Assembly (NCBI GenBank): GCA_025210235.1
Contig: JAOASG010000042.1
Span: 62,001-126,000, forward strand
From: Vallitalea sp.
GTDB lineage: Bacteria > Bacillota > Clostridia > Lachnospirales > Vallitaleaceae
Direction: 5' to 3'
DNA length: 64,000 nt
In this document: piece after piece, positions 1 through 64,000 of the stretch
Layout: the number at the start of each line of letters is the position of its first letter
How positions within the stretch are numbered: position 1 is the first letter of the stretch
The notes under the pieces: model-generated
What the model was told of the DNA's origin: nothing
The model's input: only the letters and a program-made list of their open reading frames with translations
Database searches by the model: none
Position numbers and translations under genes: made by a program

Positions 1-101
1 GCAAAAACTAATAATTTTAATTCGTAGTCGCTTTTTTTAGCGCAAATTCAACATAAAGTATGAAAGAATCAACTGAATGTAGTCTCGCAATTACTTAGGT
101 T
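1..101 (-). repeat. Diverged copy of the dispersed hairpin element (edge of window)
   Basis: The left part begins GCAAAAACTA and the right part reads AAAGAATCAACTGAATGTAG followed by CGCAATTACTTA. Both ends match the element seen complete at 9875-9993, in inverted orientation, while the middle is diverged. The copy is cut by the window start, so its outer end and any target duplication cannot be seen. Confidence 0.6.
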
Positions 102-113
102 ATTTTATATTGT

Positions 114-147
114 GTGTACGTGCACGTTGTATTATGTGCACGTACAC
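114..147. repeat. Perfect 12-bp inverted repeat, GC-rich
   Basis: GTGTACGTGCAC at 114-125 is the exact reverse complement of GTGCACGTACAC at 136-147, with a 10-bp spacer. The arms are far richer in G+C than their surroundings. No T-tract follows on either strand, so it does not look like an ordinary intrinsic terminator. It could be a protein-binding site or a structured RNA end; the function is unknown. Confidence 0.7.
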
Positions 148-200
148 GTATATAGTAGCATACTATTATTTATGTGTCAAACTTTGCTTTTATAAATATA

Positions 201-227
201 AAGAAAAGCGCCTATTGAGTTAGCGCT
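201..227 (-). terminator. Weak intrinsic terminator for the radical SAM gene
   Basis: Read on the minus strand, AGCGC (227-223) pairs with GCGCT (211-207) across a loop of about 11 nt and is followed by TTTTCTTT. It lies about 105 bp past the stop of the radical SAM gene. The stem is only 5-6 bp, so the call is tentative. Confidence 0.45.
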
Positions 228-331
228 ATTAATTATATTAATATTGTATTATTACATTGTAAACAGTTATTTTTACATAAAGATAGTCATTAATTGCCTT
301 ATATATAGGATACTTCTCTAATTTAGTTTTT

Positions 332-1648
332 TTATTGTGCTTCAAGATATAACTTTTTTAGCATTTGTTTATAATTGAATTTAGTCATAGAACATTTATA
401 ATTATTATCTACATTATCTTTAATTACTCGATGTGCACATCCACCCATACATATAGGTATAAACTTGCATTCTCTACATTTATTATCATTTAAAGGATTA
501 AAAGATATCCATTTTAATAAATTTGAGTTTTGATACATTGGAATTTCTTTTGGAGGTTTTGATATATGACCAACAATACCACTAGGTTCTCCAATACTAT
601 CCCAACATTTTAATAAATTACCTTCTGGATCAATTACCCAATTGTTTAAACAAATTGCTCTACAACAAGAACAATCGCTACCATCAAAATCATAACCTGT
701 ATTGAATCCTGATTTTTCAATAGTATTAAATAAATCGGGTTCTATATTTGCAAAACTTGGATAATCAAAACATTTAGATGAGAAGGTATTGTTATTTACT
801 TTGGAGCTTGTACCAAAAGGAATTATAGGAGTAACATAAATTGTAACCTTATCCTTTAATTTATTAAACTTTAGCGAGTTTAATAGAGTATCTAGTTTAT
901 TGTAATTGTTTTTACCTATATTAATCCTAATATTTACATTAAGTTTGTTACATGCATAATTGATATTATCTAAAATGGTATCATATGAATTAGGATTATT
1001 ACAACATTTACTAGAAAAAGGTCTCATTTTATTATGAATATCTTTTGGTCCATCAATTGTAACTTGTATTGTTGGAATTTTATACTTAATAAGTTTATCA
1101 ACAGTTTCTTTAGTTAGTAATGAACCATTAGTTATCATAGATGCATCATAATCTATGGATAATTTTTCACTCATAGCAATAAAAATTTCTGAAAGCTTCC
1201 AAATTGTTGAAGATGCTAAAAGGGGTTCGCCACCATACCATGCAACAGAAAATCGTTTTTTACCAGTTAGATTAATTGCAGTAAAATTAATTAGTTGATT
1301 TATTGTTTCCCTAGACATATAAGATTTTGTATTATTTTCATAACAATATGTGCAATCAAAGTTACAATCAAGTGTTGGGAGAATAGTTAAAGATAATAAA
1401 TCTGTTCTATACTTATGATAAGATAATCTTGTTTGAATATAATTTAGTTCATTAAAATCATCAGGAATTATAAAACGTCCTATAATTAATTTGTTTAATA
1501 ATTCAGAAGAAATTTTATCCTGTCGATTTTCACTAATTAAATTATAACTATTTTTATCAATAGTTATAATGGCGCCTGAAAGTAAATTAGAAAGAATTAA
1601 TTCATCTGAGTTGATTTCTGATGTAATATTATAATAAGATGGTTTCAT
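332..1648 (-). CDS. Radical SAM/SPASM peptide maturase
   Basis: This 438-residue protein is a probable radical SAM peptide-modifying enzyme. Residues 1-80 look like a small winged-helix, PqqD/RRE-like leader-binding region. The radical SAM core follows with the cluster motif C95-xxx-C99-xx-C102 and then a YGGEP stretch. The C-terminal third is a SPASM-type region with many cysteines (CSCC, LLKCW, CRECKFIPICMGGC) that would bind auxiliary Fe-S clusters. Its ATG overlaps by one base the stop of the upstream Cys-rich peptide gene (TAATG), so the two are translationally coupled and the peptide is the obvious substrate. Known relatives make thioether (sactipeptide/ranthipeptide) or other carbon-linked changes; which reaction occurs here cannot be read from sequence. 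No exporter or protease gene is visible before the window ends. Confidence 0.9.
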   Translation of the reverse strand: MKPSYYNITSEINSDELILSNLLSGAIITIDKNSYNLISENRQDKISSELLNKLIIGRFIIPDDFNELNYIQTRLSYHKYRTDLLSLTILPTLDCNFDCTYCYENNTKSYMSRETINQLINFTAINLTGKKRFSVAWYGGEPLLASSTIWKLSEIFIAMSEKLSIDYDASMITNGSLLTKETVDKLIKYKIPTIQVTIDGPKDIHNKMRPFSSKCCNNPNSYDTILDNINYACNKLNVNIRINIGKNNYNKLDTLLNSLKFNKLKDKVTIYVTPIIPFGTSSKVNNNTFSSKCFDYPSFANIEPDLFNTIEKSGFNTGYDFDGSDCSCCRAICLNNWVIDPEGNLLKCWDSIGEPSGIVGHISKPPKEIPMYQNSNLLKWISFNPLNDNKCRECKFIPICMGGCAHRVIKDNVDNNYKCSMTKFNYKQMLKKLYLEAQ

Positions 1649-1938
1649 TACTTATTAGAACACCAAGAAACTTCTTTTGTAGTATATTTTGTTCCTGGAG
1701 GTGGTTTTACACAGCAATGTTTTATCTTAAGACAACAATGCTTCATTTTGAGACAACAATGTTTCATTCTATCTAATTCTTTTTCTTTGGAAGAATCATC
1801 TTCATTAACTTTGTTGATTATATCAACAAAGTCTGATAATGATATTTCTTGAATATTTGAGTCAATTCTAAACTCTTCGGGAATTTTTACATACGGAATT
1901 TCATCTTTAATTTTAATAATCCATTCTGTATTATTGAT
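1648..1938 (-). CDS. Cys-rich RiPP precursor peptide, apparent AUC start
   Basis: The open frame encodes 96 residues ending in three tandem heptads (M/I)KHCC(L/V)K at residues 58-78. A Pro-rich tail (PPPGTKYTTKEVSWCSNK) with a seventh cysteine follows. Residues 1-57 are acidic and Cys-free, as expected for a leader peptide. No ATG, GTG or TTG exists in this frame before codon 58. A near-perfect Shine-Dalgarno (AAAGGAGATGAT) sits 8 nt before an ATC codon at 1938-1936, so I place the start there. The nearest ATG (1946) overlaps the Shine-Dalgarno in another frame that soon closes. The stop overlaps the maturase start by one base. Strong coupling to a radical SAM/SPASM gene supports a ribosomally made, modified peptide. 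It resembles in outline the clostridial Cys-rich radical-SAM peptide systems, but the CC heptads are not a motif I recognise. Confidence 0.8.
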   Translation of the reverse strand: MNNTEWIIKIKDEIPYVKIPEEFRIDSNIQEISLSDFVDIINKVNEDDSSKEKELDRMKHCCLKMKHCCLKIKHCCVKPPPGTKYTTKEVSWCSNK

Positions 1939-2007
1939 ACTATCATCTCCTTTTTATTATATAGGTAATTAAAAAAACTGTTTATATGTAATTTATATAT
2001 ATTTTTA

Positions 2008-2036
2008 ATTATAGCAAAAATAGGTATTAGATACAA
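2008..2036 (-). promoter_or_regulatory. Promoter of the precursor-maturase operon
   Basis: On the minus strand, TTGTAT (2036-2031), a 17-nt spacer and a perfect TATAAT (2013-2008) form a vegetative-type promoter. Transcription would begin near 2001, giving a 5' leader of about 60 nt before the apparent AUC start at 1938. Confidence 0.65.
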
Positions 2037-2182
2037 TATTTGCTAAATGTTAGTATGAACTTTAATACATATGTAAATATTAGGCTAATGAATAATATTA
2101 CTTTAATTATTTTAGTATATTATTAGTTTAATATCTAATAATAATATTATAAAAATTTTCTTTTAAAATATTTTTATACTTA

Positions 2183-2225
2183 TAGTAATTGCAAAACTAC
2201 ATTCAGTTGATGTTGCAACTACTTA
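2183..2225 (+). repeat. Deleted remnant of the hairpin element
   Basis: TAGTAATTGCAAAACTA plus CATTCAGTTGAT match the 5' arm of the dispersed element. The sequence then jumps to a degenerate 3' end (GTTGCAACTACTTA). The remnant lies just upstream of sspH, inside the 322-bp gap between the precursor gene and sspH. Confidence 0.75.
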
Positions 2226-2260
2226 ATATTTTTATACTATATGAAAGGACAAATTAATAT

Positions 2261-2446
2261 ATGACAGCAGAAAGAGTTCAAGAAATTTTAGATTCAAAAG
2301 GAGTTATAGATGTTGATTATGATGGAAAATCTGTATGGATTAAAAACATTGATAAAGTAAATAATACAGTAGAAATAGAAATAATAGAAGAAGATTTATC
2401 TCATAATGAAGTAGTAAGTATTAATGAACTTTATGAGAATATTTAG
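2261..2446 (+). CDS. sspH: Small acid-soluble spore protein, H type
   Basis: This 61-residue protein matches the SspH pattern: RVQEIL near the start, then a short beta-rich stretch VDYDGKSVWIKNID, an acidic middle, and a V-x-x-x-ELYENI end. H-type SASPs are minor proteins of the dormant spore core. The gene stands alone and is followed directly by a terminator. AAAGGA lies 11 nt before the ATG, which is slightly long spacing. Sporulation control by sigma-G would be expected for the family, but I could not identify a confident sigma-G promoter. Confidence 0.85.
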   Translation: MTAERVQEILDSKGVIDVDYDGKSVWIKNIDKVNNTVEIEIIEEDLSHNEVVSINELYENI

Positions 2447-2460
2447 TATCATAACAATAT

Positions 2461-2517
2461 AACAGGGTTAAACAGAGAGGCACAAAATCTCTTTGATTTT
2501 ATATCCTGTTTTTTTTA
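2461..2517 (+). terminator. Intrinsic terminator after sspH
   Basis: AACAGG (2461-2466) pairs with CCTGTT (2505-2510) and is followed by a run of T. An inner AGAGA/TCTCT hairpin (2474-2492) lies inside the long stem-loop. Confidence 0.75.
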
Positions 2518-2694
2518 ATAGTACTATTATTGTTATCTATATTTTAAAAATTGCTTACTGGAATTTTAGTAAAAATAAATTTTCATGCGTTCGCCCTAAA
2601 CCTACGCAAAAAATTATTGATTAAGTAAGGGAATTGGTATAATATGGTTATATGTAATGAATATTTTTTGTTATAAGGATGTGGGATTAATTAT

Positions 2695-3429
2695 ATGAGT
2701 AAAATTAGAAAAGAATCATATAGAGTCGGTACATATGCAATAGATCTTAATGGTAAAATGAAAGTAAGTACAATTTTTAATTATATGCAAGAAGTTGCAA
2801 TAAATCATGCCCAAAGTCAAAACTATGGTGTTAAAGAAATGGCAGAAAAAGGTGTGTTTTGGGTTTTATCCAGAGCTTATATTGATATATTAGAATATCC
2901 AACTTTGGGAGATACAGTTACAATTGAAACTTGGGCTAAAGGAACAGACAAAATATTTGTGTTAAGGGATTTTAAGATTTATAATAGTTCAAATAAAAAT
3001 ATTGCAAATGTTACTACTAATTGGGTAATTGTTGATTGTCAAAAAATGAGACTTCAAAGACCTAAAATATTAAATGATGAATTAAAATATATAGACAATC
3101 ATGCAATTAACCATATTCCAGGAAAAATAATTGAGATAGACAATAAAGAATTTATATTTAATAAAGATATCAGCTATTGCGATATTGATCTAAATAAACA
3201 TGTTAATAATGTTAGATACGTTGAAATGGTATTAGATAGTTTTTCTCAAGACTATTATAAAGATAAGCAACCAGAAATATTACATATTAATTTTTTGTCT
3301 CAATGTAAATATGGTGATACCATACAAATATATAAAGGTTACAACCAAGATAAAGATATGTTTTACGTGGAGGGTATTAAACAAAATACTACACAAAAAT
3401 GTTTTCAAGCTTTAATAAAATGGATATAA
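2695..3429 (+). CDS. Acyl-ACP thioesterase (FatA/FatB-like family)
   Basis: This 244-residue protein has the tandem hot-dog architecture of bacterial acyl-ACP thioesterases. The first half contains NYMQEVAINHAQ and the conserved W-V-L-S-R-A-Y and W-A-K-G stretches. The second half contains DIDLNKHVNNVRYVE, matching the family's D-x-N-x-H-V-N-N catalytic signature. It would hydrolyse fatty acyl-ACP in the cytoplasm and release free fatty acids. AAGGATG lies upstream of the ATG at suitable spacing. The gene is monocistronic and separate from the downstream pyrimidine operon, which has its own leader. Chain-length preference cannot be inferred. Confidence 0.9.
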   Translation: MSKIRKESYRVGTYAIDLNGKMKVSTIFNYMQEVAINHAQSQNYGVKEMAEKGVFWVLSRAYIDILEYPTLGDTVTIETWAKGTDKIFVLRDFKIYNSSNKNIANVTTNWVIVDCQKMRLQRPKILNDELKYIDNHAINHIPGKIIEIDNKEFIFNKDISYCDIDLNKHVNNVRYVEMVLDSFSQDYYKDKQPEILHINFLSQCKYGDTIQIYKGYNQDKDMFYVEGIKQNTTQKCFQALIKWI

Positions 3430-3517
3430 AAAAAATAATTTAAAAAAAGAGTAGACATTTGTAAAATAATGTGATAAATTTATAAAAGAACTAAATAATA
3501 AGAATTTCTTTAAATTA

Positions 3518-3599
3518 GTACAGAGATGCTAGTAAGAAGTTATACCGGGATATAGTTATGTATACTATGGCTTCTTGCATGCGTCTAGAAGCCTTTTTT
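3518..3599 (+). promoter_or_regulatory. PyrR-type attenuator leader of pyrR-uraA
   Basis: GTACAGAGATGCTAGTAAG at 3518-3536 closely resembles the PyrR-binding anti-antiterminator loop of Firmicute pyr leaders (GUCCAGAGAGGCU-GCAAG type). AAGAAG just after it can pair with CTTCTT at 3571-3576, an antiterminator. Alternatively GGCTTCT (3569-3575) pairs with AGAAGCC (3587-3593) followed by six T, the terminator. In the known mechanism UMP-bound PyrR stabilises the first hairpin and so favours termination when pyrimidines are plentiful. Confidence 0.8.
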
Positions 3600-3634
3600 A
3601 TTGCAATAATTTAAATATTTTTAGAGGTGAGATT

Positions 3635-4153
3635 ATGAAAGTATTAATGGATGACAAAGCTATTGGACGAGCACTAACTAGAATTTCTCATGAAATAATT
3701 GAAAAAAATAAAGGTGTCGAAAATATTATTATTTTAGGTATAAAAACTAGAGGTGTTCCATTAGCAAAAAGAATTGTAAAAAAAATAAAATCATTTGAAG
3801 GTATAGAAGTTCCAATGGGTATTATTGATATAACTTTTTATAGAGATGACCTTCAAAAGAAAAGTCCTCAACCAGTGGTTAATAACCCCTTAAATATTGA
3901 TGTTGAAGGCAAAACAGTTGTGTTAGTTGATGATGTAATTTATACAGGCAGAACTTGTAGATCAGCAATAGAAGCGGTAATAACAGCAGGTAGACCTAAT
4001 AAAGTACAATTTGCATCGTTAATTGATAGAGGTCATAGAGAATTACCGTTAACACCTGATTATATTGGAAAAAACATTCCTACATCTAAAGATGAAGTAG
4101 TTCATGTTAAACTAATTGAGATTGACGGAGAAGATACTGTACAAATAATATAA
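3635..4153 (+). CDS. pyrR: Bifunctional pyr operon regulator / uracil phosphoribosyltransferase
   Basis: This 172-residue protein has the PRPP-binding signature VVLVDDVIYTGRTCRSA and the IKTRGVPLA segment of PyrR. PyrR binds pyr mRNA leaders in response to UMP or UTP and has uracil phosphoribosyltransferase activity. I choose the ATG at 3635 because AGAGGTGA lies 6-7 nt upstream and the protein then starts like other PyrRs. A longer frame reaching back to 3575 would run through the leader terminator and is rejected. It follows its own attenuator, so it is probably autoregulated, and it is followed after 33 bp by a uracil permease. Confidence 0.95.
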   Translation: MKVLMDDKAIGRALTRISHEIIEKNKGVENIIILGIKTRGVPLAKRIVKKIKSFEGIEVPMGIIDITFYRDDLQKKSPQPVVNNPLNIDVEGKTVVLVDDVIYTGRTCRSAIEAVITAGRPNKVQFASLIDRGHRELPLTPDYIGKNIPTSKDEVVHVKLIEIDGEDTVQII

Positions 4154-4186
4154 TAAATTACAAAAACTTTAACAGGAGGAATTATT

Positions 4187-5476
4187 ATGGATAATATTTC
4201 AACAGGGAAAAAATTAATTTTAGGTATTCAACATGTATTAGCAATGTTTGGAGCAACTGTACTTGTACCTATACTAACTGGTCTTGATCCAGCAATTGCT
4301 TTATTAGCTGCTGGTATTGGTACATTATTGTTTCATGTTTGTGCAAAAGGTAAAGTACCAGTTTTTTTAGGCTCTAGTTTTGCTTTTATTGGAGCGATTT
4401 CATTAACATTAAATCCTAATCAGTTAAAGGATATATCAACAATGCCAAGAGAAGAATTATTACATAATTTATCTCTAGTAAAGGGAGGAGTTATAGTAGC
4501 AGGGTTAATATATGTGATAATGGCGATTATTATTTACTTCATAGGTGTTGAAAAGATTCAAAAGCTATTTCCTCCTATTGTAACAGGTCCAATAATCATT
4601 GTAATTGGTCTTAGATTATGTACTGTAGCCACTAATAATGCTTTTTTCCCAATAATCAATGAACATGGTGATAGAGCATTTAATGGTACTCATGCTTTAG
4701 TGGCAGCCATTGTAGTTATTTCGATGATAGTTATATCTATTTTTGCAAAAGGGTTCTTTAAAATGGTACCGATATTAATATCCGTAACTCTTGGATATCT
4801 AGTATGTATACCTTTAGGATTATTAAATACTGAAGCAATTCAAAATGCTCATTGGCTATCATTGGCAGATAAACATATAACAGATCAACTTTTTCAAGCT
4901 CCTTCATTTACAGCATCTGGAATTATTGCAATAGCTCCGATAGCTTTAGTAGTATTTATTGAACATATTGGTGATATAACTACTAATGGAGCAGTTGTAG
5001 GGAAAAATTTCTTAAAAGACCCAGGAGTGCATAGAACTATGTTAGGTGATGGTGTAGCAACAATGTTTGCTGGTCTTATTGGAGCTCCTGCAAATACAAC
5101 TTATAGTGAAAACACTGGTGTTTTAGCAGTTACAAAAGTATATGATCCTGCAATACTTAGAATTGCAGCAATTTTTGCGATTATATTAAGTATGATTGGA
5201 AAATTTGGTGCTGTAATTAGAACAATTCCTGAACCTGTAATGGGTGGAATAAGTATTATATTATTTGGTATGATTGCTAGTGTTGGAGTTAGAATACTTA
5301 TTTCTTCTAACCTTGATTTTACACACAGTAGAAACTTACTTATATCTGCAATAATTCTTGTAATAGGTATTGGTGTAGAGAACTTCCCATTAGTTGATGC
5401 ACTACAAATTTCTGGTTTAGCTATAGCAGCTTTAATTGGTGTTATTTTAAACCTTGTTTTACCTGAAGGAATATAA
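4187..5476 (+). CDS. uraA: Uracil permease (NCS2 family)
   Basis: This 429-residue integral membrane protein of the nucleobase-cation symporter-2 family has about 12-14 hydrophobic segments. Conserved pieces include FGATVLVPILTGLDP near the start and FIEHIGDITTNGAVVG plus GLIGAPANTTYSENTGVLAVTKVYD in the centre. The last two carry the substrate-binding acidic residues of UraA. It imports uracil with protons. AGGAGG precedes the ATG. Its place 33 bp after pyrR and before a strong terminator indicates a pyrR-uraA operon under the same attenuator. Confidence 0.95.
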   Translation: MDNISTGKKLILGIQHVLAMFGATVLVPILTGLDPAIALLAAGIGTLLFHVCAKGKVPVFLGSSFAFIGAISLTLNPNQLKDISTMPREELLHNLSLVKGGVIVAGLIYVIMAIIIYFIGVEKIQKLFPPIVTGPIIIVIGLRLCTVATNNAFFPIINEHGDRAFNGTHALVAAIVVISMIVISIFAKGFFKMVPILISVTLGYLVCIPLGLLNTEAIQNAHWLSLADKHITDQLFQAPSFTASGIIAIAPIALVVFIEHIGDITTNGAVVGKNFLKDPGVHRTMLGDGVATMFAGLIGAPANTTYSENTGVLAVTKVYDPAILRIAAIFAIILSMIGKFGAVIRTIPEPVMGGISIILFGMIASVGVRILISSNLDFTHSRNLLISAIILVIGIGVENFPLVDALQISGLAIAALIGVILNLVLPEGI

Positions 5477-5501
5477 ATAGGAGTTAATTAATATATAAAA
5501 T

Positions 5502-5551
5502 AACACTGCACTAAATAGAAAGAACTTATTAATAGTGTAGTGTTTTTTTTT
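5502..5551 (+). terminator. Intrinsic terminator after uraA
   Basis: AACACTGCACTA (5502-5513) pairs with TAGTGTAGTGTT (5533-5544) and is followed by nine T residues. Confidence 0.85.
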
Positions 5552-5704
5552 ACCTTAAAGTAGGCATGATAAAAGAGTGTTAGGTGTAGCCTATTTGTTA
5601 CTTTGGTTATATTTACATAACGAATAAAAACTAATATATGTTAAAATAATTATTGTGAATTATTAAGTGAAAAATAATATACGGTAATGGAGAGGAACCA
5701 AAAT

Positions 5705-7315
5705 ATGAAGAAAATAATTTTAACAATAATATTAGTAGTTGTTATGTTCATGTTTAATTATAATGAATTAAATGCAGAAAATAGATTTAATATGTCATAT
5801 TTATATTTTGGCCGTCCTAACTCTTATCTTGATTCTATAAATGAGACTAAAAACGGAGTAAATACTGTATCTCCTAATTATATAGATATTAATAGCAACG
5901 GAGAAATTGTTACCAAAAATATAGATCCTATTTTTATTAATAAAGTTCATTCAAAAGGAATTAAGGTAGTACCTTTTATAAGTAATCATTGGAATAAAAA
6001 TGCTGGAGAGCTTGCTCTTGAAAACCGACAAATAAGAGCTATAGAAATTGCTAATATAGTAAGTAAATATAATCTTGATGGAGTACATATAGATATTGAA
6101 GGTTTAAATGAACATAGCAGAGATAGTTTTACTGATTTTGTTAGATTAATAAGAGATAAAATACCAAGTAATAAAGAAGTCTCTGTCGCAGTAGCTGCTA
6201 ATCCTAAAAATTGGACAATAGGTTGGCACGGTATGTATGACTACAACTCGTTAGTTCGATATAGTGATTATATAATGATTATGGCATATGATGAGAGCTA
6301 TGAAGGTGGTAAACCTGGACCAGTAGCAAGTATATCATTTATAGAAAAATCAATTGAATATGCTATTAATAATCAAGTACCACCAAATAAAATAGTTTTA
6401 GGAATACCTTTTTATGGTAGGATATGGAATAAAAATGATATTACTACAAATAAAGATGATAATAAGATACTCGGTAGAGGTGTTTCTTTAAAAAACGTAA
6501 ATTCTCTTTTATCATTTTATAATGCGACTACCGTATACGATATAGAAAAAAAGAGTATGAAAGGTATATTTAAGATAAATAATTATGATATTAAAAAAAA
6601 TCTATATAGTTGGGGAGTACCTCTTACTTCAGGCGATTATGAAATATGGTATGAAAATGATTATTCTATAAAAGAAAAATTAAGATTAGTTAATAAATAT
6701 AATTTAAAAGGAACTGCAAGTTGGAGTCTTGGACAAGAAAATAAAACAATATGGGATTATTATACTAAATGGCTTAATGGTGATTATTTTATTGATATAA
6801 ATAATCATTGGGCAAAAGATGATATACTAACGATTTATAATAAAAATTGGATGTTAGGTATGTCTAGTACAGAATTTATGCCAGATATTAACTTAACTAG
6901 AGCACAAGCCGCTGTTACTTTAGTAAGAGCACTTAATCTCAATATAGAAACTAATACATCATATTTTATTGATTTACCATATACCCATTGGGCAAAAAAA
7001 GAAATCGAAGCTGCATATCAATATAACTTAATTAAAGGAAAAGGTAATAGAAAATTTTATCCTAATGAAGTAATAACACGAGAAGAGATGGCTCAGATGT
7101 TATATAATATACTACAATCAAAGTTACCAACAAAAAATTCTAAAATTAGTTTTATTGATATTACAAAAAATGATTGGGCATATGAAGCAATAGAAAAAGT
7201 CAGTTCTAATAATATTTTTAAAGGGTTTTCCAATAATACATTTCGCCCAAAAGATAAAGTAACAAGAGCCCAAATGGCAAGTTTACTTAGTAGATGTTCA
7301 AAATATCTTAATTAA
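5705..7315 (+). CDS. SLH-anchored GH18 glycoside hydrolase
   Basis: This 536-residue secreted protein starts with a signal peptide (MKKIILTIILVVVMFMF...LNA). A GH18 (chitinase/N-acetylglucosaminidase-like) TIM barrel spans about residues 30-350. The family motif appears as DGVHIDIE at residues 125-132: the catalytic Glu and the preceding Asp are present, while the middle Asp is His. Three S-layer-homology repeats occupy roughly residues 360-536 (HWAKDDI, HWAKKEI and DWAYEAI, each with a later TRxx segment), which would anchor it to cell-wall polysaccharide. The start at 5705 is preferred because GGAGAGG precedes it and an intact signal peptide results. Spore-cortex or peptidoglycan hydrolysis is as likely as chitin degradation. 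It sits between uraA and pyrB with no obvious metabolic link. Confidence 0.88.
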   Translation: MKKIILTIILVVVMFMFNYNELNAENRFNMSYLYFGRPNSYLDSINETKNGVNTVSPNYIDINSNGEIVTKNIDPIFINKVHSKGIKVVPFISNHWNKNAGELALENRQIRAIEIANIVSKYNLDGVHIDIEGLNEHSRDSFTDFVRLIRDKIPSNKEVSVAVAANPKNWTIGWHGMYDYNSLVRYSDYIMIMAYDESYEGGKPGPVASISFIEKSIEYAINNQVPPNKIVLGIPFYGRIWNKNDITTNKDDNKILGRGVSLKNVNSLLSFYNATTVYDIEKKSMKGIFKINNYDIKKNLYSWGVPLTSGDYEIWYENDYSIKEKLRLVNKYNLKGTASWSLGQENKTIWDYYTKWLNGDYFIDINNHWAKDDILTIYNKNWMLGMSSTEFMPDINLTRAQAAVTLVRALNLNIETNTSYFIDLPYTHWAKKEIEAAYQYNLIKGKGNRKFYPNEVITREEMAQMLYNILQSKLPTKNSKISFIDITKNDWAYEAIEKVSSNNIFKGFSNNTFRPKDKVTRAQMASLLSRCSKYLN

Positions 7316-7382
7316 ATTTACTATTGATTAAATTCTTAGAGTGGTATAAAATATATTCTATTATCACCTTGGAGGTACCATA

Positions 7383-8315
7383 ATGATATTTAACAAAAGA
7401 CATTTTTTAGATTTAAAGAGTTTGACATGTGAAGAAATATACTATATTTTAAACTCAGCTCAAAAAATGAAATACACTATATTATCAAATAAATTTTCAA
7501 CAACTCCTCTTTTAAAAGGGAAAACAGTTGCAAATCTATACTTTGAAGAACATTCACGTTCGAGACTCTCATTTGAACTTGCTGCACAAAATTTAAGTGC
7601 AAAAGTTATCAATATTACTACATCTAAGGAATTAGATAAAGGCGAATCATTAAAAGATTTTGGTAGATCTGTAGATCAAATCGGTGCTGATTTTATTGTA
7701 TTAAGACACCCCGTATCTGGTAGTGCACACTATCTTACAAAATACGTTAATGCATCTGTTATAAATGCAGGTGATGGAAGAAATGAAAATCCAAGTCAAT
7801 CACTTGTAGACTTATTATCTATATATGAAATCAAAAACACATTCAGTGGTTTAAAAGTAGCAATTATTGGAGATATAATGCATAATAGGGTTGCTAGAAG
7901 TAATATATGGGGACTAACTAAACTTGGTGCAAATGTTGCAATTGCCGGTCCTCCTACTTTAATACCAACTAATATTGGGCAAAACGTAGAAGTACATAAT
8001 ACAATAACAGAAGCAATTATTGATGCAGATGTAATAATGACCCTTAAGATTCAAAGCGAAAGACAAGAAGATAATCTTTTACCTTCGATTAATGAATATA
8101 TGCGTTTATTTAAATTAGATAATGATAGATTAAAATATGCAAAAGAAGATGTTATTGTCATGCATCCTGGTCCTATTAATAGAGGAATTGAGATATCTTC
8201 TGAGGTAATTGATGGAGATAATTCTATTATTAATAGGCAACAAATAAATGGAGTAGCTATTAGAATGGCATTATTTCATGTTTTATGTAAATGTGGGGTG
8301 AGTAAAAATGTATAA
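7383..8315 (+). CDS. pyrB: Aspartate carbamoyltransferase-like protein with altered active site
   Basis: This 310-residue protein has the two-domain carbamoyltransferase fold and overlaps pyrC, as in pyr operons. The family reaction joins carbamoyl phosphate and aspartate. Retained features include the K-G-E loop (DKGESLKD), L-R-H-P, the G-D-G start of the next motif and HPGPINRGIEI. Several usually invariant positions differ. The carbamoyl-phosphate motif S-T-R-T-R is H-S-R-S-R, the H-P-T-Q motif is N-P-S-Q, and the R-x-Q of the aspartate-binding loop is K-I-Q. The length is normal and GGAGG lies 6 nt before the ATG. It may be a tolerant ATCase variant, a different carbamoyltransferase or a weak enzyme. 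The gene symbol rests on overall similarity and context. Confidence 0.8.
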   Translation: MIFNKRHFLDLKSLTCEEIYYILNSAQKMKYTILSNKFSTTPLLKGKTVANLYFEEHSRSRLSFELAAQNLSAKVINITTSKELDKGESLKDFGRSVDQIGADFIVLRHPVSGSAHYLTKYVNASVINAGDGRNENPSQSLVDLLSIYEIKNTFSGLKVAIIGDIMHNRVARSNIWGLTKLGANVAIAGPPTLIPTNIGQNVEVHNTITEAIIDADVIMTLKIQSERQEDNLLPSINEYMRLFKLDNDRLKYAKEDVIVMHPGPINRGIEISSEVIDGDNSIINRQQINGVAIRMALFHVLCKCGVSKNV

Positions 8316-9582
8316 TCTATTAATTAAAAATGGAAAAGTAGTTACGGATAAAGATACAAAACACAATATGGATATTTTAATAAATGATGGAAAAATTATA
8401 GAAATAATGCGAAATATTGAATCAGATAGATTTTACACAATTGATGCAACAGATAAAGTAGTTATACCAGGTCTAATTGATATGCATTGCGATGTATGTG
8501 AACCTGGTTTTGAATATCGAGAAAATCTTATTACGGCATCTCATAGTGCTGCAAGAGGTGGTTTTACAAGTATTACTTGTAATCCAAATACATTACCAAC
8601 AATTGATAATAAGACAGTTGTAGAATATATTAAATCAAAAGCTGAAATGGATTCTATAATTCATTTATTCCCATATGGAAGCTTAACTAAAAACTGTTTA
8701 GGTAAAGAAATTTCAGAATATGGGCAAATGCAATTATCTGGTATCGTTGCTTTATCAGATGGAGATAATCCTATTCAAGAAAATAATTTAGTAAAAAAAA
8801 TCTTTCGTTATGCAAGTATGTTTGATATGCCAGTAATTATGCATTGTGAAGATACTAGTTTATCTAATAAAAGTGGTATAAACGAAGGATATATGGCAAC
8901 ATTATTAGGATTAAAAGGTTTCCCCACTATAGCAGAAACAATACCTTTAGCTAGAAATATATTATTAGCAAAAGAATATAATATACACTTACATGTAACA
9001 CATATTTCTTGTAGTTCATCTGTAGAACTTATAAGGCAAGCTAAAAAGCAGGGGATTAAAATTACTGCTGAAACATCACCAAATTATTTTATCTTAGACG
9101 AATCTATAATAGATAATTATAATACTTTTGGTAAATTAAGCCCACCTCTTAGAACAAAAGAAGATATTAATAGTATACTTGAAGGTTTAAAAGATGGAAC
9201 CATTGATGTTATTAGTTCAGATCATAAGCCAAATACTATAGATTCAAAATTATTAGAGTTTGAAGAGGCATCTTTTGGAATGTCATCATTTGAAACTGCT
9301 TTTAAATTAGCTTATACTTATTTAGTAGAAACAAAAATACTAACATTAAATGAATTAGTAAAAAAAATGTCCATTAATCCTGCTAACATTCTTGGAATAA
9401 ATAAAGGAAAAATTGATTGTGGATATGATGGAGATCTAGTTATAATTGATACAAAAATATGTGAAAAAATTAATGCAAAAGAATTTGTTTCAAAAGCGAA
9501 ATACTCGTTATATGATGGTATGACAGTAAATACTAATATTGTCAGTACAATTGTACAAGGCAAAAATTATAGTTTTACCTAA
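8308..9582 (+). CDS. pyrC: Dihydroorotase-like amidohydrolase with altered metal site
   Basis: This 424-residue class I dihydroorotase-type amidohydrolase overlaps the end of pyrB by 8 bp, so the two are coupled. The normal reaction cyclises carbamoyl aspartate. The zinc motif usually D-x-H-x-H-x-R-E-P-G reads DMHCDVCEPG here: the second His is Asp and the substrate-contacting Arg is Cys. Other metal-site segments are recognisable: SDGDNP, MHCEDTS, HVTHISCSS and SSDHKPN. The N-P-N-T segment is present. Non-catalytic dihydroorotase homologues that scaffold aspartate carbamoyltransferase are known in other bacteria (Pseudomonas pyrC'). This may be such a subunit, or an enzyme using an Asp ligand. 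Confidence 0.8.
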   Translation: MYNLLIKNGKVVTDKDTKHNMDILINDGKIIEIMRNIESDRFYTIDATDKVVIPGLIDMHCDVCEPGFEYRENLITASHSAARGGFTSITCNPNTLPTIDNKTVVEYIKSKAEMDSIIHLFPYGSLTKNCLGKEISEYGQMQLSGIVALSDGDNPIQENNLVKKIFRYASMFDMPVIMHCEDTSLSNKSGINEGYMATLLGLKGFPTIAETIPLARNILLAKEYNIHLHVTHISCSSSVELIRQAKKQGIKITAETSPNYFILDESIIDNYNTFGKLSPPLRTKEDINSILEGLKDGTIDVISSDHKPNTIDSKLLEFEEASFGMSSFETAFKLAYTYLVETKILTLNELVKKMSINPANILGINKGKIDCGYDGDLVIIDTKICEKINAKEFVSKAKYSLYDGMTVNTNIVSTIVQGKNYSFT

Positions 9583-9653
9583 GATTTATTCTATAATAGT
9601 ATAGTTGTTTAATAGAATCATATTCAATTGTTCAAATAATAATGAATAAACAT

Positions 9654-9692
9654 AGACTTTAAAAATTTACTAAGATTAAATTTTTAAAGTCT
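9654..9692. terminator. Bidirectional terminator-like hairpin
   Basis: AGACTTTAAAAATTT (9654-9668) pairs perfectly with AAATTTTTAAAGTCT (9678-9692) over a 9-nt loop. It lies between pyrC (plus) and a small minus-strand gene and would serve both. Confidence 0.65.
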
Positions 9693-9706
9693 ATATCTAT
9701 TTTACG

Positions 9707-9841
9707 TTAATTATGTTCTTTGTTATCACCAGCTTTATATTCTTTTTTTATATACTGGTCATTAAAATTAGCATCATATTTACCATTATTTTTAATTGTC
9801 TTTTTAATCTTTTCGCTATTTTCTTGGGTTGATTTTCTCAT
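9707..9841 (-). CDS. Small Lys-rich hypothetical protein (44 aa)
   Basis: An ATG at 9841 is preceded on the minus strand by AGGAG at a 9-nt spacing, and 44 codons follow before TAA. The product begins MRKSTQENSEKIKKTIKNNG and is very hydrophilic, rich in Lys, Asn and Glu, with no hydrophobic segment. I do not recognise the family. The size and composition are compatible with a minor spore protein or a small basic regulator, but nothing proves it. Support comes only from the good Shine-Dalgarno and the terminator just beyond the stop. Confidence 0.5.
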   Translation of the reverse strand: MRKSTQENSEKIKKTIKNNGKYDANFNDQYIKKEYKAGDNKEHN

Positions 9842-9874
9842 CTATAATATCTCCTCTCATTCTTTTTTATATAT

Positions 9875-9993
9875 TAAGTAATTGCAAAACTACATTCAGT
9901 TGATTCTTTAATACAATATGTTGGGTTCCCGTTTCTAATAAGGACTACATATTGTATGTGAAGAATTATATTTCCTAGTTTTGCAATTGCCTA
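9875..9993 (+). mobile_element. MITE-like hairpin element, full copy with 12-bp target repeat
   Basis: This 119-bp element begins TAAGTAATTGCAAAACTA and ends AGTTTTGCAATTGCCTA, imperfect terminal inverted repeats. An inner pair (ATTCTT...ATACAATATGT and ACATATTGTAT...GAAGAAT) lets the whole element fold into one long hairpin with an apical loop containing GGGTTCCC. It is flanked by perfect 12-bp direct repeats TTTTTTATATAT (9863-9874 and 9994-10005), as left by transposition. It has no coding capacity. Confidence 0.85.
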
Positions 9994-10318
9994 TTTTTTA
10001 TATATAATTATAGTATTTTACTATTATTATTTTTTTATCCTAATTATTAAAAGACACTTAAAAACTTTATTATTTAATTAAAATTGTCAATTAAATGAAA
10101 CAGTATATTAATTTATTAATATACTATTTTTTATTAAATAATAAAAAGGAAATATATGTAAATATTTAATGTAGTAAGTAAATTATGTTTAGTATAGAAT
10201 TTATAGTTTAAATAGTATATACTAGTTATATGGTTAATTGTCTGTATATTGCGAGAACTACGCATGTAAAACTATATTATTTGACAATTACCAACAAAAA
10301 ATCAGGGGAGGTTTACTT

Positions 10319-12544
10319 ATGAAGAAAAAAGTAATATCATGTTTGATTGCATTTATGATTTGCATGACTTTCACTATTAATGTACATAATGTTTATGCAG
10401 AAGAACCATCTTGGGATACTTCAAGATATGGAGATTTAATTGATATTGGACCAAAACTTCGACAAAAAGAGAAAGACAATAAATATATGGATGGAATATT
10501 GACTAAAATTAAACAATTTGCATCAAGAATGGATTTGAATGATATTAAGTCCTTAGACTTAAGAAATGATAAGTTTACAACTAATGGTGGAACTAAATAT
10601 TTTTTAGCTTTTGATGAATATGATGGTTATTATTTAAAAACTTATACATTAAGAAGTATTGGGGACAATGTAGAAGTTTGGATTGCTGATAACCTAGAAT
10701 ATTTAGATGATAGGGAGACACCTGTAATCACTCAAGAACAAGCTGACCATATGAGAGATGTATTTGATGAAAAAGTATATCCTACTGATACAAATTTCTT
10801 TGGTATGCATGATTCTCATACTGGTCCAAATGCTACTCTTCCAAGTGCGGTTGGTTTACCATCAGATTATTATGTTTCAGCTGATGGTATTGAAAGAATT
10901 ATCATATTGGTTGATAATTTTAGAGATACTAGTTTTTATGATCCTAATTATCCATTAATGATAGGTGGATTTTATTCTTCAGCATATGAAAAATATACTG
11001 ATAGAAATATAATTAGCATTACTGCTAGAAGTTGGGAAAAGAGATTAGATTCTAATTGGCTACCAACTTCAGCTCATGAATTCCAACATTTAATCCATGA
11101 TGACAATGATTCCTCTGAAGAAACTTGGCTAAATGAAGGTATGTCAGATTTTGCTGAATTTTTATGCTTTGGAATTCATCCAACTAGTCACGTTAATGGA
11201 TTTTTAGATTATCCAGAAAATTCATTAGTAGAGTGGGATGAACATGTTAATGCTCCTACAGGACCAGAAACACTAGCGGATTATGGACAAGCCTATTTAT
11301 TTCAGCTGTACTTAAATGACCATTTTGGAAAAGATTTTATACAATCTTTGGCAGTTAATAAGAAACATGGTATAGAAAGCGTTAATGAAGTATTACAAAA
11401 CTTTAATACAGGAATTGACTTTGAAGAATTATTTAGAAGGTTTACACTAGCGGCAACTCTTGATAATGAGTACATTGCTAACGGAATTTATAGTTTTGAG
11501 AATATTGATGTATCTATTGACTATGAATCAGCTCTTATTCATGATAAGAATGGAGTTCCAGCTTGGGGTGGAGACTATAAAATATTAGATAATTCTGAGG
11601 GAATTCAAAAAATAAAACTAAATGGAATAGAGTATATGCCTATACCTTGGAAAGTAATAGAAGATCCAAAAGAAAATAAAGGACAAGTATTTTGGGGTAA
11701 TAATGGTAATTTAATTGATAATCAGTTAATATTTAATGCAGATTTGACAAATGCGCAAAATCCAAAGCTTAAATTTGATACATATGTTGATATAGAACCT
11801 AAATGGGATGCTGGTATGGTTCAAGTATCTACAGATAATGGAGAAACTTGGACTAGTTTAGCTAATGATAATACGATTGATAAAGATGAATTTCCATTAA
11901 ATGAGCAAGCTCCAAAGATTTATAATAACTTACCTGGATTATCAAGAAATGATTCTACGTGGGTAACTGAAGAATTTGATTTAACTTCATATACTGGACA
12001 ACAAGTACTTATTGCATTCCGTTATATGACAGATGCAGCATATAATGATTCTGGTTGGTTTATTGATAACATTGAAATACCGGAAATAGGATATAGTAAT
12101 GATTGTAGTTCTTTTGAAGGGTTCTATAGTATTGATGTAATAAAAGATATAAAAGTTAAATATGGAATTACCCTTATAAATAAAAGAGTATTAGGTAATA
12201 TGGATAATAATATATCTGAAAATAGTATTGATAAAATTGATAATATGTTGAAGGATATAATAAATACAGATGAAAAAGAAGAATTAAAAAATATTCTTAA
12301 TGAGGCAGATATAGAAAGTTACAATGTCAATGTATCAAGTGATATTGATAGAGATTTAAGTCTTACAACATATACGATACTTAATTTTGATCCATTTGAT
12401 ATAACTGAACGAGATGTAATTAGATTGTATGGTTTCCTTAATGGTGGTACTACCAATATGATAACTTGGTATGTTGCTCCTATCGGTAAAAAAGGAACAG
12501 TTGATTTTACTTATGAAATAGTACCATGCGTATTATTAAAGTAA
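10319..12544 (+). CDS. Secreted metalloprotease, immune inhibitor A-like
   Basis: The 741-residue protein has an N-terminal signal peptide ending near VYAEEP. The zinc site is HEFQH at residues 253-257 followed by WLNEG about 20 residues later, the HExxH...E arrangement of gluzincin-type metalloproteases. Residues of about 390-600 carry a MAM-like domain typical of immune inhibitor A proteins (WDAGMVQVSTDNGETW and DSGWFIDNIEI). The C-terminal 130 residues are unassigned. It probably degrades extracellular proteins. The start at 10319 follows GGGGAGG and yields a proper signal peptide, whereas the longer frame from 10238 would bury it. The gene is monocistronic, with a strong terminator downstream. 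The exact peptidase family (M6 or M30-like) is uncertain. Confidence 0.85.
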   Translation: MKKKVISCLIAFMICMTFTINVHNVYAEEPSWDTSRYGDLIDIGPKLRQKEKDNKYMDGILTKIKQFASRMDLNDIKSLDLRNDKFTTNGGTKYFLAFDEYDGYYLKTYTLRSIGDNVEVWIADNLEYLDDRETPVITQEQADHMRDVFDEKVYPTDTNFFGMHDSHTGPNATLPSAVGLPSDYYVSADGIERIIILVDNFRDTSFYDPNYPLMIGGFYSSAYEKYTDRNIISITARSWEKRLDSNWLPTSAHEFQHLIHDDNDSSEETWLNEGMSDFAEFLCFGIHPTSHVNGFLDYPENSLVEWDEHVNAPTGPETLADYGQAYLFQLYLNDHFGKDFIQSLAVNKKHGIESVNEVLQNFNTGIDFEELFRRFTLAATLDNEYIANGIYSFENIDVSIDYESALIHDKNGVPAWGGDYKILDNSEGIQKIKLNGIEYMPIPWKVIEDPKENKGQVFWGNNGNLIDNQLIFNADLTNAQNPKLKFDTYVDIEPKWDAGMVQVSTDNGETWTSLANDNTIDKDEFPLNEQAPKIYNNLPGLSRNDSTWVTEEFDLTSYTGQQVLIAFRYMTDAAYNDSGWFIDNIEIPEIGYSNDCSSFEGFYSIDVIKDIKVKYGITLINKRVLGNMDNNISENSIDKIDNMLKDIINTDEKEELKNILNEADIESYNVNVSSDIDRDLSLTTYTILNFDPFDITERDVIRLYGFLNGGTTNMITWYVAPIGKKGTVDFTYEIVPCVLLK

Positions 12545-12611
12545 TCACTAGATTTAAATAAGTAAATACTATACAAATAACATAAACTCTTAAATATATC
12601 TTCTAATATTA

Positions 12612-12641
12612 AAATACCTACTAGACGTAGGTATTTTTTTT
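12612..12641 (+). terminator. Intrinsic terminator after the metalloprotease gene
   Basis: AAATACCTAC (12612-12621) and GTAGGTATTT (12627-12636) form a perfect stem with a 5-nt loop followed by T residues. Confidence 0.85.
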
Positions 12642-12698
12642 AGCAACTAAAGTATATTGACAAAAAATAAATTCAGTGATATATTTTAGTTACTAAAA
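12638..12698 (+). promoter_or_regulatory. Promoter with two MarR-type operator-like palindromes
   Basis: TTGACA (12657-12662), a 17-bp spacer and TATATT (12680-12685) form a strong vegetative promoter for the downstream flavodoxin gene. A 15-bp palindrome TTTTAGTTACTAAAA (12684-12698) overlaps the -10 box and start region. A near copy, TTTTAGCAACTAAAG (12638-12652), lies just upstream of -35. Binding there would block polymerase. The adjacent marR gene at 13696 is the natural candidate regulator. Confidence 0.65.
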
Positions 12699-12792
12699 GA
12701 TATTAAGTAATATTAAAACTATAATTATGTAATGTACTAAATAAGTATAGTTTTAAATTACTAATACCCAATTTTTAAAAAGGAGGATTGAA

Positions 12793-13635
12793 ATGATTGA
12801 ATTAGAAGATAGGAAGATGAATGTACTTGTGGCTTATTTTTCTGCGACTGGAAATACTAAAAAAATTGCTAAAGTTATTGAGAGTAAATTAAAACAATTA
12901 AATGGTAAGGTTAATATGTTTGACATTAGCTCATATCAAAGTAGGGAAAATAATTTATCATTAACTGAATATGATACTATTTTTTTTGGCTTTCCAATTT
13001 ATTCTATGAGAGCACCACGTATATGTAGAGAATGGTTACAAAAATTAGATGGTGAAGGTAAAAAGTGTTCCGTTTTTTTTACATATGGTGGATTTGGAAA
13101 AGATCCTGCACACTATTATATGAAAAAATTATTAGATAAAAGAAACTTCAATCTAATATCTACAGCGGAATTTCTAGGAGCCCATACTTTCAATAGAAGT
13201 GGTTGGCAAGCAGCAGAAGAGAGACCTAATGAATCTGATTTTAGTGTTGCAGAAGAATATGTAGCTAAAACAATTGAGGCGTTAAATAGCGGATACATGA
13301 GTAAATTAAAATTTAAGAAACCAAAATATAAATCTTTTATGCTAGATCAAGCAGAAAAATATAGATTTCGTGTAATTACTCAGCTTCCCACAAGAAATGG
13401 TGCTGATTGTTCTATGTGTGGTATATGTGAAAAGATATGTCCTACAAAAGCAATGGATGCAAATAAGGGGTTTCCAGATCCTAATAGTTGTATAGCTTGT
13501 TTTAGATGCATAGCTAATTGTCCGGATAAAGTTCTTCATACAAATGATATAAGCCACACCTTTGAAATGAAATTAAATCATCATAAAATAACTAAAGAAG
13601 GAATTGATAAACTAGAAAGTAAAATTTATATTTAG
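12793..13635 (+). CDS. Flavodoxin-ferredoxin fusion protein (EFR1-type)
   Basis: This 280-residue cytoplasmic protein joins an N-terminal flavodoxin fold to a C-terminal ferredoxin. The flavodoxin part has the FMN phosphate loop FSATGNTKK and the FFTYGGFGKD segment. The ferredoxin part carries two 4Fe-4S motifs (CSMCGICEKICP starting about residue 206, and CIACFRCIANCPD). It should shuttle electrons between FMN and Fe-S clusters; the partner is not known. The start at 12793 is set by AAAGGAGG 7 nt upstream. It is followed after 60 bp by a MarR regulator and preceded by palindromes that overlap its promoter, so the pair looks like a locally controlled redox unit. Confidence 0.88.
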   Translation: MIELEDRKMNVLVAYFSATGNTKKIAKVIESKLKQLNGKVNMFDISSYQSRENNLSLTEYDTIFFGFPIYSMRAPRICREWLQKLDGEGKKCSVFFTYGGFGKDPAHYYMKKLLDKRNFNLISTAEFLGAHTFNRSGWQAAEERPNESDFSVAEEYVAKTIEALNSGYMSKLKFKKPKYKSFMLDQAEKYRFRVITQLPTRNGADCSMCGICEKICPTKAMDANKGFPDPNSCIACFRCIANCPDKVLHTNDISHTFEMKLNHHKITKEGIDKLESKIYI

Positions 13636-13695
13636 ATTACATCGTTTTATTTAGAAGCTACTAAAATACTATATTTATACAAGAGGTGAATTACA

Positions 13696-14139
13696 ATAGA
13701 TACTTATAATAAACTAATGGAAAGAATGTCAGCAGTTCAATATAGAATTAATTTAAATGATAAAAAGCCTAAAAGTTTTGGAACTGATAAGCTTCTATAT
13801 CAATCAGAAATCCATTTTATAGATGCTATAGGTGAGAATACAATAAATGCATCCCAATTATCGGCTAAATTAGATATTACCAATGGTGCAGTTACTCAAG
13901 TTGCGGAAAAGCTAATTAAGAAAAAACTAATAGAAAAATATAAAATAGAATCAAATAAAAAAGAAGTATATCTTAAGTTAACAGATTCAGGAAAAATAGC
14001 CTACAAAAATCATAAGTTATTTCATAAAGAATTGAATGATAAAATAATATCCTATTTAGAAACATTAACTAAAGAGCAAATTAGTGGAATATTGGGACTC
14101 ATTGATGTTGCAGAAAAGCACTTACCTAAGCTTTTTTAG
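13696..14139 (+). CDS. MarR-family regulator, probable AUA start
   Basis: This is a winged-helix MarR-type repressor of about 147 residues, with the recognition region NASQLSAKLDITNGAVTQVAEKLIKKKLIEK and a wing ending KEVYLKLTDSGK. The first in-frame ATG (13717) lacks a ribosome binding site. AGAGGTGA at 13683-13690 instead lies 5 nt before an in-frame ATA at 13696, which would add IDTYNKL and match the N-terminal helix seen in the paralogue at 16299. I therefore annotate an unusual AUA start, with ATG 13717 as the alternative. It probably controls the flavodoxin gene through the palindromes at 12638-12698. Confidence 0.8.
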   Translation: MDTYNKLMERMSAVQYRINLNDKKPKSFGTDKLLYQSEIHFIDAIGENTINASQLSAKLDITNGAVTQVAEKLIKKKLIEKYKIESNKKEVYLKLTDSGKIAYKNHKLFHKELNDKIISYLETLTKEQISGILGLIDVAEKHLPKLF

Positions 14140-14187
14140 CCTAAATAAATATATGTATATAAATCTCCCTACAGATATATATCTAGA

Positions 14188-14306
14188 TAAGTAATTGCAA
14201 AACTACATTCAGTTGATTCTTTAATACAATATGTTGGGTTCCCGATTATAATAAGAACTACATATTGTTTGTAAAGAATTAAAATTCCTAGTTTTGCAAT
14301 TACCTA
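14188..14306 (+). mobile_element. MITE-like hairpin element inserted in an older inverted repeat
   Basis: This 119-bp copy starts TAAGTAATTGCAAAACTA, ends AGTTTTGCAATTACCTA and is closely similar to the copy at 9875. Perfect 11-bp direct repeats ATATATCTAGA flank it (14177-14187 and 14307-14317). Outside them AATCTCCC (14162-14169) and GGGAGATT (14319-14326) are complementary. The element therefore appears to have landed inside a pre-existing hairpin, probably the terminator of the marR gene. The rest of the gap to 14495 holds nothing else I recognise. Confidence 0.85.
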
Positions 14307-14495
14307 ATATATCTAGATGGGAGATTAATCTTTGCCTATTATATTAATTATAAAACATATATACATAGAACTAAGAAACAGGTATAATATTTAATATATA
14401 TAACCAATTACCTACATAATAAAATTATATATTATATTTAAAGCATCTAAAATCTTAGCTCTTTACAATTAATTTATGAAAGATAGGTGGTAAAC

Positions 14496-15098
14496 TTGAA
14501 AATGAGATTTGTATATATACTAGCATCTATAATAGCTATAACAATCATTTTTACTAGTTGTCATCAAAGCAAAAATACTAGAGATGCTACAATGGAGAAT
14601 CAAAATATAATTGATACAAAGAGTTTCAGTGTAGCGACTGATTCTACAGAGTTAAACACTTCTGTAAAAGGAACAATATTTATTGAAGGAAAAAAAGAAA
14701 TTCCTGAACATATTCAGATTGTTGCTTTTATAGATATAGATGATAATGATTGGGGAGGGATTGAATTTTATATACCTAAAAAATGGGATATTTCTAAGAT
14801 AATATCTAGTTATCCCGAAAACAAATCTCAAATAAAACCTGAAGACTATGTTGTAACATTGACTACGAAATCTGAGAAATATAAATGGGACAAATTTATA
14901 CAAATTGGATATGAAGAAAGTTATATGCAAACAGTAGGTGGAACAGGGACTATTGTAATTGATCTAAATGTTGATAAAGATAAAATAAAACAACTAGATA
15001 AATCTAATATTACTATAGTAGTAGGTTCTGATGAGAAAAAAGGAATTAAGATAAAGGGAACAGATAGCGTATCTATTGATATTGATATACCAAAGTAA
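14496..15098 (+). CDS. Hypothetical lipoprotein
   Basis: This is a protein of about 200 residues with a lipoprotein signal: a hydrophobic stretch followed by IIFTSC, giving a lipid-modified Cys near residue 23. It should be exported and tethered to the outer face of the membrane. The mature part is hydrophilic and beta-rich, with motifs such as DIDDNDWGGIEFYIPKKWDI and a C-terminal SVSIDIDIPK. I do not recognise the family. The start is uncertain: a GTG at 14487 is part of the Shine-Dalgarno region (AGGTGG), so TTG at 14496 or ATG at 14502 is better. Its neighbours are a marR gene and the methyltransferase/ABC transporter cluster. Confidence 0.7.
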   Translation: MKMRFVYILASIIAITIIFTSCHQSKNTRDATMENQNIIDTKSFSVATDSTELNTSVKGTIFIEGKKEIPEHIQIVAFIDIDDNDWGGIEFYIPKKWDISKIISSYPENKSQIKPEDYVVTLTTKSEKYKWDKFIQIGYEESYMQTVGGTGTIVIDLNVDKDKIKQLDKSNITIVVGSDEKKGIKIKGTDSVSIDIDIPK

Positions 15099-15157
15099 AG
15101 GGATTAGTTATGTTATTATATAAATAACAAATGGTTTTCAATATAATACAATATATG

Positions 15158-15212
15158 AACTGTATTTTGTTTTAATTGTATGCTTGACATACAATAAAAA
15201 TACAGTTATACT
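15158..15212 (+). promoter_or_regulatory. Promoter with large nested palindrome for the methyltransferase-ABC operon
   Basis: TTGACA (15184-15189), a 17-bp spacer and TATACT (15207-15212) form a near-consensus promoter. Superimposed is a nested inverted repeat: AACTGTATTT (15158) pairs with AAATACAGTT (15198-15207), and ATTGTATG (15175-15182) with CATACAAT (15188-15195). The palindrome covers -35 and the spacer, as a repressor operator would. A smaller GCTAC/GTAGC repeat follows near 15231-15243. The regulator is unknown; the operon encodes a MarR protein. Confidence 0.65.
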
Positions 15213-15292
15213 TTTTCATATAGGAATAACGCTACGTAGTAGCTTTTCTTTGTAGTGAATGTATGCCAAGATTACAAGGAGATGAAAATAAA

Positions 15293-16276
15293 ATGCTAAA
15301 TATAAAAAATTTCTATAATATGTCACACAATTATAGAACAGCACAACTATTTTTTTCAGCATTAAAATTAGATATTTTTTCTTATCTTGATGAACCGATA
15401 TCTAGTGATGAAATTGCTAATAAAACAGGATATAATCTAAGAAATCTGAAACTATTACTTAATGCTTTAACTTCTGTTGACATAATCGAAAAAGAAAATG
15501 ATACATATAAAAATACAGAAGAAAGCAAGAAATATCTCTCAAAAAATAGTACATATTATGTTGGTGAGAGTCTATTATTTAGGCAAGAAATGATGATGTT
15601 AGATAACATTGAGAAAAGAATTAAAGTTGGACCAGATAAGGGTATAAAAGCTCATAATGAAGGTTATAGAGTTTATGACTTTGCTAAATTAGCAGAAGTA
15701 AATATTCCTGATCTTTATTTATGGCATATAGAACCTCTTATAAAGATTGCAGATTCAATATTCCAAGAAAAGATACCTAATAAAATTCTAGATTTAGGTG
15801 GAGGTTCTGGTGCTATGGGTATTGAGTTGGCAAAAAAATATTCCAAATCAAAAGTAGTAATATATGAAGAGCAAAAAGTTGCTGAAGTAGCAGAAAAGTT
15901 GGTTTCTAAAAATAATCTTGAATCTAAAATAAGTGTATTAAAAGGTAATTTTATTGAAGATGATATAGGAAAAGATTATGATTTTATTATTGCATCTGGT
16001 ATAATTGATTTTGCTAAAGATCATTTGAATAGCTTTGTTAAAAAACTATATAATGCTTTAAATAAAAATGGTTTTATCTACTTAATAACTCATGGATATG
16101 ATGATGAAAAATTAGAACCTTCTAACATAATTTTGGGGTGGTTATCAAGTCATTTAGATGGGTTAGATATATTATTGCCAGAAAAAATTATTGAAAGCGC
16201 TATGGAAAAAGGTGGCTTCAAATTGTATTCTATTAATAAAGCTAGTGGTTTTAATGTCAAAGTCTATCAAAAATAA
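15293..16276 (+). CDS. SAM-dependent methyltransferase
   Basis: This 327-residue protein is built like the dimeric O-methyltransferases. An N-terminal winged-helix dimerisation region of about 90 residues (SSDEIANKTGYNLRNLKLLLNAL) is followed by a class I Rossmann domain. The SAM-binding motif is ILDLGGGSGAMGIELAKKY. The acidic ribose-binding residue appears at VVIYEE, and a later loop reads DYDFIIASGII. The substrate is unknown. The start at 15293 follows AAGGAGATG at good spacing, and an upstream ATG at 15263 lacks a site. It leads an apparent operon with a MarR regulator and an importer, so it may modify the imported metal complex or corrinoid. That link is inference only. Confidence 0.85.
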   Translation: MLNIKNFYNMSHNYRTAQLFFSALKLDIFSYLDEPISSDEIANKTGYNLRNLKLLLNALTSVDIIEKENDTYKNTEESKKYLSKNSTYYVGESLLFRQEMMMLDNIEKRIKVGPDKGIKAHNEGYRVYDFAKLAEVNIPDLYLWHIEPLIKIADSIFQEKIPNKILDLGGGSGAMGIELAKKYSKSKVVIYEEQKVAEVAEKLVSKNNLESKISVLKGNFIEDDIGKDYDFIIASGIIDFAKDHLNSFVKKLYNALNKNGFIYLITHGYDDEKLEPSNIILGWLSSHLDGLDILLPEKIIESAMEKGGFKLYSINKASGFNVKVYQK

Positions 16277-16298
16277 ATTATATTCGGAGTATTTAATA

Positions 16299-16745
16299 AT
16301 GAATGAAAACAAAATATTAGAAACTTTTATTTCAATGACAGAAAAAATAGCAAATGGAAAAACAAATATTTTAGATTTTGGTAGTGAAGATATGAAATTT
16401 TATCGTGGAGAAATTCATATGATAAAGATGATTGGCGATAATCCTGGTATTTTTAGCTCTGAAATGGCAAGAAGATTTGGAATTACAAGAGCAGTAGTAT
16501 ATAAAACAGTATTAAAACTTGAAAAAAGAGCATTAATTAAAAAAATAGAGGATCAAGAAGATAAGAAAAGAACTAAGCTATATTTAACACAAGAAGGACT
16601 AAAGGCTTATGAATTTCATAAACAGTATCATGAAGAATATGATAATGCTTTATTAGATTTTTCAAGTAAATTATCAGAAGAAGAAAAAAATCTTATATAT
16701 TTATTTTTAAAACACGCTGATCAATTAATAAGTAATCATTTTTAA
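16299..16745 (+). CDS. MarR-family transcriptional regulator
   Basis: This 148-residue winged-helix repressor has a recognition region GIFSSEMARRFGITRAVVYKTVLKLEKRALIKKIED and a wing KKRTKLYLTQEGLKAYE. It resembles the MarR protein at 13696 in its N-terminal half (...EIHMIKMIGDN versus ...EIHFIDAIGEN), so the two are paralogues. The ATG at 16299 has a GGAG 9 nt upstream, and a longer frame that reads through the methyltransferase gene is not used. It lies between the methyltransferase and the importer genes, and it may act on the palindromic promoter at 15158. Confidence 0.88.
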   Translation: MNENKILETFISMTEKIANGKTNILDFGSEDMKFYRGEIHMIKMIGDNPGIFSSEMARRFGITRAVVYKTVLKLEKRALIKKIEDQEDKKRTKLYLTQEGLKAYEFHKQYHEEYDNALLDFSSKLSEEEKNLIYLFLKHADQLISNHF

Positions 16746-16781
16746 ATAATATTATAAATTATACAATAGGAGGGAATTCAT

Positions 16782-17840
16782 ATGAATTCAATGAGAATGA
16801 GAGTCATTTCTATAGGAATTATAATTTCTTTACTAACTACTTTACTTACTGGTTGTACTGATATTGAAAATGACAATAAGAAAGAGGTAGGTGCTAACTC
16901 TAAAGAGTATGAAAGAGTAGCAATTATTTCACCACCTATTTTATCTGTTTATTTAGGTACAGTACCTGATAAGAATAGAATAGTTGGTGTAAATTCTAGA
17001 GCATATGATACTGCAAATCAAAAAGTTATTAAAGAGTTATTCCCAAGTTACGATAAAGTTGACACATCATTTATTAATAAAAAATTTATTACTAATACAG
17101 AACAGTTATTAAAACTTGACCCAGATATTGTTTTCTACTATGGGAACGCACAAAAAAAAGGTATTGAAAAACTAACTATACCAACTATTGATATGTTATA
17201 TAATAAAAGTCAAGATCCTGAGAAAATAACTATTGAATGGGAAAATAATATAATGAAATTGTTTAATGTAGAAAAAGAGAATACTATCAAAAAAGAGTGG
17301 GAAAAGACTAACCAAAGAGTTGAAGATATTTTAGAAAATATTGAAACAAAAAAGAAAGGGTTATATATTTTTAGTTATATAAATGGGAAGATTACAGTAA
17401 GTGGAAAAAATACATATGGAGATAATTTTTTTGAGATGTCAGGAATCGAAAATGTAGCTACTGATATTGAAGGTAATAAAGAGGCTAGCATGGAACAAAT
17501 TCTACAATGGAATCCAGAAGTAATTTATATATTCTTAGGTATGCCTGCTTCACCAATTATTAACAATGAAGTAAATGATCAAGATTGGTCTTTAATTCAA
17601 GCAACTAAGGATAAAGCTATATATGATATTCCGCAAGCTGCTTATTCATGGGGAGCACCATGTGAGGATTCTCCATTAATGCCATTATGGCTTATTTATA
17701 AAACTTATCCATCTTCACTAGATAAAGATGAATTTATAAAGGAATTTAAAGGATATTATAAGAGAATATATGATGTAGAATTAGATGATGAAATTATTGA
17801 GGATGTGTTAAACCCAAAAATGATGAAAAAAGGAAAATAA
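16782..17840 (+). CDS. ABC importer substrate-binding lipoprotein (iron/corrinoid type)
   Basis: This 352-residue lipoprotein has the signal ...ISLLTTLLTGC, so a lipid-anchored Cys follows about 24 residues. The mature part has the two-lobe architecture of class III binding proteins for iron-siderophore, heme or cobalamin. It includes a first-lobe strand with LDPDIVFYYG and a second-lobe WNPEVIYIFLG, joined by a long helix around residue 170. GGAGGG precedes the ATG. Its stop lies 1 bp before the permease gene. The ligand cannot be identified; the FecCD-type permease suggests a metal chelate or corrinoid. Confidence 0.88.
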   Translation: MNSMRMRVISIGIIISLLTTLLTGCTDIENDNKKEVGANSKEYERVAIISPPILSVYLGTVPDKNRIVGVNSRAYDTANQKVIKELFPSYDKVDTSFINKKFITNTEQLLKLDPDIVFYYGNAQKKGIEKLTIPTIDMLYNKSQDPEKITIEWENNIMKLFNVEKENTIKKEWEKTNQRVEDILENIETKKKGLYIFSYINGKITVSGKNTYGDNFFEMSGIENVATDIEGNKEASMEQILQWNPEVIYIFLGMPASPIINNEVNDQDWSLIQATKDKAIYDIPQAAYSWGAPCEDSPLMPLWLIYKTYPSSLDKDEFIKEFKGYYKRIYDVELDDEIIEDVLNPKMMKKGK

Positions 17841-17841
17841 C

Positions 17842-18873
17842 ATGATGATAAACGATAAAGTTAACTATATTACGTCCTATAAGAAAAAATTATTTATAGT
17901 AATTCTTATATTAATAGTTGTTAGTATTTTTTCTTTATTAATTGGACGTTATAATATTGAAGTAAAAGAAATATTTGATATATTTTATTATAAGATATTT
18001 AATATTAATATACCTAAAAGTATAGAGACATCTTCTTATGTAATATGGAACATTAGAATTCCTCGTATTATTTTGGCAGGGATTGTAGGAGCTTGTATTT
18101 CTGTAGCAGGAACTTGTATGCAAGGTTTACTGCAAAATCCTTTAGTTAGTCCTGATGTTTTAGGTGTTTCTTCTGGAGCAGGATTTGGAGCAGCTCTAGG
18201 TATTTTATTAACTTCTAATAACTTATTATGTATAAATTTTTTGTCTTTTCTATTTGGTTTAGTAAGTATTATTTTAGTGTTTTTACTTTCTAGAGTAAGA
18301 AAAGATCATTCCATTTTATCAATAATTTTAAGTGGTATTATTGTGTCATCTGTTTTTATGTCATTTATTTCACTAACAAAATATATGGCTGATGCAGAGG
18401 AAAAGCTACCAGCAATAACTTTTTGGTTGATGGGTAGTTTTTCTAGTGCATCTTATAAACAAATTAAAATTATGTTAATTCCAGCAATATTAGGATTGGT
18501 TGGTTTAACGCTACTAAGATGGAAAATAAATGTTTTATCTTTAGGTGATGATGAAGCCTATACTCAAGGCATTAATCCCAAAAGATTAAGGTGGGTAATT
18601 ATAATACTATGTACAATTATGGTTTCAGGAACCGTTACTGTTGCAGGAATAATTGGATGGATTGGATTAGTGATTCCACATATATGTAGAAAATTAATAG
18701 GGTCTAATCATGGATATTTAATTCCTTTATCAGGATTTACAGGTGCTATCTTTCTTATTGTTATAGATTGTTTAGCTAGAAATTTAAGTTCTGCAGAAAT
18801 ACCAATAGGAATACTAACTGCTTTGATAGGAGCTCCAATTTTTGCTTTTATATCTTATAAAAAAGTTTGGTGA
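17842..18873 (+). CDS. ABC importer permease, FecCD/BtuC family
   Basis: This 343-residue membrane protein has about nine to ten hydrophobic helices. Family signatures include RIPRIILAGIVGACISVAGTCMQGLLQNPLVSPDVLGVSSGAGFGA, given here only as a location (about residues 73-118), and the ATPase-coupling segment GWIGLVIPHICRKLIGSNHG near residue 273. It would form the membrane channel of a metal-chelate or corrinoid importer with the flanking genes. Its stop codon falls on a remnant of the dispersed repeat at 18874, so its extreme C-terminus (KKVW) may have been altered by that insertion. Confidence 0.92.
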   Translation: MMINDKVNYITSYKKKLFIVILILIVVSIFSLLIGRYNIEVKEIFDIFYYKIFNINIPKSIETSSYVIWNIRIPRIILAGIVGACISVAGTCMQGLLQNPLVSPDVLGVSSGAGFGAALGILLTSNNLLCINFLSFLFGLVSIILVFLLSRVRKDHSILSIILSGIIVSSVFMSFISLTKYMADAEEKLPAITFWLMGSFSSASYKQIKIMLIPAILGLVGLTLLRWKINVLSLGDDEAYTQGINPKRLRWVIIILCTIMVSGTVTVAGIIGWIGLVIPHICRKLIGSNHGYLIPLSGFTGAIFLIVIDCLARNLSSAEIPIGILTALIGAPIFAFISYKKVW

Positions 18874-18915
18874 TTGCATTAAAGAATCAACTGAATGTAA
18901 TTTTGTAATTACTAA
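18874..18915 (-). repeat. Remnant of the hairpin element at the permease stop codon
   Basis: TTAAAGAATCAACTGAATGTA followed by TTTTGTAATTACTAA matches one arm of the element in inverted orientation. The base string GGTGATTGCA around the TGA stop resembles a mutated terminal repeat (GGTAATTGCA), so the stop itself may derive from the element. It separates the permease from the ATPase gene in an otherwise compact operon. Confidence 0.7.
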
Positions 18916-18952
18916 TATAAAAGAGTTTGGTAATTTAAAGGAGGTGAATCAT

Positions 18953-19729
18953 ATGATATTAAAATTAGAAGACTGTTCTTTTTCTTATACTGATAATAAG
19001 CCTATTTTAACTAATATATCATTTTCTTTGAAACAAGGTGAAGTTCTAGCAATTATGGGATGTAATGGAATAGGAAAAACAACATTACTAAAATGTATAG
19101 CTGGAATATTAAAGTGGGATAGGGGTACATGCATATTTGATGGCCAAAATATGATTCATACTAAACGAATTAAAAATATTGGTTATGTTCCACAAGCTAG
19201 AAAACTACCATTTTCATACCTTGTCAAAGATTTAGTAGTTTTTGGTAGAAATGGAACAGGCTCGTACTTTCAATCTCCGGGTAAAGAAGATTATGAAATA
19301 GTAGATAATATTCTAAATGATTTAGGTATATATCATCTGAAAAATAGATACTGTAATGAACTAAGTGGTGGACAACTACAAATGGTTTTTATAGCAAAAG
19401 CATTATCTTCTTTTCCTAAATTATTGATATTAGATGAACCTGAGTCCCACTTAGATTTTTATAATCAATTTAAAGTGTTAATGATAATAAAGGATCTTGC
19501 AAAAAAAAGAGGGATTAGTGCTATAATTAACTCTCATTATCCTAATAACATTATGAAGATAGCAGATAAATGTTTACTTTTAAATAAAGATAAATATACC
19601 TATGGAGATACAAAAACAATAATGACAGAAGAAACCATTAAAGATTATTTTTATGTTGATTCAAAACTTATTGATATGAATTACTTTAACCAAAACATAT
19701 CTTCATTTGTATTTTTGGGTACTTGTTAA
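18953..19729 (+). CDS. ABC importer ATP-binding protein (FecE/BtuD type)
   Basis: This 258-residue ATPase has Walker A GCNGIGKTT near residue 36, the signature LSGGQLQM near residue 138 and Walker B LLILDEPESHLD. The D-loop has Glu-Ser in place of the usual Thr-Ser. A switch His is present in INSHYP. It powers the importer with the two genes upstream. I choose the ATG at 18953 because AAGGAGGTGA lies directly upstream, and an earlier frame start inside the permease gene is rejected. The element remnant at 18874 lies just before it, giving an 80-bp gap unusual for this operon. Confidence 0.93.
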   Translation: MILKLEDCSFSYTDNKPILTNISFSLKQGEVLAIMGCNGIGKTTLLKCIAGILKWDRGTCIFDGQNMIHTKRIKNIGYVPQARKLPFSYLVKDLVVFGRNGTGSYFQSPGKEDYEIVDNILNDLGIYHLKNRYCNELSGGQLQMVFIAKALSSFPKLLILDEPESHLDFYNQFKVLMIIKDLAKKRGISAIINSHYPNNIMKIADKCLLLNKDKYTYGDTKTIMTEETIKDYFYVDSKLIDMNYFNQNISSFVFLGTC

Positions 19730-19782
19730 TAATTCATAATAGGACTTAAATCTATTTATATAAATCCCCATTATATTATAAA

Positions 19783-19807
19783 AAACAACCATTAAGGTTG
19801 TTTTTTA
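19783..19807. terminator. Terminator shared by the ABC operon and fba
   Basis: AAACAACC (19783-19790) pairs with GGTTGTTT (19796-19803) and is followed by T on the plus strand. A-runs on the left side make it usable on the minus strand too, where fba ends at 19843. Confidence 0.8.
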
Positions 19808-19842
19808 TAATTCATTAATAGATATATAATTTATAAAATTAA

Positions 19843-20706
19843 TTATGCTTTATTAATTGAACCAAATAATTCCATTTTTTCTTTTACAGTAGCTTTAATA
19901 GCTTCAAAACCTGGTGCTAATACTTTACGAGGATCAAAACCTTTACCTACTAAATCTTTACCTTCTTCAATGTATTTTCTAGTAGCTGCAGCAAAAGTTA
20001 ATTGACACTCAGTATTAACATTAATTTTTGATACTCCAAGAGATATAGCTTTTTTAATCATATCTTCAGGAATTCCAGTTCCACCATGTAAAACTAAAGG
20101 CATATCTCCAGTCATTTCATTTATTTTTGCTAAAACATCAAAATCTAATCCTTTCCAGTTTTCAGGATATTTACCGTGGATGTTTCCAATACCAGCTGCT
20201 AGCATAGTAACTCCAAGATCTGCAATTGATTTACACTCAGATGGATCAGCTACTTCACCTGCACCAACTACTCCATCTTCTTCTCCACCAATTGAACCTA
20301 CTTCTGCTTCTACAGAAATGCCTTTTTCTCCTGCAATTTTGATAATTTCAGTTGTTTTTTCGATGTTTTCATCTATTGCATAATGTGAACCATCAAACAT
20401 AACTGAAGAAAATCCTGCTTCTATTACTTTTAAAGCACCATTGTAGCTACCGTGATCTAAATGTAAAGCAACAGGAACAGTAATGTTTAATTCTTCTAAC
20501 ATTCCATTAACCATTCCAACTATAGTTTTGTATCCACCCATGTACTTACCGGCACCTTCAGAAACACCTAAAATTACTGGTGAATTATTTTCTTGAGCTG
20601 TTAGTAGTACTGCTTTTGTCCATTCTAAGTTATTAATATTGAATTGACCTACAGCATATTTTCCTTCTCTTGCTTTGTTTAACATTTCTTTTGCTGATAC
20701 TAACAT
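19843..20706 (-). CDS. fba: Class II fructose-1,6-bisphosphate aldolase
   Basis: This 287-residue zinc-dependent aldolase has the zinc and substrate motifs HLDHGS (near residue 81), EVGSIGGEEDG, LAAGIGNIHGKYP (His ligand) and LHGGTGIP. It splits fructose-1,6-bisphosphate into dihydroxyacetone phosphate and glyceraldehyde-3-phosphate in glycolysis, and works in reverse in gluconeogenesis. The start MLVSAKEML is the usual one for the family and is preceded by GGAGGT on the minus strand. It is monocistronic and its codon use looks like that of a highly expressed gene. A tagatose-bisphosphate aldolase is the main alternative, less likely given its isolation from sugar operons. Confidence 0.95.
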   Translation of the reverse strand: MLVSAKEMLNKAREGKYAVGQFNINNLEWTKAVLLTAQENNSPVILGVSEGAGKYMGGYKTIVGMVNGMLEELNITVPVALHLDHGSYNGALKVIEAGFSSVMFDGSHYAIDENIEKTTEIIKIAGEKGISVEAEVGSIGGEEDGVVGAGEVADPSECKSIADLGVTMLAAGIGNIHGKYPENWKGLDFDVLAKINEMTGDMPLVLHGGTGIPEDMIKKAISLGVSKINVNTECQLTFAAATRKYIEEGKDLVGKGFDPRKVLAPGFEAIKATVKEKMELFGSINKA

Positions 20707-21183
20707 AATTAACCTCCATTCATATTGTGTTACTATAGAATATAAATTTATATATAATTGTATATAAATCTACTCTTCTAATTTCATATTATAAACTAAA
20801 TTTGAAAAAAACGGAATACCATATTTAATTTATTTTCAATAGCTATGTACGCAAAAAGTACTATATATATTATTTTGCAAATATCAATGGATATACAATT
20901 ATTACAAATAATAAATTTTATATTATAGACGATATTAAATATCATAGTAAAATTCAACTTTTATATAACTATAATTAAACATAAAAACATTATTTTGAAT
21001 AATTCTTTCACATAACAAATTATAATAATTTCAAAATAAACTTGACATAGTTTATATAAAGCTAATATTAATTACTAAAGACATTTTAGTCACTAGTTTA
21101 GATTTACTTGGTATAGAAGTACCTAACAAGATGTAATTTTATAGAAATCAAACTGAATTACTTATTATGATTTAACCTCTACT

Positions 21184-21216
21184 AGAGTTAATTAATTATT
21201 TTAATTAACTCTTTTT
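21184..21216 (+). terminator. Intrinsic terminator upstream of tetR
   Basis: A perfect 12-bp stem (AGAGTTAATTAA with TTAATTAACTCT) and T-tract end the short transcript starting near 21077. It also insulates or attenuates the tetR gene. Confidence 0.75.
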
Positions 21217-21271
21217 ATAACTTTTGTATTATACTATAGACATATAAAAAGATATATGATATACTTCATTT

Positions 21272-21290
21272 GAAAATGATAGTCATTATT
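21272..21290 (+). promoter_or_regulatory. Fur-box-like site upstream of tetR-MATE
   Basis: GAAAATGATAGTCATTATT agrees with the classical 19-bp Fur box GATAATGATAATCATTATC at 16 positions. It lies about 45 bp before the tetR start, just after a possible -10 TATACT near 21261. Iron control of this efflux locus is plausible but not shown. Confidence 0.6.
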
Positions 21291-21334
21291 GATTTAGTTT
21301 TTAACACAATATTATCTTATACTAGGAGGAGTAG

Positions 21335-21937
21335 ATGTCTAAATTTCAAAGAAAAACAAGAGAAGAAAGAGAGTGTGAAATTAAAAAATCTGCATTAAAA
21401 GTTTTTTCAAGAAAAGGATATCGTAATGCAACTATGGAAGATATTATAGCTGAAACAACACTTTCAAAAGGAGGAGTTTATCGTTATTTTTCAAGTCCCA
21501 AAGAAATCATGATATCTATTATGCAAGATAAAAATAATATTGATATTTTATTTTTTGAAGAAATAGGAGAATCGGTAAATGATAAAAAAGAGCTATGTAA
21601 CATTCTTGCTAATAAGGCTATAACTAAAATATTAAGTACTTCACCAGAAAAAAATTTATATGTAATGTTTATATATGAAATTTTATATGATAAGGAATTG
21701 GAAAGCATTTTTTTAGAATTTGAACAACAATCTATTAATCAACTAGAAAAATCTTTCGGTAATAAAATTCCTTTATTTAAAGGTGAAGATAAAGATAAAA
21801 ATAGATTATTTATTAGTAGACTCATTAATGCAATGTTGCTTTCTCAATCTATTTTTTCAGATAAAGAAATTTTTAACAAGCATAAAGAATATATACATAA
21901 AATATTTTTTGAATTTTTTTATGATTATATTGATTAA
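21335..21937 (+). CDS. TetR-family transcriptional regulator
   Basis: This 200-residue protein has an N-terminal helix-turn-helix (KSALKVFSRKGYRNATMEDIIAETTLSKGGVYRYFSSPKEI, residues about 17-58) typical of TetR repressors. Its variable C-terminal ligand domain is of normal length. GGAGGAG lies upstream of the ATG. It sits 133 bp before a MATE efflux gene in the same direction, and such pairs usually mean that the repressor controls the pump and binds one of its substrates. A Fur-box-like site precedes it. Confidence 0.9.
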   Translation: MSKFQRKTREERECEIKKSALKVFSRKGYRNATMEDIIAETTLSKGGVYRYFSSPKEIMISIMQDKNNIDILFFEEIGESVNDKKELCNILANKAITKILSTSPEKNLYVMFIYEILYDKELESIFLEFEQQSINQLEKSFGNKIPLFKGEDKDKNRLFISRLINAMLLSQSIFSDKEIFNKHKEYIHKIFFEFFYDYID

Positions 21938-22070
21938 ATTATTATATTTATGCTTAATATTGACGGTGACGTCATTAGCTATTTTGTTTAAGTGTTTCTT
22001 TTGTCTATTATTATTCAATACTAGGCACTTTCGTTAATGTTAAAAAATAACTAAGAAGGAGGAAATGTTA

Positions 22071-23450
22071 ATGAATGAAAACAGAAAAGAATTATTAGAA
22101 ATGAGTATGGGTAAGCTTTTTATGAAACTTGCCATACCAGGAATTATTGGAATGTTAGCAGTGGGTTTATACAATATGGTAGATGCTATATTTGTAGGAC
22201 AGTTTGTAAGTAAAGAAGGCGTTGGAGCAATAACTATGGCATATAATATTGTTTTAATTAATCAAGCTATTCTCACTTTATTTGCAACTGGAGCAATGTC
22301 ATTATTATCAAGAGCTATTGGAGAAAAAGATGAAAAAACGATTGATAAGTTATTTGGTAATGTAGTTATTGGTGTTTCAATATTATCAGTAATTTATACT
22401 GTTATTATATATAACTATTCAATACCTATACTTCAGTTACTAGGAGCTAAAGGTAAGATATTAACTCTTGCAAGTGAATATATAAAAATAGTTGCGCTAG
22501 GTTTTATTGTAGGAGGTGTAGGTCCTGCACTAAATATGCTGATTCGCGGAGAAGGCAAAATGAAATCTGCTATGAAAATTGTTTTTATAGGTACGATTAT
22601 TAATATAATACTTGATCCAATATTCATAAAAGTATTCAATATGGGAATTGAAGGGGCAGCGATTGCAACTGTAATTAGTCAAATTATTTATTTATTATGT
22701 GATATAGTTTATTTTAAATCAGGCAAAAGTGTAATTAAAATAAGTAGAAACAGTTTTAAGTTTTCAAAAGATATTATTCCTCAAATGTTAAGCGTTGGCT
22801 TTTCTGGGATGTTAATGTCTGTAATGTATGCTGTTCAATTAGGTATTATGATGAAATTAATGTGGTCATATGGAGGAGAAAACAGTGTTATTGTTTTAAG
22901 CTCTGCACAACGAATAATGATGTTTGCGTTTATACCAATGTGGGGAATTGGTCAAGGATTACAACCCATTTTAGGGGCAAACTATGGTGCAAGACAATTC
23001 GAAAGAGTAAAAGAAGCATTTGTCTCATTTACGAAGATTGCAACTAGTATTTGTGGTATATTATGGGTATTCTTTATGCTATTTCCTAAATTTATACTTA
23101 GTTGGTTTATAACAGACTCAGCTTTAGTTTCAACAGGAGCTAATGATTTTAGAATATATTTTTGCATATTTATTTTATATGGATTTATGGTTACATCAAT
23201 TACATTATTTCAAGCCCTTGGAAAAGGAGGAAAGGCTGCTTTAATAGTTACTGGTAGACAAATATTATTCTTTATTCCATTAGCTATAGTACTACCTTTG
23301 TTAATAAACGAAACTGGTGTATGGTTAGCAATGCCACTTGGTGATTTCTTATGTATTATTCTAGCTATTATATTTACAATTGGTGAATTTGCAGTATTAA
23401 ATAAGATGATAAAAGGTTATAAAGACTCATTAGTTGAAGAAGCTATATAA
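22071..23450 (+). CDS. MATE-family efflux transporter
   Basis: This 459-residue membrane protein has about 12 hydrophobic helices in two homologous halves. Family features include MKLAIPGIIGMLAVGLYNMVDAIFVGQFV at the N-terminus (residues about 18-46), the repeat LSVGFSGML in the second half, and IGQGLQPILGANYGAR. It should expel cationic drugs or metabolites in exchange for Na+ or H+. The ATG at 22071 is chosen because AAGGAGG lies 8 nt upstream, and an ATG at 22065 would sit only 2 nt from it. It probably forms one transcription unit with tetR. Confidence 0.93.
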   Translation: MNENRKELLEMSMGKLFMKLAIPGIIGMLAVGLYNMVDAIFVGQFVSKEGVGAITMAYNIVLINQAILTLFATGAMSLLSRAIGEKDEKTIDKLFGNVVIGVSILSVIYTVIIYNYSIPILQLLGAKGKILTLASEYIKIVALGFIVGGVGPALNMLIRGEGKMKSAMKIVFIGTIINIILDPIFIKVFNMGIEGAAIATVISQIIYLLCDIVYFKSGKSVIKISRNSFKFSKDIIPQMLSVGFSGMLMSVMYAVQLGIMMKLMWSYGGENSVIVLSSAQRIMMFAFIPMWGIGQGLQPILGANYGARQFERVKEAFVSFTKIATSICGILWVFFMLFPKFILSWFITDSALVSTGANDFRIYFCIFILYGFMVTSITLFQALGKGGKAALIVTGRQILFFIPLAIVLPLLINETGVWLAMPLGDFLCIILAIIFTIGEFAVLNKMIKGYKDSLVEEAI

Positions 23451-23531
23451 TATAAATTTGCTAATTAAAAGTTTTATAAAAATAACCTTAGTCATATATA
23501 AGACTAATTAAAAGAATAATTAAAAAGTAAT

Positions 23532-23573
23532 AGCCACAATGATATAAATATTGATTTATCATTGTGGCTTTAT
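23532..23573 (+). terminator. Intrinsic terminator after the MATE gene
   Basis: A perfect 13-bp stem, AGCCACAATGATA (23532-23544) with TATCATTGTGGCT (23557-23569), is followed by TTATT. The T-tract is short but the stem is strong. Confidence 0.75.
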
Positions 23574-23706
23574 TAAATATAACAATATTATATCAATGGT
23601 TTTATATATTATTATAAATATTATTTAATAAAATACAATATTAGTATAGTTATATAATATAATATTGTGTTATAATATAACATGCAATTTGATAGACTTG
23701 TTTATT

Positions 23707-23739
23707 TAAGTAATTGTAATCTTAGTTTTCAATTACCTA
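23707..23739 (+). repeat. Minimal remnant of the hairpin element (both terminal repeats only)
   Basis: TAAGTAATTGTAATCTTAG joined to TTTTCAATTACCTA leaves only the two termini of the dispersed element, with the interior lost. Confidence 0.65.
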
Positions 23740-23767
23740 AACATATTTATTACTAGAAAGGTGCTGA

Positions 23768-24913
23768 ATGCTGATGAATGCGAAAGTGTATTATTCTCAA
23801 AATAAAGATTCACACGAAGCTGTTGAAGAAATCATAAAAAAAATAGTTCAAGAAGATATATGTCTAGTTATGTTTTTTGCTTCTACTACCCATGATTTTA
23901 AATATGTATCAAAACAATTATATAATAAATTTTCAGATAGTGAAGTGATTGGAACAACAACTGCTGGTGAAATATGCAATGAGGGATTTATGGATAACGG
24001 ATTATTGGCCATATCTATTTCTTCGAGAAAAATGAAAGTAAAAAGTATTATGATAGAAGATGGAGATAAACATCCTATTTTATATAAGGATAAGATATCA
24101 GATGTTATGAAAAATGTAGGATTAAATCCTAATTCATCAAATATATCTAATGAAGGCTTTGGAATAGGATTATTTAATGGAGTTTTATGTTTAGAAGAAA
24201 AGCTATTATCTGTATTATACTCTGTTATTAACGATCCTGAGTTTAAATTGGTAGGGGGATCTGCAGGAGATGGCTTGAATTTTAAAAATACATTTATTTC
24301 TTATAATGGAAGTGTTATTAATAATGGTTGTGTAGTTTCTTTTGTAAAGACAGATATACCTTTTTGTATTAAAAAAGAAAATATATTTACTCAATCTGGC
24401 AAAACTATGACAGCTACTAAAGTAGATGTACGAAATAGAGTAATTTATGAATTAAATGGAAAACCTGCAGCAACAGAATATGCAAGAGTGTTAGGAATTA
24501 ATGAAAAGGATTTAGATAAACATTTTACAATTAATCCATTAGGAAGAATGATAGGAGATGAAATCTTTATAGCTACTCCAACTCAAATTAATCCTGATAA
24601 ATCTATCACTGTGTATGCTCAAGTACTGCCGTATTCTATAGTTGAAATTTTAGAACCCATAGATCCTAAGACGGTTCTTCATGAAACGTTATCAGAAGTT
24701 AAAGAAGAAATTCCTAACTTAAAATTATTAATTTCTTTTAATTGCCTTTTGCGAACACTTTATTTTAAAGAGAAGAAAATTACTGATGATCTAACAAATA
24801 TATTTAATGAATATGTTCCTTTATTATGTGGATTTAGCTCTTATGGGGAACAATATGGCAAGTTTCATATGAATGAAACACTTACAATTTTAGCTTTGGG
24901 GTGGAATGAATAA
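23768..24913 (+). CDS. FIST sensor domain protein
   Basis: This 381-residue soluble protein has a FIST N-terminal region ([22 protein letters not shown] near residue 58 and [12 protein letters not shown] near residue 160). A FIST C-terminal region follows ([11 protein letters not shown]-type segment as [15 protein letters not shown], then [12 protein letters not shown] and ETLTILALG at the end). FIST domains are thought to sense small molecules, possibly amino acids, and occur with signalling proteins. Its stop overlaps the start of a chemotaxis transducer (TAATG), so the two are coupled and FIST is likely the sensory partner. The start could be ATG 23768 or 23774, both close to AAAGGTG. Confidence 0.9.
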
Positions 24914-25908
24914 TGCGTAAAAAAATAATTAATTCAATAAAAAAGAAAAAAATAGTAGATGTGAAAACAAATCATGAAAATAGATGCGAAGAAAACAGTT
25001 CTCATGAAGAAATAAAAAATGCTTCTAAGTATTTAGTTGATTTAATACATGAGTCATTATATAAAAATTCTAAAAATAATACAGAATTCAATTTAGAGAT
25101 TTTAAAAATAATAGAAGAATTAAATAGACAAATGGAAATGTTTGATAATCAAGACCATATGACTTCAAATATTATAGAAGATAATAAAAACGTTTTAAAA
25201 GCTACTTTTCAAATTGAACAAAGTATTAAGCATAGTGAAGAAATGATTATTCGTGGTAACAAAACGGTTAATAATTTAAAAGAAGATATTATAAGTATAG
25301 CTAATAATATTAGTTCTTTAAATAATGATTTTATAGAACTTAATAATAAAATATCTAGTATTCATCAATTTACAGATATTATAAATCGTATATCTTCTCA
25401 AACAAACTTGTTGGCGTTAAATGCAAGTATTGAAGCTGCTAGAGCTGGTGAAGCAGGTAGAGGTTTTAAAGTAGTAGCAAATGAAGTACGAAAATTAGCA
25501 GATGAAACAACAATGGCTTCTGAACAAATTGAAAATACAATTAGTGATATTAAGACAGAAACTGAGAATTTATCAAATCATGTTAAAGAAAATGTTATTA
25601 AAATGAATTCTTTAAATGATGTGTCAAAGGAAACTTTTAAAGTTTTTGATAATGTACAACAATCTAATCATCAAACGATTCAGGAAATGAAAGATATAGA
25701 GACATTAATTGATTCTAATTATACTAAACTAAATACAATGATGGATTCTTTAAATGACCTTAAAAATACATCAGATAAAAATGTTAAAAAGATTAAAAAA
25801 TCTATAGCTATTTCAAAACAATCCTCAATACATATTAATGATATGGTAGCGTATATAATTCAACTTGAGGATATTATTGAAGATATGTGTGTTAATCAAA
25901 ATATGTAA
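24913..25908 (+). CDS. Soluble methyl-accepting chemotaxis protein
   Basis: This 331-residue protein has no signal peptide, membrane helix or recognisable ligand-binding domain. Most of it is coiled coil, with the highly conserved MCP hairpin tip [28 protein letters not shown] followed by [16 protein letters not shown] near residues 155-200 (given as location). It should organise CheA/CheW arrays in the cytoplasm. Its coupling by TAATG to the FIST gene suggests a split receptor in which FIST provides the sensor. The N-terminal 60 residues are highly charged ([15 protein letters not shown]) and could dock to membrane or partner. Confidence 0.92.
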
Positions 25909-26568
25909 AATTTTAATAGTTGAAGGAACTATATTTAATATTAATAGTTAAGATTCTCTAAAAAAAGCAAAGGATTTTTAATTTAACTAATCACAGTATT
26001 AATGCATTATTTTACATTTAGTCTTATTTATGATATAATAGGTATCAAATATAGAAGTAAAGAATATGAGTATCTGATATACTAGGTACATAATGCTATT
26101 TATTTAATTTTAATAATAAGTTCAATTAGTATAATTATTAACTTATTGTTATGTAATTTATAGATCATCAATAAGTAAGTTATAAATTTTATGATTATAT
26201 ATATAATCAGTATTAACTACCTTTGAAAATGATTTAAAATAATTAGTAGTATATATTAAATATATCGTTTAAAGTGAAAATGTTCTTGAAAATATTTTGA
26301 TTAGAACTGGGGCTTGATTAGGGTCTGCAACATTGGTAGGCAATGATCTATACTACTTATTTTTAAGTGGTGTAATATGAGTATAACATATATGCGAAAT
26401 ATAAGCACTCTAACTCTTATCTATATGTATAAGAGTTAGGGTGCTTTTTGTTTTATATTAAAGTCTATTAATTTAGTACATTGAAAAAAGCTAACTATAA
26501 AAACTAGCTTAACCAAAATTAAAGACATAGGCCTCTTTTTTAACTATAATACACAAAGGGAGAAGTAT
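25909..26568 (+). other. 660-bp intergenic region with attenuator-like leader before the BCCT gene
   Basis: The first 370 bp are AT-rich, with one weak hairpin (AATAATAAGTT at 26111 with AACTTATTGTT). From about 26300 to 26400 sequence is richer in G and folds into small stems: CATTG/CAATG at 26331-26345, ACTTA/TAAGT at 26354-26367, and an outer TATACT/AGTATA. The terminator at 26404 follows. A possible late promoter (TATAAT near 26546) lies close to the transporter start. I see no known riboswitch consensus. Confidence 0.5.
26404..26449 (+). terminator. Strong leader terminator upstream of the BCCT transporter
   Basis: A 17-bp stem with one G-T pair joins 26404-26420 (AGCACTCTAACTCTTAT) to 26429-26445 (ATAAGAGTTAGGGTGCT) and ends in five T. 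The upstream segment ATTAGGGTCTGC (26318-26329) resembles the 3' arm and could compete for the 5' arm, as an antiterminator would. Confidence 0.8.
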
Positions 26569-28191
26569 ATGGAAAAAGAAAACTTAAATAAAAAATTATA
26601 TTCTAAAAACTTTACAAAATATGGATTTGATTTAAATGTATTTGTTTCACTTGTCTCAGCAATATTAGTATTAGGTTTTATTATATTTACAATTTCAATG
26701 CCTGATCAATCATCAAAGATTTTTTCTAATATTAATGATTCGTTAAATAAGAATTTCAATTGGCTATTCGTACTAACTATAAATTTATCTTTTGTCTTTT
26801 TAATAGTTACAGGACTTTCAAAACTTGGAAACATAAGACTAGGTGGTTTTAAAGCAAGACCTGAATATAGCAATTTTTCATGGTATGCAATGCTATTTAG
26901 TGCGGGTATTGGTATAGGAATATTTTTCTACGGAGTAGCAGAACCTATTTATCATATGAATATACCAGAACCACTAAGAACAAATTCCAAATTTGATAAT
27001 TTTAAAATAATGTATATACATTGGGGTGCTCACGCATGGGCTATATATGCTTTAGTTGCAATTGGACTTGGATATTTTGCATATAATAAAAAACTACCAT
27101 TTTCTTTTAGAAGCTTATTTTATCCATTAATAAAAGATAAAATTTATGGAATTATTGGAGATATTATAGATACAATAGCAGTACTATCAGTTTTATTTGG
27201 GCTCTCTGCATCGCTTGGGCTAGGAGCACAACAGATTAATTCAGGACTTAATTATGTATTTGGCATACCTGTAAATTCTACCATACAAATAATACTTATT
27301 GTTGTTATAACATTTATTGCTACACTATCAGTAGTTAGTGGTATTTCAAAGGGTATTAAATTATTAAGTCAAGCAAATACTATCATAAGTGGAGTTTTCC
27401 TTGCTGCTATTTTATTAATAGGACCTACTGGATATATTTTATCTACATATTTTTCTAGTACTGGATTATATTTAAAAGAGTTTTTAAATACAGGTTTATA
27501 TGTAGCAACAACTCCAGAAGACGTTGCTTGGCAAGGATCATGGACCATTTTCTACTGGGCTTGGTGGATATCTTGGACTCCTTTTGTAGGGATTTTTATT
27601 GCACGTATTTCAAAAGGTAGAACTATAAGAGAGATAGCAATTGGAACGGTCGTTATACCAACAGTAATAATAACATTTGTTATGACAATTTTAGGCGCGT
27701 CTGGAATATATTTAAATGATTTACATGAGGGAATTATTGCAGAAGCAATAGATAATAATATTGCTACGGCTATGTTTGAAATGATACATTATCTTGTAGA
27801 TTCACCAATAACAAGAAATATATTATCTTGTGTAGCTATAGTAGCCATAGCATTATTCTTTGTAACAAGTAGTGATTCAGGATCTCTAGTAGTTGATAAT
27901 TTAACTAGTGGTGGAAAGGAAGATTCACCTAAACCACAGAGAATTTTTTGGGCATTGATGGAAGGTCTTATTGCTTTATCAGTTTTACTTCTTGGTGGAG
28001 AACACGCTTTAAAAACAACACAGTCAGCTGTTATTATAACAGCATTACCTTTTTCATTGCTTCTTATTATTATGATGTACTCTTTGAAAAAAGAACTTCA
28101 AAAAAGTTATAAAAAATATGAGTATAATAAAATAATCAAATTAAAAAGGAAAATGAACAACATAGATGATGAGGCTAAATATAAGATTTAA
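26569..28191 (+). CDS. BCCT-family betaine/choline/carnitine transporter
   Basis: This 540-residue membrane protein has about 12 transmembrane segments. The BCCT signature lies near residues 325-350, where WTIFYWAWWISWTPFVGIF carries the Trp-rich substrate box. Earlier the segment SAGIGIGIFFYGVAEPIYHM matches the glycine-rich first helix of the core. Members import quaternary ammonium osmolytes such as glycine betaine with Na+ or H+. GGGAGAAG precedes the ATG. Its long leader with a terminator suggests transcription attenuation, perhaps in response to osmotic state or ligand. The hydrophilic C-tail is short, about 45 residues. Confidence 0.94.
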   Translation: MEKENLNKKLYSKNFTKYGFDLNVFVSLVSAILVLGFIIFTISMPDQSSKIFSNINDSLNKNFNWLFVLTINLSFVFLIVTGLSKLGNIRLGGFKARPEYSNFSWYAMLFSAGIGIGIFFYGVAEPIYHMNIPEPLRTNSKFDNFKIMYIHWGAHAWAIYALVAIGLGYFAYNKKLPFSFRSLFYPLIKDKIYGIIGDIIDTIAVLSVLFGLSASLGLGAQQINSGLNYVFGIPVNSTIQIILIVVITFIATLSVVSGISKGIKLLSQANTIISGVFLAAILLIGPTGYILSTYFSSTGLYLKEFLNTGLYVATTPEDVAWQGSWTIFYWAWWISWTPFVGIFIARISKGRTIREIAIGTVVIPTVIITFVMTILGASGIYLNDLHEGIIAEAIDNNIATAMFEMIHYLVDSPITRNILSCVAIVAIALFFVTSSDSGSLVVDNLTSGGKEDSPKPQRIFWALMEGLIALSVLLLGGEHALKTTQSAVIITALPFSLLLIIMMYSLKKELQKSYKKYEYNKIIKLKRKMNNIDDEAKYKI

Positions 28192-28224
28192 ATCAAGGTT
28201 TGTTTTTTTTAAACAAAAAAAGAC

Positions 28225-28426
28225 TTGCGATAACTTACAAGCTATGCTATTATATGTTTAGATAGGAGGGGACTCTAATTGTTAATCCAGTTTGAGCCAC
28301 TTCGTTAGTGAGAATTAATAGTTAATTATAGTACATTATATAAATTGTTGGCAGACAACTAAATGGTATATAACCAGTTAAAGGTAAGTCAACATTCACT
28401 CTATATGAAGTGAATGTTGACTTTTT
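28225..28426 (+). ncRNA. Stand-alone leader RNA (copy A) with two motif hairpins and terminator
   Basis: A promoter-like TTGCGA, 17 bp, TATTAT (from about 28225) leads to motif A1 (28262-28300, starting ATAGGAGGGG and containing CCAGTTTGAGCC). Motif A2 (28348-28388) contains the hairpin ATGGTATATAACCAGTTAAA. A perfect 15-bp terminator stem follows (28386-28400 with 28409-28423), then T residues. A1 resembles 28782-28823 upstream of the DUF2294 gene. A2 matches 29231-29271 upstream of DUF4914 at 34 of 41 positions. No gene of its own follows the terminator, so it may be a small RNA or an orphan leader. Confidence 0.6.
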
Positions 28427-28514
28427 GTTTTTTTATAAGAATAGTAACGTACTCTCTATCTTATTATACTATAATTCAACTAATCAAGTATATAAATGAA
28501 TCATTTAAAAATAG

Positions 28515-28612
28515 ATTGGATATTAAACTACTGATGAAGTATAATATATATACTACTTCCTTTTTGTTGCCAGCAAAAGAGTATTCCCCACATCAGTAGT
28601 TTAATATCCAAT
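28515..28612. repeat. Hairpin element with perfect 22-bp arms
   Basis: The arms 28515-28536 and 28591-28612 are perfectly complementary over 22 bp (outer end ATTGGATATT, inner end CTACTGATG), with a 54-nt loop. The open frame at 28414-28599 runs through one arm and is not considered a gene. The loop contains a smaller GAAGTATA/TATACTACTTC pairing. No T-tract of terminator type follows. It might be a MITE, a processed RNA or a DNA cruciform site. Confidence 0.65.
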
Positions 28613-28781
28613 TTTATTATATAACTATTTTTCAATAGATAATTATATATTAAATGAATTGGATATAATAATAACAGAGTGTTAAAATCACTTGTGTGAG
28701 TATATTAGAACAAAAGCAATAATGCAAGAACCAAATAAAAAACTTGCAATTATTAGAATTGTATGGTACTATTTTATATGA

Positions 28782-28823
28782 ATAGGAAGGGTTCTAGATG
28801 GCTATTTGCCAGCTTAAACCAAG
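28782..28823 (+). promoter_or_regulatory. Leader RNA motif (copy B) before the DUF2294 gene
   Basis: ATAGGAAGGGTTCTAG is followed by the hairpin TGGC-TATTT-GCCAG and CTTAAACCAAG. An outer GGTT/AACC pairing closes the structure. It aligns with motif A1 at 28262-28300 in its G-rich start and its CCAG(T/C)TT end, and shares the bulged hairpin plan of A2 and C. It ends 30 nt before the DUF2294 ATG with no terminator, so control of translation or RNA stability is more likely than termination here. Confidence 0.55.
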
Positions 28824-28853
28824 CCGATATACTTAATAAATAGGAGTAGAATT

Positions 28854-29210
28854 ATGACAAAAGGACAGACAGAAGCTAAGATATGTGAAGTAATTACACA
28901 ATTTGAAGCCGAATATATGGGAAGAGGTCCCAAAAGAATTAATGCGACAATACTTAATGATGTTATTTTTGTAAGGCAATGGGGATTTTTAACTCCTGCA
29001 GAACAATTACTTGCAGAAACCCATGATGGTACTGAACTTATTAAGAAAGTTCGAACCCGTCTTTTTGAAAAGGCTAATCTAAAATTTAGAGAATCTATAA
29101 ATAAAGTGATTCAATCTAAAATTATTAGTATTCATTCGGATGTAAGTACAATCACTGGAGAGAAGATAGTGGTTATTACTTTCGATGAAAATATACAGTC
29201 AAAATTTTAA
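28854..29210 (+). CDS. DUF2294 family protein
   Basis: This 118-residue soluble protein matches the DUF2294 family pattern: N-terminal TKGQTEAKICEVITQFEAEY, GRGP near residue 23, the LTPAEQLLA segment near residue 61, and IHSDVSTITGEKIVVITFD at the end. The family's function is not established. RBS AGGAG precedes the ATG. The gene is bracketed by related RNA motifs at 28782 and 29231 and followed by DUF4914, so the three probably belong to one regulated unit. Confidence 0.88.
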   Translation: MTKGQTEAKICEVITQFEAEYMGRGPKRINATILNDVIFVRQWGFLTPAEQLLAETHDGTELIKKVRTRLFEKANLKFRESINKVIQSKIISIHSDVSTITGEKIVVITFDENIQSKF

Positions 29211-29230
29211 TTAACATAATATTTAATTTA

Positions 29231-29307
29231 TTGGAAGATAATTAAATGGTTTTTAACCAGTTAAAAATAAGCCAATATTCACAAAGTATTTTAGTGGATA
29301 TTGGCTT
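29231..29307 (+). promoter_or_regulatory. Leader RNA motif (copy C) with attenuating terminator before DUF4914
   Basis: Motif C (29231-29271) holds the hairpin TGGT-TTTTA-ACCAGTT, a 41-nt unit 34/41 identical to A2 at 28348. It runs directly into a terminator stem, AAGCCAATATTCAC (29269-29282) with GTGGATATTGGCTT (29294-29307), followed by ATTTTAATTTT. Because motif and terminator overlap, their folding is probably linked, as in attenuators and riboswitches. The ligand or factor is unknown. Confidence 0.65.
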
Positions 29308-29331
29308 ATTTTAATTTTAAGGAGGAATATT

Positions 29332-31200
29332 TTGAAATCAGAAATTGCTAAATTTAAAATTAATGAAGAAGTTAAGGATATTTTAGAAATGGCTTCAAAA
29401 GTGGTTATCCCAAAAAGTAGAGATCATTTACTTTCTCTAGCTACTTGTGGCGGACAATCAATATTTAATGTCAGTTATGAAGTTGATAACAAAGGTATAA
29501 TTGATGAAGCTACAGTAACAAAATGTAAAAATGGAGTATCTGTTAATTACCTTGAAGAATATATGAGAAGACGTGACCCTGATTGTATGGTAATTGGTGA
29601 TAATAAAAACACAGATAAAACAAGGTACAAAGAAAGATTTAATGCAGATTTTGAAGACTTGAGACTTGAGACTTTAGAATGGTTAAAAAAACAGGAGTTA
29701 ATAGTTATGCCTCTTATAGCTGGTGATGATGAGTATGGTTATGAAGCATTGCTGATTTGTCCAGTTAACGCTGCTTTTTTTGCGGCAGGTTTAGCTGATT
29801 TACAAGGATTTATACCAAAAGATCAAATAAGTAATACATTTGAACCAAAGGCAATTATTTATGTAGCTCCACCATTTAGACATACACATTTTGAGGGAAA
29901 ACAAGTTGTTGTACATAATAGACTTGAGGATGTTCATGAGGTCTTTTCATTTAATCTATATCCAGGGCCAAGTGCAAAAAAAGGTATCTATGGTGTTCTA
30001 TTAAATATGGGTGAGTTAGAAAATTGGACTACGGTCCATGCATCTACAGTAAAAATAACAACGCCATATGATAATTCACTTATTATAATGCACGAAGGAG
30101 CAAGCGGTGGCGGTAAAAGTGAAATGATTGAAGATGTTCATAGAGAAGTAGATGGTAGTATTTTATTTGCACAAAATACCGAAAGTGATGAATGTATTTA
30201 TCTTAAAATGAATGATACATGTGAGCTGAACGCTATAACAGATGATATGGCTATGTGCCATCCAGAGTTGCAAAATAATAATAAACTTGTTGTTAAAGAT
30301 GCTGAAGCAGGTTGGTTTTTGAGATTTAATCATATTACTGAGTATGGAACTTCACCACAACATGAAAAGTTATGTATACATCCACAAGAACCTTTAATAT
30401 TTTTTAATATGGATGCTTCACCTGACTCGACAATTTTAATATGGGAACACACGGAAGATGCACCCGGTAAGCCATGCCCTAATCCAAGGGTTATAATGCC
30501 ACGAAATTTTGTTCCTGGAGTTATTAAAAAACCAGTTGAAGTCGATGTTCGTAGTTTTGGTGTTAGAACACCAGCTTGTACGAAATCAGACCCAACTTAT
30601 GGAATTATTGGATGTATTCATATATTACCACCAGCATTAGCTTGGATTTGGAGACTTGTTGCTCCAAGAGGTCATGCTAATCCTAGCATTACTGATTCAG
30701 AAGGTATGACAAGTGAAGGTGTAGGTTCATATTGGCCATTTGCAACAGGTAAAATGGTAGATCAAGCTAACTTATTGTTAGAGCAAATAATAAATACACC
30801 AAGTACGAGATATGTTCTTATTCCAAATCAACACATTGGTTCATATGAAGTTGGATTTAACCCACAATGGATTGTAAGAGAGTATTTAGCTAGAAAGGGT
30901 AGTGCAAAGTTTAAAGACGAGCAAATAGAGAAATCACGTTGTTCTTTACTTGGTTATTCTTTAAAAAGATTAAGAGTTGATGGCTATAATATTCCTAAAG
31001 GCTTTTTGCAGACAAATTACCAACATAGCATAGGAGAAGAAGCTTATGATAAAGGAGCTAAGATGTTAACAGATTTCTTTAAACAAGAACTTACAAAGTT
31101 TAATACGGATGAATTATTACCACTTGGAAGAGAAATTATTAACTGTTTCATGAATGATGGCTCGGTTGAAGATTATATTAAATTAATACCTATGAAGTAA
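29332..31200 (+). CDS. DUF4914 family PEP-carboxykinase-like protein
   Basis: This 622-residue soluble protein matches the DUF4914 family. Residues near 260 carry a phosphate-binding loop MHEGASGGGKSEM similar to the P-loop of phosphoenolpyruvate carboxykinases, and CHPELQ-type and FNMDASP segments follow. These suggest nucleotide binding, but the natural substrate is unknown. The start is TTG at 29332, set by TAAGGAGGA 7 nt upstream; no ATG fits better. It is preceded by an attenuator-like leader and by the DUF2294 gene, with which it probably functions. Confidence 0.88.
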   Translation: MKSEIAKFKINEEVKDILEMASKVVIPKSRDHLLSLATCGGQSIFNVSYEVDNKGIIDEATVTKCKNGVSVNYLEEYMRRRDPDCMVIGDNKNTDKTRYKERFNADFEDLRLETLEWLKKQELIVMPLIAGDDEYGYEALLICPVNAAFFAAGLADLQGFIPKDQISNTFEPKAIIYVAPPFRHTHFEGKQVVVHNRLEDVHEVFSFNLYPGPSAKKGIYGVLLNMGELENWTTVHASTVKITTPYDNSLIIMHEGASGGGKSEMIEDVHREVDGSILFAQNTESDECIYLKMNDTCELNAITDDMAMCHPELQNNNKLVVKDAEAGWFLRFNHITEYGTSPQHEKLCIHPQEPLIFFNMDASPDSTILIWEHTEDAPGKPCPNPRVIMPRNFVPGVIKKPVEVDVRSFGVRTPACTKSDPTYGIIGCIHILPPALAWIWRLVAPRGHANPSITDSEGMTSEGVGSYWPFATGKMVDQANLLLEQIINTPSTRYVLIPNQHIGSYEVGFNPQWIVREYLARKGSAKFKDEQIEKSRCSLLGYSLKRLRVDGYNIPKGFLQTNYQHSIGEEAYDKGAKMLTDFFKQELTKFNTDELLPLGREIINCFMNDGSVEDYIKLIPMK

Positions 31201-31218
31201 TACATAAGAGTATATATT

Positions 31219-31258
31219 AAACAGCTAAGTTTTATTTAATAACTTAGCTGTTTATGTT
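31219..31258 (+). terminator. Intrinsic terminator after the DUF4914 gene
   Basis: AAACAGCTAAGTT (31219-31231) pairs with AACTTAGCTGTTT (31241-31253). The T-run is short. The rest of the gap to 31433 holds only a loose ATAGTTAG/CTAACTAT repeat. Confidence 0.7.
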
Positions 31259-31433
31259 ATTTATTTAACTATGCGCAAAACACAACTTTAACGAATAGTT
31301 AGTAAAAAATATATAAAATAGCTAGAAATTCATCTAACTATCTTATATATCTAATATCTAACTAAATTCGTGACTCTAACAACATTTTCTTTATTTATAT
31401 ACTAATATTATTTATAAATTATATATAATAATA

Positions 31434-32795
31434 TTATTTCTTATTTAATATTCTTGCAACATGAATTCCACTTGCTGCAGCTTGTGATAATGAATGAGTA
31501 ACTCCAGAACAATCACCTAATACATATAACCCTTTTACTTTAGTTTCAAGATTTGAGTCAACTTCAATATTTGAATTATAGAATTTAACTTCAACACCAT
31601 ATAATAATGTATCTTCATTAGCTGTTCCTGGTGCTATCTTATCAAGAGCATAAATCATCTCGATAATATTATCTAACTGGCGTTTAGGTATTACAAGGCT
31701 TAAATCACCTGGTGTAGCCTCTAGAGTTGGTTTAGTAAAGCATTTTTTCATTCTTCTTTCACTACTACGTCTACCTTTAACTAAGTCACCAAAACGTTGC
31801 ATTAGAACCCCTCCGCCTAACATATTGCTAAGCTTTGCAATAGATTCACCATATTCATTACTGTTCTTAAAAGGTTCAGTAAATTTATTAGAAACTAATA
31901 ATGCAAAATTAGTATTTTCAGTATGTAATTTAGGGTCAGCATAACTATGCCCATTAACTGTAGTAATATCTCCGTAATTTTCGGTAACTACTTCTCCATA
32001 AGGATTCATACAGAATGTACGAACTAAATCATTATACTTTTCAGTTTTATATACAATTTTACTTTCATAAACTTCGTCAGTTATATGTTTAAAAACTAAT
32101 GCAGGCAGTTCTACTCTTACACCAATATCAACTCTATTATTTTTAGTAGATATATTAAATTTATTACATAGATTTCCAATCCATTTGGAACCTGTTCGAC
32201 CTGTTGCTACAACAAGTTTCTTTGTTTTATAACTTTGTTTTAATGTATGAACCGTAAATATATCTTCTTCTTTATCAATATCAGTTACTTCTGATAAAAA
32301 CTCAATATCAATTTTATCTTTAATAAAATCATACATATTTGATGCGATTATTAGATTCCTATCTGTTCCAAGATGTCTTACCATTGCATCTAATAAGTGT
32401 AAATCATGTTTAAGTGCTTCTTGTTTAAGATTGCTGTTTCCAGTAGAATAAAGTTTTGCTTCTTGACCACCCATAGTAAGATTGATTTTATCAACTTCCC
32501 ACATTAAATCTAGTGCTTCATCATAACCAATATAATCATATAAATCTCCACCAAAATTATTTGTTATATTATACTTTCCATCAGAAAATCCTCCGGCACC
32601 ATAAAACCCTTCCATAATAGAACAAGTTTTACATTTACATTCTTTCACACCTAGAGTTTTCTTTGGACATTTTCTTTTCTCTAATGGCAGTCCTTTTTCA
32701 AGCATTAAAATCTTTTGATCTGGATTATTTTTCACAAGTTCATAAGCACAAAATACTCCGGCTGCCCCAGCTCCAACAATAATAATATCGTACAT
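31434..32795 (-). CDS. FAD-dependent oxidoreductase
   Basis: This 453-residue flavoprotein has the N-terminal dinucleotide-binding motif IVGAGAAGVFCAYELV and a C-terminal FAD contact near GLYVLGDCSGVTHSLSQAAASG. Between them is a cysteine cluster KCPKKTLGVKECKCKTC (residues about 42-58) and the GAGGFSDGKYN segment. These are typical of a bacterial family of NAD(P)/FAD-dependent proteins of unproven reaction. GGAGG precedes the ATG on the minus strand. It stands alone between two plus-strand genes and its partner is unknown. Redox chemistry on a cytosolic substrate is likely, but the specific role is not inferred. Confidence 0.88.
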   Translation of the reverse strand: MYDIIIVGAGAAGVFCAYELVKNNPDQKILMLEKGLPLEKRKCPKKTLGVKECKCKTCSIMEGFYGAGGFSDGKYNITNNFGGDLYDYIGYDEALDLMWEVDKINLTMGGQEAKLYSTGNSNLKQEALKHDLHLLDAMVRHLGTDRNLIIASNMYDFIKDKIDIEFLSEVTDIDKEEDIFTVHTLKQSYKTKKLVVATGRTGSKWIGNLCNKFNISTKNNRVDIGVRVELPALVFKHITDEVYESKIVYKTEKYNDLVRTFCMNPYGEVVTENYGDITTVNGHSYADPKLHTENTNFALLVSNKFTEPFKNSNEYGESIAKLSNMLGGGVLMQRFGDLVKGRRSSERRMKKCFTKPTLEATPGDLSLVIPKRQLDNIIEMIYALDKIAPGTANEDTLLYGVEVKFYNSNIEVDSNLETKVKGLYVLGDCSGVTHSLSQAAASGIHVARILNKK

Positions 32796-32887
32796 AGTAA
32801 ACCTCCTAAGCCAATTTTACAATATTTAAATATGCATACTTATTAATTATATCAAAAATAGAACTTAATAACAAATAAAAAACTCTT

Positions 32888-32919
32888 AAAGAATCAACTG
32901 AATGTATTACAATTACTTA
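32888..32919 (-). repeat. Partial remnant of the hairpin element
   Basis: AAAGAATCAACTGAATGTA followed by TTACAATTACTTA matches one arm in inverted orientation. It lies 80 bp from a full copy. Confidence 0.7.
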
Positions 32920-33001
32920 TTAAGACAGATTATAACACTTGTTCCTAGCAATATATTCATATATAATAATAAAAGAAGAAATTATACTAGAAACTAAACA
33001 T

Positions 33002-33112
33002 TAGCTAATTGCAAAACTAGGAATTTTTAATTCTTTACATACAATATGTAGTTCTTATTAAAAGCGTGAACCCAACATATTAATCAACTGAATGTAGTTT
33101 TGCAATTACACA
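33002..33112 (-). mobile_element. MITE-like hairpin element, inverted full copy before ttcA
   Basis: This copy lies opposite in orientation to those at 9875 and 14188. It begins TAGCTAATTGCAAAACTAGG and ends AATGTAGTTTTGCAATTACA, with the inner pair ATACAATATGTAG retained on one side and shortened on the other (CCAACATATTAATC). No clear target repeat remains. It ends only about 20 bp before the TtcA-like gene start and overlaps a non-genuine TTG start. Confidence 0.8.
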
Positions 33113-33132
33113 TAATAGAAAGGTTTATGAAA

Positions 33133-33852
33133 ATGAAATTACAGAAATTACTTAGCTACACTCGTAAAGCAGTTGATAATTATAATATGATTAATGATGG
33201 AGATAAGATTGCTATAGGGGTATCTGGCGGTAAAGATAGCCTTGCACTTCTTTATGCTTTAAAAGGATTACAAAGATTTTATCCAAAAAAATTTGAATTA
33301 GAAGCTATTACTGTTTCTTTAGGATTTGACGATTTTAATTTAAATGAGGTTAGAAAACTTTGTAATGAGTTAGAGATAAACTATACTGTTGTGAATACAG
33401 ATATTGCAGATATTATATTTAATGAAAGAAAAGAAAAAAACCCATGTTCCTTATGTGCAAAAATGCGTAAAGGTGCATTAAATGAAATGGCCGAAAAATT
33501 AAATTGTAATAAAATAGCTCTAGGGCACCATAAAGAAGATATTGTTGAAACAATGATGCTTTCATTATTTTTTGAAGGTAGATTTTATAGTTTCTCACCT
33601 GTTACTTATCTTGATAGAATGAAATTATATTCTATAAGACCTCTTATGTATGTACCAGAAAAAGAAATAATTGGTTTTAAAAATAAATACAACTTACCAG
33701 TTGTAAAAAGTCCTTGTCCAGCAGATGGTAACACAAAACGTGAATATATGAAAAATCTACTTTCTACTCTAGAAAAGGAAAATCCAGGTTTAATCCAACG
33801 TTTATATAGAGCAATTGAAGGTTCAAATATAAATGGATGGGATTGTAATTAA
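33133..33852 (+). CDS. tRNA 2-thiocytidine synthetase TtcA family protein
   Basis: This protein of about 239 residues has the PP-loop ATP-pyrophosphatase motif VSGGKDSLALL near residue 31 and the CxxC pair PCSLCAKMRKG. The segment LGHHKEDIVETMMLSLFFEGRF is typical of TtcA-family proteins, which thiolate C32 of certain tRNAs using a 4Fe-4S cluster. A third Cys lies in SPCPADGNTKRE. GAAAGG precedes two in-frame ATGs (33127 and 33133); the second has better spacing. Frames starting further upstream begin inside the mobile element and are rejected. The Xer gene follows after 19 bp. Confidence 0.88.
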   Translation: MKLQKLLSYTRKAVDNYNMINDGDKIAIGVSGGKDSLALLYALKGLQRFYPKKFELEAITVSLGFDDFNLNEVRKLCNELEINYTVVNTDIADIIFNERKEKNPCSLCAKMRKGALNEMAEKLNCNKIALGHHKEDIVETMMLSLFFEGRFYSFSPVTYLDRMKLYSIRPLMYVPEKEIIGFKNKYNLPVVKSPCPADGNTKREYMKNLLSTLEKENPGLIQRLYRAIEGSNINGWDCN

Positions 33853-33871
33853 GTTAATTGAGGTGATACAA

Positions 33872-34939
33872 ATGATAAAGAATAATGATTACCATGAACA
33901 ACAAAATATTAAAAACTCACTTTTACTAAAAGAAATAATGTATTCTCTACCCTCTTTTACATTTGAATTTTTTAGAGGCATTGAACAAACAACAACGTCA
34001 AAGACTAGAATAGCATATGCTTATGACTTAAGGTTATTTTTTGAATTTATGCTGGAATATCATAAAGATTTTAAAGAAAAAAAAATGTCCGATATTATTC
34101 TTGTAGATTTAGAAAAGATTAATCCAGATGATGTAGAGATGTATTTAGAATATCTAAGTTTCTATAAAAAAACAGATACTAAAGGCAACATTATTGAACA
34201 TAAAAATACTGAAAGAGGTAAATCAAGAAAGCTTGCAAGCCTTCGAACATTTTATACATATTTTTATAAAAAACAGAAAATAAAAAATAACCCAGCTTTG
34301 TTAATTGATTTGCCAAAAATTCATGATAAAAATATAACACGTCTTGAGATTGATGAGGTAGCTAGGCTGTTAGACGAAGTAGAATCAGGAGATAAGCTAA
34401 CTAAAAGCCAAAAAAAGTATCATAATCATACAAAAGAAAGAGATTTAGCCTTACTAACACTATTACTTGGTACAGGTATACGTGTTTCAGAATGCGTTGG
34501 TCTTAATATATCAGATATTGACTTTAATGTTAATGGAATTAGAATTATACGTAAAGGTGGAAATGAAGTAATCATTTATTTTGGTGACGAAGTTGAAGAT
34601 GCTTTGACAATATATTTAGAAAAACGTAAGTCAATTATACCAGTTAGTGGTCATGAAGATGCCTTGTTTTTGTCTATGCAAGATAAAAGGTTAAGTGTTA
34701 GATCTGTACAAAATTTAGTAAAAAAATATTCTAAGCTAGTTACTAGTTTGAAAAATATATCCCCTCACAAACTAAGAAGTACTTATGGTACTAATTTATA
34801 TAGAGAAACTGGTGATATTTATTTAGTTGCTGATGTTTTAGGTCATAAGGATGTTAATACTACCAAGAAACATTATGCACAAATTGAAGATCAACGAAGA
34901 AGAAAAGCTGCGAAAATTATTAGATTGAGAAATGATTAA
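33872..34939 (+). CDS. Tyrosine recombinase, XerA/XerC-like
   Basis: This 355-residue tyrosine recombinase has all catalytic elements: Arg in LLGTGIRVSE, Lys in RKGGNE, H-x-x-R in SPHKLRSTYGT, a second His in VLGHKD and the Tyr nucleophile in KKHYAQ. The N-terminal half is a SAM-like core-binding domain. The length exceeds XerC (about 300) because of a longer N-terminal region and an insertion (KTDTKGNIIEHKNTERGK). AGGTGA lies upstream of the ATG. It neighbours lexA, an arrangement I associate with clostridial chromosomal Xer genes, so it likely resolves chromosome dimers. No dif site was found in the window. Confidence 0.9.
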   Translation: MIKNNDYHEQQNIKNSLLLKEIMYSLPSFTFEFFRGIEQTTTSKTRIAYAYDLRLFFEFMLEYHKDFKEKKMSDIILVDLEKINPDDVEMYLEYLSFYKKTDTKGNIIEHKNTERGKSRKLASLRTFYTYFYKKQKIKNNPALLIDLPKIHDKNITRLEIDEVARLLDEVESGDKLTKSQKKYHNHTKERDLALLTLLLGTGIRVSECVGLNISDIDFNVNGIRIIRKGGNEVIIYFGDEVEDALTIYLEKRKSIIPVSGHEDALFLSMQDKRLSVRSVQNLVKKYSKLVTSLKNISPHKLRSTYGTNLYRETGDIYLVADVLGHKDVNTTKKHYAQIEDQRRRKAAKIIRLRND

Positions 34940-34950
34940 CGTTTGAAAGT

Positions 34951-35247
34951 TTAATTAATAATAGGAATAATAATATAATCCCCTTCTAGTATTTTATCAG
35001 TATATAGATTATTAATTTGTTTTACTTCTTTTATATAGGTATTAATTTTATAATATTTTGTATTCATATTTTCTTTAGCAATAGACCATAAACTATCATT
35101 AGATTCCACTTTAATAGTTATGTAGCATTTACTAGGCTTGACCTCTAATCCTTTAACATAATTAAATCCAAGCAATAAGCTAAAGGATAAAAATAATGCA
35201 ACACAAAAACTTATTATTAGAACATGTAATTTTATTTTTTTACACAT
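34951..35247 (-). CDS. YneA-like LysM cell-division inhibitor candidate
   Basis: This 98-residue protein has an N-terminal membrane anchor or signal (LHVLIISFCVALFLSFSLLLGF) and a C-terminal LysM domain (ITIKVESNDSLWSIAKENM...EGDYIIIPI). The layout and its divergence from lexA with shared LexA boxes match YneA, the SOS-induced suppressor of cell division in Bacillus. It should act outside the membrane on septation during DNA damage. I choose the ATG at 35247 following GGAGGG; a longer frame crosses the LexA box. Sequence similarity to YneA itself is low, so the functional call rests on architecture and context. Confidence 0.8.
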   Translation of the reverse strand: MCKKIKLHVLIISFCVALFLSFSLLLGFNYVKGLEVKPSKCYITIKVESNDSLWSIAKENMNTKYYKINTYIKEVKQINNLYTDKILEGDYIIIPIIN

Positions 35248-35259
35248 CTCATAGCCCTC

Positions 35260-35370
35260 CGAACATTTGTTTGGTTTTATTATACCCAAACAAATGTTCG
35301 ATGTCAATGGATAATACAATATTTTTATATTATTATTATTTCTTTCTATATATCCGAACGTTTGTTTGAT
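35260..35370. promoter_or_regulatory. Cluster of three LexA (Cheo) boxes
   Basis: CGAACATTTGTTTG at 35260-35273, its inverted twin CAAACAAATGTTCG at 35287-35300, and CGAACGTTTGTTTG at 35357-35370 match the Firmicute LexA consensus (GAAC-4 nt-GTTY). They lie between the divergent LysM and lexA genes and would repress both until DNA damage triggers LexA cleavage. Confidence 0.88.
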
Positions 35371-35449
35371 ATTATTTGCTTTATATGCTATAATTGTTAA
35401 TAAATGTTACTAATGATTATCAGAATAGCAAATAGCAGAGGTGAATATT

Positions 35450-36061
35450 ATGAGCAATGATTTAAGCGAAAAACAAAACAAAATTCTTAATTTTATAAAA
35501 AAAGAAATTCTCAGCAAAGGATATCCACCATCAGTACGAGAAATATGTAATGCAGTTGGTTTAAAATCAACTTCCACAGTTCATGGGCATCTTGAAAGAT
35601 TAGAGAAAAAAGGAATAATTAGGAGAGATCCTACTAAACCTAGAGCAATAGAAATTATTGATGAGTCAATCTCCCCTATAAGAAGAGAAATGGTAAGTGT
35701 TCCGATTATTGGAAAGGTAGCTGCTGGTGAACCATTATTAGCAGTTGAGAATATCGAAGAATACTTCCCTATCCCTACGGAATATATGCCTAATAAGCAA
35801 ACATTTATGTTAAATGTAAAAGGTAATAGTATGATTGATGCAGGTATTTATGATGGAGATTTAATACTGGTACAACAACAAAATAATGCTGATAATCAAG
35901 ATATAGTTGTTGCATTAGTTGATGATTCTGTTACTGTAAAAAGATTTTTTAGAGAAGCTGATCACATTAGACTTCAACCTGAAAATAGATTTATGGAACC
36001 AATAATCTTAGATGATGTAACAATACTTGGAAAAGTAATTGGTCTTTTTAGAAGATTTTAG
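35450..36061 (+). CDS. lexA: LexA repressor of the SOS response
   Basis: This 203-residue LexA has the N-terminal winged helix ([25 protein letters not shown], residues about 25-50, given as location) and the self-cleavage Ala-Gly in GKVAAGEP near residue 92. The catalytic Ser is in GNSMIDAG near residue 128 and the Lys is in VTVKRF near residue 165. It represses DNA-damage genes and cleaves itself with RecA. AGAGGTGA sits before the ATG at 35450; an in-frame GTG at 35441 is part of this site. Three LexA boxes upstream show autoregulation. Confidence 0.96.
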
Positions 36062-36079
36062 AATTTAGATTTTCACAAG

Positions 36080-36114
36080 AAGGGGTATCGCCAATTTTCA
36101 GGACGATACCCTTT
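36080..36114 (+). terminator. Intrinsic terminator after lexA
   Basis: GGGTATCG (36083-36090) pairs with CGATACCC (36104-36111), extended by flanking A-T pairs, and is followed by TTTAAGCTT. It is a fairly GC-rich stem for this genome. Confidence 0.75.
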
Positions 36115-36182
36115 AAGCTTCTATGCATTAAAACAGCCTATACATATATAAAGATAAGTAGCTTAAGTTTTATAAGAGCCTA

Positions 36183-36378
36183 GTAGGTGTATAGATATTA
36201 AAAAGTAGTGACTTTAAATCATCTTTAGAAAATCTTAGTGAATGGAAGAATAGCTTCCGTTAAGAAAATTAAATGTTTGACTGCAAGGAGTTTTTAATTT
36301 TTAGGAAGATATTCTGGAGTGAACTTAGATTTTCTTAGATGATTTAACAGAACGTATTTTTAATATCTATACACCTAC
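36183..36378. repeat. 196-bp structured element with perfect 22-bp inverted ends
   Basis: The ends (36183-36204, starting GTAGGTGTATAGATATT, and 36357-36378) are complementary over 22 bp. A second long helix inside joins AAATCATCT...AGAAAATCT (36215-36238 region) to AGATTTTCT...AGATGATTT (36325-36346 region) with one small loop and one mismatch. The core has hairpins GGAAG/CTTCC and AAAATTAAA/TTTAATTTT. It lies between convergent lexA and rsfS. It could be a structured RNA gene on either strand or a MITE. I see no reading frame and no second copy in this window. Confidence 0.6.
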
Positions 36379-36404
36379 GACCGTATTGCATTATATATAT
36401 ACTA

Positions 36405-36773
36405 TTATTTTAATAAGCTATCTACATCTATTTTTTTACCGTCACTCCATATTCTTTCCAAATCATAAAATAATCTATCTTCTTTACTAAAAATATGGAT
36501 GATTATACTTCCGTAATCAAGTAAAATCCAACTAGCGGAATGATATCCTTCAATTTGTTTTGGTTCATAACCCTCTTTTGACAGCATTTCTTCAGTTCTA
36601 TCAATAAGCGCTTTAATATGACTTTTGTTATTTCCGTGAGCAATAACAAAGTAATCAGCTATAACAGTTAATTCTTTTATATCAAGTACTTGAATATCTT
36701 CACCAAGTTTATCGTCTAAAGCTTTTAGTGCTACTTTTAACATATCTTTGGATATATCTACATTTTTAGCCAT
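36405..36773 (-). CDS. rsfS: Ribosome silencing factor RsfS
   Basis: This 122-residue protein of the RsfS/Iojap family has the core stretch LDIKELTVIADYFVIAHGNNKSHIKAL, then GYHSASWILLDYGSIIIHIFSKEDRLFYDLERIW (location residues about 78-111). It binds ribosomal protein L14 on the large subunit and blocks subunit joining in starvation. It is the last gene of the nadD-yqeK-rsfS group, with AGGAGG before the ATG. A 187-bp structured gap separates it from yqeK. Confidence 0.95.
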   Translation of the reverse strand: MAKNVDISKDMLKVALKALDDKLGEDIQVLDIKELTVIADYFVIAHGNNKSHIKALIDRTEEMLSKEGYEPKQIEGYHSASWILLDYGSIIIHIFSKEDRLFYDLERIWSDGKKIDVDSLLK

Positions 36774-36809
36774 ATCTATTTCCTCCTGTGGTATATAGTA
36801 TAATTACCT

Positions 36810-36961
36810 ACTCAACTTTCCCACATCAATATTCTATACAGAAGCTAAGTATAAGGCTTTGCAGAATAAAAATATAGGTGTTTCATCTTTACATTTATTC
36901 TGAAAATCAAACCTATAACGCTTAATTTATCTGCATTAAATCAAAAGTGAAAAAGTTGAGT
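36810..36961 (-). other. Hairpin-forming spacer between yqeK and rsfS
   Basis: ACTCAACTTT (36810-36819) and AAAGTTGAGT (36952-36961) close a region of about 150 nt. Inner pairs include CAGAATAAA/TTTATTCTG and an imperfect TAAG...AAGG/CCTATA...CTTA. The right arm touches the yqeK stop codon. It lies inside a presumed operon, so it may shape mRNA processing or attenuate rsfS. It is not obviously related to the dispersed element. Confidence 0.5.
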
Positions 36962-37548
36962 TACCTATTTATTATTATTTGTTTATAATATATATATGCA
37001 TCTTTTGTTATTGGTACAATATAACTATTATTTTCTTGAAGATAATTTATTGTATCCTCTAAAATAAATAGTAATGCTTTATCTAAATCCTGATTAACTA
37101 AGGCTCTAATTTCTTTTAAATGAGGAGCTCTTGTTCTTCCAGGTTCTATATAGTCAGAAACATAAATAATTTTTTCTAATATAGACATATTAGGTCTACC
37201 AGTAGTGTGATAAATTATTGCATTTAGAATTTCTTCATCATCAATATTATATATAGTTTTTGCTATAATCGCACCCACTTTTGCATGTAATAAATCAGGA
37301 TTATCATTTTCTTGTTTATTTACTTCTATATTATATTTTTTACATATCTCCAATTTTTGATTATTAGAAATATCTTTTGCACAATCATGTAATAAAGCTG
37401 ATACCCTTACTTTTTCTATACCAACATTATATCTTTCGGCAATAAGAACTGCTGTCTTTTCAACACCTAAAGTATGTATATACCTTTTATTACTAAGACT
37501 TTTTTGTAATCTATCTCTTATTAGATCAAAATTATATTTAGTATTCAT
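36961..37548 (-). CDS. yqeK: YqeK-type symmetrical dinucleoside tetraphosphatase
   Basis: This 195-residue HD-domain hydrolase has metal-binding residues in HTLGVEKTA, LLHDCAKD, HAKVGAI and YHTTGRPNMS, the order expected for YqeK. The family cleaves Ap4A to two ADP and occurs next to nadD, as here: the nadD stop lies 18 bp upstream. GGGGT precedes the ATG. Ap4A accumulates in stress, so the enzyme is probably a stress-nucleotide scavenger. Confidence 0.93.
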   Translation of the reverse strand: MNTKYNFDLIRDRLQKSLSNKRYIHTLGVEKTAVLIAERYNVGIEKVRVSALLHDCAKDISNNQKLEICKKYNIEVNKQENDNPDLLHAKVGAIIAKTIYNIDDEEILNAIIYHTTGRPNMSILEKIIYVSDYIEPGRTRAPHLKEIRALVNQDLDKALLFILEDTINYLQENNSYIVPITKDAYIYYKQIIINR

Positions 37549-37566
37549 TTTTACCCCTCTTAAACC

Positions 37567-38178
37567 TTATTCAGTATATAGAGTATTATCTAGTATATAT
37601 TTCTCTACTTTTTCTGGTAGTAAATATTTAATTGATAAATTATCTTTAACTCTAGTACGAATCTCAGAAGATGAAATTTGAATGTCTGGTATATGGACAA
37701 GAGTTATTTTAGCATTAAATTTTGCAAGTTCATCTATTTTATTTTTTAACATGCTATAAGAACAAGTGCCACCTCTATTGACTACAATAAAGTTGCATAT
37801 ATTAAATAGTTTATTATGATTTTTCCATTTTTGTAAGTCAAATAACGAATCTGCACCAATTATAAAATAAAAAGTAGTTAATGGATATTCTTTATTAAGA
37901 GATTCAATTGTATCAACAGTATAAGTATTTCCTTTTCTATCTATTTCAATAGTAGATATTTCAAATTTATTATTATCAATTATAGCTAATTTAGTCATAT
38001 TTAATCTATGTTTAGTTTGAGATACTTTTTTATTTGATTTTAAATAAGGTTTCCCAGATGGTATAAATATTATCTTATCTAAATTCAATTCACTACACAC
38101 ATATTCTGCTACAATTAAGTGTCCATGATGTATAGGATCAAATGTACCACCCATTATTCCAACTACTTTATTATTCAT
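37567..38178 (-). CDS. nadD: Nicotinate-nucleotide adenylyltransferase
   Basis: This 203-residue nucleotidyltransferase has the nucleotide-binding motif GGTFDPIHHGHLIVAE at residues about 10-25 and the ISSSEIRTRV motif near residue 173. It transfers AMP to nicotinate mononucleotide to form deamido-NAD, an essential step of NAD synthesis. A typical Clostridia order, yhbY-(ComEA-like)-nadD-yqeK-rsfS, is seen around it. The ATG has only a weak purine-rich site (GGAAG) upstream. Confidence 0.95.
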   Translation of the reverse strand: MNNKVVGIMGGTFDPIHHGHLIVAEYVCSELNLDKIIFIPSGKPYLKSNKKVSQTKHRLNMTKLAIIDNNKFEISTIEIDRKGNTYTVDTIESLNKEYPLTTFYFIIGADSLFDLQKWKNHNKLFNICNFIVVNRGGTCSYSMLKNKIDELAKFNAKITLVHIPDIQISSSEIRTRVKDNLSIKYLLPEKVEKYILDNTLYTE

Positions 38179-38224
38179 TAAAACACTTCCATTAATTTAA
38201 TTATATATTAGGTAAATTTCTATT

Positions 38225-39943
38225 CTAATAAAATACTAAATAATCTTTTATATTATTATACATATTTATTTGTTTATGATTAGAGAATATTTTTGACACC
38301 TCTTCTAAAGAACAAAATGGCTGATCCTCTCTAAATGTAATTATATCATCAACTATTTTCTTTGGTATTTTAATATACTGGTATTTACTATCTTTCCACA
38401 CTCTACCATAAATATTTTCTAATTCATATCTAGAAGCATTGTTTAAATTAGTAACTAATGAAAAGTCAGAAGCATTATTTTCGTAGTTAAATTTAATGCT
38501 CTTACTAAATCTATATCTTATTCTATTATTTTTGTATTCCTTAGCTTCTTTATCACTCATATTAAATAATTCTACAACTTTATTTCTATCGGTTATATTA
38601 ATATTAATATATTGAGGAATCTCTGAATCGATAGTGTATATATAAGGTGATATCATATTATAATATTTTGAAGATATTACTCCACGTAAGTTGATTTTTG
38701 CCTTATATGGTCTATTATTAATGATATTTTTAACATATTCATCTCTTGCATCATCAGTAATATCGATAAATCCAAATAATGACTGTAATTCGTGTTCTTT
38801 TGCTGTATTAATATTAGTAATTAAAGAAAAATTATCACTATAATGTCTTACGTCATATTTTGTTAAATAGCCTTTTTTCTCTAATTCACCTAAAGATTTT
38901 ATAATATATTTTTGTTTATTTCTTTCTTTTACAATTTGATCAGCTTTATATACTGAAAAATAACATGTTCTTCTAATTTGTTTTATAGAAGCTGTATTTA
39001 AGTTAACAACCTTAACTTCTTGTTCTTGATAATCTTTTACTAGTTTCAAGTCAATAAATTCTTCTATACTTGAAAAATAGTTATACATACCTGGAATTTT
39101 TCTTACTTCGCTTATACTATTTATAAAATTAAACATTCTATATTGTACAATATTATTAGCTAACTTACTTCCTAATTCTATATTATTAAAAAGTGACTTT
39201 ATCTCTTCATAGGAAGCTGTTCCAATATTAGTAATAACTGAAATTTTGTTTTTATTCTTATCAAACCAATCTTTTGTAAATTCATCATGACTAAATTTAA
39301 TTTCTTCTATTGTATTAAAAGGATTATATTTTCTATAATTTACAATTGAATGAGCCATAGAAGTTGTTGTATCATCTAAAACATCTAACAAGTCATTGTA
39401 AGTTGCAGTATTTATGTTAACTCCGATGGATGACTTTTTATCATTATATTTTTCCCAAATTCCTTTTTTCTCTTCTTTAGCTTTCAATTCAGCTTTTTCT
39501 AATTCGCTAAATTGTTCAGCTTTCTCAAAGGAGTCATCTATCTTTGCTAATCCATTATCCAATAATTCTTCACTTAATGACTTAGAAGATAGTATATATA
39601 CATATTTATATGACCACCCGTCCAACTCATTAAATGTAGAATCATTAGAATCTGGAAGCAACATTATTTTTTTACCTTTTACTCTATTATAAGTATACTC
39701 TAATGCTTCCATTGAAGAGTCTGTATTTATGCCAATCATTTTAATTAGTCTAACATGCCCTTTTCCGCTTTTATCATATTCAATAACCTCTAGAGCTTCT
39801 CCACTAATAACTTTTACAACTTTTGCAAGTGTTATATCTAAATCATATTCATTAATTGATCTTGCAAAGATCGAAAGATTATTGGAATTAAGAACTATAA
39901 TAAATACTAATATTATTGATATATAGTGTAATAATTTTTTCAT
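38225..39943 (-). CDS. Secreted protein with nuclease-like domain and five ComEA-type HhH repeats
   Basis: The 572-residue protein starts with a signal peptide (MKKLLHYISIILVFIIVLN...FA). Residues about 35-165 resemble a thermonuclease (SNase) domain, ending KAKEEKKGIWEKY as that family does, but the usual catalytic Glu and second Arg are not evident. Five helix-hairpin-helix units follow, each opening with a variant of N-x-N-x-A: NINTATYNDLL, TNIGTASYEEI, VNLNTASIKQI, TNINTAKEHEL and TNLNNASRYEL. ComEA has one such domain and binds DNA outside the cell, so this may be a multivalent DNA-binding surface protein. It lies in a housekeeping operon between nadD and yhbY. Confidence 0.82.
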   Translation of the reverse strand: MKKLLHYISIILVFIIVLNSNNLSIFARSINEYDLDITLAKVVKVISGEALEVIEYDKSGKGHVRLIKMIGINTDSSMEALEYTYNRVKGKKIMLLPDSNDSTFNELDGWSYKYVYILSSKSLSEELLDNGLAKIDDSFEKAEQFSELEKAELKAKEEKKGIWEKYNDKKSSIGVNINTATYNDLLDVLDDTTTSMAHSIVNYRKYNPFNTIEEIKFSHDEFTKDWFDKNKNKISVITNIGTASYEEIKSLFNNIELGSKLANNIVQYRMFNFINSISEVRKIPGMYNYFSSIEEFIDLKLVKDYQEQEVKVVNLNTASIKQIRRTCYFSVYKADQIVKERNKQKYIIKSLGELEKKGYLTKYDVRHYSDNFSLITNINTAKEHELQSLFGFIDITDDARDEYVKNIINNRPYKAKINLRGVISSKYYNMISPYIYTIDSEIPQYININITDRNKVVELFNMSDKEAKEYKNNRIRYRFSKSIKFNYENNASDFSLVTNLNNASRYELENIYGRVWKDSKYQYIKIPKKIVDDIITFREDQPFCSLEEVSKIFSNHKQINMYNNIKDYLVFY

Positions 39944-39967
39944 AAATACCCCTCATTTCATAAATTG

Positions 39968-40264
39968 TTATGGTAAAATAATTTTAGCATTATCTTTTGA
40001 TTCTCTATATAATACTATTTTTCTACCTATTTGTTGTACAACTTCAGATCTTGTTCTTTCTGCTAATACATAACATATATCTTTTGGTGTATATAAACAG
40101 TTTTTTAATACATTGATTTTAATTAATTCCCTAGCTTCTAAAGCATTTGAAATAGCTTCTGTTATTTCAGGAGTTACTCCTGATTTTCCTACTTGAAATA
40201 TTGGATCTATATCATTGGCTAATCTTCTTAGATAAGCTCTTTGTTTACTCGTTATTTTCTCCAT
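39968..40264 (-). CDS. yhbY: Ribosome assembly RNA-binding protein YhbY
   Basis: This 98-residue CRM-domain protein begins TSKQRAYLRRLANDIDPIFQVGKSGVTPEI and contains the GxxG-like RNA-binding loop. It binds precursor 50S particles. The ATG is preceded by GGAAGGA on the minus strand. The gene follows obg, with a copy of the dispersed element in the gap. Confidence 0.95.
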   Translation of the reverse strand: MEKITSKQRAYLRRLANDIDPIFQVGKSGVTPEITEAISNALEARELIKINVLKNCLYTPKDICYVLAERTRSEVVQQIGRKIVLYRESKDNAKIILP

Positions 40265-40286
40265 TATGTCTTCCTTTCTTTATTTA

Positions 40287-40402
40287 TAAGTAATTTAAAA
40301 ACTATGTTCAGTTGATATTTAATACAATATATAGGATTCACTTGTGATAAAAACTACATATTGTCTATAAAGAAATAAAATTCTTAGCTTCGTAATTATC
40401 TT
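40287..40402 (+). mobile_element. MITE-like hairpin element, diverged full copy between obg and yhbY
   Basis: It begins TAAGTAATTTAAAAACTATG and ends TTAGCTTCGTAATTATCTT, with the inner pair AATACAATATATAGG and CTACATATTGTC retained. TTTATTTA occurs on both sides (40279-40286 and 40402-40409), possibly a decayed target repeat. It ends against the obg stop codon and sits inside a conserved operon. Confidence 0.75.
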
Positions 40403-41683
<1,281 letters not shown>

Positions 41684-41935
41684 TTATATCATTTCCTTCC
41701 ATCTTTAGGAATAAATATTTTTTCGCTGTATATCTATGTGTATTATAGTATATAATTAGATATTTTTAAAGAAAAATTTTCTATATTAGACTAAAAATAC
41801 TAGTTTTTTTAGGAATCCAACGAGAACTAAATTTTATTCTCTAAATAAAATATAAATTGGCAATAATAAACTATAATCCTAATTATAGTATTTATTAATT
41901 TAATTATCTTATACTCTTTTATAATCAATTTATAA

Positions 41936-42051
41936 TAGTAATCGCAAAACTACATTAAGTTGATTCTTTAATACAATGCTAGGTTCCCGTTTCTAATAAG
42001 AATTACATATTGTATGTAAAGAATTATAATTACTAGTTTTGCAATTACCTA
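41936..42051 (+). mobile_element. MITE-like hairpin element between rpmA and obg
   Basis: This 116-bp copy begins TAGTAATCGCAAAACTACATT and ends CTAGTTTTGCAATTACCTA. The flanks ATCAATTTATAA (41924-41935) and GTCAATTTATTA (42052-42063) agree at 10 of 12 positions, a decayed target duplication of the same length as at 9875. It lies within the L21-L27-Obg gene run. Confidence 0.82.
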
Positions 42052-42150
42052 GTCAATTTATTAGACAAAAAAATGTGATGCATTGTTATTTTTGCCAAGG
42101 AATATTGTTTCGTTGAAAAAAATTTGCTTATTAAAGTTTCCTATAAGATA

Positions 42151-42184
42151 AAAAAAAGTTTCAAATGATAACATTTGAAACTTT
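42151..42184 (-). terminator. Intrinsic terminator after rpmA
   Basis: On the minus strand AAAGTTTCAAATG (42184-42172) pairs with CATTTGAAACTTT (42167-42155) over a 4-nt loop and is followed by T residues. It would separate rplU-prp-rpmA from obg. Confidence 0.85.
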
Positions 42185-42193
42185 TTAATAATA

Positions 42194-42478
42194 TTATTGA
42201 GCTTTTGGATATACAGAAACTTGTTTTTTGTCTCTACCTTTTCTTTCAAATCTTACTACTCCATCCACTAATGCAAATAAAGTGTCATCTCCACCTCTAC
42301 CTACATTTTCTCCTGGATGAATTTTAGTTCCACGTTGTCTATATAGAATATTACCAGCTTTAACAAATTGTCCATCTGCTCTTTTAGCTCCTAATCTCTT
42401 TGACTCAGAGTCTCTACCATTTTTAGTAGAACCAACTCCTTTTTTATGAGCAAAGAATTGAAGGTTCATTCTTAACAT
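42194..42478 (-). CDS. rpmA: 50S ribosomal protein L27 (precursor with Prp-cleaved extension)
   Basis: This 94-residue L27 begins with the Firmicute extension [17 protein letters not shown]. The sequence up to NLQFF is removed by the Prp protease to expose AHKKG, which reaches the peptidyl-transferase centre. The rest ([31 protein letters not shown]) is standard. AGGAGGTGTAAGTT precedes the ATG. It forms one unit with rplU and prp. Confidence 0.97.
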
Positions 42479-42481
42479 AAC

Positions 42482-42808
42482 TTACACCTCCTTGATAACA
42501 AGAGTTATATAATCACTACCATATTCTTCTCTAATTGATTCAAGTCCTAATACCATAGATTGAAGTAATAAATTAGATTCATTACTTACCTCTTCCATGA
42601 TTTTAAATGATATATTACCTATTTGTTCATCTTCAAAACAATCATATATATCATCTGTAAAATTCTCAATTGAGTTTATAGTATTAATAGTTAGTACTGA
42701 TACCGCAGCACATACTACATCTTTACCATATTCTGAATAACCTGCGTGACCACTTAATTCAAAACCATTTATATACCCGTTATTAGTAAATATATCAATA
42801 TTAATCAT
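42482..42808 (-). CDS. prp: Ribosomal-processing cysteine protease Prp
   Basis: This 108-residue protein carries the catalytic His in GHAGYSEYGKD and Cys in VVCAAVSVLT, the Prp family pattern. It trims the N-terminus of L27 encoded 3 bp downstream. Its presence together with the NLQFF cleavage site of L27 is a self-consistent pair. It starts 8 bp after rplU ends, typical of the rplU-prp-rpmA operon. Confidence 0.95.
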   Translation of the reverse strand: MINIDIFTNNGYINGFELSGHAGYSEYGKDVVCAAVSVLTINTINSIENFTDDIYDCFEDEQIGNISFKIMEEVSNESNLLLQSMVLGLESIREEYGSDYITLVIKEV

Positions 42809-42816
42809 TATCGTTA

Positions 42817-43128
42817 TTACGCATTGATTTTTTCGATTTTTACTTTAGTAAAAGGTTGTCTATGACCTTGCTTTTTATGATAACCTTTTTTAGCTTTGTA
42901 CTTGTATACTATTACTTTTTTGCTCTTGCCTTCTTCTTCAACAGTTGCAGTAACAGTAGCATTTTGTACAAGTGGGCTACCTACAGTTAAACCATTGTCG
43001 TTTGATACCATTAAAACTTTATCAAAAGTAACAGTTTCACCAGCAGCTACTCCAAGTTTTTCAACTCTAAGTGTTTCACCTTCAGCTACTTTATATTGTT
43101 TTCCACCAGTTTCAATAATTGCGTACAT
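42817..43128 (-). CDS. rplU: 50S ribosomal protein L21
   Basis: This 103-residue L21 begins [18 protein letters not shown] and ends [22 protein letters not shown], both diagnostic. The start at 43128 follows AGGAGGTGCCAAG; a frame extending upstream to 43173 would overlap the leader RNA and is not used. It is the first gene of the rplU-prp-rpmA operon, preceded by a structured leader and promoter. Confidence 0.97.
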
Positions 43129-43240
43129 CTTGGCACCTCCTTTTATCAAGACTCGCCGAATACGGTGTTTCATAGAAACTTTAACCTCTTCGTGCGGCTA
43201 TACCATTAAAAACTTTAACATATATCATGCTGAAAGTCAA
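43129..43240 (-). promoter_or_regulatory. rplU promoter and L21 leader RNA
   Basis: On the minus strand TTGACT (43240-43235), a 17-bp spacer and TAAAGT (43217-43212) form the promoter, which overlaps the end of the RNase G gene. The transcript of about 75 nt contains GCCGCACGAAGAGGTTAAAG and later CACCGTATTCGGCG before the ribosome site. This GC-rich, hairpin-forming layout fits the Firmicute L21 leader, thought to mediate autoregulation by L21. Confidence 0.7.
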
Positions 43241-44436
43241 GATTTTTTTTGATTATCAATTTGCTGATATAAAGGAATACTAGTTTTTTTTCTAGTCATT
43301 TCAACAAGCCCAAGTTTTGTTATTCCCATTACAAAAACTTTATTTCTATCTTTTCTTACATAATATGTAAGTTCTTTAAGTAGTTCATTAATATGTTCTT
43401 TATCTTTCATATCAATAAAATCAACAATAATAATCCCTGCTAAATTTCTTAAACGAATTTGATGAGCAATTTCTTTTGCAGCCTCAATATTTGTCTTAAA
43501 TATAGTATCCTCTAAATTTTTTTTGCCTGTAAACTTAGCTGTATTAACATCTATAGAAACTAAGGCCTCTGTAGGCTGAATTACTAAACTACCACCAGAT
43601 TTTAACCAGACTTTTTCATTTAGAGCTTTTTTTATTTTTGACTCTAGTCCAAATAAATTAAATAATGAAAGATTCTTATCAGTGTATAATTTAATTTTTC
43701 GAATAAGATCTGGATTTGTATTTTGAATATATCCTAGGACTTGCTCATATATCTCTTTATCATCAATAATATATTCTTCAATGTTAGAATCATACATATC
43801 TCTTACAAATTTTAGAACAGAACTAATACCTTTATATATTTCGGTATAACACATTCTATACTCTGCAACATTCATTAAGTTCATATACATTGACTTAAGG
43901 TGTTCCACCTCATTATGAATAAGAGATTCATTTATTTTGTAGGCATTTGTTCTTACGATAAAACCATAAGAATCAGTAACATACTTTTCCATTATATTTT
44001 TTAAACGTTCTTTTTCATAATTATCATTGATTTTACTTGATAAACCTACAAAATTTTTCCCTGTTGTAAGTACAACATAACGACCTGTAAGAGATATATA
44101 AGGTGATACAACGCATCCTTTTGTACCATGAGCTTCTTTTATTACTTGAACTATTATTTCATCACCATTGCAAAGCTTATCCTTATTATTACTTTTGGTA
44201 TAATGTATATCTGATACGGTGTCAAGAGACATATAAGCATTTTTATCAAGCCCTATATTAATAAATGCTGCATTCATACTTTTTATTACATTGACTACTT
44301 TTCCAATATAGATTCTACCAATTAGTTCATTACTATTATCCTTACTTATACCAAGTTCAATAAGTCTTTTTTTATTATCTACCAAGGCACTATACACCTT
44401 GTTGTTGTCTTTAGCTATAACCAATTTATAAGACAT
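43237..44436 (-). CDS. rng: Ribonuclease E/G family endoribonuclease (short form)
   Basis: This 399-residue RNase G-type protein has an S1-like RNA-binding region near the N-terminus (IGRIYIGKVVNVIKSMNAAFINIG, residues about 39-62). The catalytic Asp pair lies in VSIDVNTAKFTGKKN and IIVDFIDMKD. It cuts single-stranded RNA in rRNA and mRNA processing. It stops soon after EMTRKKTSIPLYQQ, just where longer relatives continue into the C-P-x-C zinc-link used for tetramer assembly, so that part is missing. This is either a lineage-specific short form or a C-terminal loss. It follows the TIGR03936 gene in the same direction. Confidence 0.9.
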   Translation of the reverse strand: MSYKLVIAKDNNKVYSALVDNKKRLIELGISKDNSNELIGRIYIGKVVNVIKSMNAAFINIGLDKNAYMSLDTVSDIHYTKSNNKDKLCNGDEIIVQVIKEAHGTKGCVVSPYISLTGRYVVLTTGKNFVGLSSKINDNYEKERLKNIMEKYVTDSYGFIVRTNAYKINESLIHNEVEHLKSMYMNLMNVAEYRMCYTEIYKGISSVLKFVRDMYDSNIEEYIIDDKEIYEQVLGYIQNTNPDLIRKIKLYTDKNLSLFNLFGLESKIKKALNEKVWLKSGGSLVIQPTEALVSIDVNTAKFTGKKNLEDTIFKTNIEAAKEIAHQIRLRNLAGIIIVDFIDMKDKEHINELLKELTYYVRKDRNKVFVMGITKLGLVEMTRKKTSIPLYQQIDNQKKS

Positions 44437-44496
44437 TTTTCAACACTCCTAAACTACGTTAATTGTATTACTTTTTAAAAAGCAATTTAATTATAA

Positions 44497-45165
44497 TTAC
44501 TTATCTAATGGAATAAATTCATTATCACTCATATAATATATCTCATCTCTATGGATTTTGAAATCAAATTTATTATATAAAATACTATTTGTATTACAAA
44601 GACATTCCAAGACAACTGATGGCTTAACATTCATTTTACTACCTGTTGCGATAAGTAATATAAGTGTATTATTATTGAGTTTAGTAATATTAAATATACC
44701 AGGTTTAATATCAATTTCTTTCCAAACATTTTTCTTGTTTTTCTTTTTAATAATAATAGTATCCTGTAACATCAATTCATTAATCATTTCATCTGTAAAT
44801 TCAATATTTTGTGATGTTATTTTATATTTTGCAGCATCGATTAGTGCCATAGCACTTTTTGCTTTCTCTGGTAATACCGTCATATCAATAATTTTCAAAC
44901 CCTCTGGCATATGCTTATTAATAATATCAATTTGTTTATTAATAATAATATCTTCTGTAGTCTTTACATCAATATATTCAGCAGAACTTGTAATTCCTAC
45001 AGATAAAGGTGCACCTATTGACATAATTTGGTGAGGATTGAAACCTTCTGAAAAAGCAATAGGAAATTCAGATCTTTTAAAGATTCTTTGTAAATTTCTT
45101 AATAAATCTAAGTGTCCAATAAATTTCATAGTACCTTTTTTTTCAAATTTCATTCTAATGTTCAT
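44497..45165 (-). CDS. TIGR03936/DUF2344 family radical SAM-associated protein
   Basis: This 222-residue protein matches the DUF2344 family, which in many Firmicutes follows a B12-binding radical SAM gene. Motifs are KFEKKGTMKFIGHLDLLR at the N-terminus and FSEGFNPHQIMSIGAPLSVGITS (residues about 39-61). The role is unknown; tRNA or ribosome-related modification has been suspected from its neighbours. GGAGGAATTTGTC precedes the ATG at 45165. It overlaps the upstream radical SAM gene by 11 bp, so both are translationally coupled. Confidence 0.9.
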   Translation of the reverse strand: MNIRMKFEKKGTMKFIGHLDLLRNLQRIFKRSEFPIAFSEGFNPHQIMSIGAPLSVGITSSAEYIDVKTTEDIIINKQIDIINKHMPEGLKIIDMTVLPEKAKSAMALIDAAKYKITSQNIEFTDEMINELMLQDTIIIKKKNKKNVWKEIDIKPGIFNITKLNNNTLILLIATGSKMNVKPSVVLECLCNTNSILYNKFDFKIHRDEIYYMSDNEFIPLDK

Positions 45166-47008
45166 GACAAATTCCTCCACCAAATCTATTTGCACCACAA
45201 TTCATACAAGAATCAATACAGTTAGGACTTACTTTTCCTTCTTTTGAACGCAAGTGTTCTTTATATAAAAATTCTTTTGTAACTCCAATATCTATAAAAT
45301 CCCAAGGTAATATTTCTTCAAAACTTCGTACTCTAGAAGCATAAAATAATGGATCTATGTCATTTTCTACAAAAGCCTTTTCCCAATTACTAAATTTAAA
45401 GAATTCAGACCAAGCATCAAATGTTGCACCATTTTTCCACGCACTATGAATAACTTTAGCAATTCTTCTATCACCTCTTGCCATAACTCCCTCTAACATA
45501 CTAGTCTCTGCATCATGACAATTATATTTAATACTTTTCTTATTAATCTTTTTATTTAAAAAAGATTGTTTTTCCATAAAAGTTTCATAAGTATCTTGGG
45601 CATCCCATTGAAAAGGAGTGAAAGCTTTTGGTACAAAAAATGAAGTACTCACTACTATTTGTGGTTTTCTTTTCCTTACTTCTTTTGGTAACTTATAATA
45701 TTCCTCGACAATATCTTGTCCAAGTTTTGCTATAGCTTCAATATCCTCATATGTCTCTGTTGGAAGACCTAACATGAAATATAATTTTACCCTTGTCCAA
45801 CCACCTTGAAATGCTTGTGAAGAACCTGATAATATGTTTTCTTCTGTAATTCCTTTATTAATAACATCTCTAAGTCTTTGAGAACCTGCTTCTGGAGCAA
45901 ATGTAATACTACTTTTTCTCATTTCTTGTACTTTACTCATAATTTCTAAAGAAAATTTATCAATTCTAAGGGAAGGTAGTGATAAATTAACATGCTTATC
46001 ATTACCAAATTCATCAATTAAATAATTAGTTAACTCTTCTAATCTAGTATAATCACTTGAGCTTAAAGAAATAAGAGATATTTCATCATGTCCTGTATTT
46101 TTAATTAATTCAGTTGCTTGTTTTTTTAGTACTTCAACATTTTTTTCTCTAACAGGGCGATAAATCATACCTGCTTGACAAAAACGGCATCCTCTTGAAC
46201 AACCTCTAAATAGTTCAAGAACAACTCTATCGTGAACAGTCTGAATTAAGGGTACTAAAGGTTTATCTGGGTAAATTGAGTCTGTTAAATCCATTACTAC
46301 TTGTTTTTCAATTTTTTCTTTAGCGTTTTTATGCTTTGGTGTAAATGCTTTAATCTCACCATTTTCTTTATACGATACATCATAAAATTTTGGTACATAA
46401 ATTCCTTCAACATCAAGAAGTTTAATTAAAAATTCTTCCTTACTTCCTCCGTTATTCTTATGAACTTTATATAAATCAAGTATTTGGGGCAGTTTAACTT
46501 CCCCTTCTCCAATATAGAAGAAATCAATAAATTCAGCAATAGGTTCAGGATTATACGTACATGGACCTCCAGCACATACAATTGGGTCACTTTCTAATCT
46601 ATCCTTACTATATACAGACATACCTGCCAAATCTAAAACATTTAATATATTGGTATAACTCATTTCATATTGAATAGTAAATCCTAAAAAATCAAAATCC
46701 ATAACATCATCTTGAGATTCTAATGCAAATAAAGGGATATTTCTATCTCTCATTAGCTTTTCTAGGTCATTCCATGGTGAAAATACTCGTTCACAAAAAG
46801 TTTCTTCTCTTTTATTTAATAAATTATATAAAACAGCTAGTCCAACATGAGACATACCTATTTCATAAACATCTGGAAAACATAGAGCAAAACGAATATC
46901 AATTTCATCGATATCTTTCTTAATTACATTAATTTCATTTCCTAGATATCTTGCAGGTTTTTCAACACTAAGTAAAATCTCATCTGATAACTTTAGTTTT
47001 TTTGTCAT
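45155..47008 (-). CDS. TIGR03960 family B12-binding-type radical SAM protein
   Basis: This 617-residue protein has a B12-binding-like N-terminal region (IRFALCFPDVYEIGMSHVGLAVLYNLLN, residues about 35-62). The radical SAM core is marked by RGCSRGCRFCQAG (CxxxCxxC) near residue 270 and GLPTETYEDIEAI. The C-terminus ends with further cysteines (CIDSCMNCGANRFGGGICHEH) that may bind a second cluster. The substrate is not established. Coupling with the DUF2344 gene and then RNase G and L21 is a conserved clostridial order. A weak site precedes the ATG. Confidence 0.92.
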   Translation of the reverse strand: MTKKLKLSDEILLSVEKPARYLGNEINVIKKDIDEIDIRFALCFPDVYEIGMSHVGLAVLYNLLNKREETFCERVFSPWNDLEKLMRDRNIPLFALESQDDVMDFDFLGFTIQYEMSYTNILNVLDLAGMSVYSKDRLESDPIVCAGGPCTYNPEPIAEFIDFFYIGEGEVKLPQILDLYKVHKNNGGSKEEFLIKLLDVEGIYVPKFYDVSYKENGEIKAFTPKHKNAKEKIEKQVVMDLTDSIYPDKPLVPLIQTVHDRVVLELFRGCSRGCRFCQAGMIYRPVREKNVEVLKKQATELIKNTGHDEISLISLSSSDYTRLEELTNYLIDEFGNDKHVNLSLPSLRIDKFSLEIMSKVQEMRKSSITFAPEAGSQRLRDVINKGITEENILSGSSQAFQGGWTRVKLYFMLGLPTETYEDIEAIAKLGQDIVEEYYKLPKEVRKRKPQIVVSTSFFVPKAFTPFQWDAQDTYETFMEKQSFLNKKINKKSIKYNCHDAETSMLEGVMARGDRRIAKVIHSAWKNGATFDAWSEFFKFSNWEKAFVENDIDPLFYASRVRSFEEILPWDFIDIGVTKEFLYKEHLRSKEGKVSPNCIDSCMNCGANRFGGGICHEH

Positions 47009-47156
47009 TTAATGTTAACTCCTTTAAATATATTTAACTTATATAATAATATAATATAATTGAATAGATAACAACTAAAATTAGATAAAAAAATAGGTAC
47101 TATAAGTTAGTTATTAATTATTACTTATAATACCCCTTTATTATTATTTAAAATAA

Positions 47157-47450
47157 TTAATTATCTGCTGACTTGATGTGTAAAAAATTAGCTGTATCAT
47201 TACCTATTTTAAATGCCTTATTAGACAATTCATTAAAATCTTCATTATAATAGAGAACTTCATAAATCTTATCAACACCAAAATTACCAATTTTAACTTC
47301 ATATTTCTTAAGATAGAGTATAGATAAAAGTATTACAAAAGAAATGAAGATTTTTATTGTAAAGCCACTTGTTGTAGGTTCTTCTTGATATCTTTTATTT
47401 CTTTTATTATATTTCCTTCTATTTGTATTTCTTGTTGTTCTATTATTCAT
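47157..47450 (-). CDS. Small single-pass membrane protein, possibly a truncated M23-type protein
   Basis: This 97-residue protein has a very basic N-terminus (NNRTTRNTNRRKYNKRNKRY), one hydrophobic helix (FTIKIFISFVILLSILYL, residues about 30-47) and a short extracellular tail. In some Clostridia the gene before the TIGR03960 gene encodes an M23 metallopeptidase or SpoIVFA-like protein with a similar basic start. This could therefore be the N-terminal remnant of one, but no peptidase motif follows in the 150 bp to the next gene. GGGGATTG precedes the ATG weakly. Function unknown. Confidence 0.65.
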   Translation of the reverse strand: MNNRTTRNTNRRKYNKRNKRYQEEPTTSGFTIKIFISFVILLSILYLKKYEVKIGNFGVDKIYEVLYYNEDFNELSNKAFKIGNDTANFLHIKSADN

Positions 47451-47480
47451 AATTATTCAATCCCCTCAACTTGGAACATA

Positions 47481-49322
47481 CTATAAATCTATCTTAATTT
47501 TATAATTTTCAAGCCAATAGTTTAATTGTATTAAATATGCAATGAACTGAGGTTCCTTCATAAGTTGACCAAACCAAGGCACAGTAAAAACATTCTTTTT
47601 ATTATTAACTAAATTATAAACATTTTCTGAGTTTATTAAAGGATGTATAGGACTATTATTGTTAGCTAGAATATCTTTTAATATATCTTTTACTAAACTT
47701 GTATATTTAGGATTATATGTTTTAGGATAAGGTGATTTTTTTCTATATACAACATCTTGTGGTAATTTGGAAACCAATGCTTTTCGAAGTAAACCTTTTT
47801 CAATATTATCATGATTTTTTATTTGCCATGGTATATTCCATGTATATTCAACAATTCTATGATCTGCATAAGGTACTCTAACTTCTAAACTCTCGTACAT
47901 GCTCATTCTATCTTTACGTGTTAATAACGTCAACATAAACCATTTTAAGTTAATATATGTAAGTTTTTTTATTCTCTTTTCAAACGACGTTTCATTTTCT
48001 AAGAAGTCAATTTCATTTATTGTTTCATTATATTTACTATTTGCAAATTCCTGTAATTTTAATCTACATATATCATTTGACAAAAAAGATTTTCTTTCAT
48101 TAATATGCCTGTTCCAAGGAAATCCATTATAATAAATATCATCATTCTTTCTATACCAAGGGTATCCACCAAATATTTCATCTGCACATTCTCCAGACAA
48201 TGCTACTGTATGACTTTTTTTAACATTTTTACAAAACAACATTAAAGAAGAATCAATATCTGCCATGCCAGGTAAATCATAAGCTTTAACAGAATCTTGT
48301 AATGCTTCAACTAAATCGTCTATATCTATAGTACATTTAATATGATTTGAATTGATATATGAACTAACTTTTTCTACCCATATGTTATCATTACTTGGTT
48401 GAAAATCATTAGCTTTAAAATACTTATTATTATCTTCATAGTCTATTGAATATGTTGTAAGTTTTTTGGATGATGTTTTAAAATATTCAGAAGCTATAGA
48501 TGAAATTCCACTCGAGTCAAGTCCACCTGATAGAAAAGTACAAATTGGGACATCTGAAACTAATTGTCTCTTGATAGCATCTTCTACTAAAAAAGCAGTG
48601 TGTTCAAATGTGGTTTTTTCATCTTCATTATGATAATTAGTTATTGGTTTCCAATAAATATTATGCAAAATTTTAGTTGGAGTTAATATTATATATTCAC
48701 TTGGCTTTAATTCATATATATTCTTAAACACACCACTTCCAAGAACTCTACTTGGACCAAGGCTAAATAATTCTAGAAGCCCGTTTTCATCAACTATTGG
48801 TTCTAAATCAGGAAATGCAAGTAGTGCTTTTATTTCTGAGCCAAATATAAATGAACCATTAATATTTGCATAGAATAAAGGTTTAACTCCTAGTCTATCT
48901 CTTGCAAGAAATAAAGTTTTTGATTTTTCTTCCCATATTCCAAATGCAAATATTCCGTTAAGATGTTTTGTACAATCTTCTCCCCATTCAATATATGATA
49001 GCAAAACTACTTCTGTATCACAATTGGTCTCGAAATGATAACCTTTTTGAATTAGATTTTTTCTTACTTCATCAGTATTATATATTTCCCCATTATAGAC
49101 AATGGTATACTCAAAGCCACCCCTTTTTTTAGTCATTGGTTGTTTACCACCCTCAGGGTCAATAACTACTAATCTCCTGTGTCCTAATAATACATTAGGC
49201 ATATAGTAATACCCATATTCATCAGGACCTCTATGAATTAAAGTATTAGTCATATTATGTATTATTTCTTTATGGTCACTTATGTTTTTACTATAATTAA
49301 CCCAACCAGCAATACCACACAT
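47481..49322 (-). CDS. asnB: Glutamine-hydrolysing asparagine synthetase
   Basis: This 613-residue enzyme has an N-terminal glutaminase domain with nucleophile Cys2 (MCGIAGWVNY), RGPDEYGYYY and YNGEIYN. The C-terminal synthetase domain carries the PP-loop LSGGLDSSGI and the AL-SGECADE segment. It amidates aspartate using ammonia from glutamine and ATP. The length is normal for AsnB. A GGAGATG site precedes the ATG. It is not in an obvious operon; the neighbouring small membrane protein gene starts 31 bp downstream. Confidence 0.95.
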   Translation of the reverse strand: MCGIAGWVNYSKNISDHKEIIHNMTNTLIHRGPDEYGYYYMPNVLLGHRRLVVIDPEGGKQPMTKKRGGFEYTIVYNGEIYNTDEVRKNLIQKGYHFETNCDTEVVLLSYIEWGEDCTKHLNGIFAFGIWEEKSKTLFLARDRLGVKPLFYANINGSFIFGSEIKALLAFPDLEPIVDENGLLELFSLGPSRVLGSGVFKNIYELKPSEYIILTPTKILHNIYWKPITNYHNEDEKTTFEHTAFLVEDAIKRQLVSDVPICTFLSGGLDSSGISSIASEYFKTSSKKLTTYSIDYEDNNKYFKANDFQPSNDNIWVEKVSSYINSNHIKCTIDIDDLVEALQDSVKAYDLPGMADIDSSLMLFCKNVKKSHTVALSGECADEIFGGYPWYRKNDDIYYNGFPWNRHINERKSFLSNDICRLKLQEFANSKYNETINEIDFLENETSFEKRIKKLTYINLKWFMLTLLTRKDRMSMYESLEVRVPYADHRIVEYTWNIPWQIKNHDNIEKGLLRKALVSKLPQDVVYRKKSPYPKTYNPKYTSLVKDILKDILANNNSPIHPLINSENVYNLVNNKKNVFTVPWFGQLMKEPQFIAYLIQLNYWLENYKIKIDL

Positions 49323-49707
49323 TAATTATCATCTCCTACAATAAATAGCAATCTTAATAGTTTTAACTTGTATTATGTTCTATCCTATTTATATGCAAGA
49401 GTATATTTTTTATAACTCATTGCAGTCAAACATTTAATATTCTTAAATTGAGCGCACCAAAAAAGCCAAGAAAAGCTAGTAAACGGCATTCCTTATCAAC
49501 AATAGACTGTACAATTATAAATTATTGAAATAGAATACAACTTTCTATTAGCAAACGTGAACAATATAACTATCATCCTTTAATTCGTATTTCTCTCTGC
49601 TAATATATAATTAAAACACTTGAATCAAAACATAAGTTATGATAGGATTAATAGAATGAATTGATAAAATAATATTAATAGTTTAACGGAATACTAGGAG
49701 GTTAATT
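49323..49707 (+). other. 385-bp gap between divergent asnB and tyrS
   Basis: I looked for a T-box leader, which often precedes tyrS in Firmicutes, and saw neither the AGGGTGGNACCGCG element nor a terminator. Apart from the tyrS ribosome site CTAGGAGG and general AT-rich sequence there is nothing I can name. Confidence 0.6.
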
Positions 49708-50940
49708 ATGAATGCTTTTGATGTATTAATGGAAAGAGGATTTATTCAACAAACAACCCATGAAAAAGAAATAAAAGAATTACTAGAAAATGAAAAAGTC
49801 ACATTTTATATAGGATTCGATCCAACAGCTGATAGTTTAACAGTCGGACATTTTTTACCTGTTATGGCAATGGCACATATGCAAAGAGCCGGCCATAGAC
49901 CAATTATATTAATTGGTGGGGGAACTACAATGATTGGTGACCCAACTGGTAAATCTGATATGCGTAGAATGATGACAAGAGAACAAATAAATAATAATGC
50001 CAATAGATTCAAAGAACAATTATCTAAATTTATTGATTTTGATGATGATAAAGCAATTATGGTAAATAATGCGGATTGGTTACTTGATCTTAATTATATT
50101 AATTTTTTAAGAGATATCGGTGTACATTTTTCTGTAAATAGAATGTTAACAGCCGAATGTTATAAATCTAGAATGGAAAAAGGACTTACATTTTTAGAAT
50201 TTAACTATATGCTCATGCAATCTTACGACTTTTTAGCACTAAATAAAGAATACAATTGTTGCCTACAACTTGGTGGTAATGATCAATGGTCTAATATTAT
50301 TGGTGGAGTTGACTTAATTAGACGTAAAGAACAAAAACCTGCATTTGGTATGACATTTAAACTTCTTACTACTAGCGAAGGTAAAAAAATGGGTAAAACC
50401 GAAAAAGGTGCAGTATGGTTAGATCCAGAAAAAACATCACCATATGAGTTTTATCAATACTGGAGAAATGTTGAAGATGCAAAAGTTGAAGAATGCCTTG
50501 GTCTTCTAACATTTTTACCTATGGATGAAGTTAAACGTCTTGGTTCTTTAAAAGATGCTGAAATTAATAAAGCAAAAGAAGTACTTGCATTTGAAATCAC
50601 AAAAATAGTTCATGGAGAAGTTGTAGCAAAAGAAGCTATGGCAGCTGCAAAAGCTCTATTTACTGGTACAAATAAAAGTGGTTCTATACCAACTACTGAA
50701 GTATCAAAAAGTGATTTTGAAGGAGATGGAATGGATATAATATCAGCTCTACAAAAAGCAAAACTTGTCCCTACTCGTTCAGAAGGACGTCGTATGGTAC
50801 AACAAGGTGGAGTAAGAGTAAATGATATTAAAGTTGAAGGCATCGATAGAATGGTCACAATAAATGATTTTAAAGAAGACGGCACATTACTTATTAAAAA
50901 AGGTAAAAAAGGCTTCCATCAATTTAAATTAGTAGATTAA
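49708..50940 (+). CDS. tyrS: Tyrosyl-tRNA synthetase
   Basis: This 410-residue class I synthetase has the HIGH-like motif in [14 protein letters not shown] (residues about 38-51) and [11 protein letters not shown] in the tyrosine pocket. The KMSKS-like signature is KKMGKTEKG near residue 230. A C-terminal S4 RNA-binding domain follows ([19 protein letters not shown]). It charges tRNA-Tyr. AGGAGG precedes the ATG. It is monocistronic with a strong terminator downstream and no T-box upstream, so ordinary constitutive expression is likely. Confidence 0.97.
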
Positions 50941-50962
50941 ACTTTACTATAAATTAAAAATT

Positions 50963-51008
50963 AAAAGGGTTATTTTACTTTAAGTAATAAGTGAAATAAC
51001 CCTTTTGT
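50963..51008 (+). terminator. Intrinsic terminator after tyrS
   Basis: AAAAGGGTTATTT (50963-50975) pairs with AAATAACCCTTTT (50994-51006), with ACTT/AAGT continuing the stem inward. Confidence 0.85.
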
Positions 51009-51133
51009 ATTCCTCTATAATAATACGACATACATATTATATTTATTTAATCAAATTTGATTTTTAAGTAATTCGATTCTATTCTAGGAAACATTCTACA
51101 ATCATTAGCTAAGATATAAGATTGACGAGCCTA

Positions 51134-51243
51134 GCGTAGAGGGTATAGGGTAATATGGAGCAGCGAGCCACGGACGGCGAGCTCAGCTGTTTAAACACGG
51201 ACGTTTAATCTGCTGACGGAATATTACCCTATACCCTCTACGC
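51134..51243. repeat. GC-rich 110-bp hairpin element with perfect 23-bp arms
   Basis: The arms 51134-51156 (starting GCGTAGAGGGTATAGGG) and 51221-51243 are exact reverse complements over 23 bp. The 64-nt centre is far richer in G+C than the genome and contains the 8-mer CACGGACG twice (51169-51176 and 51196-51203). Small stems AGCAG/CTGCT and TTAAAC/GTTTAA are also present. It lies between convergent tyrS and pepD, after the tyrS terminator. No reading frame and no target repeat were seen. The composition suggests acquisition or selection for RNA structure. Confidence 0.7.
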
Positions 51244-51264
51244 GGAAACTTTTAAACAAAATAT

Positions 51265-52719
51265 TTATCGTATATTCTTTAACACATTTAATACAAATTC
51301 CCAAGTTCTTTTAGTAGAAGATATACTTAATCTTTCATCTGGCGTATGAACATCGTACATATTTGGGCCAAGAGATATCATATCAAGTCCTTCAATTTTT
51401 TTATCTAATACACCACATTCAAGTCCTGCATGTATAGCTTTAATTAATGGTTTCTTACCATACATATCTTCATAAGTCTTTATAAATATTTCTCTTAATT
51501 TTGACTCACTTCTATATTCCCATTCTGGATATTGTCCAGTAACAACAAAATTAGAATTTGTTTTCTTAGCAAATAGTTCTAATTGTTGTTGTATTAGTTC
51601 TTTTAAAGAGCCGACTGAACTTCTTACAGATATTGTAAACTTAATTGTTTCTTCTTTAGTAGCTACAACACCTAGATTAAGTGAACTTTCTACTAAATCT
51701 TCTATATCAAAACTCATTGTTTGAACTCCACTTGGTACATTTAATAATAAGAATAGAAGATTATCTAATGTATCTTTTGATATAACTCTATCCTTAGTTG
51801 ATTCTGTTTGTTTATCTACTACAATTGTAAGATTATGATCACTTGTTTTATATTCATTTTTAATAATTTTAGATGTATCCTCTATTATTTCCTCTAACTT
51901 ATTAATATCATTTTCAGCTACTATTAAGTTAGCATAAGCTTCACGAGGTATTGCATTATCTTTAGATCCACCAAATATTTCAACAACATGAATATCTACC
52001 TGTTTACTTAATTCGAATAATAAACGACCTAAAATTTTATTAGAATTTCCTCTATTTTGATGAATTTCACTTCCTGAGTGACCACCTTTTAACCCTTTAA
52101 CCATTATTTTAATTGGTATTCCATCTTTTTGTTCCCATTTAATAGGTAATTCAATATAAGTTTTTAATCCTCCAGCACAACTAACAAGAAATTCTCCTTC
52201 TTCTTCGCTATCTAGATTAATAAAATATTTACCATTAAAATTAGAAGGATCAACTCCTATAGCTCCATCCATACCTACTTCTTCATTTGTTGTTATGAAT
52301 ACTTCAAGTGGAGGATGTTCAATTATATTAGAATCAAGAATTGCTAGCATATATGCAACCGCAATTCCATTATCCCCACCAAGAGTAGTTCCATCAGCAC
52401 TAATAAAATCTCCATCTACAATTAGACTAATTGGATCTTTTAAAAAATCATGTTCTTTGTCAAGGTTTTTCTCACAAACCATATCCATATGTCCTTGAAG
52501 AATAACTGCTGGAGAATTTTCATACCCTTTTGTTGCATTCTTTTTAATAATAACGTTTAATTCTTTATCTTGAATTACTTCTAAATTTCTTTCTTTTGCA
52601 AATGATACTAAATAATCACTAATTTCCTTTTCATTTCCAGAACCTCTTGGTATATTACTAATTGCTTCAAAATACTCAAAAACCTTACAAGGTTCTAATT
52701 CCTTTAAAACTTTACTCAT
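51265..52719 (-). CDS. pepD: Beta-Ala-His dipeptidase (aminoacyl-histidine dipeptidase)
   Basis: This 484-residue M20 metallopeptidase has the zinc ligands in LQGHMDMVCEKN and LGGDNGIAVAY and the catalytic Glu in TTNEEVGMDGAIG. A later HAGLECGVL-type segment and a C-terminal THTPDERLS-like VHTPDERLS also match PepD. It cleaves carnosine-type and other dipeptides in the cytoplasm. A purine-rich GAAGGTGAAATA precedes the ATG. Stop 51265 lies 22 bp from the GC-rich hairpin at 51134-51243. The next upstream gene (UPF0210) ends 16 bp before it, so they may be one unit. Confidence 0.95.
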   Translation of the reverse strand: MSKVLKELEPCKVFEYFEAISNIPRGSGNEKEISDYLVSFAKERNLEVIQDKELNVIIKKNATKGYENSPAVILQGHMDMVCEKNLDKEHDFLKDPISLIVDGDFISADGTTLGGDNGIAVAYMLAILDSNIIEHPPLEVFITTNEEVGMDGAIGVDPSNFNGKYFINLDSEEEGEFLVSCAGGLKTYIELPIKWEQKDGIPIKIMVKGLKGGHSGSEIHQNRGNSNKILGRLLFELSKQVDIHVVEIFGGSKDNAIPREAYANLIVAENDINKLEEIIEDTSKIIKNEYKTSDHNLTIVVDKQTESTKDRVISKDTLDNLLFLLLNVPSGVQTMSFDIEDLVESSLNLGVVATKEETIKFTISVRSSVGSLKELIQQQLELFAKKTNSNFVVTGQYPEWEYRSESKLREIFIKTYEDMYGKKPLIKAIHAGLECGVLDKKIEGLDMISLGPNMYDVHTPDERLSISSTKRTWEFVLNVLKNIR

Positions 52720-52735
52720 TATTTCACCTTCCTAA

Positions 52736-54094
52736 TTAATTCTTAAAACTATGAATTGGAGCTGGAATTCTTCCGCCTCTATTTATAAGTCTTTCACAAC
52801 TATATTGATTTACTGGCATTACAGGTGCATATCCTAGTAAACCACCAAATTCAGCTTGATCTCCTACATCTTTCCCGATAACTGGAATTATCCTAACAGC
52901 AGTTGTTTTCTGATTTATCATTCCTATAGCCATCTCATCTGCAATTATTCCTGATATAGTAGATGCTTTTGTTTTACCAGGTATAGCAATCATGTCAAGA
53001 CCTACTGAACATACGCATGTCATTGCTTCAAGTTTTTCTATGGTTAATGCGCCTTTATTAACAGCATTAATCATTCCTTGGTCTTCACTGACAGGAATAA
53101 ACGCACCACTTAATCCACCTACATATGAGGATGCCATTACTCCACCTTTCTTTACTTGATCATTTAATAATGCAAGAGCAGCTGTTGTACCTGGTGCACC
53201 TACATAATCTACACCTATTTCTTGTAAAATATCTGCAATACTATCTCCTATAGCAGGTGTTGGTGCAAGTGATAAATCTATAATACCAAATGGAACACCT
53301 AATGCTTTTGAAGCTTCTTTTGCAACTAATTGTCCAACTCTCGTAATCTTAAATGCAGTTTTTTTAATGGTTTCGCAAAGAACTTCAAAATCTTTACCTC
53401 TACAAGTTTCCAATGCCTTTTTAACAACACCTGGTCCACTAACACCAACATTTATTATAGTATCAGCTTCACTAACACCGTGGAAAGCTCCAGCCATAAA
53501 TGGATTATCATCAGGTGCATTACAAAAGACAACAAACTTTGCACAACCTATTGAATCGTTATCTTTAGTCAAATTTGCTGTATCTTTTATCGTTGTTCCT
53601 ATTAACTTTACAGCATCCATGTTAATTCCCGTTTTAGTAGAGCCTACATTAACTGAACTACATACTCGTTCTGTTGTTGCAAGTGCTTCTGGTATAGATT
53701 TAATTAATTTTTTATCACTTTCTGTCATTCCTTTGCTAACAATAGCTGAAAAACCACCTATAAAATTAACTCCAACATCTTTTGCGGCTCTATCTAATGT
53801 CTTTGCAATAGATACATATGAGTCTGTTTTAGTACTTGATGCTGCTATAGCAATTGGTGTAATAGAGATTCTTTTATTAACAATCGGAATACCATATTTT
53901 TTTTCAATATCTTTACCAACTTTAACTAAATCTTTAGCTTTAGTTGTAATTTTTTCATATATATTTTTATTAAATACATCAATATCAGAATCTGCACAAT
54001 CCATGAGATTAATACCCATTGTAATTGTTCTAACATCTAAATTTTCTTTTAAAATCATGGTGTTCGTCTCTAGTACTTCAAATGAATTAATCAT
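52736..54094 (-). CDS. UPF0210/PFL family protein (DUF711)
   Basis: This 452-residue protein matches the UPF0210/DUF711 family. It has a long conserved core ([51 protein letters not shown], and a C-terminal [15 protein letters not shown]). The family is distantly related to glycyl-radical (pyruvate formate-lyase) folds but has no known reaction. It nearly always follows an ACT-domain gene, as here. The pair may sense or process an amino acid; this is inference. Confidence 0.92.
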
Positions 54095-54120
54095 GTATAT
54101 TCCTCAATCCTCTCGATATA

Positions 54121-54393
54121 TTATAATCTATGCATTTTATTAAAAATTTCTTCATGTTGCAGTTTTATTACTACTCCAATTTTTTGTCCAATACTATCTA
54201 ATTCATCTACAACTTCTCCAAAAGGTTTTGTAGTATTATTGACATCAACAATCATCATCATATTGAAGAATCCTTCTACAATTGTTTGAGATATATCAAG
54301 GATATTAATATTCTCTTTTGCTAAATAAGCACACACCTCTGATATGATTCCAACTCTATCTTTTCCTACAACTGTTATTATACCTTTTTTCAT
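54121..54393 (-). CDS. ACT-domain protein (UPF0237)
   Basis: This 90-residue protein is one ACT fold: GIITVVGKDRVGIISEVCAYLAKENINILDISQTIVEGFFNMMMIVD over residues about 4-50 (location). ACT domains bind amino acids and regulate enzymes. The ATG at 54393 follows AGGAGTGAAAAAA; an earlier start at 54420 lacks a site. The UPF0210 gene starts 26 bp downstream, the usual pairing, which suggests a regulatory-catalytic couple. Confidence 0.92.
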   Translation of the reverse strand: MKKGIITVVGKDRVGIISEVCAYLAKENINILDISQTIVEGFFNMMMIVDVNNTTKPFGEVVDELDSIGQKIGVVIKLQHEEIFNKMHRL

Positions 54394-54421
54394 TTTTTTC
54401 ACTCCTTTTGTTTTATGCAAG

Positions 54422-54450
54422 TTAGGTAATTGTAAAACTAATAATTACTT
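54422..54450 (+). repeat. Minimal remnant of the hairpin element
   Basis: TTAGGTAATTGTAAAACTAA followed by TAATTACTT resembles the two termini joined. It fills the gap between the ACT gene and the WalJ-like gene. Confidence 0.55.
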
Positions 54451-55254
54451 TTATACTACAACAACTAGTTCTGAATTGTTATTTCTTGAAGCAACTGAAA
54501 TATTTAAATTGTCTAATTCAATATGAGGATAATTTAACAATACAGTTTTAACTGATTCATATGCTAATTCCGGAAAATTGTTTTCTTGACTAAGATGACC
54601 TAATATAACATGTGATAATGTTTCATTATATAATGTTGAAATTAATTCTCCAGATTTTTCATTTGATAAATGTCCTATATCACTTAATATTCTCTTTTTC
54701 AAATAGTATGGATATTTCCCCACCTCTAATAACTTCACATCATGATTTGCCTCAATAAATAATACATTTGAACCATATAGTTTTTCCACTATGTATTCAT
54801 CGTAACATCCTATGTCAGTTGCTATACTTATTTTTTTGTCTTTGTTTCTAAAAGTATAACATACTGGGTCAATAGCATCATGAAATGATTTAAATGGTTG
54901 AATTATAATATCTTTAATAGCATAATCTTCATCTGGATAAATTCCCATAAATAAGTCAGTAGGTATTTTACCAATAGGCTTATAATCTAACATAGCCTCC
55001 CACGTTTTTTTTGTAGTATATATAGGTATTTTATATCTTCTAGCTAATACACCAACACCTCTAATATGATCAGAATGTTCGTGGGTAATTAAAATACCAT
55101 CAATAGTATTAGGATTTACACCTATATTACTTAATCCTAACTCTACTTTCTTACCACTTATACCTGAATCAACTAAAAGATTTACATCATCTGTTCCTAC
55201 ATATATACAATTACCACTGCTACCACTGGCTATACTACATATTTTGAGTGCCAT
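54451..55254 (-). CDS. MBL-fold metallohydrolase, WalJ/YycJ-like
   Basis: This 267-residue metallo-beta-lactamase-fold protein has the metal motif THEHSDHIRGV near residue 57. Other ligands are in FKSFHDAIDP, ATDIGC and LGHLSQEN. It begins MALKICSIASGSSGNC, a start shared with the YycJ/WalJ family, whose members link to the WalRK cell-wall system or to DNA repair. Here it is near a diguanylate cyclase and an FtsA-like gene, not walRK. The ATG has a weak site (ATGGAG). Nuclease or lactonase activity is possible. Confidence 0.9.
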   Translation of the reverse strand: MALKICSIASGSSGNCIYVGTDDVNLLVDSGISGKKVELGLSNIGVNPNTIDGILITHEHSDHIRGVGVLARRYKIPIYTTKKTWEAMLDYKPIGKIPTDLFMGIYPDEDYAIKDIIIQPFKSFHDAIDPVCYTFRNKDKKISIATDIGCYDEYIVEKLYGSNVLFIEANHDVKLLEVGKYPYYLKKRILSDIGHLSNEKSGELISTLYNETLSHVILGHLSQENNFPELAYESVKTVLLNYPHIELDNLNISVASRNNNSELVVVV

Positions 55255-55285
55255 TATAAATCTCCATTCTTTTATATATTATACA

Positions 55286-56944
55286 TCATAAATCAATATT
55301 ATCAATGGTTATTCTTCCTCTTCCTGTATCTTTTGAAACATACATGGCCTTATCAGCTCTTTTTACAAGATCAGCAGGGGATTTGCATATTTCAGGATAT
55401 GAGGTAAGACCAATACTTACATTAATATCAATCAGTTTATCATTATATGGAATTTTTGTGTTTTTAATACAACTATGAATTTCTTTCATAATTTGATAAG
55501 CTTCGTCTAATGTTTTATCAGGGAAAATAATTAAAAATTCTTCTCCGCCATATCGTCCAAGAATTCCGTCATTTAAATTTACATATTTCTCAGAGATATT
55601 TGATATTATTTTTAAAACTTGGTCTCCAAATAAATGTCCATAGGTATCATTAACCTTCTTAAACTTATCAATATCAAAAAGCGCTAAAGATAATGATTTA
55701 TTATTAGTTTGGACTTTTTCTGCTAAATCGTTAAAAACTTTTCGCAAATAATTTCTATTATATACATATGTTAATGCATCTCTGTTAGCCATTTCTTCCA
55801 TTTTTCTATATAAGTTTGCATTATTTATAGCAATATTAATTTGACTTGCAATATTTTGAAAAAATCGAATACTATTTTCACTAATCATATTAGATGATTT
55901 ATGTTCTGCAATTAATAGTCCATATGTATTATTATCTTTTATAATTGGAATTATAACAAGGGAACCTACTGCTCTTTCGTATGTAAACTTATATTTACCT
56001 TTGGTTACCTGATTATCTATATATGGTTCTCCTAGAATAAAATATTCATCTAGTTTTCCTTCTTTCATAGCTTCAATAAAAGGTAATAAATAATCTGTTT
56101 CATATGTAGATTTCACTTTATAATGATAAGTATTATTTATAGTGTCATAAATAACTATAGAACATGTATCTACACCTATAGCTCCTAGTATTGAATCAGT
56201 TACTAATTCCATAAGTTCTTCAATATCAAGAACTGAACTTATATAACTAAGTAATTCATTTTGAATATACATTTCAGCAGTAACCTTATTTAATGTTTCA
56301 TTAGCCTCTTCTAATTCATTTTTTTGCTTAACTAATTGATTATGAACTAATTGCGTTTGTTTTTTTGATGCCAAAAGGTCCTTATTTTTATTTTTAACTT
56401 CTAACCATAATTTTTTTTGTACTTCTATTTGATTTTTTAATGCGTTGGTTGAAGAATTATAAATAATATAAATACCTATAATTACTACAATTATTTGTAC
56501 TGTAAAAAATAAAGGTGAAAAAGTACGCTTCTCCATACATGATATAATTGATGTGATTACTAAAGGTATCGTTAATAAAATATAAATTTTATTTATAAGT
56601 GATTTGGTTTCTACTTTAACTGTACTAATTACTTCAATTACTATAAGAATATACATTATTAATGCCGTATAAGAAGTAGTTATTAAATCTCCAAATATTA
56701 TTAATGAAGCTATAATTAATTGCAGTAGTTTAACACTATAAAAGAAATAAATATTATTTAAGTGTTTTAATTTTATAAACAATATATTCAAAAGATATAT
56801 ACATATAAAAGTAATTGTAATGTAACCTGGAAACTCATTGTTAGTTAAATAATCATTTACTATAAAATTATATATAAATATAATTATACTTAATATAGAA
56901 TATATATAAATAAATTTTTTCTTATTTATTAACTCTAGTTGCAA
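55286..56944 (-). CDS. Membrane-bound diguanylate cyclase with GAF domain
   Basis: This protein of about 552 residues has six or seven hydrophobic helices in the first 180 residues, then a coiled coil and a GAF-like domain (about 220-385). A GGDEF domain follows with the active-site motif GRYGGEEFLII near residue 470. It should make cyclic di-GMP. The R-x-x-D inhibitory site that often lies five residues before the motif is absent (NLNDGILG), so feedback inhibition may be missing. Start: AGGTGA is followed by TTG at 56944; an ATG at 56977 overlaps the upstream gene more deeply. It follows the FtsA-like gene. Confidence 0.88.
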   Translation of the reverse strand: MQLELINKKKFIYIYSILSIIIFIYNFIVNDYLTNNEFPGYITITFICIYLLNILFIKLKHLNNIYFFYSVKLLQLIIASLIIFGDLITTSYTALIMYILIVIEVISTVKVETKSLINKIYILLTIPLVITSIISCMEKRTFSPLFFTVQIIVVIIGIYIIYNSSTNALKNQIEVQKKLWLEVKNKNKDLLASKKQTQLVHNQLVKQKNELEEANETLNKVTAEMYIQNELLSYISSVLDIEELMELVTDSILGAIGVDTCSIVIYDTINNTYHYKVKSTYETDYLLPFIEAMKEGKLDEYFILGEPYIDNQVTKGKYKFTYERAVGSLVIIPIIKDNNTYGLLIAEHKSSNMISENSIRFFQNIASQINIAINNANLYRKMEEMANRDALTYVYNRNYLRKVFNDLAEKVQTNNKSLSLALFDIDKFKKVNDTYGHLFGDQVLKIISNISEKYVNLNDGILGRYGGEEFLIIFPDKTLDEAYQIMKEIHSCIKNTKIPYNDKLIDINVSIGLTSYPEICKSPADLVKRADKAMYVSKDTGRGRITIDNIDL

Positions 56945-56954
56945 ATAGATCACC

Positions 56955-59009
56955 TCACTTATTCCAAAACACGTCAATATTATCTCCTAAATTTATCTCT
57001 TCCATATAAGAAGCGGTTCTACCATTTATAAGACAGCTTATACTACCTTTTGGATTTTTTAAGTCAAAGTCAATATAATCAAAAATATCTACAAATATAT
57101 AAGATTTTTTACCTTTTAAGATAACTTCTTTGCCATTAACATTTACAGTAAAAGTAGTAGATTTATTCTCACTTGAAGATTGAATCTCGCAATTACTATT
57201 GCAATCAAATGATTCTTCAATTTTATTTGTTATTATTTTATTATTATGTTGTTGTAAATTAATAGTTATTTCATCATTTTTCTTTACAAGATAGTCCAAA
57301 TATTTTTTTTCATTATTTACATATACATAATCATCTATAATACTTATATTTATTAACTCTAATATATTAGTAATAGTGTATTTTGTATCTATTTCAATAA
57401 CATCTTTATTCTGAATAATATAACTCATGTCTTTTATATTATTATTTACTAAAATTTTATAAGGTATAGCAAACTTATCATTATTAATATAAATGTTTAT
57501 TGGTTCAAGCTCTTTTACTAAATCACTTACTTGTAATGTTGGGGACGATCCATGTTTAGCTACTTTAAGTACGATTTCATCACCAGCACTTATAGGATAA
57601 TTAAGACTTACTGGTTCATCATTAACAAGAATAGTCGCTGGTTCTCCAGTACATCCTCTTATTTTTTTACTTTCTCCATTTAAAATATAATTTAAATCTT
57701 TTCCTCTTCTACAAATTAGATTTTTATGATTAAATCCTTTATGTGCAACTATATCAATTAGAGTTAAATTATTATTATTAAATATTTTAATTTCTTCACC
57801 ATTTAAGTTAACATTAATAAAATCAGTTTTATTTTTATTAAGTCCATTAATGCATATTCCAACAGGGGTAACCATTTCAGGATTAGTAAATTCTTCGTTT
57901 TCATAAATAACATCATTAAGGACTTCAGAACCCCTTAATGCAACACGTTCACTAGGTAAAACTAGCTTTTCTGCTAATAAATTCGTAAAATCGTTTAATC
58001 TACCGCCTCCACCAACGCAAAAAACAGCATTAGTTGATTTACCACCGTTAAGCTCAATAATTTTATCACTTATTTTAGTAGCAAGAGCTTCCATTGTAGG
58101 TTTAATTTTCTCATATATTTCTTCTGAAGAAACACTATGAGATATACCCATAATATCTTTAAATGTAACTATATTTAATTCATTAAGATCTAATTTAATT
58201 CTCTCAGCTGTACTAAAATCAACTAAATAATTATGTACAATTTGTTCTGTTATTTCATCCCCAGCCATAGGAATCATACCATATGCTATAATACTACCTT
58301 CTTTTGTAATGGCAATATCAGATGTTCCTGCACCTACATCCACTAAAGCAATATTAAGTAACCTAAATTGTTCTGGTATAGCTACATCTATAGCTGCTAT
58401 AGGTTCTAATGTAAGATTCGATACTTTTAGATTACATCTATTAATAACTGAGTATAAACTATCAACGACTTCTTGAGGCAAAAATGTAGCAAGTAAATCT
58501 ACACCAATTTTTTTTCCTTTATGTCCTTCAAGATTTGATAAAGTATAATCGTTAAGGTAATATCTTATTACACTAGAGCCAACACAATGGTAGATATTAT
58601 TATCTACTGATATTTCTTTATTTAATATTTTATGAGCTTCTTCAATTGCCATTAATTCTAATAAGTGTATGTGATTATTTGTAATTAATTCGGTATTGTC
58701 TAATTCCTCTTCTACATGAACTTCTTTAGTCTTTAATACTCGCCCAGCTGCAGCAATACATACGTTTTTTAATTGAAAACCAATTTGATTTTCAAGATGT
58801 TGTTTTACTAAATTTACTGTATTAGCTACTTTTTCTATATCATGAATTTGACCATCAATCATAGCTCTAGTATCATGCAAAACTGTATGACTTGCAATTA
58901 TATTAAACTTATCGTTATCCTTATAGCCAACAATTCCTACAATACTTCTTGTTCCTATATCAAGTCCAAATACATACTCATTAACATCTAATATATCTCC
59001 TGATGACAT
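56955..59009 (-). CDS. FtsA-like actin-family cell-division protein, extended form
   Basis: This 684-residue protein has an actin-type ATPase core. It shows the phosphate-1 motif FGLDIGTRSIVGIVGY near residue 13, the phosphate-2 motif DVGAGTSDIAI near residue 225 and an adenosine-type GGGGRLNDF near residue 330. FtsA is about 420 residues. Here an extra C-terminal region of about 280 residues contains several repeating ubiquitin-like or beta-grasp stretches (KVAKHGSSPTLQVSD, INIYINNDKF, FTVNVNGKEVILKGKKSY). Members may act in division or in membrane assembly of surface machinery. GAGGTGA precedes the ATG. It overlaps the diguanylate cyclase start region. Confidence 0.88.
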   Translation of the reverse strand: MSSGDILDVNEYVFGLDIGTRSIVGIVGYKDNDKFNIIASHTVLHDTRAMIDGQIHDIEKVANTVNLVKQHLENQIGFQLKNVCIAAAGRVLKTKEVHVEEELDNTELITNNHIHLLELMAIEEAHKILNKEISVDNNIYHCVGSSVIRYYLNDYTLSNLEGHKGKKIGVDLLATFLPQEVVDSLYSVINRCNLKVSNLTLEPIAAIDVAIPEQFRLLNIALVDVGAGTSDIAITKEGSIIAYGMIPMAGDEITEQIVHNYLVDFSTAERIKLDLNELNIVTFKDIMGISHSVSSEEIYEKIKPTMEALATKISDKIIELNGGKSTNAVFCVGGGGRLNDFTNLLAEKLVLPSERVALRGSEVLNDVIYENEEFTNPEMVTPVGICINGLNKNKTDFINVNLNGEEIKIFNNNNLTLIDIVAHKGFNHKNLICRRGKDLNYILNGESKKIRGCTGEPATILVNDEPVSLNYPISAGDEIVLKVAKHGSSPTLQVSDLVKELEPINIYINNDKFAIPYKILVNNNIKDMSYIIQNKDVIEIDTKYTITNILELINISIIDDYVYVNNEKKYLDYLVKKNDEITINLQQHNNKIITNKIEESFDCNSNCEIQSSSENKSTTFTVNVNGKEVILKGKKSYIFVDIFDYIDFDLKNPKGSISCLINGRTASYMEEINLGDNIDVFWNK

Positions 59010-59188
59010 AATTCTAATTCACCTCTAATATTCTGTTAAAATATATTTGTACACTATAATTAAGGCTAGATAAGCCAAAATTATAGCACTAAGTTTAAAT
59101 TATATAATATATAATACCACATAAATGAATAAAATGTATAATTTTATCTATTCCATTGAAAACTCATGTAAGTATTTTAAGTTATATA

Positions 59189-60817
59189 CTATTGTTCAAA
59201 TATAAATAAATTTTCAATTCCTCTATAATTATTATAAATAGATGGGTTTAATTGTCCATATACTTTTTGATTAGAAATTATCGCAGATGTTCTAAAAAAC
59301 AAACTATAATAAGGAAGTTCCTCTGCAATTATATTTTTAAACTCACCTATAGCAGTTAATAATTCTTTTTCATTAGTACTTCTAAAAATAGTTTCTAAGA
59401 TTCTATCCATATCTACATTTGAATAGTTAATAAAATTATTACCTTCCTCTATTTGTGATGAATGAAATGCGAATGTAAAATCTGGAATTGGAGATAGCTT
59501 CCATTCACTTAGTAAAATATCAAAATCTTTATTCATTATTTTTTGACTATATGTTATATTATCCACAGAATCAATATTAATAATAAAACCAACTTCTTCA
59601 AGATATTCTTTGATTTTGTTAGCAATATTAAGTCTAAGTGGGTTTTCATTGTTAACTAATAATCTTAAACTAAGATTTTGCTTTACAGAATTAATATTCT
59701 TATCAAGCAATTCATCACCGTCTGAATCACTATATCCAGCAGTAGTAATTAGTTCTTTTGACTTTTCAATGTTTTTATTATACATTAGAGCATCTTCTTT
59801 ATTTAACCATGAAATTGGATGTATTGGATAATCTGTAATATGAGCATGGTTTAAGAATTCATTTTTAATAATAGATTCTCTATCAATAGCATATGCTATT
59901 GCTTTTCTTATGTTTTTGTCACTTAAAATATTATTATTAAAATTAAATCCTAAAAAAGTATAATAATAAGTATCATATTCTGTTAAAGAAACCCCTTTTG
60001 TTTCAGCATAATGTTGCCAATCAAATTTTGTTGGATTTATTAGATCTACAACTTTTTGATTAAACGCATCTGAATCACTATTCTTATCTCTAGTAATAAC
60101 TCCTTTTATTTTTTCAACATATAAATTACCTTTAAACCACTTCTGATTCGCTTTTAAGTTCAATTCTTTCATAGTAGCAAAGTTTACAAATGAATATGCC
60201 CCTGTACCTATTGGGTTTAAGGTACTATTTTCATTAGAATCATAATGATGCTTTGGTATAATTGGAAAATTTAATGTATATAATGAAAATGCAAATGGTT
60301 GATCAAAATATATTTTAAATGTATACTCATCTACAGCAGAAACTCTTTTATAGTTTTCAACACAAACCTTATAAATTGAATCTTCAGAAGCATTCTTAAT
60401 TGTATTTATTGAGTATATAACATCATCAGAATGTAATTCTTCACCATCATGAAATAATATATTTTTCTTTAAATTAATAGTTATAGTAGTGGCAGAACTT
60501 GATAATTCATAGCTTTCTACTAAATTAGGCATAGGTTTTTCTTGTTCGTCCAATAAAAACAATGAATCAAATACAAGTTTTAAAACTTGATCAACAGTTC
60601 TATCATTATTAAGCAATGGATTTAATGTATTTGGATTTCTCATTAGTATCTTTAATTCTCCACCAAAACTAGCTACTGGCTTAACTGGCTCTTTGACTGG
60701 ATCTTTTACTTGTTCTTGTTCTTGTTCATCCTTATTATTTCCTTTATTTGTTGTTTTACATCCTACAAATAAAAATATACATAACATAAGTATGAAAATA
60801 TGGGATAGTTTTTTCAT
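59189..60817 (-). CDS. Peptide ABC transporter substrate-binding lipoprotein (family 5)
   Basis: This 542-residue lipoprotein has the signal IFILMLCIFLFVGC giving a lipid-modified Cys near residue 20. A Lys/Pro-rich linker (EQEQVKDPVKEPVKPV) and an OppA/DppA-type binding fold follow (FDSLFLLDEQEKPMPNLVESYELS, TINLKKNILFHDGEELHSDDVIYS as locations). It would bind oligopeptides or nickel complexes. No permease or ATPase genes lie beside it, so it is an orphan binding protein that shares a transporter or serves as a sensor. GGAGGAA precedes the ATG. Confidence 0.9.
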   Translation of the reverse strand: MKKLSHIFILMLCIFLFVGCKTTNKGNNKDEQEQEQVKDPVKEPVKPVASFGGELKILMRNPNTLNPLLNNDRTVDQVLKLVFDSLFLLDEQEKPMPNLVESYELSSSATTITINLKKNILFHDGEELHSDDVIYSINTIKNASEDSIYKVCVENYKRVSAVDEYTFKIYFDQPFAFSLYTLNFPIIPKHHYDSNENSTLNPIGTGAYSFVNFATMKELNLKANQKWFKGNLYVEKIKGVITRDKNSDSDAFNQKVVDLINPTKFDWQHYAETKGVSLTEYDTYYYTFLGFNFNNNILSDKNIRKAIAYAIDRESIIKNEFLNHAHITDYPIHPISWLNKEDALMYNKNIEKSKELITTAGYSDSDGDELLDKNINSVKQNLSLRLLVNNENPLRLNIANKIKEYLEEVGFIINIDSVDNITYSQKIMNKDFDILLSEWKLSPIPDFTFAFHSSQIEEGNNFINYSNVDMDRILETIFRSTNEKELLTAIGEFKNIIAEELPYYSLFFRTSAIISNQKVYGQLNPSIYNNYRGIENLFIFEQ

Positions 60818-60848
60818 TTTTTAATTCCTCCTGTAAATGTATCTACTA

Positions 60849-60886
60849 TTAGGTAATTACAAAACTATATAAAAATTTGTAATAAA
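60849..60886 (+). repeat. Remnant of the hairpin element after coaE
   Basis: TTAGGTAATTACAAAACTATA is one terminus; ATTTGTAATAAA is a weak match to the other. It lies between coaE and the binding-protein gene. Confidence 0.55.
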
Positions 60887-60889
60887 AAA

Positions 60890-61480
60890 TTAACCTTTTA
60901 AATACTTTATTATTTGTTTATAGGTATTATCTTTTTTATAACTATTATCTATGATAACATCTGCTGCCTTACGAAATTCATTATCTGTTAACTGCTTTTC
61001 AATTATACTCATCGCAGTCTCTTTAGACATATTCCGACTTCTTGATAATCTCACTAATCTAACTTCTAAATCACAATAAACATACCAAAATTCATCAATT
61101 AATTGATACATTTTTCCTGAACCCAATGCAGTAATTTCTAAAATTATATAATCATAATAATTTTCTTTAATTATTTCATCAATAAGTATTGCGATTTTTT
61201 CATTAATTATTGGATGTGTTATACTAGTTAACTGTTTTAATTTTTCATTATTTGAAAAAACTAATTTTCCCAAACTTTTTCTATCAATATTACCATTATC
61301 ATCCAATATATCATTTCCAAAAACTTTTAAAATACTTTTATATGCTTTAGTATCTTTTTTTATAATATCATGTCCAATTTTATCAGCATTAATAACATAA
61401 GCATTAGAGTGGTTTTGAATTAGTTTTGAAACCTCTGACTTACCACTTCCACAACCGCCAATTATACCTATTATTTTCAA
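60890..61480 (-). CDS. coaE: Dephospho-CoA kinase
   Basis: This 196-residue P-loop kinase starts MKIIGIIGGCGSGKSEVSKLI. It has NADKIGHDI for dephospho-CoA binding and the lid segment RLSRSRNMSKETAMSIIEKQ. It phosphorylates dephospho-CoA to CoA, the last step of the pathway. It lies 15 bp after polA, a pair seen widely in Firmicutes. The ribosome site (GGAGTTG) is weak, consistent with coupling to polA. Confidence 0.95.
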   Translation of the reverse strand: MKIIGIIGGCGSGKSEVSKLIQNHSNAYVINADKIGHDIIKKDTKAYKSILKVFGNDILDDNGNIDRKSLGKLVFSNNEKLKQLTSITHPIINEKIAILIDEIIKENYYDYIILEITALGSGKMYQLIDEFWYVYCDLEVRLVRLSRSRNMSKETAMSIIEKQLTDNEFRKAADVIIDNSYKKDNTYKQIIKYLKG

Positions 61481-61495
61481 AAAATCAACTCCAAA

Positions 61496-64000
61496 TTATT
61501 TTGTATCGTACCAAGTCATTCCCATGTTCATATCCACTTCTAGTTTGACACTTAAATCAACAGCATTTTCCATTTCCTCTACTAAATACCTCTTGACTAA
61601 TTCTACTTCATCTTTATGAGCCTCAATTAGTAGTTCATCGTGAATTTGAAGAATTAATCTTGACTTCATATTTTTTGATTTTAGTTTTTTACTAACATTA
61701 ATCATAGCGATCTTAATTACATCTGCTGCACTTCCTTGTATTGGTGTATTCATAGCTATTCTTTCTCCAAAAGAACGTTGCATAAAATTACTTGATTTAA
61801 GTTCTTCAATAGGGCGTCGTCTATTTAGCATCGTTAAAGAATATCCTCTATCTTTTGCATATCTAATACAATTGTCTAAGTATATTTTAACACTAGGATA
61901 TTTCTTAAAATAGTTATCAATGTATTCTTGAGCTTCTTTTCTAGTTATATTAAGATCCTGACTTAAGCTAAACGCACCTATTCCATATACTATTCCAAAA
62001 TTCACAGCTTTTGCATTACTTCTTTGCAAACTAGTAACCTCATCAAATGGAATGTGAAATACTTGTGATGCTGTAAGTCTATGAATATCTTGATGATTAT
62101 TATAAGCCTCTATTAATGTTTCATCTTCTGATAAATGCGCTAATAAACGTAATTCAATTTGAGAATAATCCGCATCAATAAAAACATAATCTTCTTCTGG
62201 AACAAAAACTTTTCTAATTTCCCTACCAATATCCATTCTAATTGGTATGTTCTGTAGATTAGGTTCTATAGAACTAATTCTTCCTGTAGATGTAATTGTT
62301 TGTTTGAAAGTAGAACGTATTCTAGAATCATCATCAATATAATCAACTAAACCATCTGCATAAGTAGATTTTAATTTTGCAAGTTGTCTATACTCACTTA
62401 TTTTATCAATAATATCATGTTTACCTTTTAGTTTCTCAAGTACTCCTGCAGCTGTAGAGTAACCCGTTTTTGTTTTTTTAATTACAGGTAAATTTAATTT
62501 CTCAAATAGTATTATACCAAGTTGTTTTGGAGAATTAATATTAAAAGTTTCTCCAGCTAACTCATAAATCTCACTTTCTAACATGTCAATCATTTTACCT
62601 AGCTTATTAGAATATTCTTTTAGAAGTACTGAATTAATCTTAATACCATATAACTCCATATCAAATAGAACATTTATTAGAGGCATTTCTATTTCATAAA
62701 ATAATTTATCCATATTTAAATCGCTAATAGTATTTTTTATTTTATCATAACTATTATAAACAATATACGATAATTTACTACAGTAACTTAATAATTCTTC
62801 TTCTGCTACATCTAGATAAGAAATTTTATTTTTACCTTTTCCAAGTAACTCCTCTTCAGTTTTCATCGTTACCTTTAGATATTCTCTTGCAATATCAACA
62901 ATATCATATGTTTCTCTTGTAGGGTTAATTGTATAAGCTCCAACAAAAGTATCAAAGATAACGTTATTACATATAAAGTTATAGTTATTTAAAGTATGTA
63001 ACTCATCTTTTAGTCCATGAGTAACTTTTTTAATACTATTATCTTCAAATAAATTGCTTAATTCATTAAGAACACACATTATGTCAAAATTATTATCACA
63101 TTTAATAAAGTAAGCTTCCTTGTCATTATAACAAATGCTAATTCCTATAACATTATTTTCTTCAGTTATAATGTTAAATGCAAATAATTCTTTAGTAAAG
63201 AGAGTTTTTGTTAGGTTTACTAATTGATCTTTTGATGTAATCAAATGTTCCTCAATTATAAACGAATCACTTTCATCTTCTATTTCTATATCAAACTTTT
63301 CCAAAAGTCTCTTGAATTCTAAATTTTTAAATAGTTTATATGAATTTTCATTAAATAAATTATCAATTTTCATATTTTCTTTTTCAAAAGATATATCACA
63401 ATCTATACATATTGTAGCTAAATCTTTACTGAGAATAGCAAGATCATAATATTCTTTTAAATTTTTTGATGCTCTAGGTGGTTTTAACTCCTCTACATGA
63501 TTATAAGCTTCTTCAATAGAATGATATGTAGAAATAATTTTTATAGCTGTTTTCTCTCCAATTCCAGGTACACCTGGTATATTATCTGAAGTATCACCCA
63601 TAAGGCCTTTTAAATCAATAAACTCAGTTGGTGTTACTCCATATAAAGATATAACATCTTTATCAAAATAATTTTCTATTGTTGTAACTTTTTGCTTCGT
63701 TTTAGGGATACTAATCTTAATTTTTTGTGTTGCTAATTGTAATAAGTCTCTATCTCCAGATAAAACTGTTGTATTTATACCGTTCTCTTCACTTTTATGC
63801 GCTAAAGTACCAAGGATATCATCTGCTTCATATCCTTCAATTTCGTAAATACTAATATTCATTGCCCTTAAAACATCTTTAATTATAGGTATTTGTACTC
63901 TTAATTCATCAGGCATACCTTTTCTATTACCTTTATATTCCTTATATTTTTTATGGCGAAAAGTAGGTGCTTTAAGATCAAAAGCAACTGCTATGTGAGT
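61496..64000 (-). CDS. polA: DNA polymerase I (5' end beyond the window)
   Basis: 834 residues are visible and the frame continues past 64000 (THIAVAFDLKAPTFRHKKYKEYKGNRKG before MPDEL, given as location), so the N-terminus is missing. The 5'-nuclease domain, GEKTAIKIIS helix-hairpin-helix region, a central 3'-5' exonuclease-like domain and the polymerase are present. Polymerase motifs are DYSQIELRLLAHLS, RSNAKAVNFGIVYGIG and QIHDELLIE. The central domain lacks the usual F-D-x-E motif (FAFNIITEE), so proofreading is probably absent, as in other Gram-positive PolA. It fills gaps in repair and removes RNA primers. It is followed by coaE. Confidence 0.97.
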   Translation of the reverse strand, partial: THIAVAFDLKAPTFRHKKYKEYKGNRKGMPDELRVQIPIIKDVLRAMNISIYEIEGYEADDILGTLAHKSEENGINTTVLSGDRDLLQLATQKIKISIPKTKQKVTTIENYFDKDVISLYGVTPTEFIDLKGLMGDTSDNIPGVPGIGEKTAIKIISTYHSIEEAYNHVEELKPPRASKNLKEYYDLAILSKDLATICIDCDISFEKENMKIDNLFNENSYKLFKNLEFKRLLEKFDIEIEDESDSFIIEEHLITSKDQLVNLTKTLFTKELFAFNIITEENNVIGISICYNDKEAYFIKCDNNFDIMCVLNELSNLFEDNSIKKVTHGLKDELHTLNNYNFICNNVIFDTFVGAYTINPTRETYDIVDIAREYLKVTMKTEEELLGKGKNKISYLDVAEEELLSYCSKLSYIVYNSYDKIKNTISDLNMDKLFYEIEMPLINVLFDMELYGIKINSVLLKEYSNKLGKMIDMLESEIYELAGETFNINSPKQLGIILFEKLNLPVIKKTKTGYSTAAGVLEKLKGKHDIIDKISEYRQLAKLKSTYADGLVDYIDDDSRIRSTFKQTITSTGRISSIEPNLQNIPIRMDIGREIRKVFVPEEDYVFIDADYSQIELRLLAHLSEDETLIEAYNNHQDIHRLTASQVFHIPFDEVTSLQRSNAKAVNFGIVYGIGAFSLSQDLNITRKEAQEYIDNYFKKYPSVKIYLDNCIRYAKDRGYSLTMLNRRRPIEELKSSNFMQRSFGERIAMNTPIQGSAADVIKIAMINVSKKLKSKNMKSRLILQIHDELLIEAHKDEVELVKRYLVEEMENAVDLSVKLEVDMNMGMTWYDTK

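Follow-up and report, generated by a model that had tools for sequence, protein, structure and literature searches.

A candidate two-gene radical SAM/SPASM RiPP operon with repeated KHCC heptads and a likely non-AUG start codon in Vallitalea

Our analysis of 64,000 nucleotides of Vallitalea sp. DNA (the whole stretch, called the window below) makes it quite probable that two genes on its minus strand form a RiPP operon, in which a leader-core precursor, weakly initiated at a non-AUG codon, would be coupled by a gene overlap to a radical SAM/SPASM maturase that crosslinks its Cys-Cys blocks. The precursor/maturase pair proposed in the initial annotation was borne out, since a leader-core peptide and a modifying enzyme are adjacent, are inherited together and have an ortholog in a congener (genome G170). 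The features of the locus are the following.

2008..2036, minus: putative sigma-A promoter, TTGTAT-N17-TATAAT with a TG one base before the -10 (from the sequence)
1942..1955, minus: extended Shine-Dalgarno (SD) sequence AAAAAGGAGATGAT, duplex energy -12.8 kcal/mol
1936..1938, minus: proposed non-AUG start codon ATC, 8 nt after GGAG
1648..1938, minus: precursor peptide gene, 96 aa plus stop, read from the ATC at 1938
1768..1938, minus: leader of 57 codons with the conserved WIIKIK-x-E-(I/V)-PYV-x-IPE (codon-position differences from G170)
1747..1767, minus: heptad 1, MKHCCLK (reading frame, KHCCxK pattern)
1726..1746, minus: heptad 2, MKHCCLK (its HCCLK part is missing in G170)
1705..1725, minus: heptad 3, IKHCCVK (reading frame, KHCCxK pattern)
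1651..1704, minus: C-terminal tail PPPGTKYTTKEVSWCSNK (PPPGTKY and SWCSNK conserved in the ortholog)
332..1648, minus: radical SAM/SPASM maturase of 438 aa, overlapping the precursor stop by one base
2261..2446, plus: sspH (spore protein, PF08141 match), a divergent neighbour that marks the shared locus, with no role in the pathway claimed for it

The 96-codon minus-strand frame with three (M/I)KHCC(L/V)K heptads, described in the initial annotation, is present at these coordinates, as is the one-base stop/start overlap with the radical SAM/SPASM gene, in which the precursor stop TAA (1650-1648) and the maturase ATG (1648) have one base in common. Translation of the frame gave a peptide that ends in ...ELDRMKHCCLKMKHCCLKIKHCCVKPPPGTKYTTKEVSWCSNK* and in which the order MKHCCLK-MKHCCLK-IKHCCVK-PPPGTKYTTKEVSWCSNK places a Cys pair every seven residues of the core. 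The DNA pattern for KHCCxK was matched three times in the window when 0.01 matches were expected, none of the shuffles reached three, and no tandem KHCC pattern turned up in the other 390 genomes of the class sample. Only three synonymous changes distinguish heptads 1 and 2, so that it is the amino acid sequence of the repeat that is kept.

Comparison with the congener showed an orthologous pair in which a homologous precursor (62% identical) lies beside a related maturase (73% identical), with the gene order and the one-base overlap of the window. The G170 peptide keeps the leader, the heptads, PPPGTKY and SWCSNK, and has two blocks (MKHCCLK-IK-IKHCCVK) and only five Cys, a state that would be explained by the in-frame loss of HCCLK. 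The KHCC blocks are therefore conserved between homologous precursors, with an in-frame change in their number, and the CC heptads, which had been taken for the modified core, are the probable core of the precursor. Differences between the two species at codon positions 1, 2 and 3 numbered 17, 6 and 29 in the leader (dN 0.30, dS saturated), 6, 2 and 14 in the core, and 110, 51 and 187 in the maturase; over the three parts dN was 0.13-0.30 while dS was above 1 or saturated. This codon-position bias and the dN/dS values indicate that the part of the frame preceding MKHCC is translated and maintained by selection.

In both carriers the pair is found next to sspH, within a uraA-pyrR-thioesterase-sspH neighbourhood whose carrier-to-carrier identities (UraA 85%, PyrR 85%, thioesterase 64% and SspH 53%) range from below to above those of the pair. 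It is absent from genomes G163 and G079, where sspH and a vanZ-like next gene are about 80 bp apart, and from G147, where sspH abuts an MFS gene. The precursor and the maturase were present or absent together across the loci compared. The shared locus points to vertical inheritance of the pair; the simplest reading is that a common ancestor had it and that some species have lost it, repeated gain at one site being less likely. A spore role suggested by the adjacency of sspH was dropped, because a shared ancestral location explains this adjacency most simply and deprives it of independent value as evidence. Upstream of pyrR (window 3503-3602), a PyrR binding site (RF00515) scored 52.8 bits, slightly short of the gathering threshold of 54.

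Searches for further carriers extended to two scans of 84,980 GTDB species with very specific short exact peptide patterns, and to order, class and phylum genome samples, viral contigs, plasmids and phages; none of these gave a second precursor outside G170. Among the maturases compared outside G170 none was closer than about 35%, and the distant maturase loci that were read for KHCC peptides held none. A weak precursor match and a single match to the KHCC pattern in another genome (locus L007 of G164) were rejected as chance, as they fall in other frames inside a MotA-like gene. The carriers found by these pattern scans and genome samples are two species of one genus, and more may exist.

The start of the precursor is unusual, as no ATG, GTG or TTG occurs in the window frame from the upstream stop codons down to MKHCC, and an ORF caller reported only 39 aa of it. 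The ATC stands 8 nt after GGAG, and an ATA is found at the matching place in G170, 9 nt from the SD, when the spacing between SD and start in loci of the genus is usually 6-12 nt with a mode of 7-9. The duplex energy of the window SD ranked 14th of the 112 genes compared and that of the ortholog was -12.7 kcal/mol, both calculated with an anti-SD typical of the 16S 3' ends of Firmicutes, which may differ from the host's own; GGAGATGAT pairs with this typical anti-SD with one mismatch. Retapamulin ribosome profiling of Staphylococcus aureus revealed initiation at AUU and AUA codons that follow extended SDs, with roughly 10-30% of the output of AUG (PMC13009471), which fits the start codons of both species. 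We consider non-AUG initiation of the precursor likely, with moderate confidence.

The same RiPP pair could instead have a normal start at the ATG inside AAGGAGATGAT, the window copy having suffered a recent one-base deletion or an assembly error that leaves the peptide gene dead or misread. That ATG is in frame in G170 (MIEISEKEDW...), the window comes from a 71-contig draft assembly, and one gene of the same genome (L038:1212) seems to use such an SD-embedded start, the ATG directly behind AAGGAG being the only canonical one nearby. However, in the stretch upstream of the window peptide frame, AAAAAGGAGATGATAGTATC, the ATG does not share the frame of the peptide and belongs to the extended SD, paired with the anti-SD, and a start there would reduce the spacing to 0 nt from the 6-12 nt of most genes. 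An ATH codon at the ideal distance from the SD is present in both species, and the remainder of the window peptide frame is intact and conserved. A normal start with a damaged window copy is thus a real possibility, on which we place less belief than on its contrary, and the non-AUG start is retained below. Another ATG further upstream in G170 (MDIYKN...) was ruled out as a start, since it overlaps the -10 hexamer. The long frame at L038:1212 also has an in-frame ATT 9 nt after its SD and is another candidate for non-AUG initiation.

The promoter reported in the initial annotation is plausible by eye, with TTGTAT, a 17-nt spacer and TATAAT, but lacks statistical support: promoter-like sites numbered 22 in the window versus 24.2 in shuffles, so that the putative promoter is not above chance. 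It would give a 5' UTR of about 55-60 nt. The promoter of G170 is better (TTGAAA-N17-TATAAT, 11 of 12 positions) and stands about 70 nt upstream of its SD.

The maturase passed the cutoffs of Pfam Radical_SAM PF04055 (55.3 bits, cutoff 29.5) and of SPASM TIGR04085 (55.9 bits, cutoff 27). Its CX3CX2C motif is at residues 95, 99 and 102, and its SPASM region has Cys at 329, 348, 391, 394, 400, 404 and 419. Alignment of 15 related enzymes showed that the cluster Cys are invariant, and that only the window and G170 enzymes have a complete CxCC motif (residues 326, 328 and 329). In the tree, a long branch leads to these two, which group together with full support, and they are about 32-35% identical to Clo7bot and other clostridial enzymes. 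The nearest PDB relatives by sequence were 8vpo, the top match, whose title gives only 'Radical SAM core domain-containing protein', and, among others, 5wgg, which we take to be CteB, a ranthipeptide synthase. CteB has been described (PMC8326336). A single-sequence AlphaFold model of the maturase had a mean pLDDT of 39.7, too poor for a structure search or for the recognition of an N-terminal RRE winged helix (residues 1-85).

Membership of Clo7bot or of the CLI_3235/CcpM group, which had been left open in the initial annotation, was found for neither. The Clo7bot model TIGR04334 gave the maturase 261.7 bits against a cutoff of 600 and TIGR04333 (cutoff 31 bits) did not match the precursor, when the locus used as a positive control, in genome G583, passed both models (775.4 against 600 and 39.3 against 31). 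The partial match to the CcpM/CLI_3235 model TIGR04068, which shares with the window a clostridial Cys-rich peptide and a radical SAM maturase, reached 81.6 bits of the 500 required. Scores were also under the cutoffs with TIGR04463 (254.7 of 525 bits), the CefB model (223.3 of 600), SCIFF/ScfB TIGR03974 (73.1 of 425) and PapB NF047865 (113.6 of 340). The precursor matched none of the RiPP family models searched, the CefA-type model included. The maturase being far under the curated cutoffs of all these families and the peptide without a family-model match, the pair would represent a new subfamily of radical-SAM RiPPs, apparently restricted to the genus and neither Clo7bot nor CcpM.

Clo7bot systems resemble the window locus in having a radical SAM/SPASM maturase whose length and domain order are similar, Cys-rich substrates and an occurrence in Clostridia; however, the window maturase is only 32% identical to theirs. 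Clo7bot loci carry arrays of peptides of 36-54 residues (of the MKYIVKP... type) and an ABC transporter, whereas the window has a single leader-bearing peptide of 96 residues and no transporter. A typical Clo7bot peptide array is present in G583 and, by annotation, on a Paraclostridium plasmid; in G583 (L073, 2850-4544), about ten short and markedly divergent copies of Clo7bot-type peptides precede one maturase. The TIGR04463 and CefAB systems have the enzyme superclade and repeated Cys cores in common with the window, but the window core has Cys pairs at every seventh residue and not the Cys at every fifth residue of CefAB, and one related enzyme has next to it an annotated CefA of 679 aa. 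SCIFF and PapB-type ranthipeptides are made by thioether-forming SPASM enzymes, 5wgg being among the nearest PDB relatives by sequence. Unlike characterised ranthipeptides, the window heptads contain none of the acceptors Asp, Glu, Asn and Thr, the residues on offer besides Cys being Lys, His, Met/Ile and Leu/Val. Together with the five Cys of the ortholog, this leaves the initial annotation's figure of up to seven Cys-derived crosslinks unsupported in the form given. A second RiPP-type locus of the same genome (L071, contig 35, 4422-7651) is of an ordinary kind, with a radical SAM/SPASM enzyme 30% identical to the maturase, an ABC transporter and a short, Cys-containing peptide, MKYLILNPISPKGGNTGCPNYTSYGPWPCGCDGNNPVCVTPTGSKVHIMSLPNPNK.

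The window also contains a near-palindromic interspersed element of about 115 nt with 16-nt terminal inverted repeats (AGTAATTGCAAAACTA...TAGTTTTGCAATTACC), at 68 (minus), 2196 (plus, a short copy), 9889, 14202, 18886, 32893, 33083, 40301 and 41949. Its core occurs 9 times in the window (0.14 expected), and its predicted RNA fold has an energy of -42.9 kcal/mol (z -9.7). Among the matches listed, the genome holds at least about 40 full-length copies with 93-97% identity; one full and a few partial copies were found in G147, weak matches in G170 and none in G163, G079 and G177. Some copies seem to be flanked by AT-rich duplications of 9-11 bp, and the element appears MITE-like and recently amplified. 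Two inverted copies (68-95 and 2184-2211) flank the precursor/maturase pair; a mobile-element origin of the pair was rejected on the ground that this flanking is probably a coincidence, the repeat being so common in the genome. Downstream of the maturase (114-147), a perfect 12-nt inverted repeat, GTGTACGTGCAC/GTGCACGTACAC, encloses a 10-nt loop.

In the mechanism that we propose, the extended SD would place a low-rate start on the ATC (ATA in the congener), and translation would run on through the TAATG overlap into the dedicated maturase. By analogy with characterised SPASM maturases, the leader would dock on the N-terminal region of the enzyme, and the thiolate of a core Cys would be bound to an auxiliary cluster during the formation of a carbon radical on the acceptor (PMC8326336). 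The maturase would then crosslink the Cys-Cys blocks once per block, most likely through Cys thioethers. As the genes next to the pair include no transporter, protease or immunity gene, export and cleavage would need unlinked genes. The product may act as a signal or an antagonist; SCIFF-derived ranthipeptides of clostridia have been linked to quorum sensing and to sporulation gene expression (PMC8102284), which makes a signalling role of the putative product a reasonable guess.

Two other accounts of the peptide were weighed. The KHCC blocks, with their His and vicinal Cys, could mainly be a metal- or redox-binding module, and the enzyme could modify the Trp, Lys or Pro of the tail or add a change other than a crosslink. 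The conserved tail (PPPGTKY...SWCSNK), the C-C links and other changes that SPASM enzymes also make (PMC8326336), and the missing ranthipeptide acceptors would suit such a module, but the Cys pairs are invariant although the number of blocks varies, and the closest enzyme families act mostly on Cys-rich peptides; we regard it as unlikely. The chance proximity of a short open frame to an unrelated radical SAM enzyme would agree with the failure of every precursor model, yet it is already contradicted by an ortholog conserved with coding-type substitutions, as well as by the KHCC pattern statistics, and is extremely improbable.

A more far-reaching proposal is put forward tentatively, with rather low confidence. 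The pair would belong to a RiPP class confined to the genus, in which a conserved non-AUG start, acting through an extended SD, throttles a precursor that is coupled to its maturase. The blocks would carry crosslinks of a type without precedent (from Cys to Lys, to His, to Leu/Val or to the neighbouring Cys) and form a modular chain in which the number of rings varies by in-frame gain or loss of blocks. None of the curated radical-SAM RiPP models searched takes in the maturase or the peptide, which makes the pair a compact system in which to look for new crosslinking chemistry at vicinal Cys that have no known acceptor nearby. Standard gene callers would truncate a precursor that has no canonical start, so that similar ones may be overlooked, and, if confirmed, this gene would join the few bacterial genes known with ATA or ATC starts.

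Follow-up and report, generated by a model that had tools for sequence, protein, structure and literature searches.

A 119-bp MITE-like hairpin element of a Vallitalea genome lies a fixed distance upstream of Shine-Dalgarno sequences

MITEs in general are short, AT-rich and non-coding, end in inverted repeats, fold as hairpins, are flanked by duplications and occur in many intergenic copies, and the 119-bp element of Vallitalea sp. described here is like them in all these respects. MITEAba12 of Acinetobacter is 113 bp long, makes a 9-bp target duplication, matches a resident insertion sequence and shows no identifiable target-sequence trend (PMC6382973). In contrast, the 119-bp element has duplications of 10-13 bp and a fixed target upstream of Shine-Dalgarno (SD) sequences, and its parent insertion sequence was not found. 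The pneumococcal RUP, BOX and SPRITE repeats are likewise dispersed, structured and intergenic, some of them being MITE-like, but they are over-represented between convergent genes (PMC3049150), whereas the 119-bp family sits just upstream of gene starts. Site-targeted transposons, Tn7 among them, resemble this family in that targeting spares host genes, although Tn7 uses one specific site and the 119-bp family a generic feature common to hundreds of genes. A review from 2024 on MITEs of prokaryotes (PMC10969869) does not mention ribosomal sites, and we found no precedent in the open-access literature for MITEs or insertion sequences targeting SD sequences or ribosome-binding sites (RBS). Elements of MITE type are already known, and what appears to be new is the RBS-proximal target specificity, which is unusual.

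The consensus element, built from 56 copies, is 119 bp long (TAAGTAATTGCAAAACTACATTCAGTTGATTCTTTAATACAATATGTTGGGTTCCCGCTTCTAATAAGAACTACATATTGTATGTAAAGAATTATAATTCCTAGTTTTGCAATTACCTA), in keeping with the 110-120 bp given in a preliminary description of this DNA. Its terminal inverted repeats are about 18 bp long (TAAGTAATTGCAAAACTA / TAGTTTTGCAATTACCTA), with consensus positions 4-18 pairing with 102-116, and a second, inner inverted repeat encloses a variable loop. Fold calculation gave a long, very stable hairpin (-41 kcal/mol, z -8). Median divergence of the copies from the consensus was 7%, and comparison of copies showed conservation to be highest in the terminal and inner stems and the loop to be variable. 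The element has no coding capacity, 119 bp being too short for a transposase. No tRNA origin was found for it, and Rfam gave no match at gathering scores in the window or at E <=1 in three 20-kb stretches.

The window, that is, the whole 64-kb stretch of DNA analysed, lies within contig C31 of a 3.99 Mb draft genome of 71 contigs, with a G+C content of 28% (860 kb sampled). With <=3 mismatches allowed, the end motif matched the window 24 times; shuffles gave an expectation of 8.3, and none of them got to 24. Of the copies in the window, five are full length (profile matches, E 1e-34 to 6e-15), and the rest are remnants:

9875..9993, plus strand: full-length 119-bp element, target duplication TTTTTTATATAT at 9863-9874 and 9994-10005
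14188..14306, plus strand: full-length element, 11-12 bp target duplication ATATATCTAGA(T)
33000..33112, minus strand: copy that has lost a short internal segment, directly upstream of GAAAGG-TTTATG
40287..40402, plus strand: old, diverged full-length copy, its left end facing GAAAGGAAGACATAATG on the minus strand
41935..42051, plus strand: full-length copy with a decayed target duplication, among the few without an SD-like neighbour
2182..2226 (profile 2184-2214), plus strand: two-ended remnant with the core deleted, flanked by ATATTTTTATACT repeats, then GAAAGGA and ATG
5..96, minus strand: partial, decayed copy, profile E 4e-11
18873..18913, minus strand: single-end remnant (profile match), upstream of AAAGGAGG and ATG
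23708..23740, plus strand: two-ended remnant with the core deleted, by sequence, upstream of GAAAGGTG; no profile match at E <=5
32884..32918, minus strand: weak single-end remnant, profile E 0.03, marginal
54422..54440, plus strand: single terminal repeat (pattern match), followed outward by AAAAGGAG and then ATG on the minus strand
60849..60867, plus strand: single terminal repeat (pattern match), followed outward by CAGGAGG and then ATG on the minus strand

The list of copies in the preliminary description therefore stood for the five full-length elements and for the partial ones at 5, 2184, 18873 and, weakly, 32884; its entries at 23707, 54422 and 60849 proved to be only short or single-ended remnants below profile detection at E <=5. 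The flanking repeats that it reported were all recovered, perfect over 12 bp at 9875 and over 11-12 bp at 14188, and decayed at 41935. Core-deleted remnants with nearly joined ends are frequent in the genome (C34 40845, C22 38625 and C56 48029, besides 2182-2226 and 23708-23740 of the window), and are what palindrome deletion would be expected to leave.

Genome-wide, a 15-bp terminus gave 459 matches at <=2 mismatches against 37 for its reversed control, which establishes the dispersed hairpin family as real and implies roughly 200 or more copies. With a 17-bp terminus as the query, this genome gave 215 matches and 145 further genomes of the order 0-1 apiece, so that the element ends are essentially unique to the source genome among the 146. 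In 1.61 Mb (40% of the genome) read with the profile, 113 copies were detected, 61 of them full length. The earlier figure of about one copy per 5 kb holds only when remnants are counted, as profile copies occur once per ~14 kb and full-length copies once per ~26 kb of the 1.61 Mb. Among the sister Vallitalea genomes, one (G004) carries a few copies and another (G002) about a dozen relatives that have diverged, sharing the core but having other ends; the core was undetectable in three other Vallitalea genomes and in 16 genomes from the rest of the family. A scan for the core pattern in GTDB and viral contigs retrieved one true relative, Vallitalea sp. McD1.14. Ten further genome matches came from unrelated phyla and were presumed fortuitous, and one viral match was rejected on reading since the hairpin partner was absent.

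Within the 1.61 Mb, 27 copies were flanked by a perfect repeat of >=9 bp. The duplication measured 10-13 bp in 23 of these 27, most commonly 12 bp (nine copies) or 11 bp (eight copies), and was AT-rich. For the empty-site comparison we used the region spoIIP-lepA-hemW-hrcA-grpE-dnaK-dnaJ-prmA-rsmE, with gene names assigned by eye from translations, in five sister species. At lepA the filled site reads TATAATAACCAACAGAAAA-element-ACCAACAGAAAATGGACTAAGGAGG, as against AACCAACAGAAAATGG.CTAAGGAGG with a single copy of the target in 5/5 sister species, which thus lack both the element and the second duplicate. The hrcA-grpE and prmA-rsmE intergenic regions of the five sister genomes also lack the element. 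The element is real, mobile and recently active. Its length below ~600 bp, non-coding nature, terminal inverted repeats, target duplications with empty sites, and ~200 or more dispersed copies are those of a MITE, and the original MITE interpretation is supported as largely right.

A fixed distance upstream of an SD sequence at nearly every copy is a new fact, beyond what had been described earlier. An SD-like 5-mer was present 10-24 nt outside one end in 54/60 full copies of the 1.61 Mb, compared to 13% of random intergenic points (p 9e-41), with both ORFs and SD motifs called by our own permissive procedure. The distance peaked at 17-20 nt from the element end, and the remaining 6/60 copies had no motif at the expected place. 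This pattern came to light in the first 860 kb, and the contigs added later served as a held-out test, in which the motif was found at 26/28 copies. Orphan ends of decayed copies showed it in 38/63 cases against 7% in the control, and in the window 8/10 inspected copies or remnants lay upstream of SD-like motifs. The left end of the copy at 9875, for example, faces GAGAGGAGAT-N7-ATG on the minus strand, whereas the copy at 14188 has GGGAG in both flanks and no gene start was seen there. We also observed that the 9875 element sits in the leader of a 44-codon ORF (MRKSTQENSEKIKKTIKNNGKYDANFNDQYIKKEYKAGDNKEHN; window 9708-9841, minus strand) with a good RBS, which is unlisted because it falls below the 80-aa ORF call.

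Of the 37 cases in which a gene start faces an element, 19 (51%) have the start codon 30-39 nt away and none has it at 40-75 nt; redrawing positions within the same intergenic gaps placed only 7% at 30-39 nt. The layout is thus the element, a 10-13 nt AT-rich duplicate, ~5 nt, (G)AAAGGA, a spacer and the start codon. Copies with the left end towards the SD sequence number 33 and those with the right end towards it 18 (p 0.05), so any orientation bias is at most weak.

With a probability of about 0.77, we read the family as a non-autonomous MITE-like element, mobilised in trans and targeted to a fixed point upstream of the RBS. A putative transposase would cut target DNA with a 10-13 bp stagger. 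The duplicated segment lies ~4-6 bp upstream of a purine motif, its best form being (G)AAAGGA, which is usually the SD sequence of a gene. Insertions then fall between the promoter or upstream cistron and the RBS. The RBS and coding sequence are left intact, which would permit a high copy number with little damage. We infer that the motif is read at the level of DNA. Motifs containing AAAGG account for 52% of targets but 26% of native SDs, and those of AGGAGG type for 14% and 32%, respectively; such over-use of the GAAAGG type favours reading of a DNA motif and argues against mere survival at harmless places.

Motif strength alone predicted 33/56 gene-start sites, and 49/56 were observed. The shortfall points either to a motif longer than the one modelled or to some other form of recognition of translation-initiation regions. 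Occupancy differs in the same sense, as 35/126 intergenic GAAAGG sequences at gene starts are occupied but only 1/50 of those without a gene. These counts give rise to a tentative and rather unlikely version of the targeting, in which the machinery would recognise real translation-initiation regions and not the bare motif, for instance via an adaptor protein, the mRNA leader or an R-loop. Targeting of promoter bubbles, prompted by the position of the lepA copy directly downstream of a TATAAT box, was rejected, since the prmA-rsmE and hrcA-grpE insertions are inside an operon.

The pattern might alternatively reflect AT-biased insertion only, with copies that break promoters, RBSs or genes being purged and the survivors clustering between promoter and SD sequence. 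The AT-rich duplications agree with this, and avoidance of ORFs by 31/32 full copies is what selection would give. However, many copies would then be expected downstream of genes and 40-100 nt from starts, contrary to the start-codon distances given above. Random insertion plus selection does not predict a fixed spacing such as the 17-20 nt peak, and leaves the preference for GAAAGG over AGGAGG unexplained. The place right downstream of the TATAAT box at lepA is also not obviously inert. We therefore consider purging alone improbable.

It is more doubtful still that the element is a functional RNA hairpin of 5' leaders, an mRNA stabiliser or regulator, kept near RBSs by positive selection. Its very stable fold (z -8), the conserved core with compensatory changes between families, and the location of copies in leaders would all suit such a role, but both orientations occur (33 and 18), core-deleted remnants occupy the same kind of sites, the compared sites are empty in sister species and the adjoining genes are functionally unrelated. 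Leader-anchored Cas1 integration uses an anchor on one side and leaves long duplications, features that the one-sided anchor and 10-13 bp duplication of our element recall, but movement by a Cas1-type (casposase-like) integrase is highly improbable, as Vallitalea genomes have at most one cas1 each, G002 has none in spite of its related elements, and our search for a stand-alone Cas1 integrase yielded a single ordinary cas1 in the source genome and none in G002.

Of the earlier proposal of non-autonomous transposons mobilised by a transposase, the MITE reading stands; a transposase is suggested by the inverted repeats at the ends and the duplications of 10-13 bp, and no matching gene was found. 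An autonomous relative would be expected to carry the end pair TAAGTAATTGC...GCAATTACYTA. No transposase or autonomous element with matching ends was present in the 1.61 Mb (40% of the 71-contig draft) or at the PF01609 hits of the genus. Pairs of ends with shared flanks, 250-8000 bp apart, occurred in the 1.61 Mb only as low-complexity coincidences, none of them around an ORF. On C26, two ends separated by 954 bp were interpreted as independent remnants since their outer flanks do not match. The 20 contig edges inspected contained an IS66-like orfA, recognised by eye, but no matching transposase.

IS4 family elements (IS4 and IS231 groups) make target duplications of 10-13 bp, alike in length to those of the 119-bp element. 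From duplication length alone, our guess for the mobilising enzyme is an IS4-like one of DDE type, possibly lost or missing from the draft. No relation in sequence to the IS4 family was found. DDE_Tnp_1 (PF01609) is represented in the source genome by two fragments, IS4-like and IS982-like, on the small contig C14, both without the element ends, the IS4-like one lying at a contig edge. None of the PF01609 loci of five sister genomes has the element ends, and intact IS4-type elements in the sister genome G001 have other ends (CAATGTCATTAAGTTAAG). The latter belong to a multicopy 1656-bp DDE_Tnp_1 (PF01609) element, IS4-like by eye, at L253, L260 and L262; one of its copies is inserted in the ~125-bp repeat described below, with an apparent 10-bp duplication.

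Homing to a point just upstream of the SD sequence, if true, would provide a generic safe harbour at almost every bacterial gene, in which ~200 copies could persist without gene disruption. Such a haven, seemingly hit with precision, would protect the host from damage by jumping. This prompts the question of how a purine motif to one side of the target is read by a transposase, and suggests a possible tool for putting DNA into 5' leaders. A strong hairpin placed in hundreds of leaders may also change expression genome-wide within one species.

Two other structured repeats share the genome, and the inner hairpin of the element occurs inside both, in a ~125-bp hairpin repeat at C34 13463, 111999 and 174986 and in a ~210-bp repeat at C34 145313 and 248120. 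In each, the position of the element within the repeat is constant, and long duplications were not seen; these copies therefore look like single old insertions spread with the host repeat. The ~125-bp repeat (CGCGTAGAGGGTATAGGGTAATAT...ATATTACCCTATACCCTCTACGC) is found at 51116-51249 (minus strand) of the window, at C34 53809-53929, 141725-141847 and 146777-146891, at C26 45152-45276 and at C9 138777-138918. It is widespread in the genus, with 51, 46, 14, 84 and 13 BLAST matches, some to other parts, in five Vallitalea genomes and one in G002. Its outer stems vary between copies by compensated changes (10/42 pairs) and it has no Rfam match; a mobile structured RNA is possible. The ~210-bp repeat (AGTAGGTTGATAGGTATTAAAAAG...TTTTTAATACCTATCAACCTA type, inner GTTTGACTGCAAGGAG), also without an Rfam match, occurs at 36177-36395 of the window and at C34 47833-48057, 124000-124340, 179533-179766 and 195038-195270, and some of its copies carry an extra hairpin of ~100 nt.

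Follow-up and report, generated by a model that had tools for sequence, protein, structure and literature searches.

A conserved, predicted attenuator RNA beside mpsC (DUF2294) and DUF4914, and its probable link to inorganic carbon

Similar leader-like sequences recur around two genes of Vallitalea sp., namely mpsC (DUF2294) and DUF4914, which raises the question of what the repeated element is and which genes it controls. The original prediction was made from the letters of the window, i.e., the whole stretch of 64,000 nucleotides that was analysed (positions 62,001 to 126,000 of contig JAOASG010000042.1), and held that a regulatory RNA, possibly a riboswitch, controls both genes. The features on which the question turns are the following.

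28345..28396, forward strand: A2, a member of the RNA family, scoring 51.2 bits with covariance model R1 and 54.9 bits with model R2, both of which it helped to train
28348-28351, pairing with 28389-28392: helix P1 of A2
28386..28433, forward strand: intrinsic terminator of A2, with the 3' strand of A2 P1 in its 5' arm
28744..28772, forward strand: promoter-like site TTGCAA-17-TACTAT, 5' of B and mpsC, read from the sequence and conserved in the genus
28780..28831, forward strand: B, a variant member in the mpsC leader, matched by R1 and R2, with no terminator
28854..29210, forward strand: mpsC (DUF2294, PF10057; Pfam, 120 bits), the proposed trans-acting partner
29228..29279, forward strand: C, the canonical member of the RNA family, 66 bits with R1
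29231-29234, pairing with 29272-29275: helix P1 of C
29268..29318, forward strand: intrinsic terminator of C, with the 3' strand of C P1 in its 5' arm, so that the two are mutually exclusive
29332..31200, forward strand: DUF4914 (PF16260), the putative regulated gene, with a predicted PEP carboxykinase-like fold (Pfam, Foldseek and profile match)

The likeness of A2 and C on which the prediction was built is genuine: 34 of 41 positions are identical (28348-28388 versus 29231-29271), as compared with 25 in the best of 300 block-shuffled copies of the region. The pattern YTARATGGYN5RCCAGYTWAA, allowing no mismatch, occurs at exactly three sites in the 64 kb window, namely A2, B and C. Covariance models from whose training B had been left out also recognize it; R1 assigns 66 bits to C, 51 to A2 and 20.5 to B (E 0.0028), and R2 assigns 29.9 bits to B (E 6e-6). 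B keeps the AAG/AAG loop and the GAT/AGC loop at an unchanged 7-nt spacing, and its middle pairs (GGTT/AACC) are placed differently from those of other members. It is conserved 5' of mpsC in all five genus members compared. When each sequence is folded by itself, the minimum-energy structures of A2, B and C equal the consensus or nearly so, that of C being identical to it. A2, B and C are thus versions of a single structured RNA about 52 nt long. The bulged hairpin that the three had been said to share is better described as a helix, P3, with a conserved internal loop closing it.

In the consensus, helix P1 (YNGG/CCRA) is followed by an AAG/AAN loop, a step of two pairs (AC/GU), then a short internal loop and the four-pair helix P2; at the apex, an AAG/AGU loop leads into P3, whose terminal loop varies in length. 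A covariance-model search had been proposed as the way to check the RNA. Compensatory covariation is seen in two separate alignments, one of 26 RNAs and one of 37 others. The 26 RNAs, from the survey of DUF4914 loci described below, form the training alignment, which includes A2 and C and leaves out B. De novo folding of this set with RNAalifold gives one hairpin, in which 10 of 13 pairs show double changes in at least one sequence. When the named 13-pair structure is imposed on the same RNAs, 92% of the cells pair, and 71 cells carry double changes, versus 26.1 upon shuffling and 6-12 after the strands have been shifted against each other. The 37 RNAs, which the models found later, include a second reading of a training-set locus (L172) and a degraded copy (L178); in a fresh MAFFT alignment, RNAalifold recovers the same hairpin, with double changes in 10 of 11 pairs. 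Among 76 model-aligned RNAs the corresponding figure is 12 of 13, in an alignment that itself leans towards the structure. Two individual substitutions are found in the set of 37; L221 carries a compensated change within the otherwise fixed G-C pairs of P1, and L226 has G-C in place of the fixed A-U pair.

The failure to match the RNA to a known class was borne out, in that no family of Rfam release 15 exceeds its gathering threshold at the RNA. A search of the window at gathering scores returned no match; at 17 loci there was a single gathering-level match, located elsewhere, and none at the RNA; and at E<=5 none was found at the RNA in 8 loci. A known Rfam class as the identity of the RNA is ruled out by these negatives in the window and the loci.

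How the RNA might act is suggested by what follows it. The terminators that had been read directly after A2 and C were confirmed by folding; the region of the C terminator, 29249-29325, folds at -25.8 kcal/mol. We folded 75 distinct RNAs from the 3' strand of P1 to the following T-run, and a terminator-like T-run hairpin is present in 73 of them, the exceptions being the second RNA of a tandem pair in genome G374 and L219, in which the T-run is broken. In 73 of 73, all four 3' nucleotides of P1 lie within the 5' arm of this hairpin. Because the strand is shared, P1 and the terminator are mutually exclusive, and a stabilized hairpin should therefore antiterminate. Judged by its sequence, the RNA is a predicted transcription attenuator with an antiterminating hairpin, and P1 would be expected to antiterminate in cells. 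That the shared core is a real conserved attenuator we regard as nearly certain.

The genes behind the RNA were surveyed from two sides. A search for DUF4914 was positive in 21 of 22 genomes of the family and in 116 of 295 genomes of the order, and 80 loci from named genomes were kept. Where mpsC is followed by DUF4914, the stretch behind mpsC usually holds a recognizable relative of C; such relatives occur in Clostridia and Spirochaetota, e.g., in Sphaerochaeta sp. (L092) and in Spirochaetales (L097). Searches with the RNA model only gave 24 positive genomes among 295 of the order, 6 among 391 of the class (2 of them previously counted) and 22 among 398 of the phylum (1 previously counted), for a total of 49 genomes and 61 distinct places. 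Two weak places in genome G214 (25 bits) were dropped before genes were counted, leaving 59; the counts treat related genomes as separate. Thirty-three of these 59 places lead to DUF4914, two of them via purE. At 16 of the remaining 26, the first or second gene encodes a CO2/HCO3- enzyme or a HCO3- transporter. The downstream genes are listed by locus.

L170, L171, L220, L223, L227, L228: archaeal-type PEP carboxylase
L221: LarB, then archaeal-type PEP carboxylase
L218: GTP-PEPCK
L175, L184, L203, L219: PurK
L225, from an incomplete genome: carbonic anhydrase
L230: AIR-carboxylase-like protein and biotin carboxylase
L224: CO dehydrogenase epsilon-like protein and pyruvate:ferredoxin oxidoreductase
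L226: Sbt_1, of the bicarbonate transporter family (SbtA-type)
Misfits: NuoL-like/DUF1576 operon, sCache sensor, DUF3360, MFS protein, Ca2+-type P-ATPase, DUF6088, NuoE-like protein
Misfit: PPDK operon, with purE further on
Misfits: genome G207 and A2 of the window, with no regulated gene apparent or only mpsC downstream

Places found later are in line with these and have the orders RNA-AIRC-mpsC-biotin carboxylase beside a divergent Sbt_1 gene (L247), RNA-mpsC-biotin carboxylase (L245) and mpsC-RNA-purE-purK (L241). The common denominator of the downstream genes is CO2/HCO3-, which argues for an inorganic-carbon theme of the regulon; the 10 of 26 non-DUF4914 places that have no clear CO2 gene count against it. 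On balance, we consider this theme probable, and we infer that inorganic carbon is the signal.

Two side observations concern these loci. At L231, the RNA and its terminator stand 5' of a DUF6088-like gene, an odd partner for the regulon. In L197, L199, L200 and L212, a protein of 141-172 aa is encoded between the RNA and DUF4914 or PPDK; its L197 copy gave no Pfam match and its L212 copy no NCBIfam match.

DUF4914 itself looks like a divergent PEP carboxykinase. When its predicted structure is compared with the PDB by Foldseek, the best 50 rows are all PEPCK, with a best E of 4e-10, and the best PDB profile match is ATP-PEPCK (E 0.038). The HEGASGGGKSEM loop is invariant in 12 sequences. Because the structural model is poor (pLDDT 62), the PEPCK match is taken as a lead; if it is right, the gene fits the CO2 theme by virtue of being a PEP carboxykinase. 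DUF4914 was not found in the viral contigs searched, and viral spread was rejected on this ground. In four loci that lack mpsC (L009, L011, L012 and L013), another conserved leader, ..AACATTCAGGATGAT..CAGACCTGT.., stands 5' of DUF4914.

Of the two genes that the original prediction had placed under the RNA, control of DUF4914 is thus strongly supported, by covariation, attenuator layout and occurrence in 49 genomes, whereas mpsC appears less an ordinary target than a partner. The coding sequence of mpsC, or in a few cases a remnant of it, ends just 5' of 58 of the 75 RNAs, at a median gap of about 15 nt. Since mpsC adjoins the RNA in these cases while the downstream gene changes, MpsC looks like a partner rather than an ordinary target. 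PF10057 is present in 43 of the 49 RNA-positive genomes. Among the 295 genomes, 19 have both RNA and MpsC, 5 the RNA only, 5 MpsC only and 266 neither (Fisher 4e-21, with relatedness ignored); outside the order, MpsC is found in 24 of 25 RNA-positive genomes. The MpsC-only genomes comprise G197, which has a weak RNA (L040, 22.7 bits), G011-G013, with another MpsC subfamily, adjoined by a Na+/H+ exchanger in the G011 and G012 loci, and G139, with a weak MpsC match. The RNA-positive genomes without MpsC are G107, G194, G261, G997, G207 (73% complete) and G214 (weak). An mpsC remnant lies beside the RNA in G107, G261 and G997, and the short remnant reading frame of G107 recurs in G194.

The loss of mpsC can be read in both directions. 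In L107, L104, L106, L087 and L082, apparently one lineage, mpsC has been lost or survives as a remnant; the RNA there scores 52.7, 35.1, 25.8, 15.6 and 15.5 bits, respectively, with the terminator intact. The decay of the RNA after loss of mpsC, with the terminator kept, suggests that the RNA depends on MpsC. Conversely, G107, G194 and G997 have seemingly intact RNAs with only mpsC remnants beside them, and MpsC may therefore be dispensable; unless the losses are recent, the good preservation of the RNAs in G107 and G997 argues against dependence. The protein is mostly acidic (pI below 7 in 19 of 22). Its model is confident (pLDDT 95), and structural comparison gave a best Foldseek E of 0.038 and VIA Z scores of at most 7.5 to unrelated proteins, i.e., no clear RNA-binding relative. 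In Staphylococcus aureus, the accessible part of PMC6689103 describes deletion of mpsC as having no growth phenotype, the gene being dispensable for MpsAB function, and mpsA mRNA as lower in 5% CO2. Taken together, we regard a role of MpsC as the trans-acting partner as evenly balanced.

A second MpsC subfamily (MEKGQMEAHIS.. or MTKGQLEALIS..) precedes a transporter gene in L235, L236, L238 and L239. The transporter was confirmed as a Na+/H+ exchanger in L235, and no RNA was found next to mpsC in these four loci, which counts against the partner role of MpsC.

The explanation that we rank first, at roughly an even chance, is an inorganic-carbon transcription attenuator with MpsC as its trans-acting partner in a bgl-type layout. 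Structure, terminator overlap, gene associations and mpsC co-occurrence are computed, and it is the layout, i.e., a lone hairpin over a terminator, an adjacent small gene and the variant B, that places MpsC-held antitermination first. The nascent RNA would fold in two exclusive ways, either as the irregular hairpin or as the terminator that re-uses the 3' strand of P1. MpsC, produced from the gene just upstream, would bind the RNA and hold the hairpin, as an RNA-binding antiterminator or as a co-sensor, and its activity would follow the supply of CO2/HCO3-. If the hairpin were held, polymerase would read into DUF4914, PEP carboxylase, PurK and other genes; if not, transcription would end. Within the window, mpsC would be autoregulated through B in its leader, and C would gate DUF4914. 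It counts against this explanation that an ON response would be expected more readily of carboxylase genes than of uptake genes.

Ranked second, and entertained with some reserve, is a riboswitch. That is, the RNA alone would bind bicarbonate, carbonate or a small carboxylation-linked metabolite, probably via Mg2+ in both of its conserved internal loops, thereby stabilizing P1 and antiterminating; MpsC would then be a regulon member that is the usual first gene by chance. A riboswitch would account for the high conservation of unpaired nucleotides within a compact fold and for the several RNAs that control genes distant from mpsC, and it agrees with the intact RNAs beside mpsC remnants, with the tandem RNAs of G374, about 120 nt apart, and with the acidity of MpsC. 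However, an aptamer consisting of one irregular hairpin, with neither junction nor pseudoknot, would be a simple one, the RNA stands directly behind mpsC in 58 of 75 cases whichever gene follows, and it decays after mpsC is lost. The proposal that this roughly 50-nt RNA binds bicarbonate or CO2-derived carbonate directly, as the first RNA-level sensor of inorganic carbon with MpsC as an accessory, seems to us rather unlikely, and we extend the same doubt to its corollary that the RNA turns on genes for carboxylases, carbonic anhydrase and bicarbonate transport in both Bacillota and Spirochaetota.

Another protein, whether ribosomal or a general RNA-binding one, could also decide whether hairpin or terminator forms, as could transcription-translation coupling through the mpsC stop codon, where a terminating ribosome could, given the median gap of about 15 nt, cover part of the RNA; we consider this improbable, because RNAs far from any mpsC end keep the same core and because ribosome masking leaves the conservation of both internal loops unexplained. 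That the repeats are mere terminators or chance similarities with no regulatory function is hardly credible, for although all well-formed copies but two have a terminator, the covariation in P2 and P3, outside the terminator, refutes this reading unless the alignments are wrong, and the repeats recur 5' of functionally related genes. MpsC-held antitermination remains ranked first, its margin over the riboswitch being small because MpsC is mostly acidic and its model is without a telling relative.

The region 5' of mpsC contains further elements.

28225..28253, forward strand: promoter-like TTGCGA-17-TATTAT, with TG before the second hexamer, 5' of A1; from a consensus scan, and may be chance
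28262..28300, forward strand: A1, a B-like leader element, by sequence comparison only
28515..28612, no strand assigned: long inverted repeat lying 3' of the A2 terminator and 5' of the mpsC promoter, kept at the orthologous place in genome G016
28723..28748, no strand assigned: TGCAAG-N14-CTTGCA, an inverted repeat that overlaps the mpsC promoter at its -35, kept in five of five genus members

The reported resemblance of A1 to B is visible by eye, and A1 recurs before an A2-type RNA in G016, but neither R1 nor R2 matches it at E<=1, and its membership in the family is unconfirmed. The inverted repeat at 28515-28612 has a conserved inner stretch. It was considered as a dispersed repeat or MITE, and this was rejected because its occurrences in 22 genomes are confined to the neighbourhood of A2-type RNAs in G000 and G016. 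In G016 the order is A1-A2-terminator-palindrome, followed by a NuoL-like/DUF1576 operon; in the window the same block runs straight into the mpsC promoter. The idea that A1 and A2 are a duplicated B-mpsC-C unit minus mpsC was replaced in view of the G016 arrangement. Because the block precedes the operon there, it is more likely that the window lost that operon, and such a loss is probable. A2 of the window may now gate readthrough into mpsC, or it may be a relic. The TGCAAG-N14-CTTGCA repeat is probably the operator of some regulatory protein. Other genera show similar TTGCAA sites 5' of mpsC or DUF4914.

Bacteria reliant on carboxylation have to adjust their enzymes to the supply of CO2/bicarbonate, and the RNA may act as the RNA-level sensor of inorganic carbon that has long been missing. 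By the open-access literature searched, an RNA class devoted to inorganic carbon would be new; that literature holds no mention of 'bicarbonate riboswitch' or 'DUF4914' and only an unrelated mention of DUF2294, and searches with combined terms returned nothing relevant among the matches listed. MpsC, which has no assigned role in the mpsABC operon, gains a testable function, DUF4914 is marked out as a candidate divergent PEP carboxykinase, and the RNA offers a handle on CO2-responsive gene control.

Among known systems, the RAT RNA of BglG/LicT is an irregular hairpin with two internal loops that overlaps the 5' arm of a terminator, and the bgl-type layout consists of an element, the regulator gene, an element with terminator, and the target. 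In Streptococcus mutans, according to the accessible part of PMC1489936, the regulator gene licT adjoins the RAT RNA. The present RNA is alike in that its hairpin is mutually exclusive with an intrinsic terminator (73 of 75) and in that mpsC, the gene of the putative regulator, adjoins 58 of 75 RNAs. It differs in that MpsC matches only PF10057, with neither the CAT (RNA-binding) nor the PRD domains in Pfam, and in that the targets are CO2 genes here and sugar uptake there. An ANTAR site consists of tandem stems whose hexaloop is fixed; by that definition it differs from the RNA described here, which is a single hairpin with a variable loop in the 26 and 37 aligned RNAs. In ANTAR antitermination, too, a protein-held RNA hairpin is set against a terminator (PMC3369931 and PMC3369936, in their accessible parts). 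With the riboswitch classes of Rfam the RNA shares a conserved structured core, a candidate aptamer, and a terminator as expression platform, but it has no Rfam match in the window and the loci searched. The Na+ riboswitch (DUF1646 motif) is likewise an elemental-ion switch for transport genes; it differs in that Rfam gives no hit here and in that the accessible part of PMC9337991 makes no mention of Mps, bicarbonate or DUF2294. Finally, for the MpsABC system of S. aureus, with the bicarbonate transporter MpsAB, the accessible part of PMC6689103 reports no RNA and assigns no role to MpsC; the likeness is that mpsC is tied to bicarbonate genes.
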